From a virus, in IMG/VR virus record IMGVR_UViG_3300042472_000339, positions 1-39,778 of that record: a stretch of 39,778 nt of DNA; one strand, written 5' to 3'. The translations under genes and the position numbers were made by a program. Shown piece by piece: positions 1 through 39,778 of this stretch (within the stretch, counting starts at the first letter, position 1; every line of letters starts with the position of its first letter). Under the pieces are notes generated by a model, which did no database searches, was not told where the DNA came from, and saw only the letters and a list, made by a program, of their open reading frames with translations.

Positions 1-264
1 CAACTTCTTTAAATCTTACCTCCAGATTTAACACTAAAGTAAATTTATCAGATACCTCAAATATGTTAGTGCCATACCTTCGGAAGGCTGACACGACAAA
101 TATGTTATTACCATACTTTAGGGATGCTGACACAACTTCTTTAAATCTTACCTCCAGATTTAACACTAAAGTAAATTTATCAGATACCTCAAATATGTTA
201 GTTCCATACCTTCGGAAGGCTGACACGACAAATATGTTATCGCCCTACTTTCGAGATGCTGACA
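1..264 (+). repeat. Fibre shaft direct repeat, 132-bp period
   Basis: Bases 1-132 are repeated almost exactly from 133 (44 codons per unit), with single-base differences such as GTGCC versus GTTCC and divergence near the end of the second copy. The first 91 bases are also identical to 39365-39455. The repeats encode the SDTSNML / PYLRKADT / PYFRDADT shaft units and are in frame. Confidence 0.9.
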
Positions 265-3119
265 CAGTAACCTTGTCAAATAGGATAAATCTTAAATTAA
301 ACATTTCTGATACCTCTGCCTTCGCCCGTGACAATCAAATCAGTGGTACAAGTGGGCAGGTGGCTTATTTTAATTCAAGTAACTCTGTTATATCCGATGC
401 TGGTTTAATATACAATGCAACAAATAAGTCATTAGGAATAAATACCACAACCACGTCTGGCGCAAATTTAATTATTAAAAACAGTCAAGAACCATCAAGA
501 GACACGGTTGTGGCAACGCAAACATTTGCAGCGGATACAACGAATTGGACAAGGGGAGCAGGCTGGGCATTCAATGGAACACAGGCGGTAGCAACGGCAG
601 CAACGGGTAATTTGACTTACACGCCTTCATTAACTATTACAAGTGGGAATGCTTACGAAATTACATACACGGTTACAGGTTATTCAGCTGGAACATTGAC
701 GGTAGCATTAGGTAATGTAAGCTTAGCATTACCAACACATAACGCAACAGCAAATGTAATTTTATTAACACCAACAAGCGCAACAGGAGGTTTTCGATTT
801 ACAACCTCAACATTTACAGGCAATGTTGATAATGTGAGTATAGTTGAAATAAGCAACGTAGCACCTATTATATTTGCCGGGCAAGACGATGGGTCAACAA
901 CTTTATATAATAGTTTAAGAATGCCAAATAGTACATCACTTATGTATGGTGGCGGTGGAAGATATACAACGGGAACTAATAATGTGGCTAACGGGACAAA
1001 TACTCTTCAATCTAATACAACAGGTTTTAATAATTTAGCCAATGGTACAAGTGCGCTGCAATCTAATACAACAGGAACTAATAATGTGGCTAATGGGACA
1101 AATACTCTTCAATCTAATACAACAGGAAGTAGCAATGTAGCTAATGGTACAAATGCACTTAGATCTAATACAACAGGAAGTAGTAATACTGGCATTGGGC
1201 AAGATGCACTTCGAAATAATACAACAGGTTTTAATAATGTGGCAAATGGTACAAGTGCACTGCAATCTAATACAACAGGAACTAATAATGTGGCTAACGG
1301 GACAAATACTCTTAGGTCTAATACAACAGGAGGCAGCAATATAGCTATTGGTACAAATACTCTATTATCTAATACAACAGCTAATAATAATACTGGCATT
1401 GGAGCAGATGCACTTCTATCTAATACAACAGGAAGTAGCAATATAGCCAATGGTACAAGTGCGCTGCAATCTAATACAACAGGAGCGACTAATATAGCTA
1501 TTGGTACAAATGCACTTCGTTTTAATACGACAAGCAGCAATAATACAGCTATCGGTTCAAGTGCGCTGCAATCTAATACAACAGGAGCGACTAATACAGC
1601 TATTGGTGCAAGTGCACTTCGATCTAATACAACAGGAGGAAATAATACAGCTATTGGTAATTCTTCAATGTATAATACAACCGTTGGTGACACCTTGACA
1701 GGCTCAAATAACATTGCCATTGGCGCAAATACAATTGACAATATTCGTTTTGAAGCGTCTGGCAACGTTGCTATTGGCAACCAAGTTGACCTTCCCACTA
1801 ACAACGGCTCAAACCAAGGCGTTTACCAAAATGTTTTATTTTTCACGGGCGCAAGTGGCACAGGAACAACTATTGCCGCAGCCTCAAAAGCAGGCATAAA
1901 AACGGCAACGCCAAATCGTGACCTTGAGGTGGCAGGAGAAGTAAGGATAACTGATTTAACAACCGATGCACCCACGCGCCTTGTCGGTGCAGATACTGAC
2001 GGTGACTTGGGGCAGGTAACATTGGGTGCAGGCTTAAACCTTACATCTTCAAGTTTACTTGCTGATACCAATTTCCTTGTTACAAGATTTGACACCACTT
2101 CCATGCTTACAAATTACCTTCGCACGGGGGTGGCGGCATCGACGTATCTTACTCAATCAAATGCGGCATTAACATATCTGCCATTAACAGGTGGAACATT
2201 GACAGGCGCATTGAGTGGTACAACTGGCACTTTTAATACAAGACTTGGAGTCGGTAGTATTGAAAATCCTTCTGTTACAAGTTTGTTTACAAGTGGTTCT
2301 GGTGACCAAGAAGTTCATTTTACTCATTCGGATAATTTTCCTGGAAGAAAAGTAAGTTTAAGATTAACAAATAATAATAGTGGATTTTATACTTATGGTG
2401 GTTTGATTTATGCATTACAAGGAGAAGGATTAAATCAATATACACGAATGACATTAGGGGTAAATACTAATGAGATAATGCATCTAACAAGATTTTCAAG
2501 AGTTGGAATATTAAATGATGCTCCATCTTATACCCTTGACGTTAATGGCACATTTAACGCAACTGGCAACAGTTTAATAGGTGGCACGCTCGGTGTCACT
2601 GGCGCAACGACCTTGTCCGCACCTTTGACAGTCAACTCCTCAGCCGTATTCAACGAAGGCTCAACTGATTCCGATTTTCGCGTGGAAAGCGACGGAAACG
2701 CAAACATGGTTTTCGTGGATGCGTCGACGGACAGGGTGGGCATTGGTTATGCGTCACCGACAAAGACGCTTGATGTGAATGGGGAAGTAAGAATAAACAC
2801 GTTAACGGCAACGCCGACAAGTTTACTTGGAAAAGACGGGAGTAACGTTGTGGGCGAGGTTACAACCGTGGCGCAAACGGGCTTAATGAAAAGTGGCGGC
2901 ACAACGGCTAACACATCTTCGGTTGGAATAATTACCGTTGCTCACGGATTATCATATACTCCCTCTCAAGTCATAGCAACAATAAGTCAACAAAATAGTT
3001 ATGTAATTGTCTGTCATTCAAAGGATGCGACTAATCTATCATTTACTGTTTATGATTCAGTTACAGGTAATCCACTAAATAATGTATCTGTTGGATTTTT
3101 TTGGCTTGCAATTAAATAA
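1..3119 (+). CDS. Tail fibre, C-terminal two thirds (5' part at 38188-39778)
   Basis: This frame is open from base 3 and continues the frame that runs off the right end; joined across the ends the product would be 1569 aa. Probable receptor-binding tail fibre at the virion tip. Order seen: shaft repeats of the SDTSNML-PYLRKADT type to about base 330; a domain at about 340-950; thirteen 17-residue repeats (975-1637) of the form NNxAxGTxxLxSNTTG, resembling the left-handed beta-roll of YadA-type adhesin heads; then modules carrying VGIG-APS-LDVNGE motifs near 1890, 2500 and 2730; and a compact C-terminal domain (about 2930-3119) ending FFWLAIK. I see no S74 peptidase chaperone signature. Bases 2220-2530 are visibly more AT-rich than their flanks, suggesting an exchanged domain. 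Fibre role is inferred from repeats, length and position; the host receptor is unknown. Confidence 0.85.
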   Translation, partial: TSLNLTSRFNTKVNLSDTSNMLVPYLRKADTTNMLLPYFRDADTTSLNLTSRFNTKVNLSDTSNMLVPYLRKADTTNMLSPYFRDADTVTLSNRINLKLNISDTSAFARDNQISGTSGQVAYFNSSNSVISDAGLIYNATNKSLGINTTTTSGANLIIKNSQEPSRDTVVATQTFAADTTNWTRGAGWAFNGTQAVATAATGNLTYTPSLTITSGNAYEITYTVTGYSAGTLTVALGNVSLALPTHNATANVILLTPTSATGGFRFTTSTFTGNVDNVSIVEISNVAPIIFAGQDDGSTTLYNSLRMPNSTSLMYGGGGRYTTGTNNVANGTNTLQSNTTGFNNLANGTSALQSNTTGTNNVANGTNTLQSNTTGSSNVANGTNALRSNTTGSSNTGIGQDALRNNTTGFNNVANGTSALQSNTTGTNNVANGTNTLRSNTTGGSNIAIGTNTLLSNTTANNNTGIGADALLSNTTGSSNIANGTSALQSNTTGATNIAIGTNALRFNTTSSNNTAIGSSALQSNTTGATNTAIGASALRSNTTGGNNTAIGNSSMYNTTVGDTLTGSNNIAIGANTIDNIRFEASGNVAIGNQVDLPTNNGSNQGVYQNVLFFTGASGTGTTIAAASKAGIKTATPNRDLEVAGEVRITDLTTDAPTRLVGADTDGDLGQVTLGAGLNLTSSSLLADTNFLVTRFDTTSMLTNYLRTGVAASTYLTQSNAALTYLPLTGGTLTGALSGTTGTFNTRLGVGSIENPSVTSLFTSGSGDQEVHFTHSDNFPGRKVSLRLTNNNSGFYTYGGLIYALQGEGLNQYTRMTLGVNTNEIMHLTRFSRVGILNDAPSYTLDVNGTFNATGNSLIGGTLGVTGATTLSAPLTVNSSAVFNEGSTDSDFRVESDGNANMVFVDASTDRVGIGYASPTKTLDVNGEVRINTLTATPTSLLGKDGSNVVGEVTTVAQTGLMKSGGTTANTSSVGIITVAHGLSYTPSQVIATISQQNSYVIVCHSKDATNLSFTVYDSVTGNPLNNVSVGFFWLAIK
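975..1637 (+). repeat. Thirteen tandem 51-bp coding repeats (YadA-head-like)
   Basis: Each unit encodes 17 residues with invariant Asn, Gly, Leu and a terminal SNTTG. Two to three degenerate units follow to about 1790. The period is exactly 17 codons and substitutions are codon-wise. Some DNA units are nearly identical, which would favour unequal recombination and change in repeat number. The repeats also generate long spurious reverse-strand ORFs. Confidence 0.9.
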
Positions 3120-3135
3120 ACTTAAAAACATAAAT

Positions 3136-3750
3136 ATGAAAAAAATATTTTTCTTTTTATTATTTGCGTCTCAGCTTCAAAGCCAGACAATTACTTTTGA
3201 CACATCGTATGTCAAAATCATTGACAATGCTTATTATCTTATTTATCGTGCCGATTATGCTGACGGTGGGTATTACGAAAAAGCCTCAATGATTGGGGAT
3301 ACAAGTCAGCTTTATTATGGTGCTTTGTCAAGTTTTGAAAACAATGCAAATAACTTTGCTGACAAGGTTGTGGCTTATTATGACTTCGGAAGGAAAATAA
3401 CAGCAGCCATAAGGGAGAATAATAACATTTTGACAATGACTGGCAAAAATCCTTTAGATACTATTTTAAAAAACAATGAGGAATTTTTTACAGGAAACAA
3501 ATGGCAAATAAGCGCGCTTGGAACAACGGCAGCCGTTGACTTTAATTACAATAAAAATACAAGTGCATTCAGGTACATTGTCGAAGGCTCAACGGCAAAG
3601 AACGCTATTGTATTTTCAAAGTTTGCGATACGATTAATAAGTTATCCAATCTTAGGACAATTTGTTGATTTATATTGGGAGGAGGCAAAAAACAGGTATA
3701 TTTCACAGGATGGAAAAATAATTTTAAGGCAATTAAAACCAATGCGATGA
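3136..3750 (+). CDS. Secreted or envelope protein with N-terminal signal peptide, function unknown
   Basis: 204 aa from the ATG at 3136, 16 nt after the fibre stop. I chose this start rather than the ATG at 3082 because the latter lies inside the fibre gene and this one yields a textbook Sec signal peptide: MKK, a hydrophobic IFFFLLFA core, then a QSQ-type cleavage region near residue 17. The mature part is mixed alpha/beta, rich in Tyr and Asn, with a hydrophobic stretch at about 162-176. I recognise no family. Position between fibre and holin suggests a tail-tip or lysis-stage envelope protein. Export signals are unusual for virion proteins. The stop overlaps the next start (ATGA). Confidence 0.75.
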   Translation: MKKIFFFLLFASQLQSQTITFDTSYVKIIDNAYYLIYRADYADGGYYEKASMIGDTSQLYYGALSSFENNANNFADKVVAYYDFGRKITAAIRENNNILTMTGKNPLDTILKNNEEFFTGNKWQISALGTTAAVDFNYNKNTSAFRYIVEGSTAKNAIVFSKFAIRLISYPILGQFVDLYWEEAKNRYISQDGKIILRQLKPMR

Positions 3751-4151
3751 AAGTAACCTTAATCAACTTTTTGCACCTTGGATGGGAGAAAATAACATAC
3801 GCGATTTGCTGTGGTTATATTTTTTCTTTCTTTATACCGATTAAGGGATTTTTGATTTTTACAATTTTCGTGGTTTTCGCGGACATGGCTACGGGGATCA
3901 TTGCGGCAAAAAAGGAGCAGCAAAAGATAAATAGTAAAGGGCTTTACCGAACCATGGAAAAAATCGTCGTTTATTTTTGTGGTATCCTTATATTCGAGGG
4001 TGCAAGAAATACTTTTTCCCTGCCTTTCAACATTACTTACATGGCAGCGTTTTTAATTGCAACGGTGGAGCTTTATTCTATTGCTGAAAATATCAAACGC
4101 ATCACAGGCGTAAACTTAGGCGTTTTAATTACTCGTTTTTTTAATCGTTAA
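3747..4151 (+). CDS. Phage holin, toxin-secretion/phage-lysis holin family
   Basis: 134 aa with about four hydrophobic segments (roughly residues 17-31, 34-53, 73-86 and 96-112). It carries the FADMATGIIAA signature followed by a basic KKEQQKINSKG loop, as in the Phage_holin_4 family (PF05105). Holins form lesions in the inner membrane that release the endolysin or trigger lysis. The ATG at 3747 overlaps the upstream TGA; an upstream ATG at 3675 in the same frame would lie within the preceding gene and is rejected. The amidase 390 nt downstream forms the matching lysis partner. Confidence 0.85.
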   Translation: MKVTLINFLHLGWEKITYAICCGYIFSFFIPIKGFLIFTIFVVFADMATGIIAAKKEQQKINSKGLYRTMEKIVVYFCGILIFEGARNTFSLPFNITYMAAFLIATVELYSIAENIKRITGVNLGVLITRFFNR

Positions 4152-4161
4152 AATAAATAAT

Positions 4162-4455
4162 ATGCAGACTAATTTAAAAGAAGCATTGAAAAATGCAGAT
4201 GGGATAAAGTCACCAATAGGTGACATCGCTTGTTATTCGATGAACTTTGCGGAGCTTGCTTCGGAGATAAACGTTCATTTAGAAGGCAACAAAGTGAAAT
4301 TCACATGGCGCGAATATATCCAGTTAGCCCAGATAATTTGGGATAAGATTAAGGAGACATCAAAAGAATGTGCTGGGAAGGAAATTCAAGTAAATTTACC
4401 TCCCAAATTTTCTTTGATTTCAGCAGCTTTTTCACTTATCGGATTTCGTTTGTAA
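4162..4455 (+). CDS. Hypothetical protein between holin and amidase
   Basis: 97 aa, no recognised family. The N-terminus is mildly hydrophilic and helical. The C-terminal 15 residues are hydrophobic (FSLISAAFSLIGFRL) and could be a short membrane-associating tail. It starts 10 nt after the holin stop and is followed by an 84-nt spacer with a hairpin. Position in the lysis cassette makes a lysis accessory (spanin-like or antiholin) conceivable, but no spanin lipobox or signal peptide is present. Confidence 0.6.
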   Translation: MQTNLKEALKNADGIKSPIGDIACYSMNFAELASEINVHLEGNKVKFTWREYIQLAQIIWDKIKETSKECAGKEIQVNLPPKFSLISAAFSLIGFRL

Positions 4456-4496
4456 AGAAATAGGCGCAGCAAGAATCGCTACCTTATGCGTTTTAC

Positions 4497-4524
4497 AGGG
4501 CGGTGCATTGACTTGCATCGCCCT
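4497..4524 (+). other. Hairpin between the 97-aa gene and the amidase
   Basis: An 11-bp stem (one G-U pair) with a 6-nt loop, AGGGCGGTGCA facing TGCATCGCCCT, ends 15 nt before the amidase ATG. No T-run follows on the plus strand, so it is not a classical intrinsic terminator. It could stabilise the mRNA or limit translation of the endolysin. Confidence 0.5.
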
Positions 4525-4539
4525 TAAAAATATCAAAAT

Positions 4540-5202
4540 ATGAAAGCATCTAAATTTTGCATCTTCATCGACGCAGGTCATGGAGGCATTGACGCAAAGA
4601 AAAAATTACCTTACAATTATACGACATACCCGTCAAAGTGCGCTCAGCATAACAACGCAAAATTTCACGGTTACGGGTGGTTCTTTGAAGGTGTATTTAA
4701 CCGCGACGTTGCGGTAAAGATTGAGCAGTATTTAATCGACTGGGGCTTTCCCGTGATTCGCGTGTACGATCCTGTATTGGACGTATCATTGACAAAGCGC
4801 GTGGCGAAGGCAAATATTAACGCCAAAAATTACGAAGATTCTTTATACCTCAGCATCCACGGCAACGCGGCGGCTTCGCCCAATGCAAGGGGTTTCGAGG
4901 TGTTCACGAGCAAGGGCAAAACAAGGTCGGACATTTACGCTGAGTTCTTGTTTAACGAAGTTCAGGAGGCTTTTCCGAAATGGGTGTATCGCATGGATAC
5001 AACGGACGGGGATAAGGATAAAGAAGAAAGTTTATTTGTTATTACCCAAACAAATATGCCTGCGGTATTGAGCGAAAATGGCTTCTTTACCAATTACCAC
5101 GATGCACTAATGATGTTTGACCCCGTGTTTCAAAATACGTTGGCTTTGTCTCATGCACGGGCGGTCGTGGATTACGCGAAAACGCAAGGGGTAATATTTT
5201 AA
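4540..5202 (+). CDS. N-acetylmuramoyl-L-alanine amidase (Amidase_3), endolysin
   Basis: 220 aa, a single zinc amidase domain that cleaves the amide bond between muramic acid and the stem peptide of peptidoglycan. All signature elements are present: DAGHGG at 11-16 (H14), E50 before FNRD, SIHGNA at 105-110 (H107), and the catalytic glutamate in LSENGFFTN (E179). H14, E50 and H107 are the expected zinc ligands. No signal peptide is visible, so export should depend on the holin at 3747. It is the last gene of the rightward arm and lacks a separate cell-wall-binding domain. Confidence 0.93.
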   Translation: MKASKFCIFIDAGHGGIDAKKKLPYNYTTYPSKCAQHNNAKFHGYGWFFEGVFNRDVAVKIEQYLIDWGFPVIRVYDPVLDVSLTKRVAKANINAKNYEDSLYLSIHGNAAASPNARGFEVFTSKGKTRSDIYAEFLFNEVQEAFPKWVYRMDTTDGDKDKEESLFVITQTNMPAVLSENGFFTNYHDALMMFDPVFQNTLALSHARAVVDYAKTQGVIF

Positions 5203-5204
5203 AT

Positions 5205-5233
5205 AAAAAAAGGGCTGGTTCAAATGCCAGCCC
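5205..5233 (-). terminator. Intrinsic terminator between the converging arms
   Basis: The 7-bp stem GGGCTGG/CCAGCCC (5212-5218, 5227-5233) with an 8-nt loop is followed on the minus strand by seven T residues (5211-5205). It terminates the leftward arm just after the 94-aa gene. On the plus strand the hairpin follows the amidase stop but has no T-run, so rightward termination would be weaker. Confidence 0.8.
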
Positions 5234-5267
5234 CGATATACACATCAACAATTCAACAAATTAGTAA

Positions 5268-5552
5268 TCAATCAATTATAAGTTTTATAAGCTTTGCGGC
5301 TGATTCTTTTAAAATATCCGTGTCCTTTGAGTGATAAAGTTGATAACAAATGCTTATCATTCTTTCTTTATTCATTGATTGATAGGCGGGCATTGTCTCA
5401 GGAATCAAAGGGTTCAAGTAAAAATTTATTACCGATTGTTTGCTGTTTACCGTGTCGGCAAAACGGACAGGATCCGGGCGCGCGTTAAAACATCTTTGCG
5501 CCTCCTTCCATTGTTCGGAGGTTAAGCCGTCTGTTAATTCGTTATTTTTCAT
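5268..5552 (-). CDS. Hypothetical protein, last gene of the leftward arm
   Basis: 94 aa, soluble, predicted mostly helical, no recognised domain. Its start overlaps the end of the RuvC-like gene by 11 nt, indicating translational coupling. It is followed by the convergent terminator. No function can be assigned. Confidence 0.65.
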   Translation of the reverse strand: MKNNELTDGLTSEQWKEAQRCFNARPDPVRFADTVNSKQSVINFYLNPLIPETMPAYQSMNKERMISICYQLYHSKDTDILKESAAKLIKLIID

Positions 5553-6021
5553 TTTTCATATAATTTTTTGCCATAAGCGCAAGAAAAAAAGCGTCGATTT
5601 CATCTTGACTTATTTTGGCTGGTTTAAAATCTGGTTCAAATTTCAGTCGCTCACTTGCGACAACTTTCATAAACACGTCTTTGTTAAATTTTTTACCCTT
5701 TGCCTCAGGTGAAATATTGTATGCCTCAATGTCATGTTCCTTTATCCATTCGTAAGCTATTCGCGAAGCGGCTTGGTTCATGCCAACGTTGCGGCTCATT
5801 CGGGAAAGGATCGCGCGGTTGATTGAATTATTAAAGGTCACATTCTGGATGCTTGAATCTTCCACGAGAACAATGGGGTTAAATTGAGACCAGCTCGGGA
5901 CGTCGCTAATAAAATCGACAAACCTTTTATATCTTTTAAAAATCATGGTGCGGTCTGCGATAATGCAAACCGCCATTCCCTTTATTCTTAACGCTGGGTC
6001 AACGCCTATCAGTGTCCTCAA
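5542..6021 (-). CDS. RuvC-like Holliday junction resolvase (RNase H fold)
   Basis: 159 aa, the usual size for RuvC-type resolvases. It shows the RNase H-like acidic set: IGVDPALRIKG with D8 on strand 1, VLVEDSS with E54, and SQDEIDAFFLAL with D140 and D143 near the C-terminus, plus a central Asn/Gln-containing helix. Resolvases of this type cleave branched DNA at the end of replication or before packaging. It overlaps the upstream membrane-protein gene by 4 nt (ATGA). Its position in the leftward arm agrees with a DNA-processing role. Poxvirus-like or YqgF-like nucleases are alternatives within the same fold. Confidence 0.75.
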   Translation of the reverse strand: MRTLIGVDPALRIKGMAVCIIADRTMIFKRYKRFVDFISDVPSWSQFNPIVLVEDSSIQNVTFNNSINRAILSRMSRNVGMNQAASRIAYEWIKEHDIEAYNISPEAKGKKFNKDVFMKVVASERLKFEPDFKPAKISQDEIDAFFLALMAKNYMKNEK

Positions 6022-6566
6022 AGTGTTATTGTTTTGAATGAAGATACAAAGTTTTTTGCCGTTGTTCCCGTGTTTTCTTCCGTTGCTTTTGCCTCAACCT
6101 TTACGCGTGGTTTCCTTTTACGCTTTGGCTTTGGCTCAGGTGCATTGATTCCATAAGCCTCAACTCCCTTGTCAACAAAGTTGATTTCAAGAAGGTAACC
6201 AAAAACAATAATTGTTCCGACAAATAAAAACATGGTTATAAATTCGCCGCCTTCGTACTTTTCCTGCAACCCGAAGAAGATTTCAACCAAGGCGACAAGC
6301 GTCGCGCCCAGGGCAATCTTTGGCGGGTAAGTGCTTCGCCCTTTGGTTGGATTCAGGAAATCCATGAAAACCACGGCAAAGCGTCCGAGCTGCAAGATAC
6401 TCGCGGCAATGATCGCAAGCCAAAAGTCAATGGGGAGAAAAATAGCGGTAAGGTAGGCGTTGATGCCATACGTTAAAACGATTGTTAAAAGCATGATGGT
6501 GGGAATGTTATCTGAGATTGACTCAAATGTCCATTTAAATTGAAGGTTGTTAAAATTCTTTTCCAT
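6018..6566 (-). CDS. Four-helix integral membrane protein with basic tail
   Basis: 182 aa from the ATG at 6566. An upstream in-frame ATG at 6632 would read through a terminator hairpin (6600-6622), so the internal start is preferred. Hydrophobic segments lie at about 22-43, 48-70, 83-101 and 109-128, followed by a Lys/Arg/Pro-rich tail (about 144-160) and a Thr-rich end. No family is recognised. A holin or antiholin is possible from topology but unsupported by motifs; it lies in the same arm as the membrane-anchored glucosaminidase at 7363. Confidence 0.7.
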   Translation of the reverse strand: MEKNFNNLQFKWTFESISDNIPTIMLLTIVLTYGINAYLTAIFLPIDFWLAIIAASILQLGRFAVVFMDFLNPTKGRSTYPPKIALGATLVALVEIFFGLQEKYEGGEFITMFLFVGTIIVFGYLLEINFVDKGVEAYGINAPEPKPKRKRKPRVKVEAKATEENTGTTAKNFVSSFKTITL

Positions 6567-6591
6567 GATTAATTTGTTTTTTGTTGTGTGT

Positions 6592-6622
6592 AAAAAATTA
6601 GGGCAGCTGGGGGCGCTGCCCT
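6592..6622 (-). terminator. Intrinsic terminator inside the leftward arm
   Basis: 8-bp stem AGGGCAGC/GCTGCCCT (6600-6607, 6615-6622) with a 7-nt loop, followed on the minus strand by TAATTTTTT. It separates the 206-aa gene from the membrane-protein gene, which starts 26 nt past the T-run, so it may act as a partial terminator that sets expression of the last three genes. Confidence 0.75.
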
Positions 6623-6635
6623 GTATAAACAATTA

Positions 6636-7256
6636 TTAAGCGTAAACAATTTCTTCGGTGAAAAATTTGCCGTCAACGTATTTTAAGCGGCGTGTTGGCA
6701 ATTCGTTTTTATCTGCTTTCTTTGTTGCAGATGGACGGTAGCTTGTTTTTACAAGCGCATAAGCAATTACCCAAAGTTGCTTATCTGTGAATGTTGACTG
6801 GCTTGTTAAAATGTTTAGAGCCAAAGATCCTTCAGGAAGGTAAGATTTAATTTCATTTACTTTTGTTTCAATTGCGTCTAATCTTGCTTCGCTAACATAA
6901 GAGCCAACAGAAGACACATGATTTTTTGTTGGGTTGATGAAATTAATAGAATTGAACACTTCTTTTGCAGATAGTGGCGCAGATGCCACTTCTTCCTGTA
7001 CGTCAACTATTGGAGCGTACCAAGCATTTTCGATTTTTCTTCCCTTGTAACCGTTGTAAGACGTGTGGTTTAAGTGATAATAAATGCCATTTTTTACGAT
7101 AACCATTGGAGCGTCTTGTAATTCAATGCCATTTTCTGCAAAAAATTTATTTGCAGTTTTTTTAAAGATAACTGGCTTGTCATTTTTTACAGTCATTAAA
7201 GACTTTAAAGAAGATCTTAATTCATTTTTTGGTGCTGAGTAATTTAAAGCTGTCAT
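6636..7256 (-). CDS. Hypothetical 206-aa protein
   Basis: Soluble, basic N-terminus, no recognised family. Residues 42-80 look like a small beta domain; about 95-200 look helical, with a basic segment near 175-190. It has its own strong promoter-like sequence 47-75 nt upstream and a terminator directly downstream, so it can be expressed as a monocistronic unit. That arrangement suits an abundant early phage protein, for example a host-takeover factor, but that is inference. Confidence 0.7.
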   Translation of the reverse strand: MTALNYSAPKNELRSSLKSLMTVKNDKPVIFKKTANKFFAENGIELQDAPMVIVKNGIYYHLNHTSYNGYKGRKIENAWYAPIVDVQEEVASAPLSAKEVFNSINFINPTKNHVSSVGSYVSEARLDAIETKVNEIKSYLPEGSLALNILTSQSTFTDKQLWVIAYALVKTSYRPSATKKADKNELPTRRLKYVDGKFFTEEIVYA

Positions 7257-7279
7257 TTTGTTTGTTTTTGTTGTGTGAA

Positions 7280-7302
7280 ATATCGTTTCGTTGTTTCGAT
7301 AT
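7280..7302 (-). promoter_or_regulatory. Inverted repeat at the predicted transcript start of the 206-aa gene
   Basis: ATATCG and CGATAT flank an 11-nt spacer just downstream of the -7-like box, so the repeat lies at the predicted 5' end of the mRNA. It could be an operator for a dimeric repressor or a 5' stabilising hairpin. The spacer contains a CGAAACAACGAAACG direct repeat (minus strand). Confidence 0.35.
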
Positions 7303-7303
7303 G

Positions 7304-7331
7304 TAAATATACAAAGTAATATTTAAACAAA
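7304..7331 (-). promoter_or_regulatory. Leftward promoter, Bacteroidota type
   Basis: Minus strand: TTTG (7331-7328), 16-nt spacer, TATATTTA (7311-7304), followed by C. This matches the TTTG/TAnnTTTG pattern except for the last base of the -7 box, with the same 16-nt spacer as the ssb promoter. It reads into the 206-aa gene. The 24-nt element at 7329-7352 abuts the -33 box. Confidence 0.6.
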
Positions 7332-7352
7332 AAAATATTTACAAAAATAAAT
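7329..7352 (-). repeat. 24-nt upstream promoter element, copy A
   Basis: Identical over 24 nt to 13085-13108 and similar to 8270-8293. The core on the plus strand is AATATTTACAAAAATAAA. In copies A and C the element begins 18 nt from the end of the -7 box, so it may be an UP-like element or an activator site. Confidence 0.6.
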
Positions 7353-7362
7353 GCAAAATAAT

Positions 7363-8205
7363 TTAAAATTCATCTCTTTTGCCTTTTAATGGGTAATGGT
7401 TCTTTTTCAACTCCCAGAACTCAGCCATAAGCGAGGCGCGAAATTTGTAATCCCTGTCCGTGTGATACCCTGACTTGTAAACACATTTACAAATGGATTC
7501 GTATAAACGTATGCCTTTCAACTTGTAATTTGCCTTCTTGCATTCCGCGTACCTTCCTGAGTTTAAAACGCCCGCCCAAAGTTTCATCCCTTCTTCCGTG
7601 GAACTTGCACTCATGAACTTGGCGCGAATATACTTGTCACGTCCGCGAATGACCTCCCGTGTTTTGTACGTCACTGACTTTTGATTTTTCAAAGCCTTCA
7701 CGCCTCCAGCGTTCGCGTGCTTGCGCCAAAGTTCTGTTTCAACTCCTGAGGTAGTCGCCTCAATGATGAAAAATGAATAAATCATTGACACGGGGAAGTC
7801 GGTCAGGTGATGCACGTTCATAAGCATGGATTCGTAGGAATAGGCAAGCCAAATACGACGCATTTTAAACAGGTCAATTTTGTCAAGGTTTCTGAATCCT
7901 TTGCCTTCCAGATTTTGCCTTAATTCGTGAATATTCATTTTTCGTATTTCCCAACCGTATGACCGTGAGCCATAAGCCAATTCGTTGACTTCGCCTTTTT
8001 CTTCTTTTGCAGGAAAGGTAAGCGTGGTTATTTTGTGGACGTAAACCGTATCGCGTTCAATGATGGGAATGAATGAGGTATAATTGTACTGGGTGTTTAT
8101 TGGGGAATAAATCAACCCAACCACGAAGGCAACGCCAACACCTGCGGCAACTTGGTACGGGAGGCGTTTGTTCTGAGGGACGTAATCAATAATAGGATCT
8201 TTCAT
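7363..8205 (-). CDS. Membrane-anchored glucosaminidase-like peptidoglycan hydrolase (possible SAR endolysin)
   Basis: 280 aa. Residues 17-33 form one weakly hydrophobic, Gly/Ala/Val-rich segment after a short basic N-terminus. The C-terminal half (about 130-270) resembles FlgJ/Bax-type N-acetylglucosaminidases (PF01832): an FFIIEATTSGVETEL helix with E149 in the place of the catalytic glutamate, then RKHANAGGVK, a GRYAEC segment, and GYHTDRDY matching the family's GYATDxxY region. It would cut the glycan backbone. The N-terminal segment resembles signal-arrest-release domains, which let an endolysin reach the periplasm through Sec without a holin. It sits in the leftward arm, away from the late lysis cassette. 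An alternative role is virion-independent wall remodelling. Confidence 0.65.
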   Translation of the reverse strand: MKDPIIDYVPQNKRLPYQVAAGVGVAFVVGLIYSPINTQYNYTSFIPIIERDTVYVHKITTLTFPAKEEKGEVNELAYGSRSYGWEIRKMNIHELRQNLEGKGFRNLDKIDLFKMRRIWLAYSYESMLMNVHHLTDFPVSMIYSFFIIEATTSGVETELWRKHANAGGVKALKNQKSVTYKTREVIRGRDKYIRAKFMSASSTEEGMKLWAGVLNSGRYAECKKANYKLKGIRLYESICKCVYKSGYHTDRDYKFRASLMAEFWELKKNHYPLKGKRDEF

Positions 8206-8245
8206 AAAATTGGTTTTTAAACTGGTAAATAAATTTCTTATTGTA

Positions 8246-8293
8246 AAAATATATATAATTATTTATAATAAAGAATATTTACAACAATAAAAT
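8246..8293 (-). promoter_or_regulatory. Candidate leftward promoter region with upstream element copy B
   Basis: A TATATTTT box (8253-8246) lies about 17 nt from a diverged copy (8270-8293) of the 24-nt element at 7329 and 13085. The -33 position is poor (CTTT). It would drive the glucosaminidase gene at 8205 and follows directly on a terminator, consistent with a new transcription unit. Confidence 0.45.
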
Positions 8294-8327
8294 AAAAAAA
8301 AATGTCCGCATCGAAAGGATACGGACA
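8294..8327 (-). terminator. Intrinsic terminator of the 10883-8362 operon
   Basis: 10-bp stem with one U-G pair (8303-8312, 8318-8327) around a 5-nt loop, followed on the minus strand by nine T residues (8302-8294). It ends the nucleotide-metabolism operon after the 49-aa gene. Confidence 0.85.
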
Positions 8328-8361
8328 CAAAAGAACACTTTAACAACTTACTACTTCACAT

Positions 8362-8511
8362 TTATTTCCTGTATTCTCCAAACTTTGAAATACTTATCTC
8401 AAAGTTTTTAACATCGATTTTTAATTCCTTAAATTGCTCCAAAGCCTTTTCCATATTTTCAGCTTCAATGATCATTCGTTTGTCATTGTACTTTATTTCA
8501 AATTTACTCAT
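8362..8511 (-). CDS. Small hypothetical protein, 49 aa
   Basis: Start MSKFEIKYNDKRMI, end FGEYRK. Soluble, alternating charge, predicted beta-alpha-beta. Its ATG overlaps the stop of the upstream 43-aa gene (TCATGA), which supports it as a real coupled gene. Function unknown. Confidence 0.6.
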   Translation of the reverse strand: MSKFEIKYNDKRMIIEAENMEKALEQFKELKIDVKNFEISISKFGEYRK

Positions 8512-8639
8512 GAGTACCAATTTTTTAAAAGGTCAACAATATAATAAATGGCAAAAGCCAAGGTTAAAATGCCTCCAGCGGCTACAAACATGCTGGCAAA
8601 GTCTTTTATTAACTTTTCTTTTTCTCTTTCAGTCATCAT
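8508..8639 (-). CDS. Small single-span membrane protein, 43 aa
   Basis: Reads MMTEREKEKLIKDFAS, then a 20-residue hydrophobic span (about 17-36), then a short WYS tail. It overlaps the basic-repeat gene upstream by 11 nt and the 49-aa gene downstream by 4 nt. The size and charged-N/hydrophobic-C layout resemble small phage membrane effectors, including pinholin-like proteins, but no family is recognised. It lies upstream of the membrane-anchored glucosaminidase. Confidence 0.6.
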   Translation of the reverse strand: MMTEREKEKLIKDFASMFVAAGGILTLAFAIYYIVDLLKNWYS

Positions 8640-8886
8640 GGTTTTCTTGTTTTTTGTTTTCGCGATAAATTGACATTTTGGCTAATAATATATCCTTATT
8701 TTTTGCATAATAAGTTCTATTTCTTTCCCTCACCTTTTCCAAATACTCAGGTGTCCAATTTTCGCGCGCCTTCCTTCGGTACTCATTCATTTCTAACCGC
8801 CTTTTTTCTTTCTGGAAGCGGCTTAAATTTTTTCTCCATTGAACCATATAGGCGGCGCGCTTTGCCTTCTTTTCTTCGTCACTCAT
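8629..8886 (-). CDS. Small basic Arg/Lys/Tyr-rich protein, paralogue 1
   Basis: 85 aa, very rich in Arg, Lys, Glu and Tyr, with repeated segments of the form Y-R-R-K and YYAKNKD. Predicted to be one or two long helices, probably nucleic-acid binding. Paralogous to the adjacent gene at 8879 and to 17563-17787 in the other arm (shared MSDEE/MTDEE or MTPEY start, FQK-KR motif, NK spacing). No function is assigned. Confidence 0.65.
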   Translation of the reverse strand: MSDEEKKAKRAAYMVQWRKNLSRFQKEKRRLEMNEYRRKARENWTPEYLEKVRERNRTYYAKNKDILLAKMSIYRENKKQENHDD

Positions 8887-9130
8887 ATTTACTTTTTAAT
8901 TTTCGTTCACGATATTCTTTTGCTTTTATTTTCAATGCCTCAATGTTCGCATAATAATACGCAAGACTTTTGTCTTTCCTTATTTGCCTTTCTTCTTCAC
9001 TCAGCTTCCAATATTTATCCTTGTTCCTCAGTCGCGTTGCCTCCCTTCTTTTATCCTTTTGAAAGGCTGGCATTTTGCGGTAATATTCACGGTTGTATGT
9101 CCTTAACTTTTCCCTTTCTTCGTCTGTCAT
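8879..9130 (-). CDS. Small basic Arg/Lys/Tyr-rich protein, paralogue 2
   Basis: 83 aa starting MTDEEREKLRTYNREYYRK, with FQKDKRRE and AYYYAN segments. Clearly related to its neighbour at 8629-8886, with which it overlaps by 8 nt, so this is a tandem duplication. It overlaps the dCTP deaminase gene by 4 nt. Likely DNA or RNA binding by composition only. Confidence 0.65.
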   Translation of the reverse strand: MTDEEREKLRTYNREYYRKMPAFQKDKRREATRLRNKDKYWKLSEEERQIRKDKSLAYYYANIEALKIKAKEYRERKLKSKYE

Positions 9131-9666
9131 GGCTGCTTATTTAAATAATTCTTGGAGGCAACTGGATCTTTGCCCTGATTCGAATACTTTGCGTCTTGCT
9201 TTTTGTCATACGAAATATTTGGCATCTCCGAAATATCTTGATAAGTAAGCTGAGCAATTTTCATTCCTGGGTAAATCTTCAGCGGCTGAACCGTCAAAAG
9301 CTCAAGCGTCCAATGACCTTTGAATCCAACGTCGCCAAATCCTGCGGTCACGTGGACAAATAAACCGAGCCTTCCAAGTGAACTTTTGCCTTGGATAATT
9401 GGCACATGGCGAAGTGTCTCCGTATATTCCACAGTAGAAGCAAGGTAAACAATGCCAGGTTGAAGAATCAATCCTTCCTCAGGAATAATCATTGGTGCAG
9501 ATGGGTTTTTCTTTCGCACGTCCAATACGCGCTCTGTGTAAAGCACCAAGGTATTTGACAAAGTAAGGTCGTAGCTATTTGTTCCTAAATTATTAGGATT
9601 AAACGGCTCAATAACGATGTTACCTTCGGTGATTTCGTCAATGATGGTTTTGTCTGTTAAAATCAT
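9127..9666 (-). CDS. dcd: dCTP deaminase
   Basis: 179 aa, close to the usual dCTP deaminase length. It has the DCD/dUTPase trimer signatures: GKSSLGRLGLFVHVTAGF (93-110), GDVGFKGHWTLEL (111-123) with E122 in the place of the catalytic glutamate, and the C-terminal KYSNQGKDP segment (160-168). The enzyme converts dCTP to dUTP, or directly to dUMP in bifunctional forms, feeding dTMP synthesis. No thymidylate synthase is visible here, so it would boost the host pathway or change dCTP pools. It overlaps both neighbours by 4 nt and is part of the operon that starts at 10883. Confidence 0.9.
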   Translation of the reverse strand: MILTDKTIIDEITEGNIVIEPFNPNNLGTNSYDLTLSNTLVLYTERVLDVRKKNPSAPMIIPEEGLILQPGIVYLASTVEYTETLRHVPIIQGKSSLGRLGLFVHVTAGFGDVGFKGHWTLELLTVQPLKIYPGMKIAQLTYQDISEMPNISYDKKQDAKYSNQGKDPVASKNYLNKQP

Positions 9667-9965
9667 TTCATTTCGTTTTTAAAATTTTCGTTGTAATATT
9701 TTGCTGCTTGTTTTTTTAACTCTATTCTAATTTCATCAACGGAAAGCCCTTTGTAATTTTTCATTATTAAAGGATCAATAAGCCCACTTACATAAGAATC
9801 CATTATTTTCTCCTTCTCCATTTCTCTATCTTGTTCTTGTTGCCATTTAACACCTTGAATAAATGCTTCTCTTTTTATAGTATTGCCGATATCTATACCC
9901 ATAATGTACGGGTTTGGAGTTGGGTAAAATCTTTCTGCAACCTCCTCAATTGTTTCTTTTTTCAT
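9663..9965 (-). CDS. Hypothetical protein, 100 aa
   Basis: Contains the REAFIQGVKWQQEQ segment common in small phage proteins of unknown function, and a Lys-rich helical C-terminus. More AT-rich than the flanking dcd gene. It overlaps both neighbours by 4 nt. No function is assigned. Confidence 0.65.
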   Translation of the reverse strand: MKKETIEEVAERFYPTPNPYIMGIDIGNTIKREAFIQGVKWQQEQDREMEKEKIMDSYVSGLIDPLIMKNYKGLSVDEIRIELKKQAAKYYNENFKNEMK

Positions 9966-10291
9966 AAATCGTACTTTTTACGGTTATCAAATTCCTTTTT
10001 AGTAAAATAATATTCAGTCAACATTGCAGCATTAGCTTGCAGATGTGCGGCATGGAGTAAGCCTGATTCTATATCTATGTCCTCTCCCAGCCTTATCGCT
10101 TCCAGGTGCCTCATTGCACTGGCAATCACCTCTGTCCATGGCATACCTTTCTCCCAATTACCTTCCGGATATTTGCCTAATGCCTGTGTCCATACTTTGG
10201 CATATTCTCTGTTTGCAATGGGAGGGATAAGGTCGTATCTGATTTTTTCATCATTAAACCTCAGTCCCCTTGTTTCGTTTTTCTCATTCAT
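9962..10291 (-). CDS. DUF5664 family protein (dATP/dGTP diphosphohydrolase N-terminal type)
   Basis: 109 aa matching the family pattern: LRFNDEKIRYDLIPP near the N-terminus, then GNWEKGMPW (44-52), RHLEAIRLGEDID (61-73) and SGLLHAAHLQANA with H80 and H83. Pfam names this family after dATP/dGTP diphosphohydrolase N-terminal regions; it is all-helical. With dCTP deaminase next door, a role in dNTP-pool control is the natural inference, but activity of such short stand-alone forms is not clear from sequence. It overlaps the nuclease gene by 8 nt. Confidence 0.75.
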   Translation of the reverse strand: MNEKNETRGLRFNDEKIRYDLIPPIANREYAKVWTQALGKYPEGNWEKGMPWTEVIASAMRHLEAIRLGEDIDIESGLLHAAHLQANAAMLTEYYFTKKEFDNRKKYDL

Positions 10292-10883
10292 TTAAAAATC
10301 TTTTGTAATACTCGCTGATCTCTTTACAAGTCTGCTCAATTAAGACAATGGCTTTAAGCAAATCATCCATTTCAAAGGTATGGTTTAATTCATAACTTTC
10401 GCCCGTAAAAGATAAGCCGTTTTTTGTCATCTTTGTCCCCAGCCAGTTGATTTGGCTTTCGGGGATTGTATCACCATTTACAAACATTGCCAGCGCGTAA
10501 ACTTTCATTTGAAGGCTTGTTTTCAATGTCTCTATTGTCCACGGTCTCCCTGAGGTTTTAAAGTCAATAACGCGGTTGTTTTCCCTGTCCCACGCATCAA
10601 TGTAACCAACGACTTGAATGTCGTTTATACTCAGGCTTATCGGTTTCTCAGCCTCAAGACCTTTGAATCCCTGTATTTTATCAATGTAAAAATCTGGGAA
10701 GGTTTCCATGATTATACCGTTTTTGATAAACGCCTCCGTGTCCTCGGCAAAGCGCTTGCCAAAGTCCATGTAAATGGATGGTTCTTCGGGAAGGTTTAAA
10801 AAGTAACGGTTGATATACTTTTGGCGGTCACTATACCAAAGGTTAATTTGACTGACTGATATATATTTTTTTGGAAGGAGCAT
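10284..10883 (-). CDS. PD-(D/E)XK nuclease, RecB/Cas4-like
   Basis: 199 aa. The nuclease core is visible: GYIDAWD with D96, VIDFKTSG with D107 and K109, and the trailing QxxxY helix (Q125, Y129) typical of RecB-family nucleases (PDDEXK_1). The N-terminal SVSQINLWYSDRQKY region matches the start of this family, which often opens with SxSxLxxY. I see no four-cysteine iron-sulphur cluster, so it is RecB-like rather than canonical Cas4. Likely a recombination or end-processing exonuclease, working with SSB and the RuvC-like resolvase. Confidence 0.82.
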   Translation of the reverse strand: MLLPKKYISVSQINLWYSDRQKYINRYFLNLPEEPSIYMDFGKRFAEDTEAFIKNGIIMETFPDFYIDKIQGFKGLEAEKPISLSINDIQVVGYIDAWDRENNRVIDFKTSGRPWTIETLKTSLQMKVYALAMFVNGDTIPESQINWLGTKMTKNGLSFTGESYELNHTFEMDDLLKAIVLIEQTCKEISEYYKRFLNE

Positions 10884-10893
10884 GGTTATTTTA

Positions 10894-11091
10894 TTAATAG
10901 TTATGATACATTAAGGCTGCCTCGTCCCAACCTTTGTTATAGGCTTTTATGATTTCCTCATCATACATTTTCTTTGCCTCATTCAAAGCATCGAGAATCG
11001 CTTGGTATTCGCTTTCGTAAAACTCGGAGGCGTCCAATACCTTGTCATAAAAGTATTCAATCGACGTTTCTTTTTCTTCTTGGTTTTCCAT
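10894..11091 (-). CDS. Small acidic hypothetical protein, 65 aa
   Basis: Strongly acidic, helical, rich in Glu, Tyr and Asp. Starts MENQEEKETSIEYF. Separated by 10 nt from the nuclease gene and by 2 nt from the upstream gene. Acidic small proteins in phage early arms are sometimes DNA mimics or inhibitors, but nothing in the sequence shows this. Confidence 0.6.
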   Translation of the reverse strand: MENQEEKETSIEYFYDKVLDASEFYESEYQAILDALNEAKKMYDEEIIKAYNKGWDEAALMYHNY

Positions 11092-11093
11092 GG

Positions 11094-11402
11094 TTATCTT
11101 AATTTTATGTTTTTAAATAAATCAATGATACTTTTAATCGTTTCGTAAGAATAAATCTTAAATCCATTTAAATAAGCCGCATCTTCAAAACAAAAATCAA
11201 CATACCAATTATCGTTTAGTATATCTTCGTTGTTTATAATATCTTCATTTGCATTAGAATTAAATATCATTTTATTTTCTAATATTAATTCATACCAAAA
11301 ATAAATATTTTCTAAATCTACTGATTCTTCATCAATTATATTTGAGTGTTCATCTAGGTAAACCCTTTGAAATCCTAAATCTACAAGTTGTTTCTCTGTC
11401 AT
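11094..11402 (-). CDS. Hypothetical protein, 102 aa
   Basis: I start at the ATG at 11402 (MTEKQLVDLGFQRVYL). The longer frame to 11537 would pass through the terminator at 11427-11454 and overlap the preceding gene. The protein is acidic and Asn-rich with an FEDAAYLNGFKIYSYETI segment, and is more AT-rich than most of the arm. Function unknown. Confidence 0.6.
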   Translation of the reverse strand: MTEKQLVDLGFQRVYLDEHSNIIDEESVDLENIYFWYELILENKMIFNSNANEDIINNEDILNDNWYVDFCFEDAAYLNGFKIYSYETIKSIIDLFKNIKLR

Positions 11403-11426
11403 GTTTCTTTTGTTTTGAGGCGCGGT

Positions 11427-11454
11427 AAAACCCCAGCCATGTTTCAGGCTGGGG
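11427..11454 (-). terminator. Hairpin terminator after the OB-like gene
   Basis: Perfect 8-bp stem CCCCAGCC/GGCTGGGG (11431-11438, 11447-11454) with an 8-nt loop. On the minus strand only four T residues follow, so it may be leaky. It lies between the 152-aa gene and the 102-aa gene and could attenuate the downstream operon. Confidence 0.65.
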
Positions 11455-11472
11455 AAAAACGTACCAAATTGA

Positions 11473-11931
11473 TTAAAAATATTTTCCGATTTGAATAAAG
11501 ATCGTGGCGGCGGCTGGTTGCGCCTGGGCAGGCTCAAGTCCTGAGGCTTGCAACTGGTGAAATATGTCAGCGTAAACCGAAGTCATTAACGTTGCTTTCT
11601 CCGTGATTTCGTCGTGTGTCAATTTACCGTTGCTTTTAGGCGGTACATTTGCCGCCTGCTGCACGTTTGCGCCTTCGGTGGGTGTTTGTACCTTTTCAGG
11701 TATTTCGTTCGCTGTGACCATGTCAAAAGCTACTTTGTAAGATTTGCCGTCGTGGATAACGGTCACGGCATCGTCTTTCTTCAATGCCATTAACTTTGCG
11801 TCGTCGGCTTTCCCGTAAACACGCGCCTCCGTGCCGTTGTCTAATGTTATGACGGCGTTAATGGAAGGTCCATATTGACCCTCAAACACTTTGCCCGCCG
11901 TGTATTTAACCCTTCCTTTGAGAATATTCAT
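11473..11931 (-). CDS. Hypothetical protein with OB-like N-terminal domain
   Basis: 152 aa. Residues 1-67 have the alternating strand pattern of a small beta barrel (RVKYTAGKVFEG, NAVITLDNGTEARVYG, DAVTVIHDGKSYKVAF). A flexible, Pro/Gln/Ala-rich linker (about 78-100) follows, then a helical C-terminus (104-152). The layout resembles phage DNA-binding or replication accessory proteins, but no specific family is recognised. It overlaps the upstream gene by 26 nt, an unusually long overlap, and is followed by a terminator. Confidence 0.6.
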   Translation of the reverse strand: MNILKGRVKYTAGKVFEGQYGPSINAVITLDNGTEARVYGKADDAKLMALKKDDAVTVIHDGKSYKVAFDMVTANEIPEKVQTPTEGANVQQAANVPPKSNGKLTHDEITEKATLMTSVYADIFHQLQASGLEPAQAQPAAATIFIQIGKYF

Positions 11932-12166
11932 TTCCTGCTTGAATTTGAAAATTTTGAGAATCGTACCACATTTGTTTTTTGTGGTCGCTTATTGCCTTCC
12001 AGTCTATTTCCTGATCGTAATTAACTTTGTATCCTGCGAAAAAGTATTTTTCAAGTTCCCTCGCTCCTTTATCTCTCCACCATTTTTTTAATCTAAATGG
12101 TTCAACAACGTAGTCAGGGCAAACACTTAATGACACTTTTAATGCAAATTCTTGAATTGTAATCAT
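11906..12166 (-). CDS. Hypothetical protein, 86 aa
   Basis: Basic and aromatic-rich with a RLKKWWRDKGARELEKYF segment, possibly helical. Overlaps the downstream OB-like gene by 26 nt and the upstream gene by 4 nt. No recognised family. Confidence 0.6.
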   Translation of the reverse strand: MITIQEFALKVSLSVCPDYVVEPFRLKKWWRDKGARELEKYFFAGYKVNYDQEIDWKAISDHKKQMWYDSQNFQIQAGNEYSQRKG

Positions 12167-12504
12167 CTTGTTGGTATTTTTTCCATTTCCTTAATAGCAT
12201 TTCCGCAATATTCAATAATGCTAATATTCAAATTAAACATTCTTGAATTTTTGTTATTTGCCGCGTGCTTTTCAAATTTGTGCATCATTTCAATAACCTC
12301 GTCTTTGTAAAATTGTATCGGCGTTACTTTGTAAGAATCAACTAATTTAAATGTATATCTCAGCGAATACATATACATATCTAAAGACATAAGCCAATCA
12401 TTCTGGCTATCAATGCTTAACTTGTTGATTTCTTGTCTAAGTTTAATAACGGTTTCTTCGTAATAATTTAGAAGATTGTTTGCTTGCTCTAATGAATTGT
12501 TCAT
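12163..12504 (-). CDS. Hypothetical helical protein, 113 aa
   Basis: Long amphipathic helices (residues about 4-30 and 40-85), with a Met/Tyr-rich middle. AT-rich relative to neighbours. Its stop overlaps the next start by 4 nt. No domain is recognised; the coiled-coil character suggests protein-protein contact. Confidence 0.6.
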   Translation of the reverse strand: MNNSLEQANNLLNYYEETVIKLRQEINKLSIDSQNDWLMSLDMYMYSLRYTFKLVDSYKVTPIQFYKDEVIEMMHKFEKHAANNKNSRMFNLNISIIEYCGNAIKEMEKIPTR

Positions 12505-12526
12505 CTTTGGTTTGTTTTTAAAGTGA

Positions 12527-12781
12527 TTAATTATTTATAATTACCCAGTCCATTTCATTCTCAGCAACAAGAGGCATGAGATTGTAACGGTTGATTTTTG
12601 GGTATAACTCAAGGTCAATGTCCTCTGGATCAAATGTCCAGCCGTGGATCTCCATGTTGTCCTCGGGGGAATGAGGCGACGTTTGTCCGTACAAGCCGAA
12701 GCCGTGGGAGAAGATAACGTGTACAAAGTGACCCAGCTTTCTATCGATGGTACATTTGCAGGTGTATTTTGTAATATTCAT
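12527..12781 (-). CDS. Hypothetical protein, 84 aa
   Basis: Beta-rich start with two Cys (KYTCKC), His-rich centre (HFVHVIFSHGF) and acidic C-terminal half. No complete zinc-binding pattern is evident. 22 nt separates it from the next gene downstream. Function unknown. Confidence 0.6.
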   Translation of the reverse strand: MNITKYTCKCTIDRKLGHFVHVIFSHGFGLYGQTSPHSPEDNMEIHGWTFDPEDIDLELYPKINRYNLMPLVAENEMDWVIINN

Positions 12782-12826
12782 TTGGTAAGTTTTAAAAAAT
12801 GGGCGGATTGGTTAGCTCCATGATTC

Positions 12827-13030
12827 TTATACTTTTTTTAATTCCTGGGCTAACTTGTTTAGGTAGTCATTTGCCATTCTTACAAGTATCGGCATTTTGT
12901 TTGCTTCCCATTCTTCGTCGGTGCAACCCTGAGATTTTACCGCGTGGTAAACAGTTTTTACAAAATCAGTATCGCCTACTAATTCGTGAACCATGTCAAA
13001 GTGGTTTCTTAATTCAGTCATTGTCATCAT
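12827..13030 (-). CDS. Hypothetical protein, 67 aa
   Basis: Helical and soluble, containing FVKTVYHAVKSQGCTDEEWEA. First gene of a transcription unit: it follows a terminator at 13110-13142 and a promoter-like sequence with the 24-nt upstream element. Start codon choice among nearby ATGs (MMTMTE) is uncertain by a few residues. Confidence 0.6.
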   Translation of the reverse strand: MMTMTELRNHFDMVHELVGDTDFVKTVYHAVKSQGCTDEEWEANKMPILVRMANDYLNKLAQELKKV

Positions 13031-13059
13031 GATAATTGGTTTTTGTTATTTTCAATACG

Positions 13060-13087
13060 TAAATTTAAATATAATTATTTGAATAAA
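13060..13087 (-). promoter_or_regulatory. Leftward promoter candidate for the 13030-10894 operon
   Basis: Minus strand: TTTA (13087-13084), 16-nt spacer, TAAATTTA (13067-13060), then C. This is the same geometry and upstream element as the promoter at 7304-7331. The -33 box is one base off TTTG. Located 30-57 nt upstream of the 67-aa gene and just past a terminator. Confidence 0.5.
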
Positions 13088-13108
13088 AAAATATTTACAA
13101 AAATAAAT
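13085..13108 (-). repeat. 24-nt upstream promoter element, copy C
   Basis: Identical to 7329-7352 over 24 nt and, as there, starting 18 nt from the end of the -7-like box. It overlaps the -33 position and lies just beyond the T-run of a terminator. Confidence 0.6.
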
Positions 13109-13109
13109 T

Positions 13110-13142
13110 AAAAAAAAGTGAGGCATAATTTCTATGCCCCAC
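13110..13142 (-). terminator. Intrinsic terminator after the 244-aa gene
   Basis: 9-bp stem with one G-U pair (13118-13126, 13134-13142), 7-nt loop, followed on the minus strand by eight T residues (13117-13110). It ends the replication operon. Confidence 0.85.
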
Positions 13143-13166
13143 CAAAACAAAACCAAATTATGAAAC

Positions 13167-13901
13167 TTATCTTAGTAACACCTTGCGCCAGACGGCTAAC
13201 TTGTAAGCAAGTGCGCGGGCGCGTGGCATATTTCCTTCCTCAATTTTTCTCATGTGGTTCTTGCGATCAATCATATTGTCGGAGTCGGGCTTTTCATTCT
13301 TTGCCATTTCCTGAGCCTCAAGCCACAAGGCTTCCTTTTCCCCTTCCTTCCATTCATTGATATAACCACGCTTAACGCATTCGTCGTACCAAAATACGGG
13401 TATTTCTTCCAACGGCTTTTGAAAGTTTTTCAACTTGTTATCAAAGTCCTTGTCGTATTCCTCAGCCACTTTGCCTAGGCGTTTAATGCGATCTTCTTCT
13501 TCTTTCTTCGCCTGTATGTCCGAATCCATGGCAAAGTAAATCTTTTGCCTCCATGTGATATAAGCGGTCAGGATTCGACCAATGGCATGAAGGTCAACTT
13601 TGCCATAAAGTTTGTGATCATTAATATCAAGTTCTTGTTTTGCGAATTTTTCAAAAGCCAGTTTTATCTCATTGACGGCTAACAACTTGTAATTTGAAAT
13701 AAAGTCCGTGACTTCCATCAAGTGTTCAGGCTTTGGCTCAATGCCATACACGGGGAGCAAGTGGCTCAGGGTTTGGGCAATCTTTGGAATGGCTTCCTTT
13801 GTACCCGTTTTAAAAATTCTTAGTTCGCGGTTCTGAATAACAAGCTGCACGTCTTGTATTTTTTCTTCCACGCGGTTTGCAATCATTGGTAAATTGTTCA
13901 T
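13167..13901 (-). CDS. Putative replication accessory protein, 244 aa
   Basis: Largely helical. Residues 60-125 contain a conserved-looking block with EVTDFISNYKLLAVNEI, a KLYGKVDLHAIGRILTAYI segment and WRQKIY. A charged coiled-coil region (128-160) and a basic C-terminus follow. No P-loop is present, so it is not a DnaC-type ATPase loader. Such proteins sit beside replication initiators in Bacteroidota phages; lying downstream of the winged-helix initiator, a helicase-loading or initiation partner is the most likely role. That is inference from position. It overlaps no neighbour and ends at a strong terminator. Confidence 0.6.
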   Translation of the reverse strand: MNNLPMIANRVEEKIQDVQLVIQNRELRIFKTGTKEAIPKIAQTLSHLLPVYGIEPKPEHLMEVTDFISNYKLLAVNEIKLAFEKFAKQELDINDHKLYGKVDLHAIGRILTAYITWRQKIYFAMDSDIQAKKEEEDRIKRLGKVAEEYDKDFDNKLKNFQKPLEEIPVFWYDECVKRGYINEWKEGEKEALWLEAQEMAKNEKPDSDNMIDRKNHMRKIEEGNMPRARALAYKLAVWRKVLLR

Positions 13902-13978
13902 AATTGGTTGGTTTTATAATTGTAAATATAAATTAAAATAAATTAATCGCCACAAAAACAATCAATATTTGACACAAG

Positions 13979-14200
13979 TTAACGGTTTAAAAAATCTTGC
14001 TGCATCTTTGGTAAATAATCTTTCATTAATTGGCTTCTTGTTACCTTCCACCCAATTTTAGGTAAACTATAATCTTCAAAATACGTATATCTAATAATGC
14101 CGCGCAATAAAGAACCAGCCTCCTTAATTTCATTATTTTTCATCTTTACTTGAAATTTACCTTCGCCAAGATGGGTAACTAAATAATCTTCGTTTGTCAT
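13979..14200 (-). CDS. Hypothetical protein, 73 aa
   Basis: Beta-rich N-terminal part (EGKFQVKMKNNEIKEAGSLL) and basic C-terminus. AT-rich. Lies 14 nt after the initiator gene, in the same operon. Function unknown. Confidence 0.55.
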   Translation of the reverse strand: MTNEDYLVTHLGEGKFQVKMKNNEIKEAGSLLRGIIRYTYFEDYSLPKIGWKVTRSQLMKDYLPKMQQDFLNR

Positions 14201-14214
14201 AATTGTTAATTTTT

Positions 14215-15216
14215 TTAATCTTGAAACTTTGCCATGCGTTCTGCAAGCAATTCCTGAACCCTATCGTTATACGCCTTGTCCTTTGCCGCTGGGCTCGTGG
14301 TTTGGTATGCGGTAAATATCTTTGAAGCTTGGGAGTAAAGGTTGGCTATTGTGAAATTTGCCCTCAGCCATTTGTCATTCAATGACCACGCGGCTTGGAT
14401 AAACACCTTCAATGCCTCAATGCTATTGCCCTGCTTGTCTATTTTGTCAATGTATTGCATAAGGTTTTTCATTTGCCCTGCGTCTTTGGGCATCATTATG
14501 TAATGTCCGTTCTGGTCCGTTGGATACGCGGCACCCGATAACGCTTCAAACGTTTGGCAAAACACGGTAAAGGCGGCGTACGTGGGGGAGGGCTGGCGGT
14601 CGGCTCGGGATTCATTTTCTTTTTCTTTTTTTCGCCTGCTTTTTTCTTTTTCTTTTTCAACAAGGGAAACTAAGGTAAACGGGTTTACTTTGGGGCTTTG
14701 GAGATTTGTTTCAACTTTTGTACTTTCCCAATTATCAATTGTAACTTTTGCGAAGTGCGAAAATTCCGAAGGATTTTCAAAAGATATATCTGTTGTATTC
14801 TTTGAAGTATTCTTTGTTGTATTCTCTGTATTACATTCGTTAAATTCACCATTATACTTTTGTGATTTTAACTTATTCAGTTTAGTGGATTTCACTAATG
14901 TATTTTCGTTAATTGCGTTAATCAACAATGTGACGTTTATGTCGTAATGCGTTTTGGCGGGAATGCCATGAAGGGTAATCATTATAAATGGAAGTTCCTT
15001 TAATCTTGATTTTGCGCCCCTCAATTCATTTAAGGATAACATTGTTTCCTCCATGATTTCAGCGTCACTTTTGTAAAACTTGCGACCTTTGACGGCTGAG
15101 TACCAATACATGATTTGACTTAAAAGTAATCCAGCGTTAACGCTTCCAGTCAACTTTATGTAAATCGGGTAAACCGCTATCGGTCTTTGATTAAGGTTTA
15201 TTAAAATATCTTTCAT
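14215..15216 (-). CDS. Winged-helix replication initiator (replisome organiser type)
   Basis: 333 aa. Residues 25-105 form a winged-helix DNA-binding domain with the usual phage initiator pattern: AGLLLSQIMYWYS, then KSDAEIMEETMLSLNELRGAKSRL as the recognition region, then a wing ending PAKTHYDI. A low-complexity linker (about 125-205) rich in Asn/Thr/Ser and then Lys/Glu follows, and a helical C-terminal domain (210-300) that in such proteins contacts the helicase or loader. Three 12-bp repeats inside the linker coding sequence resemble origin iterons. It is preceded by a terminator, so it probably has a promoter within 15217-15233. Confidence 0.78.
   Translation of the reverse strand: MKDILINLNQRPIAVYPIYIKLTGSVNAGLLLSQIMYWYSAVKGRKFYKSDAEIMEETMLSLNELRGAKSRLKELPFIMITLHGIPAKTHYDINVTLLINAINENTLVKSTKLNKLKSQKYNGEFNECNTENTTKNTSKNTTDISFENPSEFSHFAKVTIDNWESTKVETNLQSPKVNPFTLVSLVEKEKEKSRRKKEKENESRADRQPSPTYAAFTVFCQTFEALSGAAYPTDQNGHYIMMPKDAGQMKNLMQYIDKIDKQGNSIEALKVFIQAAWSLNDKWLRANFTIANLYSQASKIFTAYQTTSPAAKDKAYNDRVQELLAERMAKFQD
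14795..14830. other. Three 12-bp direct repeats, candidate replication origin iterons
   Basis: GTATTC recurs at 14795, 14807 and 14819, each within a 12-nt unit (GTATTCTTTGAA, GTATTCTTTGTT, GTATTCTCTGTA). The surrounding 100 bp are AT-rich. Initiator genes of lambda-like phages carry their origin inside the linker region in this way. The repeats also encode NTTK/NTSK/NTTD, so a purely coding cause is possible. Confidence 0.4.
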
Positions 15217-15228
15217 ATAGCATATTTT

Positions 15229-15256
15229 AAAAAGGCGCAGGTATTAAACCCGCGCC
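15229..15256 (-). terminator. Intrinsic terminator after the ParB-like gene
   Basis: 8-bp stem with one G-U pair (15234-15241, 15249-15256), 7-nt loop, followed by five T residues on the minus strand (15233-15229). It separates the ParB-like gene from the initiator, whose ATG is only 12 nt beyond the T-run. Confidence 0.75.
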
Positions 15257-15264
15257 CAATTTTA

Positions 15265-16065
15265 TTATTTTTGTAAAATAATCCTTGTTTTACCTTGGTT
15301 TCTAAAATTGTAAATATGCTCAATGTTTGCCATTATAACACTCATTGTTGAACTTCTCCTGTGTTGGTCAGGATAAGTAGTTGCCTTTTTTACAAATTGA
15401 TTTAAATTAAATTCAGGATTACTTATACATCTATTTAAACTTCTTAAGTAAGCAATTATCATAACATCTGGAATAACTGTTTTAATTTTTCTTGCGGCAT
15501 TAAAAATATACTCAGCTTTATTATTAGGATCGAATTTATAATACCCTTTTCTAATTAAATCGCCTTTTTCGCTATTGCCTTTTGAGTAAATATCTCTAGT
15601 ACTATCAAGGCTTGTTAATTCTGCGCAAATCATTAATCCAAAATCTTTATTAGCCTCGTAAAATTCTTGTAATCTAATATAATCTTTATATCCTAAATCG
15701 CAGTAACTTCTAATATAGTCTGCTATTGACCAGTTAGATTGATTTCTGTTTAGCGTTATGGCTGTTTTTAAATCATAATTATTTACTTTATGGTAGTAAA
15801 TAATTGAATTTAATTTTTTTGCAGCCATTAATCTGTGTTGACCGTCTATAACTTCGTAATTTTCGTTCACAATAATTGGCATTTGTAAAAATCCATTTTC
15901 CTCTATAGATTTTACCAACCTTTCAACATTTGCTAAATTAATGTTTCTATTTCCTTCCAGAATTTTAAAAACACTAAGATCATTAGTTGAGTGAATCTGT
16001 AAATCATTTTGGCTCATCGCTGGTATTGCGTCCGCCAAAATTGGATTTGATTGTAAATTTAACAT
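15265..16065 (-). CDS. ParB/sulfiredoxin-like domain protein
   Basis: 266 aa. The ParB-like N-terminal domain is clear: LVKSIEENGFLQMPIIV followed by NYEVIDGQHRLMAAKKL with the DGQHR motif at 74-78. The following NRNQSNWSIADYI segment (about 107-119) is usual in phage members of this family. ParB-fold proteins bind and hydrolyse CTP, and some relatives are nucleases; which applies here cannot be read from sequence. The gene is markedly AT-rich against its flanks. It is flanked by terminators on both sides, and a structured RNA region lies immediately upstream, so it forms its own unit. Confidence 0.8.
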   Translation of the reverse strand: MLNLQSNPILADAIPAMSQNDLQIHSTNDLSVFKILEGNRNINLANVERLVKSIEENGFLQMPIIVNENYEVIDGQHRLMAAKKLNSIIYYHKVNNYDLKTAITLNRNQSNWSIADYIRSYCDLGYKDYIRLQEFYEANKDFGLMICAELTSLDSTRDIYSKGNSEKGDLIRKGYYKFDPNNKAEYIFNAARKIKTVIPDVMIIAYLRSLNRCISNPEFNLNQFVKKATTYPDQHRRSSTMSVIMANIEHIYNFRNQGKTRIILQK

Positions 16066-16086
16066 ATAAAAAATTTAAGAAATTAC

Positions 16087-16121
16087 AAAAAAAAATGCCA
16101 ACGAGTAGCAGTTCGTTGGCA
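16087..16121 (-). terminator. Intrinsic terminator upstream of the ParB-like gene
   Basis: Perfect 9-bp stem, 8-nt loop and a nine-T run on the minus strand. Ends either the methyltransferase operon, the candidate small RNA, or both. Confidence 0.88.
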
Positions 16122-16183
16122 AAGGTTAGAACAAAAATAGTTGTTCCAATTTCCTTTTGAATACCTGCTACGCCATTCAAAAG
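16087..16183 (-). ncRNA. Candidate structured small RNA (three hairpins, complementary loops)
   Basis: On the minus strand, hairpin 1 (16183-16154) has a 9-bp stem CTTTTGAAT/ATTCAAAAG and a 12-nt loop. Hairpin 2 (16146-16129) has a 6-bp stem GAACAA/TTGTTC. Hairpin 3 (16121-16096) has a 9-bp stem TGCCAACGA/TCGTTGGCA and is followed by nine T residues (16095-16087), a strong terminator. Loop 1 contains GTAGCAG and loop 3 contains CTGCTAC, perfect 7-nt complements, so a kissing interaction is possible. A -7-like box TATATTTAC at 16197-16189 would start the RNA right at hairpin 1. It could instead be the 3' UTR of the 16973-16209 operon or a DNA site for the ParB-like protein. Confidence 0.5.
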
Positions 16184-16188
16184 AATAC

Positions 16189-16197
16189 GTAAATATA
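16189..16197 (-). promoter_or_regulatory. -7-like box of the candidate small RNA
   Basis: TATATTTAC on the minus strand, within a 13-nt stretch TTTGTATATTTAC identical to that of the promoter at 7303-7315. No good -33 box is found at 16-nt spacing (GGAA instead of TTTG), so promoter activity is uncertain. Confidence 0.35.
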
Positions 16198-16208
16198 CAA
16201 AATATTAA

Positions 16209-16364
16209 TTACTTTCCCTTTCTTTTTTTCCACGGCGGATTCCCAATCGCGCTTTGCATTTCCATGTATTTTACCACGGCTGGCGGGGTTTCGTATGTCA
16301 CAGAGGCGCACGGATGCACCTCTGTCAAAACCTTGTCCAAGGCTGCTTTAATGAAGTTTGCCAT
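16209..16364 (-). CDS. Small hypothetical protein, 51 aa
   Basis: Starts MANFIKAALDKVL, ends WKKRKGK. The ATG follows the methyltransferase stop directly (TAAATG), which argues for translational coupling. The basic C-terminus and Pro-rich middle (TPPAV, GNPPW) give no family match. Confidence 0.6.
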   Translation of the reverse strand: MANFIKAALDKVLTEVHPCASVTYETPPAVVKYMEMQSAIGNPPWKKRKGK

Positions 16365-16973
16365 TTACTTTCCCTCCCTTTTAACAAATAACAACCCCCA
16401 CGGCGTTACCTCCGTTGTTTCCCTGAGTAAGTCAAAACCGTGGCGATGAAACACGGCAACCCATTCGTCTTTTTGCTTTAAGTTAATATGTCCCCATTCA
16501 ATGTCGAACGCTGGATCGGCTGAGGCATAAGGCGTGGAGGTGAAATAAAAATACTTGTTGCAGGCTTTGTGAAGGATTGGCATGACAAAGGATATTTGCG
16601 CGTCGGTCATGTGTTCAAATACTTCGGTGGAATAAATAGCATCATACTTTCCTTTTATCCTCAATTCATACCTGCCCTGTTGATATTTTGAAGCCCACTT
16701 TGCAAGCATATATTTTGACGGTTCAACGCCCTTGCTTATCGCAAATTCCCTTTCATACGGGTTAATGTCATAGCCAACGTAATTATACAAGCCCACGCGC
16801 TGGCAGGCTGAAAGAAAGAAGCCAAGCCCTGAACCGAACTCGAACACGGATTTACAACCCATGATTTGTAAAACCCGTGCGCCGTTGGTATGCAAGTTTA
16901 CAAGGGGTTCATAGTCGCGCGTGGTAAAACCAAGCTCAACGGATTTGTCGAAAAAGAATTTGTTATCAATCAT
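16365..16973 (-). CDS. Class I SAM-dependent methyltransferase
   Basis: 202 aa Rossmann methyltransferase. Motif I is EFGSGLGFF (45-53), followed by an acidic strand end in VGYDINP (66-72). YDAIYSTEVFEHM (about 109-121) and a late GHINLKQKDEW plus HGF region are typical of methyltransferases acting on small molecules or glycans. There is no DPPY-type motif, so it is unlikely to be a DNA base amino-methylase. First gene of the leftward arm; it is divergent from ssb and has a promoter-like TATCTTTG box about 95 nt upstream. The substrate is unknown; the glycosyltransferase at 17944 could be a partner. Confidence 0.8.
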   Translation of the reverse strand: MIDNKFFFDKSVELGFTTRDYEPLVNLHTNGARVLQIMGCKSVFEFGSGLGFFLSACQRVGLYNYVGYDINPYEREFAISKGVEPSKYMLAKWASKYQQGRYELRIKGKYDAIYSTEVFEHMTDAQISFVMPILHKACNKYFYFTSTPYASADPAFDIEWGHINLKQKDEWVAVFHRHGFDLLRETTEVTPWGLLFVKREGK

Positions 16974-17067
16974 TTGCTTTTGTTTTTAAAAATGCAAGTG
17001 AAGGAATCTAATCTTCGTCTTTTTGCCATCGCAAAACATTTTAAACACTAAACTAACTTGCGCCCCA

Positions 17068-17095
17068 AAGATATAAATAATTTTGTTAAAAAATA
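17068..17095 (-). promoter_or_regulatory. Leftward arm promoter
   Basis: Minus strand TATCTTTG (17075-17068), a perfect TAnnTTTG box, with TTTT at the -33 position 16 nt upstream. The predicted leader to the methyltransferase ATG is about 88 nt and contains a short ORF beginning MFCDGKKTK. Confidence 0.6.
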
Positions 17096-17102
17096 TTTTA
17101 AA

Positions 17103-17130
17103 TTTGATAACAAATAAATTATTATCTTTG
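17103..17130 (+). promoter_or_regulatory. Rightward promoter upstream of ssb
   Basis: TTTG (17103-17106), 16-nt spacer, TATCTTTG (17123-17130): full match to both Bacteroidota boxes. The predicted start is about 10 nt before the ssb ATG, giving a very short leader with no Shine-Dalgarno motif. Confidence 0.72.
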
Positions 17131-17147
17131 CAGAAAGAAAAAATAAA

Positions 17148-17561
17148 ATGATAAAATTAATAGTTGCAGGTCGCATTGGTCAGGACGCTGAAATAAAATC
17201 GGTTGGCGATACCACCGTTTGCTCTTTCTCGGTTGCTCATACGGAAAAGACGTTTGGTAATAATCCCACGGAAAAAACGGTTTGGGTCACTTGCTCAATG
17301 TGGGGTGAGCGTGGTTCAAAGCTTGCACCGCACTTGGTAAAGGGAACGTATGTCGTGGTCGAAGGCACAGGCGGCGTGAATGCGTATATGAAAAACGGAG
17401 AACCCACGGGAATCATTCGTTGCATGGTTAATAACATCGAATTTGGAGGCAAGGCAACGGCGGGGGAGAACACCTCTGGCGGGTATGTTAATCCATTGAC
17501 AAGTCCAGCCGTTCAGGAATTAAAAAAAGAATTAAACGCTGACGAACCATTCCCATTTTAA
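17148..17561 (+). CDS. ssb: Single-stranded DNA-binding protein
   Basis: 137 aa. The OB-fold spans about 1-105, with MIKLIVAGRIGQDAEIK at the start and TEKTVWVTCSMWGERGSKLAPHL in the centre. A short linker follows, then the acidic tip DEPFPF (132-137), matching the SSB C-terminal peptide that recruits replication and repair partners. It protects ssDNA during phage replication and recombination. It is the first gene of the rightward arm, directly behind the best promoter in the window, so it is probably expressed early even though it shares a strand with late genes. Confidence 0.95.
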   Translation: MIKLIVAGRIGQDAEIKSVGDTTVCSFSVAHTEKTFGNNPTEKTVWVTCSMWGERGSKLAPHLVKGTYVVVEGTGGVNAYMKNGEPTGIIRCMVNNIEFGGKATAGENTSGGYVNPLTSPAVQELKKELNADEPFPF

Positions 17562-17562
17562 T

Positions 17563-17787
17563 ATGACACCTGAGTATCAAAGGCAGTATCGGGAAAATAT
17601 GACCGAGTACCAAAAGCAAAAGTTAAGGGAATATTTTAGGCTTTATCACCAGAATCAATCGCCTGAGAAAAAGGCTGAGAAAAGAATTAGGAATCAAGCA
17701 TGGTATCAAGCGAATAAGGAAAGGGTGAATAAATACCAAATGGAAAGATATTACAGATTAAAAGAAAAGAAAAATGAATGTGAATAA
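17563..17787 (+). CDS. Small basic Arg/Lys/Tyr-rich protein, paralogue 3
   Basis: 74 aa starting MTPEYQRQYRENM, with repeated Y-x-x-N-x-x units and AWYQANKERVNKY. Related to the tandem pair at 8629-9130 in the opposite arm. It follows ssb by 1 nt. Highly charged and helical; nucleic-acid binding is inferred from composition only. Confidence 0.65.
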   Translation: MTPEYQRQYRENMTEYQKQKLREYFRLYHQNQSPEKKAEKRIRNQAWYQANKERVNKYQMERYYRLKEKKNECE

Positions 17788-17947
17788 ACAAACGCCCGCC
17801 GTTTTTTCGGTAAGCTATCGGGACGAAAAGATAAGAAAGAAGTTGTTAGACTTACAATTTCAACTCTGGAAGGAAACGAATGTCAAACACTCGATGGAGG
17901 ATGTATTAAGTATTTTATTGGATAATTACCAAAAGCACAATAAATGA
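17774..17947 (+). CDS. Small ribbon-helix-helix-like protein, 57 aa
   Basis: Overlaps the previous gene by 14 nt and the glycosyltransferase by 4 nt (ATGA). After a short N-terminus it reads FSVSYRDEKIRKKLLDL, then a loop and SMEDVLSILLDNYQK, the strand-helix-helix pattern of CopG/Arc-type regulators. The fold is suggested, not proven. If correct, it may be an autoregulator of the rightward arm. Confidence 0.55.
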   Translation: MNVNKQTPAVFSVSYRDEKIRKKLLDLQFQLWKETNVKHSMEDVLSILLDNYQKHNK

Positions 17948-18948
17948 GGTTAGGCATTGTAACCAATTTAACCAGCCCCACAACCGATTATTACCGTTCG
18001 GTAAATCCATTCATGCGGCTTCGTTCGCAAATGGTAAATCTAACCATTACCTATTTGAATCCTGAGACCGTAAAATGGTACGATTTTTACGACGTTGACG
18101 TTATCCTTTTCCAACGCCCCAACGGTGACGGCATGTTATCAATGATCGCGGAGGCAAAGAAGATGGGTAAAAAAATCATTCTTGACCACGACGATTTATT
18201 GCATGAGGTCAACGCCGCGAATCCAGCGTCGGCACACTTCGGGAAACCCCAGGTAAAAGAATCGGTTGAAAAGGCTTTTAAGTACGCAGATTTTATCATT
18301 GTTTCAACGCCCTTTCTTAAAGAGTTTTACAAACAATTCTTTGACGAAAGTAAAATAATGGTTATTCCAAATGCTATTGACTTCCATGTAACGCCGCTTT
18401 GCCCCGTGTCACCTGATAAGCTTGAGGCAAAGGTTAAACGCGTGTTGTGGCGTGGTTCAATGACGCACATAGAGGACTTGAAAACCGTTGATACATTTTG
18501 GCATTATGTAAGTGAACGCAAAGACACCGAGGTTGCATTCATTGGAATCCCTGAGTGGCTTGGCAAAACATTGTATCCCAATGTTAAGGTGATTCCCTGG
18601 AACAATTCCCTTTTCCAGTATTTCGAGCTGATAAAAAACAGTGCGGCTCATTATGCCGTGTTCCCTTTGACCAATGATAATTTTAACCAAAGCAAGTCAA
18701 ATAACTTTGCGATGGAAATGCTTGTCACTGGTTGCGTTCCTTATGCACCGAAGCAAATCACGGAGTTTAATGTTCCAGGGGTGCGGTTGTATGAAGGTTC
18801 GGACGATTTGTATTATCAATTTGAAAAGGCATTGGCAAAGGATGGGGATTATTTCAATCATTTGCAGGCAGGAAGGAAATGGCTTTTGACTGAGCGAAAT
18901 TTGCTCACAGTCAACAACAAAAGAAAACAAGTGTTAAAAGGAATATAA
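17944..18948 (+). CDS. GT-B fold glycosyltransferase (family 4-like)
   Basis: 334 aa. The N-terminal half has DVDVILFQRP and KIILDHDDLL strands; VIPNAIDF marks the inter-domain region. The C-terminal half has the RGSMTHIEDL start and an SNNFAMEMLVTGCVPYAP segment matching the nucleotide-sugar-binding E-rich motif of GT4-type enzymes. The donor sugar and acceptor cannot be read. In phages such enzymes modify DNA bases, virion proteins or host surface glycans. No hydroxymethyl-pyrimidine synthesis genes are visible, so base glucosylation has no obvious substrate here; virion or surface modification is more likely. Confidence 0.8.
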   Translation: MRLGIVTNLTSPTTDYYRSVNPFMRLRSQMVNLTITYLNPETVKWYDFYDVDVILFQRPNGDGMLSMIAEAKKMGKKIILDHDDLLHEVNAANPASAHFGKPQVKESVEKAFKYADFIIVSTPFLKEFYKQFFDESKIMVIPNAIDFHVTPLCPVSPDKLEAKVKRVLWRGSMTHIEDLKTVDTFWHYVSERKDTEVAFIGIPEWLGKTLYPNVKVIPWNNSLFQYFELIKNSAAHYAVFPLTNDNFNQSKSNNFAMEMLVTGCVPYAPKQITEFNVPGVRLYEGSDDLYYQFEKALAKDGDYFNHLQAGRKWLLTERNLLTVNNKRKQVLKGI

Positions 18949-19280
18949 TGACAACAGCATTTAAGGTAGATTGGTCAAAAATTATAAATCAACCAGAGGA
19001 AAAGTCTTTTGATATTTACTCGAATAATAAGGCGAATCCAATTCGTTGGTTGGAGCATGGTTATAATCAACTTGATTACGGTGAATACTTTACAAAAGAA
19101 ATATGGGACAAAGCAGACGCCATGCAAATGGAAATCATGGACAATTTTTCTCAATGGCTTCATGATAATGAATGGGAAATAAATCACACCGAGGCTACAT
19201 GGTTTCATTATAAAAACTTAAATAAAGATTATAAGTTTTCGGATGTTTACCAACTCTTTTTAAAAAGCAGGGAGGCATGA
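18948..19280 (+). CDS. Hypothetical protein, 110 aa
   Basis: Acidic and aromatic-rich (many Trp, Tyr, Asn). Starts one base into the glycosyltransferase stop (TAATG) and overlaps the ParB-methyltransferase gene by 4 nt. No domain recognised. AT-rich compared with the following gene. Confidence 0.6.
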   Translation: MTTAFKVDWSKIINQPEEKSFDIYSNNKANPIRWLEHGYNQLDYGEYFTKEIWDKADAMQMEIMDNFSQWLHDNEWEINHTEATWFHYKNLNKDYKFSDVYQLFLKSREA

Positions 19281-20584
19281 AGCTAAAGGATATTAAACCA
19301 AACCCAAACAACCCACGCGTCCTCAGGGACGAAAAGTTTCAAAAGCTAAAGCAAAGTATCACAGAGTTTCCTAAGATGCTTTCCCTTCGCCCAATGGTCA
19401 TTGATGAAAATAACGTGGTGCTTGGTGGCAACATGAGGCTTCGCGCCTTGCAGGAACTTGGATTCACGGACATTGAGGAGGCATGGGTAAAACGAAGCAG
19501 CGATTTAACTGAGGAGGAAAAGAGGCGGTTCATCATTGCGGACAACGTCGCCTTTGGGGAATGGGACTGGGACACACTGGCGAACGATTGGGAAGTCGTG
19601 GACTTGGAGGCATGGGGCTTGGATATACCGCAGTTTGAAAATGAGGTAGAGGAACTTGAGGCAAGTGAAGACGATTATGACGTGCCCGAATGGGGCATTG
19701 AAACGGACATTGTCATTGGTGACTTGTTCGAGATTGGGGAGCATCGGTTACTTTGTGGGGATTCAACGGACGCCTCTGACGTTGCTTTATTATTTGACGG
19801 CAAACTTGCAGATATGGTAATGACTGACCCACCTTACAATGTAGATTATGCGAGTAAAAATAAAATGCTTAATTATTCAGATAAAGGCGCAAGAATTCAA
19901 GATGACATTGAGAATGATAAAATGGACGATAATTCTTTTTATAAATTTTTATATGATTTTTATTTAGCATTAGGAACTTTTACAAAACAAGGCGGTTCGT
20001 GGTACGTATGGCATACAGACAACGAAAGAATTAATTTTACAAAAGCCTTTAAAGATTCAGGAATGTATTTTAGTCAATGTTTAATATGGGTAAAAAATAA
20101 TTTAGTTTTAGGTAGATTGGATTATCAAAAAAAACATGAAACCTGCCTATATGGATGGAAAGAAGGAGCGGGACATTATTTTACAAATCAAAGGACAAAC
20201 ACAACAGTAATTGAAGATAAGTTAGATATAAAAAAACTAACAAAAGACGAAATGAAAAAAATGCTAACTGAAATGTTAAGAGATAAAACAAAGTCAACAG
20301 TTATACATTGCGATAAACCACATCAAAGCGATTTACACCCAACAATGAAACCAATTTTATTAATAGCTCCATTAATTGAAAACAGTTCCAGAGTTGGCGA
20401 AATTGTAGCGGACGGCTTCCTCGGTTCAGGCTCCACCATGGTAGCCGCGCACCAATTAAAACGCCGTTGTTTTGGCATGGAACTTGAACCAAAGTATTGC
20501 GCCGTTATCATTGACCGCATGGCAAAGTTAGACCCGTCGTTAAAAATTACAAGGAATGGCAAGGAGTACAAAACAGCACAGTAA
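19277..20584 (+). CDS. ParB-domain / beta-class DNA methyltransferase fusion
   Basis: 435 aa. The N-terminal ParB-like domain (about 1-110) has KDIKPNPNNPR and VVLGGNMRLRAL (48-58). The C-terminal DNA amino-methyltransferase has catalytic DPPY at 184-187 and the SAM-binding FLGSGST at 381-387. Motif IV before motif I defines the beta class; DPPY favours N6-adenine methylation. The target-recognition region between them (about 19850-20400) is strikingly AT-rich compared with both ends, suggesting exchange of specificity. Likely protects phage DNA against host restriction or acts as an orphan modifier; no cognate endonuclease is adjacent. Confidence 0.9.
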   Translation: MKLKDIKPNPNNPRVLRDEKFQKLKQSITEFPKMLSLRPMVIDENNVVLGGNMRLRALQELGFTDIEEAWVKRSSDLTEEEKRRFIIADNVAFGEWDWDTLANDWEVVDLEAWGLDIPQFENEVEELEASEDDYDVPEWGIETDIVIGDLFEIGEHRLLCGDSTDASDVALLFDGKLADMVMTDPPYNVDYASKNKMLNYSDKGARIQDDIENDKMDDNSFYKFLYDFYLALGTFTKQGGSWYVWHTDNERINFTKAFKDSGMYFSQCLIWVKNNLVLGRLDYQKKHETCLYGWKEGAGHYFTNQRTNTTVIEDKLDIKKLTKDEMKKMLTEMLRDKTKSTVIHCDKPHQSDLHPTMKPILLIAPLIENSSRVGEIVADGFLGSGSTMVAAHQLKRRCFGMELEPKYCAVIIDRMAKLDPSLKITRNGKEYKTAQ

Positions 20585-20590
20585 CAGCAC

Positions 20591-20908
20591 ATGGCAGCAA
20601 AGGACATAATAAAGCATAAGTTTCCCAAAGGACAATCAGGCAACCCCAACGGTCGCCCTAAGAAGCTCCCTGCCCTTGACTTGATTATGGCGAATGTCAT
20701 GGGGCAGGAGAAAGACGGTATCACGGCGGCTGAGGCGATTATCATGAAGCTGAGGGAACAGGCGGCAAAGGGTGACATCAAGGCGGCGCAGTTGCTCCTT
20801 GACAGGGCATACGGCAAGGCAAAGCAAAACATTGATATTACGACGCAAGGGGAAAAAGTGACCGTGCCAACGATTATATTTACAAAGGAAAATAATAACA
20901 ATGAATAA
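20591..20908 (+). CDS. DUF5681-type protein, probable small terminase subunit
   Basis: 105 aa beginning with the DUF5681 signature FPKGQSGNPNGRPKK, followed by a helical region ending in LLLDRAYGKAKQ and a short C-terminal tail. Proteins of this family are regularly encoded just before the large terminase, and here TerL follows after one insertion. It would recognise phage DNA and load the packaging motor. The assignment rests on signature and position. Confidence 0.7.
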   Translation: MAAKDIIKHKFPKGQSGNPNGRPKKLPALDLIMANVMGQEKDGITAAEAIIMKLREQAAKGDIKAAQLLLDRAYGKAKQNIDITTQGEKVTVPTIIFTKENNNNE

Positions 20909-21227
20909 AATAATGATAAGTCAGCCAATGAATGGCTTAACAGAAGAACAGATTATTAAAACAAGAAATAGGTTTCTTGAATATGCCAAAAAAGAAAACT
21001 TTGAGGTTGTAAATACATATTTTCAAGATGAATGGTATTCAAAAGAATCAATGAGTTCAAGAGGGGTTGTTCAAATACCTTTATGTTTTTTAGCAAAGTC
21101 AATAGAATATATGAGCGAATGCAGTATTGTTTATTTTGCGAAAGGCTGGGAAAATGCAAGAGGCTGTAAAATTGAGCATGAAGTTGCCTTGCAATATGGC
21201 ATGGAAATTATTTACGAGGAAAATTAG
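20901..21227 (+). CDS. DUF4406 / nucleoside deoxyribosyltransferase-like protein
   Basis: 108 aa. Begins MNKIMISQPMNGLTEEQI and ends with VYFAKGWENARGCKIEH and an A-x-x-YG segment, the pattern of DUF4406 proteins, which share the Rossmann-like fold of nucleoside 2-deoxyribosyltransferases. It sits between TerS and TerL and is more AT-rich than both, as expected for a late-acquired accessory gene. A nucleotide-related function is inferred from fold only. It overlaps the TerS gene by 8 nt. Confidence 0.7.
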   Translation: MNKIMISQPMNGLTEEQIIKTRNRFLEYAKKENFEVVNTYFQDEWYSKESMSSRGVVQIPLCFLAKSIEYMSECSIVYFAKGWENARGCKIEHEVALQYGMEIIYEEN

Positions 21228-21245
21228 TTGAACGAATCAGTATAA

Positions 21246-22475
21246 ATGCAGATAAAGGTTAGTGAAAAATACCAAGCCCTTTGGCAACCGCGGACGCGTT
21301 ACTTCCTCATCACTGGTGGGCGTGGTTCAGCAAAGTCTTTCACCGTGGGGCTTTGGGCTTGCAATATGTTGCTTGCATACAAAAATTGGAAGGTACTGTT
21401 TACCCGGTACACGTTATCAAGTGCGAATATTTCCGTTATCCCAGAGTTCAGGGAAAAGATTGATTTGCTCGGCGTGGGTGATGAATTCAATATGACCAAC
21501 GCGCAAATAAGTCACAAGGTGACAAAGAGCGAAATAATCTTTTCAGGTATCAAAACAAGCAGTGGGAATCAAACGGCAAAGTTAAAATCGATACCCGCAT
21601 TAAATGTTTTCATCGTGGACGAAGCTGAGGAGTTTGTAAGCGAAAAGGACTTCGATACGATTGACGAATCAATTCGTATGCCTGACACGCCAAACCTTGT
21701 TATCCTTGTTATGAACCCTCAGGACGTGGAACATTGGATTTGGAAGCGGTGGTTTGAAAAGTCGCACCGCATGGAGACGATTGATGGACACATGATACCG
21801 ATAAGTACGCATGAGGACATAACACATATTCATACAACGTACTTGGATAATTATCATAACATAAGTAAGGATTACATCGCAAAGATTGAGGCAATTAAAA
21901 GCAAGTCACCTGAGGCATACGCTCACAGGTTCTTGGGCAAATGGCTGGATAAGAAGCAAGGCGTCGTATTTCCAAACTGGGTGGAAGGCGAATTTGATAC
22001 AAGTTTGCCTTTTGCTTACGGGCTTGACTTTGGATTCTATCCCGATCCTTTGGCTTTGGTCAAGGTCGCGGTTGATACCACGGCAAATAAGATATACGTA
22101 AAGGAAATCATTTACGAACAAAGTCTTTCTTATGACATGGTTTTGACAAAGATTAGGAATAGCATTGAACTTGATGCCATGGTTGTGGCTGATACAAGTG
22201 AGCCACGTTTGATAGACGCGCTTACCTCAAACGGAATCAACGTACATAAGACGGAAAAGTACGCTGGCAGTGTGGTGGATGGGATTAAGAAAATGGCTGA
22301 CTTTACCATAGTGGTCACTGAGGAATCGTATAATTTAAAATTTGAATTAAGAAATTATATTTGGAACGACAAAAAGAGTTCAACGCCAATGGACGCGGAT
22401 AACCACGGGATTGACGCATTGCGCTACGGGTGCATGAGGCTTTTGGAAGGTTCGGACGTATTGGCATTTAATTAA
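21246..22475 (+). CDS. Terminase large subunit
   Basis: 409 aa packaging ATPase-nuclease. Walker A is GGRGSAKS (24-31), and Walker B is VFIVDEAEEF with D125 and E126. The C-terminal RNase H-like nuclease has D261 in GLDFGFYPDP, D316 in VVADTSEP and D390 in NHGIDALRYG. The short length and PDP motif resemble PBSX/T7-group terminases. It docks on the portal and translocates DNA into the prohead. It follows the DUF4406 gene after 18 nt. Confidence 0.95.
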   Translation: MQIKVSEKYQALWQPRTRYFLITGGRGSAKSFTVGLWACNMLLAYKNWKVLFTRYTLSSANISVIPEFREKIDLLGVGDEFNMTNAQISHKVTKSEIIFSGIKTSSGNQTAKLKSIPALNVFIVDEAEEFVSEKDFDTIDESIRMPDTPNLVILVMNPQDVEHWIWKRWFEKSHRMETIDGHMIPISTHEDITHIHTTYLDNYHNISKDYIAKIEAIKSKSPEAYAHRFLGKWLDKKQGVVFPNWVEGEFDTSLPFAYGLDFGFYPDPLALVKVAVDTTANKIYVKEIIYEQSLSYDMVLTKIRNSIELDAMVVADTSEPRLIDALTSNGINVHKTEKYAGSVVDGIKKMADFTIVVTEESYNLKFELRNYIWNDKKSSTPMDADNHGIDALRYGCMRLLEGSDVLAFN

Positions 22476-22481
22476 AAAGAT

Positions 22482-22709
22482 ATGACACCAAAGGAAAAAG
22501 CAGACGAATTATTTACGCATTATTACAACCTGATTCAAAGCATCGGAGGCGAACTTGGTCAGGAGATACTTGTTTCAATCCTCGCAAAGCAAAGCGCCTT
22601 GTTTGCGGCACGGGAGGTCTTGAAAGAAAAATGGAACATTGAGGTACAAGGCAGCGAAGATGAGTATTATTATTGGGAAGAAGTTGAACACGAAATCGAA
22701 AGTATATGA
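22482..22709 (+). CDS. Small hypothetical protein, tandem paralogue A
   Basis: 75 aa, starts MTPKEKADELFTHYYNL, contains AKQSALFAAREV, and ends in an acidic aromatic stretch. Resembles the next gene in start motif, central AK-x-x-AL helix and acidic VE end, so the pair probably arose by duplication. Overlaps it by 4 nt. Such MTPxxKAxEL proteins are frequent in Bacteroidota phages, with no known function. Confidence 0.65.
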   Translation: MTPKEKADELFTHYYNLIQSIGGELGQEILVSILAKQSALFAAREVLKEKWNIEVQGSEDEYYYWEEVEHEIESI

Positions 22710-22948
22710 CACCTCAGGGAAAAGCAAGGGAATTGCATTTGATGATTTACGACACATTGCCTTATCGGCACGTGGTTACAGGTGAATACGACAGTTGGCT
22801 GGAGGCAAAGAAGATAGCCTTGCTTTTGACCGACATAATTATAAGCAATAACCAAACGATTTGCGGACAACTTGGCTCAGACGTGGATGAAAACACGGCG
22901 TACTGGTGCGAAGTGGAATTGCATTTAAAAAATATCATAACGAAATGA
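22706..22948 (+). CDS. Small hypothetical protein, tandem paralogue B
   Basis: 80 aa, starts MTPQGKARELHLMIYDTL, contains AKKIALLLTD and ends with WCEVELHLKNI. Likely paralogue of 22482-22709. ATGA overlaps on both sides. Confidence 0.65.
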   Translation: MTPQGKARELHLMIYDTLPYRHVVTGEYDSWLEAKKIALLLTDIIISNNQTICGQLGSDVDENTAYWCEVELHLKNIITK

Positions 22949-23244
22949 CGAACAACGAAAAGGCGGTTTACATCATTCACCTGATTGAGGAAATAACCAA
23001 AGAGATACAAGAACACCCGATGCGAAGGAAACAACTTCTTTTGCTTCGTTCACACTTGGAAAAGGCGGTGCGTTTGACAGGCACGGGCAGGTACAGGGAG
23101 TTGAAAAGACCTGAATCATTGCCCCTTGTTAGCCATGCAAAAGCATTGCCGCAAGAGGTTAATGAAAATGCAAAAGGCGTTGAACCTAGCGCAATAATTG
23201 CAGATAATATTCCCGAACCAACAAGAAAAAGCAAACGAAAATAA
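22945..23244 (+). CDS. Hypothetical protein, 99 aa
   Basis: Start chosen at 22945 (MTNNEKAVYIIHL), where ATGA overlaps the previous stop; the in-frame ATG at 22906 lies inside that gene. Helical, basic N-terminal half, disordered Pro/Ala-rich linker, and a Lys/Arg C-terminus (RKSKRK). It overlaps the chaperone gene by 1 nt. No family recognised. Confidence 0.6.
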   Translation: MTNNEKAVYIIHLIEEITKEIQEHPMRRKQLLLLRSHLEKAVRLTGTGRYRELKRPESLPLVSHAKALPQEVNENAKGVEPSAIIADNIPEPTRKSKRK

Positions 23245-24137
23245 TGGTACAATTTCATTTAAGCCACTCCGATACAAAGTATTTTTATCCTGAGACGGCA
23301 GCGGATATAACCTTGGAACAATACGTTTATTTCCATAAGTTTATCCTTCCTCAATACCCTGAGGTTGAACTTGATGCCCTTGTTGCACAAAAGCAAATGA
23401 TCGCGGCGTATGAAAAGATTAAACCGTATGCAAAGAAGTTGGGCATTGACTTGTTTAAATTGCGTGAGGACGTGGTTAAGGAATGTGAAATAATCCTTTT
23501 GACAAAAGATGTCAAAGACAATGTACGCCGTTTCCTTCCAGCATTAATTGACACATTCAATGCAAATCAAAAGGCATTGGACAAATGTTTAGAAATCATG
23601 GACGAGGTCTGGGAGGCGCAGGTAAAATACCCGTACATGGCAAAGGTGGTAAATTATTTTACTGGCATTCCTTTAGATGCTTGTTATGGCAAAGTTGCCG
23701 AAAGTCTGGAGTTGAAATATTTGACCTTCATGTTTACAAAGATCCTTAATGCAATAAGCGTACCGGAAGAACTTAAATACAAACAGATATACGACTTCAA
23801 CGGCACTTTGTATTACCTTCCTGATAAGCTAATGGCAAAATCCACGTTACTTGAATTCGCTGAGGCAGCCCAGTTTGACAAAGGAAGGAAAGCAATTGCC
23901 AACAACGACGCACAAGGCTTGCTTCATGTTATCGCCGTGTTGCTCAGGAAAAAGGATGAAGCGTATAGCGACGAGGTATTTCAAAGGAATTGCATTGACT
24001 TTTTAAAATTGCCTTTACAAGTTGGCTTTGAAATTGGTTTTTTTTTGATGAAGTTAAGCGAGAGTTATCAAGTAGATTTGCAGACCTCTATGCTCAAAAA
24101 GGCGATGCAAAGTATGCCAACGCTTCACGACAACTGA
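23244..24137 (+). CDS. Tail assembly chaperone, short form (G-like)
   Basis: 297 aa, all-helical. It opens with ADITLEQYVYFHKF, and its C-terminal third has YYLPDKLMAKS, a QGLLHVIAVLLRKKDEAY segment and LPLQVGFEIGFFLM, the layout of phage tail assembly chaperones. Such proteins bind the tape measure during tail assembly. The codons for GFFL contain nine T residues (24038-24046), and a second frame without ATG continues to 24319, the hallmark of G/GT pairs. The family assignment combines helix content, position upstream of tail genes and the frameshift. Confidence 0.7.
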   Translation: MVQFHLSHSDTKYFYPETAADITLEQYVYFHKFILPQYPEVELDALVAQKQMIAAYEKIKPYAKKLGIDLFKLREDVVKECEIILLTKDVKDNVRRFLPALIDTFNANQKALDKCLEIMDEVWEAQVKYPYMAKVVNYFTGIPLDACYGKVAESLELKYLTFMFTKILNAISVPEELKYKQIYDFNGTLYYLPDKLMAKSTLLEFAEAAQFDKGRKAIANNDAQGLLHVIAVLLRKKDEAYSDEVFQRNCIDFLKLPLQVGFEIGFFLMKLSESYQVDLQTSMLKKAMQSMPTLHDN

Positions 24138-24319
24138 ATGATAAGTATGGTTGGTACTTGACGATTAAGAAAATAGCTGAGTGTGGCTTGTTCAACTTGG
24201 CTGGGCTCACCCCCTTACAATCAAGCGAAAAGGCAAATTTATATGAGGTCTTTCAATACCTTGCGAGCAAAGCGACTGAGGATAACTTATATAATGAGAT
24301 ACAAAAGCAAAAGAAATGA
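23244..24319 (+). CDS. Tail assembly chaperone, -1 frameshifted long form (GT-like)
   Basis: A -1 shift on T_TTT_TTT (24038-24044; zero-frame codons TTT TTT) joins codon 267 to the -1 frame and gives a 358-aa fusion. The added 91 residues contain RFADLYAQKGDAKYANA, DKYGWYLTIKKIAECG and a final KQKK. This T-like region has no ATG in frame, yet its stop overlaps the start of the next gene (ATGA at 24316), which strongly suggests it is translated. A homopolymer sequencing error making one true ORF is the main alternative. Confidence 0.65.
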
Positions 24320-24771
24320 CACTATTAGAAATAGCAGACTTATTTAAAAGTACCACGGACGCAACGCAAGGGTTAAACGGCTTTTCTTTCGGTTGGGCTT
24401 CGGACAGGACACGGTCACAGGATTACGCGGACGTTGGGGAAAACAGTACAAACTTATTCCCCAGGGTTTTCTTTGCTGTGCCAACGCTTACCAACAACCC
24501 GATAACACGTCGCGACGTGTATCAAATTACTTTGTTCTTTGACGATTTACTTGGATACAACGAAGACGGAACAGTTAACGAGGATACGCAGATAGAAAAG
24601 TGGTCAGCATTGACCGTGTTGGCTGAGAAATTCATATTGCAGATAAATACAAATAAGCAGGCGGGCAACATTGCCGAAGGGGTACAAATGACATTGGATA
24701 GTTTTTCATCGATACAAAGGTTAATAAGCGTACAAGCGACTTTCAACTTAAACGTTATTTCATCATGTTAG
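24316..24771 (+). CDS. Probable tail terminator / tail completion protein
   Basis: 151 aa, mixed alpha/beta. Begins MTLLEIADLFKST and contains a DVYQITLFFDDLLGYNED strand-turn region and a KWSALTVLAEKFI helix, as in small proteins that cap tail tubes. No strict signature, so the role is inferred from size and from the neck-type protein directly downstream. Overlaps that gene by 7 nt. Confidence 0.55.
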   Translation: MTLLEIADLFKSTTDATQGLNGFSFGWASDRTRSQDYADVGENSTNLFPRVFFAVPTLTNNPITRRDVYQITLFFDDLLGYNEDGTVNEDTQIEKWSALTVLAEKFILQINTNKQAGNIAEGVQMTLDSFSSIQRLISVQATFNLNVISSC

Positions 24772-25292
24772 ACGAGTTGCAAAGGTTGGCGGATGACATT
24801 GCGCAAATGGCTATTGAAGCCGTGGCAAATGAATGGAAAGCGCAAGGACACAACTTGACAGGCGCAGCCATAAAGAACATGGAAACGGTTATAAAAATGG
24901 AAACCGATAAGATTATTATCGAGGGCTTTGTTCCTGAATATATGGCTATAAACAACTCAGGGGTCACGGCTCCACGCATACCGTATTATCCAGGCAGCGG
25001 AAACAAAACAAGCAAGTATATTTCAGGCTTGATTGATTACGTTAAAAAACGCATGGGGAAAAGTGACAAAGAGGCAAAGGGCATAGCCTTCGCCATTGCA
25101 AGTAAACACAAAAAGGAAGGTATGCCAACAATAGGAAGTAAGCGGTTTAGTCAGACGGGAAAACGCACGGGCTTCATCGAAGAAGCGTTGGATAAGAAGG
25201 AGGCTGAAATGGCTGACTTGATAAACATCGCGATTTATCAAAGCATGACAATTACCGTCGAATCATTTTACAAATCAATTTTAAACAGATGA
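24765..25292 (+). CDS. Neck/tail completion protein (HK97 gp10-like)
   Basis: 175 aa. N-terminal helix with an NLTGAAIKNMETVI segment, a middle EGFVPEYMAINNSGVTAPRIPY stretch, a basic KRMGKSDKEAKG region and a C-terminal helix, resembling the gp10/minor-structural family that links head to tail. The call is moderate. It overlaps neighbours by 7 and 4 nt. Confidence 0.55.
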   Translation: MLDELQRLADDIAQMAIEAVANEWKAQGHNLTGAAIKNMETVIKMETDKIIIEGFVPEYMAINNSGVTAPRIPYYPGSGNKTSKYISGLIDYVKKRMGKSDKEAKGIAFAIASKHKKEGMPTIGSKRFSQTGKRTGFIEEALDKKEAEMADLINIAIYQSMTITVESFYKSILNR

Positions 25293-26491
25293 GTTATACC
25301 ATTAACCCCGATACAATTTCAAGTTCCCTTTACCCCGTGGCGTTTCGCTCCATTGAACCATCTGGGGTTATTCAACAACAAGTCAATGTTTACCTTGATG
25401 GAACATTGGAAGGCTCATTCTTAGCGGCGCAAACGGGAACAAGTGGAACGTCGGCGGTGTTTGACACAAATGTCCAATCGTTCTTGATTACTCAGCTTGC
25501 ACCAAAGACAAATGCAAAAACAAGTTTCTTCGGAAACCTTTACGGGTTCAGCCTCACAAATAATACGGACGTTATTTCATCATTGTATTGCACGGCGTTT
25601 AATCAAACGATTAATTCATCGGGCTTCGTCGTCACCTCCACGGCAGCGCAAAGTAGCACCACGGCATACGTTTTGCCTTCATTGTTTGTGGATGGGGAAT
25701 ATGACATGGGTGACTTTTATCAACCCTCAGCAAATCCTTTCTTATTCCTGACACAAAGGAATGATTTTATTAAATGCAACTCCTCAGGTAATATATTTCT
25801 AAGTTACTTGGGGCGTGGTACGAACGCGGCTCAATTTGAATTTTATTTTAAGTCAGGAAGCTCAGCCGTTACCATTGTGGACAATTTAAATTCCACGGCA
25901 AACAATGATTTATATTCATTGTCCGCTGGCGTATCAAATATATTTGGAAGCAGTGCCATTTTTCATGCGGGCAATTTTCCAACCAATCCCGATTTATACG
26001 ATTATTACGATGTCTCCGTTGGCTCATACGACGGTGCATTCACGCGCCTAAGCGAAAGGCAACGTATTTACATTTATCCAAATTGCAACGATAACATTGA
26101 GCTTCATTGGTTCGGTAAGCATGGAGGCGCGGAAAGTTATCAATTTATGGGGCTAATGATTGATAAGCAAACGAGCAATGCGGATACGATTAACCTTGCG
26201 CAACGGTGGAACATTGCAGCAAGTCCAAAGGCAAATACCTTTGATAAAAATGTGATTAAGGTTAATCAAAGGTCAAACAAAAGTAAGACGGTCACGGTGG
26301 CGGTAAGTCATGAGGATGCATTGTACATTGCCACAATGTTTGATTCCCCTGAGGTGTACATTGTAGAGAATGGGAAATACGTTAACGTTACCATTGCCAA
26401 CGGGGAGATAAACACGGATAACAACAGGGCGACGGACATTGGTGTTTCATTTGAAATCATTTATCAAAATACGCCAGTCGCTCAGCTATGA
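25289..26491 (+). CDS. Tail structural protein, 400 aa (distal tail or baseplate-like)
   Basis: Beta-rich, Ser/Thr/Asn-rich and low in charge. The central part has short repeats of Ser/Ala strands; the C-terminal third contains IYIYPNCNDNIELHWFGKHGG and a series of strands ending EIIYQNTP. This type of protein, pairing with the following 811-aa protein, is common in Bacteroidota phages near the tail tip. A distal tail or baseplate role is inferred from its placement before the hub-like gene and tape measure. ATGA overlap at both ends. Confidence 0.55.
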   Translation: MSYTINPDTISSSLYPVAFRSIEPSGVIQQQVNVYLDGTLEGSFLAAQTGTSGTSAVFDTNVQSFLITQLAPKTNAKTSFFGNLYGFSLTNNTDVISSLYCTAFNQTINSSGFVVTSTAAQSSTTAYVLPSLFVDGEYDMGDFYQPSANPFLFLTQRNDFIKCNSSGNIFLSYLGRGTNAAQFEFYFKSGSSAVTIVDNLNSTANNDLYSLSAGVSNIFGSSAIFHAGNFPTNPDLYDYYDVSVGSYDGAFTRLSERQRIYIYPNCNDNIELHWFGKHGGAESYQFMGLMIDKQTSNADTINLAQRWNIAASPKANTFDKNVIKVNQRSNKSKTVTVAVSHEDALYIATMFDSPEVYIVENGKYVNVTIANGEINTDNNRATDIGVSFEIIYQNTPVAQL

Positions 26492-28923
26492 TAAAATTAT
26501 TTATAAATAATCAAGAGGTCGATTTAAACCAAAAGGATGTCAATGTCACCATTGATTACTCTATTGAAAATATTGAACTTGGTAACATATCGGGAGCGCA
26601 CTCGAAAAGGAATGTAACACTTCCGGGTACAAAGACGAACATTGATATTTTTGAAAACATTGAAACGCCAAATGTTATTGTAACCAATGCTTACAAGTTA
26701 TTACCCGCACGGCTGGAGGCAAATGGCGTTCCAATTCTCACAGGAAAAGCGCGACTTGATTCAGGTGAATTAACCGCCATGAACCACGGATTCAAAGCAA
26801 ATAATTACAAAGTTGCTTTGATTGGTAACAACGCGGATTGGTTTGCAGACGTGGGTAACATATTAGTCAGGTCACTTGGTTGGCAGGACATAACAGTATC
26901 AACCGCGACGGTTAAAACGAATTATAATCCATTGACTTCGGAACATTGCTTTATCCTGATGAAATGGAAGGCGTGGGAAAATGAAACGTACATTGTTGAC
27001 AATGAGTTGACTCCTGCCATTTTCATTTGGCAAATACTTCAAAAGGCGTTTCAAAATAAAGGATACCAATTAAACAGTATCTTCAAAACAGATCCTTTCA
27101 GCCGTTTGATTATTCCAATGGGGTTAAACTTGGATGCTGATTATATAAAAGACTTTGTAAACTTACGGGCTTCCAATCCTTCGCCTTCGTCCTTCGTTTA
27201 TTCCTCTGGTGATTATGGCACGATTGACATTGCATTCACAAATGAAACAACGTCACCCAACTTTGACACTGGGGGCAATTACTCAGGCGGCGTTTATACC
27301 GTGCCAATAAATGCTTTATATGAATTAATCGCTGAGTTAAACGTCACCTTAACGGCTTCCATTGGTGACTTAAACCAATTTGCAGAACTCATTATTTTCT
27401 TTGAAGTCAACGGAAACAACGTTTCAACGTACGATTTAACAAACGAAACCACGTTGAATGATTCTATTGCGCTTGAATTCCTGGGGGACTTGGTGGCAGG
27501 TGACTTGGTTAAAATGCGGCTGAGGTACGAGAATGTCACATTTAACTTAGTTATCGGTGGTTCATTCTCCGTGGTGGCGCAAAAGGAAGGTTTGGAACAG
27601 GGCGAAACGGTAAACTTGGAATACATCATACCTAATAGTTGGTATGTTAAAGATATTATCGCAGACCTTACAACCATTTTTAATTTAGCATGGGAAACCG
27701 ACGTGCTAAGCAAACAGGTGTACGCATACCCAAAGGACAATTATACGGTGAGGTATCGAGCCAATGCAAGCGGCTCGATTACCCTTACAACCTTTGACGG
27801 CTTTTTTAAGGACACGAATAAGTACGACTTGAATACCCGTGACATTGACGGAAGCGAATTAACCATTCTTGATAATTACAAATCAAGTCAAGTGCTGGCG
27901 TATGCGACGGATGATGATACGACAAACAAAGAGGAAGCAAGGCGCGGCGTTAACATTTATTCAGGCGGCTACAATTTCCCTGAGGACAGGTTTCCAAATG
28001 GGATTGAATTCCTTTATACAAAGTTCTTCGCCAAAGCCATTCATATAAACGACGTTGCCATTACCACGGGTGGAACATACGGGGCGCAGATGCCACTTGT
28101 TTTTGGTGACGATTATAACACCGTTCCCGATGCAGAACCAAATTACAACTTGGCACCTCGTTTGCTTTATTACGCAGGCAGGCGAAGCGGCTTAGACGGA
28201 TACGTTCGTTTGTACGATGAAGCAAGTTCAGCGGCTTCGGCTTTTGATTTTCCAGCCGCGTTCATGGTTAATTACAATGACCCGAGCGGTGGCGATTTTA
28301 ACCTTTCCTTTTCCGATGAAGTCACAAATTATTCAAATGTGATGCAAGGCGTTTTTAAAACTTTTCATCTTCAAACGTACAAACGCATTGAACTTGGTAA
28401 GCAATATACCACCTTTGTCAAATGGGAGAATAAGGACATAACGCAACTTTCCTTCAGGCGCAAGGGAATGATTGGAAGTTCTAATTTCATCATTCAAGAA
28501 CTTGAATACAATCCAAAATCCAATAGCCCAGCAAGAACGGTTATTTTATACGATGAAAAGCCAAATGTAAATGACCTAAGCAAAGTAAGTAATACGATTA
28601 CTTTGGCAGGCGCACCACCGCAAGGTGGCACGGTGACAGGATCTGGAAGCGGCTTGGTTGGGGCAAATGGGGCGACGGTAAACATTCAGTTATCTTATAC
28701 GCCGTTCCTTAACTCGATGACCAATGTACTTGTATTACCTGTCAACTCAGGCATAACGCAGGTATCAAACACGAATGCAAATGTACTTGTATTCCAGAAC
28801 GGGCAAAAGTTGATACCAACCATTCAGTATATTATTGGAGGCTCAACCATAGGAATAAACATTGATACCCATTACGATGGGGCAAATTATGAAGTTATTG
28901 TAAACGGAATAACAAAAGGATAA
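26488..28923 (+). CDS. Large tail-tip/baseplate hub-like protein, 811 aa
   Basis: N-terminus is MIKLFINNQEVDLNQ followed by SGAHSKRNVTLPGTKTN, a start pattern shared by many Bacteroidota phage tail proteins. Early residues (to about 140) look like a beta-sandwich that contacts the tail; the centre (250-360) contains jelly-roll-like strands. Near 695-715 a Gly-rich linker precedes a C-terminal strand domain ending IVNGITKG. Probably part of the tail tip, contacting the receptor or carrying the fibre. Overlaps the tape-measure start by 1 nt. Confidence 0.6.
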   Translation: MIKLFINNQEVDLNQKDVNVTIDYSIENIELGNISGAHSKRNVTLPGTKTNIDIFENIETPNVIVTNAYKLLPARLEANGVPILTGKARLDSGELTAMNHGFKANNYKVALIGNNADWFADVGNILVRSLGWQDITVSTATVKTNYNPLTSEHCFILMKWKAWENETYIVDNELTPAIFIWQILQKAFQNKGYQLNSIFKTDPFSRLIIPMGLNLDADYIKDFVNLRASNPSPSSFVYSSGDYGTIDIAFTNETTSPNFDTGGNYSGGVYTVPINALYELIAELNVTLTASIGDLNQFAELIIFFEVNGNNVSTYDLTNETTLNDSIALEFLGDLVAGDLVKMRLRYENVTFNLVIGGSFSVVAQKEGLEQGETVNLEYIIPNSWYVKDIIADLTTIFNLAWETDVLSKQVYAYPKDNYTVRYRANASGSITLTTFDGFFKDTNKYDLNTRDIDGSELTILDNYKSSQVLAYATDDDTTNKEEARRGVNIYSGGYNFPEDRFPNGIEFLYTKFFAKAIHINDVAITTGGTYGAQMPLVFGDDYNTVPDAEPNYNLAPRLLYYAGRRSGLDGYVRLYDEASSAASAFDFPAAFMVNYNDPSGGDFNLSFSDEVTNYSNVMQGVFKTFHLQTYKRIELGKQYTTFVKWENKDITQLSFRRKGMIGSSNFIIQELEYNPKSNSPARTVILYDEKPNVNDLSKVSNTITLAGAPPQGGTVTGSGSGLVGANGATVNIQLSYTPFLNSMTNVLVLPVNSGITQVSNTNANVLVFQNGQKLIPTIQYIIGGSTIGINIDTHYDGANYEVIVNGITKG

Positions 28924-31900
28924 TGTCAAAAGTAATAGGTTTTCAAATACAAATAGACGGCTTAGGCAAAACGGTTGAAACGGCAACGGAATTGAAAAGA
29001 GCCATTGCCGACGTAAACGCTGAGCTAAAGAAAACAACCGACGTTCAAGAAATTAAGAAACTTGAAGCGAAGTTAGTTGACTTGAAGGCGGCGCAAATGG
29101 AGGTTAACAAAGTTGTTAAGGAGCAAATCAAAAGCCGCAACGAAGAAATAACCGCAACCGACAAAGCCAACGGAGCTTATCGCAAGTTAAGCAAAGAGTT
29201 AAACGACCAACGAAACCGCTACAAAGATTTGGCGGCGGCTGAGCAAGAATCAAGTCAGGAGGCAAAAGATTTATTGGTAAGTATAAATAATCTTGATAAA
29301 AAGCTAAAGGGAATTGATGCCACGGTTGGACAATTTCAAAGAAACGTTGGTGGATATACCGAAGCATTGGGGCAATTTTTCCCGAAGCTTGGGGGAACAA
29401 TTGGCAATGTTACAGGGGCTATTGGCGATTTATCCATGGGATTCGCTCAGCTTGGCAAAACAACAGGGGTTGCAAACGTTGGATTAGGCGCGGTTGGTTT
29501 AGCACTTACGGCGTTTAATGCAATTAGCGGGATTATAAGTGACCTTAATCAAGCGGCAAAAGAAATAAATGACCTTAAATTAGCCTTAGAAAACTTTGGC
29601 GTTGCCTCCGAAGATCTTGACCTTGTTGCGTCACGCGCTAAAACCATTGGAGAGGTTTTTAAAACAAACGCGGATGACATTGCGGCGGCGGCAAACACAT
29701 TGAAAAATGAATTTGGCGTATCATTTGAAGAAGCTTTTGACGCGATTGAAAAAGGTTTTTTAAAGGGTGCGGATTCACAGGGTAATTTCCTTCAGCAATT
29801 AAAGGAATATCCCGCTCAATTTGCGGCGGCTAATTTAAGCATTGAAGAATTTTTAGCCGTTTCCATCGACGCGGCAAACAAAGGGGTATTTGACGACAAG
29901 GCTTTAGATGCTATTAAGGAATTTGGAATATCAGTTAAGGAACAATTAACAGGAACAAGGGATGCTTTTATTGGTGCGTTTGGCGAAGAATTTACAAATC
30001 AATTATTCAATAATTTAAATAGCGGTGCAATATCAAGTGGTCAGGCTTTAAAGATTGTCACGGATGAAATTAAAAACAGTGGTGTATCTGGTAAAGAATT
30101 ACAAACATTAATATCAACTCTTTTCAAGTCAGCTGGTGAGGATGCTGGAGAATATGTTTTGACCTTAGGAGACGTTGTAAGCAATACAGATAAATTATTC
30201 GAGGCAGATACAAACCTTCAAAAGCAAGTCAAAGAGAATTTAAAAGTCACTCAGGCGAACAATTTAGCAACGGCAAAATATTCAGAATCGGTTGCAGAAG
30301 CTGAAATAAGAAGAAAGGAATTTACCGACGGATTAAGTAAACTTGGAAAGGTTTTATTTGACGTGGTTATATTTTTTGTTCAACCTTTGCTATCAGCATT
30401 TAACGCCGTGGTTGATGGCTTTGGAAAAGGATACGACGCCATTAAATTTATAGCTGATGAAGGTTCAAGAATAATATCTAAAAGCTTTTCAAAGAATAGT
30501 GAAAAAGAATTAAAGGCAATTGAAGCGGCTAATAAAAAGAAACTTGATGCTGAAAAGAAACTTCAAGACGATATAAATAAAGTTGGTGGTAAAGCCTTTT
30601 TGGAAAATGAGGCAAGGGCTGAAAAAATAAGGGAGGCGGCGTTAAACAAAAGCAAGGCGGATGCAGCGTTGTTATTAAAGACTGAGGATGGATTAAATCA
30701 AGCTATTGCCGATAAAAAGAAAAAGCGTGGAAGCTTGGTTTTTGGCACTCCAGAATTTAAAAAGGTTGAAGCAGAAATAAAGCAACTTGAAAAAGAATTA
30801 GAAAAGTTTAACCCATCTAAGGCAGGTTCAAAAGGCGGTGAAAAGTTTGTAAAATCATTTACCGAAGGTTCACTTGCAGCCCTCGAAGACGAACGAAGCA
30901 AATTGCAAACCGCGTTTTCCAACGCCGTGGTTGGCTCAGGAACACAGAAAGAACTTGCGGTAAAGTTGAACGCGATTAATAACCAAATTAAAACGGCGGT
31001 TGAAGAACAAAATCAAATCATAGCCGATGCGTCACGGGGTAACTTGCTTAAAAATCTTCAGGATGCCCAGCAACTTGCAACGCTTCCATTAACAACAACT
31101 CCTTTAAAAAGTGTAAAGGCTTCCGATTTAGCAAAAAAGGAAAAGGAAGATTTAAAAAAGGTACAAGATGAAATTATAAAAAACTCAGCCGATGCAGCAA
31201 AGAAACAAAAAGAAATAAATGACCAGCAATTAAAAGACAAACAAGAAAATACTCAAAAATTAATTGATTCAGTTAGTAACTCAATCTTGTCAGTTACCGA
31301 CATTATCGCAACCTTCCAGCAAGCACGCGCGGAAAAAGAAGCTGAGGCGATAAACGAGCAAATAACAAACACGGAAAACAATATTACAGAACTTGAGGCA
31401 AAAGCGGAAAAGGCATCGGGAATAAGAAAGAAAAGAATTGAAAGAGATATTGCCTCCCAAAAGGAATTATTAAAGCAACAACAAGCCGAAGCCGAAGCAC
31501 TGAGGATTAAAGCGGCAAAAGAAGAAAAACGCATTGCAATTATTCAAGCAATCATTCAAGGCGCTTTAGCTTTTCAAAGAGCTTTGGCACAAGGTAGCTT
31601 CTTACTTGCTATTCCCACGGGTATCGCAGCCGCCGCTCAGATTGCAACCATTGCAGCCCAGCCCCTTGCCGAGGGTGGCGTGGTCACAGGGCAACGGGTG
31701 AATCAAAAGCAAAACATACCAACGCGTTCAAACGGTGACAATGTACTTGCATACGTTAAACGCGGTGAGGTTGTATTGAACCAACGCCAGCAAAGTTTAT
31801 TAGGCGGTTCTCCCACATTCAGGCGGCTTGGTATCAAAGGTTTTGCTGAGGGTGGCATGGTTCCACCGATTAGCCCACCGATACAAGGCTTAGGTTTACA

Positions 31901-32051
31901 GGGAAACATGAACGAATTTTTGCAAGTCATGGAGGCAAAGACAGACGCGATAAACAATAGGATTGACAGGCTTCAAGCATACGTTGTAAGCGAGGATATT
32001 GCGCGCGATCTTGCTGAGGGAAATAAATTGAAAATAAACGCCACTTTATAA
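28923..32051 (+). CDS. Tape measure protein
   Basis: 1042 aa. N-terminal coiled coil (1-130) with repeated Lys/Glu heptads, hydrophobic stretches around 150-215 and 470-500, and an ANTLKNEFGVSFEEAFDAIEKG segment typical of TP901/Mu-type tape measures. A second long coiled coil (about 680-890) follows. A Gly-rich end has GGVVTGQRVNQKQNIPTRSN, KRGEVVLNQRQQ and FAEGGMVPP, the recurring C-terminal signature of such proteins. It sets tail length; at roughly 0.15 nm per residue this predicts a tail near 150 nm. Its presence implies a siphovirus-like (long) tail. Confidence 0.92.
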   Translation: MSKVIGFQIQIDGLGKTVETATELKRAIADVNAELKKTTDVQEIKKLEAKLVDLKAAQMEVNKVVKEQIKSRNEEITATDKANGAYRKLSKELNDQRNRYKDLAAAEQESSQEAKDLLVSINNLDKKLKGIDATVGQFQRNVGGYTEALGQFFPKLGGTIGNVTGAIGDLSMGFAQLGKTTGVANVGLGAVGLALTAFNAISGIISDLNQAAKEINDLKLALENFGVASEDLDLVASRAKTIGEVFKTNADDIAAAANTLKNEFGVSFEEAFDAIEKGFLKGADSQGNFLQQLKEYPAQFAAANLSIEEFLAVSIDAANKGVFDDKALDAIKEFGISVKEQLTGTRDAFIGAFGEEFTNQLFNNLNSGAISSGQALKIVTDEIKNSGVSGKELQTLISTLFKSAGEDAGEYVLTLGDVVSNTDKLFEADTNLQKQVKENLKVTQANNLATAKYSESVAEAEIRRKEFTDGLSKLGKVLFDVVIFFVQPLLSAFNAVVDGFGKGYDAIKFIADEGSRIISKSFSKNSEKELKAIEAANKKKLDAEKKLQDDINKVGGKAFLENEARAEKIREAALNKSKADAALLLKTEDGLNQAIADKKKKRGSLVFGTPEFKKVEAEIKQLEKELEKFNPSKAGSKGGEKFVKSFTEGSLAALEDERSKLQTAFSNAVVGSGTQKELAVKLNAINNQIKTAVEEQNQIIADASRGNLLKNLQDAQQLATLPLTTTPLKSVKASDLAKKEKEDLKKVQDEIIKNSADAAKKQKEINDQQLKDKQENTQKLIDSVSNSILSVTDIIATFQQARAEKEAEAINEQITNTENNITELEAKAEKASGIRKKRIERDIASQKELLKQQQAEAEALRIKAAKEEKRIAIIQAIIQGALAFQRALAQGSFLLAIPTGIAAAAQIATIAAQPLAEGGVVTGQRVNQKQNIPTRSNGDNVLAYVKRGEVVLNQRQQSLLGGSPTFRRLGIKGFAEGGMVPPISPPIQGLGLQGNMNEFLQVMEAKTDAINNRIDRLQAYVVSEDIARDLAEGNKLKINATL

Positions 32052-32315
32052 ATGTGTAATTGTATGAAGACAGGAAACATTTGGGGAGAACTTGGTTCAC
32101 GCATTCCAGAGGAATACAAGGCGCAAGTTATCGCCACGGTAAATAGGACTTACAGGGTTTTAAGCATTGACCCAAACGACATGGATTATTTGTTCAATGT
32201 TTATAACAACTTTGTGAATCATTACGAGCCTGAGCGGCGAAATTGTCCCGCGTGTCGGACAAAAGTCGTTGGTAAAATGAGGCAAATAGTACAATATTGG
32301 AATGAAAATGGATGA
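32052..32315 (+). CDS. Hypothetical protein with CxxC motif, 87 aa
   Basis: Starts directly after the tape-measure stop. N-terminal CNC and a C-terminal NCPACRTKVVGKM give four cysteines that could hold one metal ion. The centre is helical (YKAQVIATVNRTYRV). Overlaps the next gene by 14 nt. Small Cys-containing proteins at this place are common in Bacteroidota phages; role unknown. Confidence 0.6.
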   Translation: MCNCMKTGNIWGELGSRIPEEYKAQVIATVNRTYRVLSIDPNDMDYLFNVYNNFVNHYEPERRNCPACRTKVVGKMRQIVQYWNENG

Positions 32316-32658
32316 ATTTCAAATGATTAACGAAGATTTATTGCAGGATTTTACTCATGAAATCTTGAATAAATACAGTGCATTTTGCCAAAAGGAAGGC
32401 ATTGTTCCCAGTTTCTTTCATCTTATTTCCTTCCTCGTTAAAACCGACGTGGTTAAGGAAAAGACGGTGGCAAAGTATATGGTTATGCACCTTTACCCAA
32501 ATAGCCTTTATTCAAATGATTCAAAAATGGATGCCATGATGGAAATAAGCGTACGCACGGGTATTTCTAAGAAACACGTTTATAACATGGTTCAGCATCC
32601 TGAAAGGTTTGGTTTTCAAATCAAGCAAAAAAGAAAAGATAAAAAGAAGACCGAGTAA
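32302..32658 (+). CDS. Hypothetical HTH-like protein, 118 aa
   Basis: Helical. The segment MMEISVRTGISKKHVYNMVQHPERF (about 79-103) has the spacing of a helix-turn-helix with a recognition helix, followed by a strongly basic tail. The N-terminal half has a KYSAFCQKEGIVPSFFHLI helix pair. A DNA-binding regulator between tail and head modules is conceivable. Start may be at 32308 instead. Confidence 0.55.
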   Translation: MKMDEFQMINEDLLQDFTHEILNKYSAFCQKEGIVPSFFHLISFLVKTDVVKEKTVAKYMVMHLYPNSLYSNDSKMDAMMEISVRTGISKKHVYNMVQHPERFGFQIKQKRKDKKKTE

Positions 32659-32684
32659 TTTTGTAAATAAATTATTTTTATTTT

Positions 32685-34064
32685 ATGACATACGCCGATT
32701 ATCCAGATGCTGCAAAGAACAACGCACGACGCGCACTTGACCACAAAGAAAAGAATGGTTCGGATTGCGGAACGCTTGTTGGTTGGCAACGGGCAAATCA
32801 AATTGCCAATGGTGAAGGCTTATCGGAAGAAACGGTGCAACGTACCTACTCTTTTTTAAGCCGCGCTGAAACGTACGACCAAGGCAAATACTTTGATGAA
32901 AATGGTTCGGAGATTTGCGGCTCAGTAATGTACGACGCATGGGGCGGGAGCGCTATGAGGGTTTGGGCTGAGGCAAAGTACAAGGCGATACAAAAGGACA
33001 AAGCGAAAAACATGGCAAAGGTAAGTATAGATATTTTAGGGGAAATTTCGGAATCGGTTAATTCTTACAACTCGGTAAGGGCAAAGATTAACCAGGCGAA
33101 CGGGCAGCCAATTAATTTAACAATATCCTCAGGCGGTGGCAGCGTCACCGAAGGCATGGGTATTGCTGACTTAGTGGCTAATTACCCGGAAGAAACCACG
33201 GCAACAGGAATCGGCTTGGTAGCAAGCATTGCAACGGTTGTACTGTTGGCAGCGGATAAAGTTAAGATGACTGAGAATGCTTTCATGATGATCCACCGAC
33301 CTTGGAGTTACACGATGGGTAACGCCGACGAGCTCGAGGCAACGGCTGAATTGTTGGATAAAATGGAAGCAAAGTTACTTGACATTTACACGGCTTCGGT
33401 TATTAAACGCAAAGGAGAACAAAAGAACCTAAAGGAAATTATTACGAATATGATGGCAGCTGAAACATGGCTGACCGCTCAGGAGGCATTAGAATTTGGC
33501 TTCATTGATGAAATTGTTAAAGTTGGCGAAAAAAACATAGATATGTTACCGTTGCAAAATAGCCTAAACAAGTTCTTGAATGTACCAGCCGCATTATTAA
33601 ACAATACAAAAAAAGAAGATGAAATGGGTAGTTCTATTTTAGAAAAAATCAAAAGCCTTCTTAATAGCATAGATGAAACTCCCACCGTGGAAAATGTTAT
33701 TGAGGAGGAGAAAGTAATTGAAGAACCTCAAATGGATGAAGTCGAAACGGCTATTTCCATGTTAAAGGAAAAAGGTTACATTGTAATGTCACCAGACGAA
33801 ATGGACGCTATTAACTCAAAGCAAAAAGAGGAAATGGATTCAATGTACAAAAAGACCGAAGAACAAAAGAACTCGATTACTGAAATTGAATCGGTTCTGG
33901 AGACATTGGGCAATGAATTAGTCGCACTTAGGGCGCAAGTTAAAAAAGGCGTTGGACTTCCTTCGGGCGGCTCAGCGCACGAAAAGGTTCAGGAAACAAA
34001 AGCGAAATCGAGTTATTTTGATTCTTTCGCTTCATTAGTTCAAACTAAAATCTCACAAAGATAA
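32685..34064 (+). CDS. ClpP-like prohead protease fused to scaffold
   Basis: 459 aa, three parts. Residues 1-105 form a helical domain (YPDAAKNNARRALDHKEKNG, GWQRANQIANGEGLS, AWGGSAMRVWAEAKYKA) often attached to phage head proteins. Residues 108-285 form a ClpP/SppA-type serine protease: ISSGGGSVTEG, nucleophile S181 in GLVASIATVVLL, H204 in MMIHRPW, and ETWLTAQEALEFGFIDE. Residues 300-459 are Glu/Lys coiled coil, typical of a scaffold. The protease would mature the prohead and remove the scaffold. An in-frame ATG at 33624 (MGSSILEKIK) could give the scaffold alone, as in lambda C/Nu3. Confidence 0.85.
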   Translation: MTYADYPDAAKNNARRALDHKEKNGSDCGTLVGWQRANQIANGEGLSEETVQRTYSFLSRAETYDQGKYFDENGSEICGSVMYDAWGGSAMRVWAEAKYKAIQKDKAKNMAKVSIDILGEISESVNSYNSVRAKINQANGQPINLTISSGGGSVTEGMGIADLVANYPEETTATGIGLVASIATVVLLAADKVKMTENAFMMIHRPWSYTMGNADELEATAELLDKMEAKLLDIYTASVIKRKGEQKNLKEIITNMMAAETWLTAQEALEFGFIDEIVKVGEKNIDMLPLQNSLNKFLNVPAALLNNTKKEDEMGSSILEKIKSLLNSIDETPTVENVIEEEKVIEEPQMDEVETAISMLKEKGYIVMSPDEMDAINSKQKEEMDSMYKKTEEQKNSITEIESVLETLGNELVALRAQVKKGVGLPSGGSAHEKVQETKAKSSYFDSFASLVQTKISQR

Positions 34065-34528
34065 TGGCAACAGCAAACGTCAATGGTTTTCTCGATTCAA
34101 ATACATACGTCGGGCAAAACAGTTTAAACCGCACCAACCCGTATGCCAATGCAAATGGAGTAAACGCGGAGCAATTATACGGAATTGATACCTTTACGGA
34201 TCGCATTCCCGTATCCTTCACTTATGGCACTTCCTCGGCTGGAAAGCGTTTAAACTTTGCACCGCTTACAGGTGTAACAAGCGCAAGCGATTTTTATAAG
34301 GTTACCGTAATGGACGAATCAGGTAACGAGGCATACGCCAACTGGCAATCCTCAGCACCAACCGCTATTTTACAAATCAATACCTCGGCGTTAAACGCGG
34401 GTAATGATTGGAAAGTATTATTTGCCGTGGCAACAACCGCAGGCGCAAAAACAGAGTTTTCATTTGGTATTGAGGATGCTTTTGTTTTAACAAATACGTC
34501 TGCAACCATTTCTTACCCAAACCTTTAA
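34064..34528 (+). CDS. Probable head decoration protein
   Basis: 154 aa, beta-rich, no charged clusters, starts MATANVNGFLDSNTYV. Sits between the protease-scaffold and the MCP, the usual place for capsid decoration or stabilisation proteins. No detectable signature; assignment by position. Starts 1 base into the upstream stop. Confidence 0.5.
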   Translation: MATANVNGFLDSNTYVGQNSLNRTNPYANANGVNAEQLYGIDTFTDRIPVSFTYGTSSAGKRLNFAPLTGVTSASDFYKVTVMDESGNEAYANWQSSAPTAILQINTSALNAGNDWKVLFAVATTAGAKTEFSFGIEDAFVLTNTSATISYPNL

Positions 34529-34540
34529 AATTAAAAACAA

Positions 34541-35524
34541 ATGGCATTAGTTGAAATAAGCCAACTTGACGTATCCTTTAGAGGTACGGAGGCAAATAAC
34601 ATTTTTTTAGAACCAGTATTCTTTGATGATGACCTTCGCGGACAATTCCGTGTACTTGGCAACGTCGCAAATAAAAAGAAAATGGTTTTCGTACAGCAGT
34701 TGGAAAACATTGTAAGAAAGTACTCAGGCTGCGGATTTAATCCCATTGGGGCAACTGACATTTATCAGCGTACCATCGACGTTGAAAAAATGAAGGTGGA
34801 TCTTGAAATGTGTTGGGACGAGTTCGAGGATACCGTTTTTGAGGAGTTGTTAAAAACAGGTACAAGGCTTCCAGACGTATCGGGAACTTTGATTGAAAAT
34901 ATTCTTTTGACCCGTACACAACAAGCAATAAGAAATGACATTACCCGTCTTTCTTACTTCGGTGACCAATCTTCAAACAATCCTAACTTTGATTCATTAG
35001 ACGGTTTTTGGACTGTTTATTATCCTCAGTTAGTTACGCAAGACTTGGTTCCACGTTGCAACACTGGTTCAGGTTCTGACCTTGGCGCAGGTGACGGCTT
35101 CGCAATCCTTCGCGCGGTGTATGACCAGGCTCCTTTGCAGTTGAAAGGTTTACCTGCCAATCAAAAGGTGTTCAATGTTACGCAAAGCGTTTATTCTCAA
35201 TTAAGGGAAGACATTGAAAACGGCGGCGGTGGTGACTACGGTTTACTTCAGTTGATTAACGGGGTTGAGCAATTCACCTTCCGTGGGGTAACCGTTATTC
35301 CTCAATTCCGTTGGGACGATATTGCAACAGGACTTGGAACAACCAAACCTCATTATGTGGAATATACAACGCCTCAAAACAAGGTACTTGCAACCGACGT
35401 ATTAAGCCCTGAAACGGCTTTGGAACTTTGGTATGACCAGAAAGACGAAAAGGTGTACATTAAAGCGCGCTTCAAAATGGGCGTTAATTATATTCACCCA
35501 TCTTTAATCAGCTTAGGCTACTAA
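34541..35524 (+). CDS. Major capsid protein (HK97-fold expected)
   Basis: 327 aa. Acidic, soluble, with ANNIFLEPVFFDDDLRGQF near the N-terminus, a long alpha/beta centre, and a C-terminal LSPETALELWYDQKDEKVYIKARF segment like the last strands of HK97-type capsid proteins, where the P-domain returns to the A-domain. Gene order (protease-scaffold, decoration, this gene, tube, portal) supports the call. No cleavable delta domain is obvious, consistent with a separate scaffold. Confidence 0.82.
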   Translation: MALVEISQLDVSFRGTEANNIFLEPVFFDDDLRGQFRVLGNVANKKKMVFVQQLENIVRKYSGCGFNPIGATDIYQRTIDVEKMKVDLEMCWDEFEDTVFEELLKTGTRLPDVSGTLIENILLTRTQQAIRNDITRLSYFGDQSSNNPNFDSLDGFWTVYYPQLVTQDLVPRCNTGSGSDLGAGDGFAILRAVYDQAPLQLKGLPANQKVFNVTQSVYSQLREDIENGGGGDYGLLQLINGVEQFTFRGVTVIPQFRWDDIATGLGTTKPHYVEYTTPQNKVLATDVLSPETALELWYDQKDEKVYIKARFKMGVNYIHPSLISLGY

Positions 35525-35533
35525 TCAAAACGA

Positions 35534-36082
35534 ATGAGCGCAATAACAGGCGGTTGGCTTAATCAATGTACAGATGGCACTTGCGCTGGTGGTATTGGCA
35601 AATTTTATGTTGCTAATGCTAATCAAGTGACAAGTATAACCAACAACGCATCGGGAGCAACCACGGCAATAACAATGACCTCCACGGCTGCCGTGTTTTA
35701 CGAGATTGAATTTAGGGATAACTCAGGAGCATTCACGGAAACAGTGACGCAAGACCCTGATACTTTGTCAGTAGCCATTGAGCAAAGTTTAACGGGTGTA
35801 ATCAACTGCCGTGACCAAGAGTTACGTAACCTTATAAATGACATGGCAGGTCAGGCGTGCGGCTTGGTTTGTGTGCACGTGGAAAACACGGGTAACTATT
35901 GGATTTGGGGCGTTGAACCAGTTGGCGGTAAGAAAAGGGTGGCAAGGTTAACAAGTGCGGAAGGTTTATCGGGTGCATTGTTTACCGATTCAAATCAAGA
36001 AACATTGACCATTACTTGTAGAACCACGGAGAAAGCAAGGTTTATCGTAAACGGCGCAACAGTGATGAACGCCTTAGATTAA
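35534..36082 (+). CDS. Probable major tail tube protein
   Basis: 182 aa. The pattern VFYEIEFRDNSGAFTETVTQ, then NLINDMAGQACGLVCVHVENTGNYWIWG, then SAEGLSGALFTDSNQETLTITC resembles tube proteins of Bacteroidota phages, where an ordered set of strands stacks into hexameric rings. Five Cys residues are unusual for this role. Placed right after the MCP, away from the tape measure. If this is the tube, tail genes are split in two groups. Confidence 0.55.
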   Translation: MSAITGGWLNQCTDGTCAGGIGKFYVANANQVTSITNNASGATTAITMTSTAAVFYEIEFRDNSGAFTETVTQDPDTLSVAIEQSLTGVINCRDQELRNLINDMAGQACGLVCVHVENTGNYWIWGVEPVGGKKRVARLTSAEGLSGALFTDSNQETLTITCRTTEKARFIVNGATVMNALD

Positions 36083-36089
36083 TAAAAGT

Positions 36090-36314
36090 ATGATAGTTAG
36101 AGAAAAAAGTAGGCAAATGCTTTACGTTGGGGCTGACCTTTCGGGCAAAGCTGGCATTATTCGAAAAACTATCGGCGAACTTTCACAAAACGAATTGAGG
36201 GCTTGGTATAAATCAAGCCCTCAGGACGTTGGGCAACACGTCATTTATACCCCTGAGAAAAAAAGATATGAGCCAACAATTAAAGAAAATACAGGCAGTC
36301 CCGAACAGGAATAA
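36090..36314 (+). CDS. Hypothetical protein before portal, 74 aa
   Basis: Soluble, mixed charge, acidic C-terminus; begins MIVREKSRQMLYVGAD. Overlaps the portal gene by 47 nt. Possibly a head accessory; no family recognised. Confidence 0.6.
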   Translation: MIVREKSRQMLYVGADLSGKAGIIRKTIGELSQNELRAWYKSSPQDVGQHVIYTPEKKRYEPTIKENTGSPEQE

Positions 36315-37677
36315 TCGAGTAAGTAAAAGGAATCAAAGCCCTTTACTTGCTTCGGTAACTTTAGATACCTCCAATACAATGCTTGTAAAAGAGGACATTT
36401 TTAATGAGCCGTCACGGGAGAGGCTTGATTTCACGGGGGCAAAATGGGTGCGGTTCTTTACACAAAAAGACGACTTTTTAAAGAGCCTTATAGCCATTGT
36501 TAACAATTCGCCGACGTTACGAAGGATAATTGAAGATAAAACAAACATGGTCGTTGGTGACGGCTTCATTCCCATGAAGGGCAAGGCAAATACCTTGCTT
36601 ACCACTTCCATGAAGGGCGAAGTTATCACCGACGATTCTTTAAGCGAAATAGAAGATGTTATTTCACAAGTTAATTTACATGGTCAAAATCTTCAGGAGG
36701 TTTTGGCTCAGCTTGCTTTTGACTATGATGCTTTTGGGAATAGCTTTTGCGAAATTGTTAAAGGCAAAGTAGGCAGCGAGCCATTTACTTATATTTACCA
36801 TGTACCCGTTTATAACGTTGGTATAAGGAAAGCGGAAGCGGACCAGATTATAAAATCAGTTGGCATTTATGACAATTGGGAAGAAGTGCCACTTACAACA
36901 GACGGCGTATTTTACGAAAGCGAAGGATTCAGGGAAGTGCCGATTTATCCAGATTTTAAAAAGTTTGAAGACGGAACGCAAAGAAGCGTTGTTCATGTTA
37001 AGCAATACGCCGCAGGCTATTTTTACTTCGGTTTACCTGAATGGATAGGCGCGAAAATGTGGGCTGAAATTGAATACAGAATTCAAAGATTTAATACAAG
37101 CAAGTTTGAAAACGGCTTCATGCCTTCAGGGGTGATGCAATTCTTCGGGTCAATTACGCCTGATCAGGCAAAGAAATTGGTTGAAGGCATAGAAAGCAAG
37201 TTCACGGGAATGGGGAATAATCATAAGTTATTCGTACAAGTTCTCCGTGACGAAAAATTAAAAGCAAATTGGATCCCCACCTCAAAAGAAAGCGAGGGAG
37301 AATTTTTAAACTTGCAAAACTTAGCAGCCTCGGCGATTGTCGTGGCTAACAGGTGGAGTAAGTCACTTGCAGGCTTCGCCACGGCGGGGCAACTTGGAAG
37401 CAATCAACAGATACGTCAGGAAATGGAATACTTGCAAAGTACGGTAATTAAGCCGCGCCAAAACTTGATGTTATCTAAAATTATAAATCCTTATTTAGCC
37501 GAAATTGGGCAATACAACCCAGTATTTAAAGACGTTCAATTCTCAATATCAAATACTTTACCCGTGTCATTCATGGGTGAAATTAAGGTTGAAGATAATT
37601 TGACGCAAGACGAAAAGAGGGAAATATTAGGTTATTCACCAATCGAAACAAATGAGCCAATTAATACAACCGTCTGA
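36268..37677 (+). CDS. Portal protein
   Basis: 469 aa from the ATG at 36268 (MSQQLKKIQAV); an in-frame ATG at 36229 adds 13 residues deeper inside the previous gene. Features of phage portals: FLKSLIAIVNNSPTLRRIIEDKTNMVVG near the start, LAFDYDAFGNSFCEI in the clip/stem region, YYAAGYFYFG-type turn (VKQYAAGYFYFGLPEW), and long C-terminal helices with EMEYLQSTVIKPRQNLML. Forms the dodecameric packaging channel and head-tail gateway, partner of TerL and of the connector that overlaps its 3' end by 26 nt. Confidence 0.88.
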   Translation: MSQQLKKIQAVPNRNNRVSKRNQSPLLASVTLDTSNTMLVKEDIFNEPSRERLDFTGAKWVRFFTQKDDFLKSLIAIVNNSPTLRRIIEDKTNMVVGDGFIPMKGKANTLLTTSMKGEVITDDSLSEIEDVISQVNLHGQNLQEVLAQLAFDYDAFGNSFCEIVKGKVGSEPFTYIYHVPVYNVGIRKAEADQIIKSVGIYDNWEEVPLTTDGVFYESEGFREVPIYPDFKKFEDGTQRSVVHVKQYAAGYFYFGLPEWIGAKMWAEIEYRIQRFNTSKFENGFMPSGVMQFFGSITPDQAKKLVEGIESKFTGMGNNHKLFVQVLRDEKLKANWIPTSKESEGEFLNLQNLAASAIVVANRWSKSLAGFATAGQLGSNQQIRQEMEYLQSTVIKPRQNLMLSKIINPYLAEIGQYNPVFKDVQFSISNTLPVSFMGEIKVEDNLTQDEKREILGYSPIETNEPINTTV

Positions 37678-38191
37678 GGTAATAAGCGGCGGAGTTGCAA
37701 GACCAACGCCAGCCGACATAAGACTTGATAAAAGCCTTATAAGCCCTCATATTCAAGATGCGGAGTTTCAATGGATTGTCCCAGCGATTGGCGTATCTTT
37801 TTACGACGCCCTTGTTGCTGACAAAGGAAGTTCAACAGCCTTCACGTCAACGGCTTATCAAGCGTTATGGAATGACCACTTAAAATCCTTTTGCGCCAAC
37901 GCCGTGTTATACGAGGCAGCCCCGTACATGGTGATGCAACTTGGTACAAATGGACTTTATACACTTGATAATGAGTACGGGCAAAACGTGGGGGTTGACG
38001 GATTGAAATTTTATCAAGACACCATGCTTCAAAGGTTGGGAGTAAAGAAGAAAAGGATTAAGGATTATTTGTGTACTTGCGCAAGTAATTTAATAGGATT
38101 TATTCCCAGTGCCATTGGTTGCCCTGAGGCAACTTGCAATGAGGATGAAGAAATATTTGATATTTATAACACGATGGGAATAGTACTATGA
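37652..38191 (+). CDS. Head-tail connector (gp6-like / DUF6712 type)
   Basis: 179 aa. Begins MSQLIQPSEVISGGVARPTPAD, then KSLISPHIQDAEFQWIVPAIG, the pattern of the DUF6712 adaptor family, with a helical core like gp6/gp15-type ring proteins. The C-terminal tail carries four Cys (CTCASN, GCPEATC). It binds beneath the portal. Its stop overlaps the fibre start (ATGA). Confidence 0.72.
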   Translation: MSQLIQPSEVISGGVARPTPADIRLDKSLISPHIQDAEFQWIVPAIGVSFYDALVADKGSSTAFTSTAYQALWNDHLKSFCANAVLYEAAPYMVMQLGTNGLYTLDNEYGQNVGVDGLKFYQDTMLQRLGVKKKRIKDYLCTCASNLIGFIPSAIGCPEATCNEDEEIFDIYNTMGIVL

Positions 38192-39778
38192 GTGAAATAA
38201 AACCAAAAAAGGAACGTAAGTTTTTAAAGGCATTAGGAAAAATCGGAGAGGTTTTGATTCAAGAACTTTTTTCCAGAGTAGGGAGCAATTTGATTCGAAA
38301 GATTGGAGGTAAAAAAACTTTGCCTTCAATTCTTTTTATATTCCTTTCCCTCAGCCTTTATGCCCAATTCCCCAACACATTGAACAAACAAAGATTAGGT
38401 TTCCAGACCACGGCTGACGGGTTGGTTTGGCGTGGTGCATTGTCCGACACAGCATCCATTCAACCGATAAATAACCAAAACGCATGGGTGATTCTTGATA
38501 CCATTAACCTTAAATTTTATACGTTTGATTTTACATCCAATGTTTGGAACTTGGTAGGCGGTGCATTGACTATGCCTTTTGATTCCATTACCTTTAACAC
38601 GGCAAAGAATGGCACGGTTGGCGTGGGCGAAGTGGAATACAATGATACACAGGGAAGTTTAATACAAGGGTTAAAAGGCGGTAATGTTACCAATGTTATT
38701 GGTCAACAATTATACCAACGGGTTAACAATCGAACTGGTGCACCATTGGCAAAGGGTGACGTGGTTTATTTGGCAGGCAGTCAGGGCAATCGAATAACAG
38801 TAGCAAAAGGTTTAGCGGTTAGTGATGCTTTTTCAGCTAATACTTTTGGTGTAGTTGCAGAAGCTATTGCGGATAATCAAAGCGGTTTTATTATTACCGA
38901 AGGATTAATAACAGGCTTAAACACCTCATCCTTAACAGAAGATAGCGCGGTTTATTTATCGCCAACGGTGGCAGGTGCATTGACTTCTACAAAGCCGCAA
39001 GCACCACAGCACAGCGTATATATTGGAGTATGTGTAAAAAGCAATAACGGTTCGGGAGAATTGTTTGTTAAAATAAGAAATGGTCAGGAATTGGACGAAC
39101 TTCACGATGTTCGGATAACCTCACCAGTCGACAAGGCTTCTTTATATTATTCAGGTGGATTGTGGAGAGATACAACAGCAGATCTTTTGGTAAGTGACAC
39201 GGCTTCGATGCTTACACCTTATTTAAGGAAATTAGATACTATTTCACTTTCAAATAGAATTAACACAAAATTAAATTTATCAGATACCTCAAATATGTTG
39301 CTACCTTATTTAAGGAAGGCTGACACTACAAATATGTTATTACCTTACTTTCGAGATGCTGACACAACTTCTTTAAATCTTACCTCCAGATTTAACACTA
39401 AAGTAAATTTATCAGATACCTCAAATATGTTAGTGCCATACCTTCGGAAGGCTGATACTACTTTGATGCTATCCAAATATTTAAGGAGAGCGGATACATC
39501 ATTATTAAATTTAACTTCAAGATTTGCGACTAAATTAAATATAAGCGACACAGCTTCGATGCTTACACCTTACTTTCGAGATGCTGACACATCATTATTA
39601 AATCTTACCTCAAGATTTGCGACTAAATTAAATATAAGCGACACAGCTTCAATGCTTACACCTTATTTAAGGAAATTAGATACTATTTCACTTTCAAATA
39701 GAATTAACACAAAATTAAATTTATCAGATACCTCAAATATGTTGCTACCTTATTTAAGGAAGGCTGACACTACAAATA
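38188..39778 (+). CDS. Tail fibre, N-terminal part (continues at base 1)
   Basis: The ATG at 38188 overlaps the connector stop. 530 codons are read to the window end and one base is left over, which puts base 3 of the window in the same frame. Residues 1-41 are basic and amphipathic. Residues 44-60 are TLPSILFIFLSLSLYAQ, a signal-peptide-like stretch inside the protein. From about 62 a virion-like N-terminal domain begins, with TGAPLAKGDVVYLAGSQGN and VVAEAIADNQSGFI, of a kind often found before shaft repeats. Shaft repeats begin near 39195. No internal ATG precedes the hydrophobic stretch closely. Confidence 0.85.
   Translation, partial: MSEIKPKKERKFLKALGKIGEVLIQELFSRVGSNLIRKIGGKKTLPSILFIFLSLSLYAQFPNTLNKQRLGFQTTADGLVWRGALSDTASIQPINNQNAWVILDTINLKFYTFDFTSNVWNLVGGALTMPFDSITFNTAKNGTVGVGEVEYNDTQGSLIQGLKGGNVTNVIGQQLYQRVNNRTGAPLAKGDVVYLAGSQGNRITVAKGLAVSDAFSANTFGVVAEAIADNQSGFIITEGLITGLNTSSLTEDSAVYLSPTVAGALTSTKPQAPQHSVYIGVCVKSNNGSGELFVKIRNGQELDELHDVRITSPVDKASLYYSGGLWRDTTADLLVSDTASMLTPYLRKLDTISLSNRINTKLNLSDTSNMLLPYLRKADTTNMLLPYFRDADTTSLNLTSRFNTKVNLSDTSNMLVPYLRKADTTLMLSKYLRRADTSLLNLTSRFATKLNISDTASMLTPYFRDADTSLLNLTSRFATKLNISDTASMLTPYLRKLDTISLSNRINTKLNLSDTSNMLLPYLRKADTTN
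39208..39334 (+). repeat. Copy 1 of a 127-nt exact repeat in the fibre gene
   Basis: Identical to 39652-39778. The preceding base differs (G versus A), so the repeat is exactly 127 nt up to the window end. Encodes fibre shaft (MLTPYLRKLDTISLSNRIN and following). Confidence 0.92.
39652..39778 (+). repeat. Copy 2 of the 127-nt exact repeat, ending at the last base
   Basis: Matches 39208-39334 without mismatch and runs exactly to the window end. A length of 127 is the largest odd k-mer commonly used by de Bruijn assemblers, which fits a contig ended by a repeat branch. Confidence 0.92.

Follow-up and report, generated by a model that had tools for sequence, protein, structure and literature searches.

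The window analysed here is the whole of IMG/VR virus record IMGVR_UViG_3300042472_000339, a stretch of 39,778 nt, and positions are counted on it unless a contig is named. Besides a terminase, a portal protein and a head protease, it encodes a leftward run of genes for a ParB-like protein, an O-like replication initiator, a dCTP deaminase and an exonuclease. The first of these matches PHROG 12305 ('ParB-like partition protein', E = 2.9e-28), with a Pfam ParB_N match only below the cut-off, and the nearest ParB relatives of its product are those of Flavobacterium phages. Directly before this gene run lies a putative leader RNA made of three hairpins (Table 1).

On the far side of the RNA is a 51-aa ORF on the same strand, which has no family match in the family searches; the protein, which ends in ...GNPPWKKRKGK, recurs just 5' of the RNA in many related phages. 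Opposite to the RNA operon, a plus-strand region at 17148-20584 encodes an SSB protein, a protein that weakly matches glycosyltransferases and an N6/N4 DNA methylase.

Table 1. Features of the RNA locus in the window, and related features on other contigs
Feature	Position	Strand	Remark
Three-hairpin leader RNA, ~98 nt	16087..16184	-	inferred start to end of T-run
-7 promoter box TATATTTA	16190..16197	-	Bacteroidota TAnnTTTG type; 5 nt upstream of hairpin 1
Hairpin 1	16153..16184	-	arms 16184-16175 and 16162-16153; from fold
Loop 1 kissing heptamer GTAGCAG	16165..16171	-	sequence and covariation
Hairpin 2	16126..16149	-	arms 16149-16141 and 16134-16126; fold and covariation
Hairpin 3, intrinsic terminator stem	16096..16121	-	fold and terminator prediction
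Loop 3 kissing heptamer CTGCTAC	16105..16111	-	sequence and covariation
Nine-T terminator tail	16087..16095	-	directly 3' of hairpin 3
ParB-like gene, 266 aa	15265..16065	-	first gene downstream of the leader; T-run to ATG, 21 nt
Replication initiation O-like protein	14215..15216	-	next gene; phrog_9773, E = 6.4e-21
51-aa ORF	16209..16364	-	upstream of the RNA; stop codon 24 nt before it
Second-subfamily RNA	L271:1071-1166	-	
Second-subfamily RNA	L325:588-683	+	
Second-subfamily RNA	L283:4821-4916	+	
ParB-like/methyltransferase fusion gene	L283:2800-4164	+	behind RNA
ParB-like/methyltransferase fusion gene	L045:4758-6023	-	behind RNA

Fold, promoter and terminator

The predicted RNA is far more stable than its composition would suggest, with a folding energy of -35.2 kcal/mol, whereas shuffled sequences average -16.1 (z = -6.3) and none of 200 reached so low a value. 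Its promoter box is of the type described as the Bacteroidota -7 consensus, TAnnTTTG (PMC7366714), and since the box lies so close to the first hairpin, transcription would start at that hairpin, as a first-pass annotation of this DNA had predicted. The same annotation had given the stems as 9, 6 and 9 bp; the third is indeed 9 bp, while the first two were underestimated, having 10-12 bp and 9 bp, respectively, in the minimum-energy fold. Its assignment of the third hairpin as a terminator agrees with our prediction, in which this hairpin and its T tail form the sole convincing terminator of the stretch from 15.2 to 17.2 kb. The loops of the first and third hairpins are exact complements over 7 nt (GTAGCAG and CTGCTAC), again as first described.

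A family of related RNAs

Relatives were sought in IMG/VR phage contigs by a search with the ParB-like protein, by DNA patterns and with a covariance model. The protein search yielded 11 contigs that carry the gene, and the RNA lies upstream of it in all 11. The DNA patterns described only the promoter and hairpin 1 and made no demand for loop pairing; even so, all 60 distinct hits to the strict pattern have loops complementary over at least 6 nt. The first-pass annotation had judged the loop match to be above chance and had named loss of complementarity in homologous phages among the findings that would speak against the RNA; the relatives settle that the match exceeds chance. The covariance model (R2) was likewise blind to the loop contact, being built from the three stems alone with the pseudoknot left out, and the loops pair in all RNA copies that it found. 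It gives the window RNA 76.3 bits (E = 3.5e-13) and recovered 92 copies from 79 sources (at least 75 distinct contigs), representing 55 distinct aligned sequences; after weighting, these amount to about 22 effective sequences, and sequence counts should not be read as independent events. There are one or two copies per record in each of the 42 whole records searched. In several of the two-copy phages the second copy belongs to a second subfamily, which has an almost fixed hairpin 2 region (CTTCGGGACAATATCCGCATTGTT; Table 1).

The family has no counterpart in the collections that we searched. All 4227 families of Rfam 15, including c4 antisense RNA (RF01695), IsrK, Flavo-1 and phage pRNA, gave no match at the gathering threshold to the window or to eight family loci, the best sub-threshold match being to Qrr (21.3 bits, with 50 needed). 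Two members compared by BLAST with the phages of GenBank gave short chance matches only, and no description of this layout was found among open-licence papers. In GTDB genomes the strict pattern, which fixes the promoter gap at 5 nt and would catch about 70% of members, had no hits, and two hits to a second pattern were rejected by the covariance model as chance; no genuine member was found there at the sensitivity used. By these searches the RNA is an undescribed class, and the earlier statement that no such family had been described is borne out for Rfam 15.

None of the collections that we searched contains a cultured representative of the carriers. Judging from the promoter type and the ParB relatives, they are probably uncultured phages of the Flavobacteria type. 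They look lytic, as 21 contigs with a length of 27 kb or more, some of which may be incomplete, showed neither an integrase nor a serine recombinase (Phage_integrase PF00589, Recombinase PF07508).

Covariation of the stems and of the loop helix

The alignment of the 55 distinct sequences (A3 for the loop helix) was compared with shuffles and with controls in which the pairing partner was slid by 1-3 columns. Over the stems and the loop helix together, 98.4% of the cells are paired, as against 80.1% in shuffles and 38-48% with the partner slid. Changes on both sides occur in 5 of the 8 aligned pairs of hairpin 1 and in 8 of the 9 pairs of hairpin 3, which is 100% paired, while hairpin 2 appears as a conserved helix with a variable loop. 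The stem cells include 98 G-U pairs but only 20 A-C on the RNA strand, which argues for function as an RNA of the minus strand.

The loop helix taken alone provides the cleanest signal. All seven of its pairs show double changes, and its covariation score is 0.801, compared to 0.194 +/- 0.021 in shuffles and at most 0.127 with the partner slid 1-3 columns. Among its cells, 378 are Watson-Crick, none is G-U and two are exceptions; the two arise because the GTGGAGAC/GTCTCCAC members, whose loops pair over 8 nt, are shifted in the alignment. Across the family, loop 1 and the terminator loop are joined by 7-9 Watson-Crick base pairs, written in 19 distinct loop-1 heptamers. As judged from this alignment, compensatory change shows that the loop pairing matters and is maintained by selection. 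The kissing-loop RNA suggested at the outset is strongly supported by these changes, which are the very changes in related phages that the first-pass annotation had proposed to look for.

A covariation scan of all column pairs is led by the pairs named above and contains no competing or alternative helix of comparable strength; in particular, it reveals no mutually exclusive antiterminator structure. With one extra covarying pair (columns 12-24), loop 1 is reduced to some ten nucleotides.

Position before genes of DNA metabolism

The arrangement seen in the window is general. In all 82 distinct contexts, a -7 box of the form TA-N-N-TTT-R lies 5-7 nt upstream of the model start, and the ATG of a same-strand ORF follows 1-26 nt past the T-run; promoter and T-run share a strand in every context. 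Every one of the contexts thus has a predicted promoter, a structured RNA and a predicted intrinsic terminator directly before a start codon, as expected of an attenuator. Given the proximity of the ATG, the RNA would be a 5' leader, and transcription of the gene would have to continue through the terminator. In most members no separate promoter fits between the terminator and the ATG, and it is difficult to see how the gene could be expressed except by read-through. Phage genomes are compact, however, and the closeness of the next ATG is in part what one would expect in any case.

The genes that follow usually belong to DNA metabolism. They include genes for ParB-like proteins, ParB-methyltransferase fusions, MT-A70, Dam and N6/N4 methyltransferases, replication initiators, HNH-helicase, AP2-HNH and HTH proteins, and unknowns. 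The early suggestion of an attenuator for the ParB-like gene is therefore supported by position, but not as something specific to ParB, since many different genes follow. In the fusions, the N-terminal part of the ParB-like protein is joined to a DNA methyltransferase (Table 1).

Loop codes and cassette exchange

The same loop code can stand before different genes, and the same gene can stand behind different codes. There are at least 19 codes, and comparison of the contigs shows them to be independent of the gene behind. Such comparisons also show that the RNA is exchanged as a cassette between near-identical phages. Contigs L007 and L004 share 94% identity upstream of the RNA, 92% in the promoter and 96% downstream, whereas the RNAs themselves are only 57% identical; contigs L101 and L251 show the converse, identical RNAs preceded by unrelated sequence. 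By pairing energy (mean -10.0 kcal/mol for cognate and -3.2 kcal/mol for non-cognate combinations) the codes are mostly orthogonal, the exception being GTGGACA and GTGGACG.

Records with two copies have two different codes in every combination seen. Because the two copies are mostly members of separate subfamilies, whose code repertoires differ, this difference is suggestive only and does not prove avoidance of cross-talk; we claim no significance for it. Eight records that seemed to carry GTAGCAG twice were a counting artefact of overlapping prefixes.

Possible trans targets were sought as copies of a phage's own loop heptamers elsewhere in its contigs. The 62 occurrences outside the RNA, against 46 expected, are inflated by redundant contigs and show neither a clear enrichment nor a clear site. 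In two groups (L336:483 and L339:1753) the phage's own loop-1 heptamer occurs exactly 59 nt upstream of the RNA, which a test over 81 contexts suggests to be coincidence. The window's own heptamer has no other occurrence on either strand of positions 1-39778, where about 3.8 would be expected; other phages show no such avoidance.

A proposed attenuator leader with a loop-loop code

We propose, with a probability of roughly 60%, that the RNA is a phage 5' leader of about 95 nt that serves both as an attenuator and as a small RNA, and in which loop-loop pairing with an exchangeable code sets the level of termination. That it is an attenuator leader of one kind or another can be said with somewhat more confidence, given its place between promoter and start codon. 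Host RNA polymerase would by default produce a short terminated RNA; read-through, either in a minority of the transcripts or conditionally, would allow expression of the gene. Perhaps the loop-loop pairing governs the frequency of termination, although we are less sure of this step. It could do so in cis, as a lock on the folded leader, or in trans, where the accumulated short RNA would pair with nascent leaders of the same code and thereby provide dosage feedback for the operon.

The trans option would give a reason for the diversification and swapping of codes, namely that phages thereby escape cross-regulation by co-infecting relatives, and the wholesale replacement of codes between near-identical phages would be explained by intermolecular recognition rather than by a purely internal contact. 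Against it, covariation would equally be expected of loops that pair within one molecule. A possible, if tentative, elaboration is a leader for self-recognition: short terminated copies would sense the abundance of same-code transcripts in the infected cell and set read-through into the replication genes, while codes would diversify, and be swapped by recombination, against cross-regulation. The RNA may in this way let phages distinguish between their own transcripts and those of rivals and, if so, would be the counterpart, in lytic phages, of plasmid incompatibility or of RNA immunity.

Whatever the mechanism, this is an undescribed class with unusually clean covariation support, including that for a tertiary or quaternary loop-loop contact, and it is rare for a loop code to combine strict complementarity with hypervariability and with independence of the gene that follows. 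The RNA is a compact and easily built system for asking whether an intrinsic terminator can be tuned through the pairing of RNA loops, and whether lytic phages maintain RNA codes that are orthogonal to those of their relatives. For the genetics of Bacteroidota, it could also be a source of orthogonal leaders that are ready for use.

Alternative readings

A purely cis-acting element is quite possible, although we would give it less than even odds. It could be a structural lock, or a nascent RNA that modifies RNA polymerase, with the diversity of codes arising by drift and recombination. The geometry is favorable: the hairpin 2 loop has 4-9 nt and the linkers have 2-7 nt, which is about what would bridge the far ends of a stack of hairpin 1, the kissing helix and hairpin 3, and by a rough estimate the linkers and hairpin 2 reach about 90 A, more than the approximately 70 A of the coaxial stack. 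A cis kiss would thus fit, with hairpin 2 in the role of spacer. The put RNA of phage HK022 offers a precedent, in that it lies immediately behind an early promoter and, as a nascent leader RNA, acts on polymerase to promote read-through (PMC9378689). It resembles the new RNA in its place directly after a promoter and in its size (about 70 nt), but it consists of two stem-loops with no loop-loop code and no internal terminator. Selection for distinct codes, moreover, fits better than drift with the complete replacement of a loop code between flanks that are 94-96% identical, and with a loop helix that shows no G-U intermediates while the stems hold 98.

It is unlikely that the RNA is instead a stand-alone small or structural RNA of the phage, in which loop pairing produces a compact fold or a multimer that acts in trans, the gene being a mere neighbor. 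The locus does constitute a complete predicted transcription unit with promoter and terminator, many unrelated genes follow it, and phage RNAs with kissing loops exist: those of ROOL and GOLLD are supported by covariation and some are intermolecular (PMC12286853). These RNAs, however, are large (GOLLD often exceeds 800 nt; PMC12286853), lie near tRNA islands and are not leaders. A free-standing RNA would also be expected sometimes at operon ends or facing away from the next gene, whereas a start codon follows within 26 nt in all 82 contexts, and the phages' own loop heptamers are not clearly enriched elsewhere.

Immunity of the P4 type, serving lysogeny or exclusion of superinfecting phages, is likewise unlikely here. 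In satellite phage P4, the CI RNA pairs with its own leader, stops the replication operon and thereby confers immunity (PMC4825925). This system is the closest in its working to the new RNA and, together with the P4 seqA-seqC leader and the P1 c4 antisense RNA, would share with it a phage leader, replication-type genes, RNA-RNA pairing and premature termination. Indeed, the new RNA is a short leader with self-complementary loop sites and swappable specificity, complementary to its own transcript and placed upstream of replication and DNA-metabolism genes. The P4 RNA, however, is encoded apart from its targets on a temperate element and pairs with two other sites rather than with its own terminator loop; in the new RNA both partners, loop 1 and the terminator loop, lie on one molecule. 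The c4 and IsrK families differ further in that neither gives an Rfam match. Nor is there a sign of lysogeny, with no integrase or recombinase of a temperate element in the 21 possibly incomplete contigs and no genuine GTDB member.

Finally, a DNA-level site, either a replication origin or an inverted repeat bound by the ParB-like product as the first-pass annotation had allowed, would agree with the adjacent ParB-like and replication genes and with the strictly Watson-Crick loop helix, but it is highly implausible in view of the G-U excess of the stems on the RNA strand, the invariable strand agreement of promoter and T-run, and the fact that in most members the gene downstream is not this ParB-like gene.

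Comparison with other RNA systems

A type III toxin-antitoxin RNA was considered and rejected: the genes downstream vary, with no constant endoribonuclease toxin, and the RNA is a single unit with no tandem repeats. The packaging RNA of phi29 also carries two complementary loops on one RNA, which pair between molecules and vary in sequence between phages. Its fold and site are different, and the new RNA occurs in at most two copies, with different codes and before early genes; the phage pRNA family of Rfam matched neither the window nor the eight family loci.

The plasmid copy-number systems, ColE1 RNAI/RNAII, pT181 and pIP501, use loop kissing over about 7 nt with exchangeable specificity to control replication genes, in the pT181 type by attenuation. 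There, the partner is an antisense RNA transcribed on its own from the other strand, whereas the new RNA carries both loops on one sense RNA. Matches of the covariance model to the reverse strand are weak mirror images of the hairpins.
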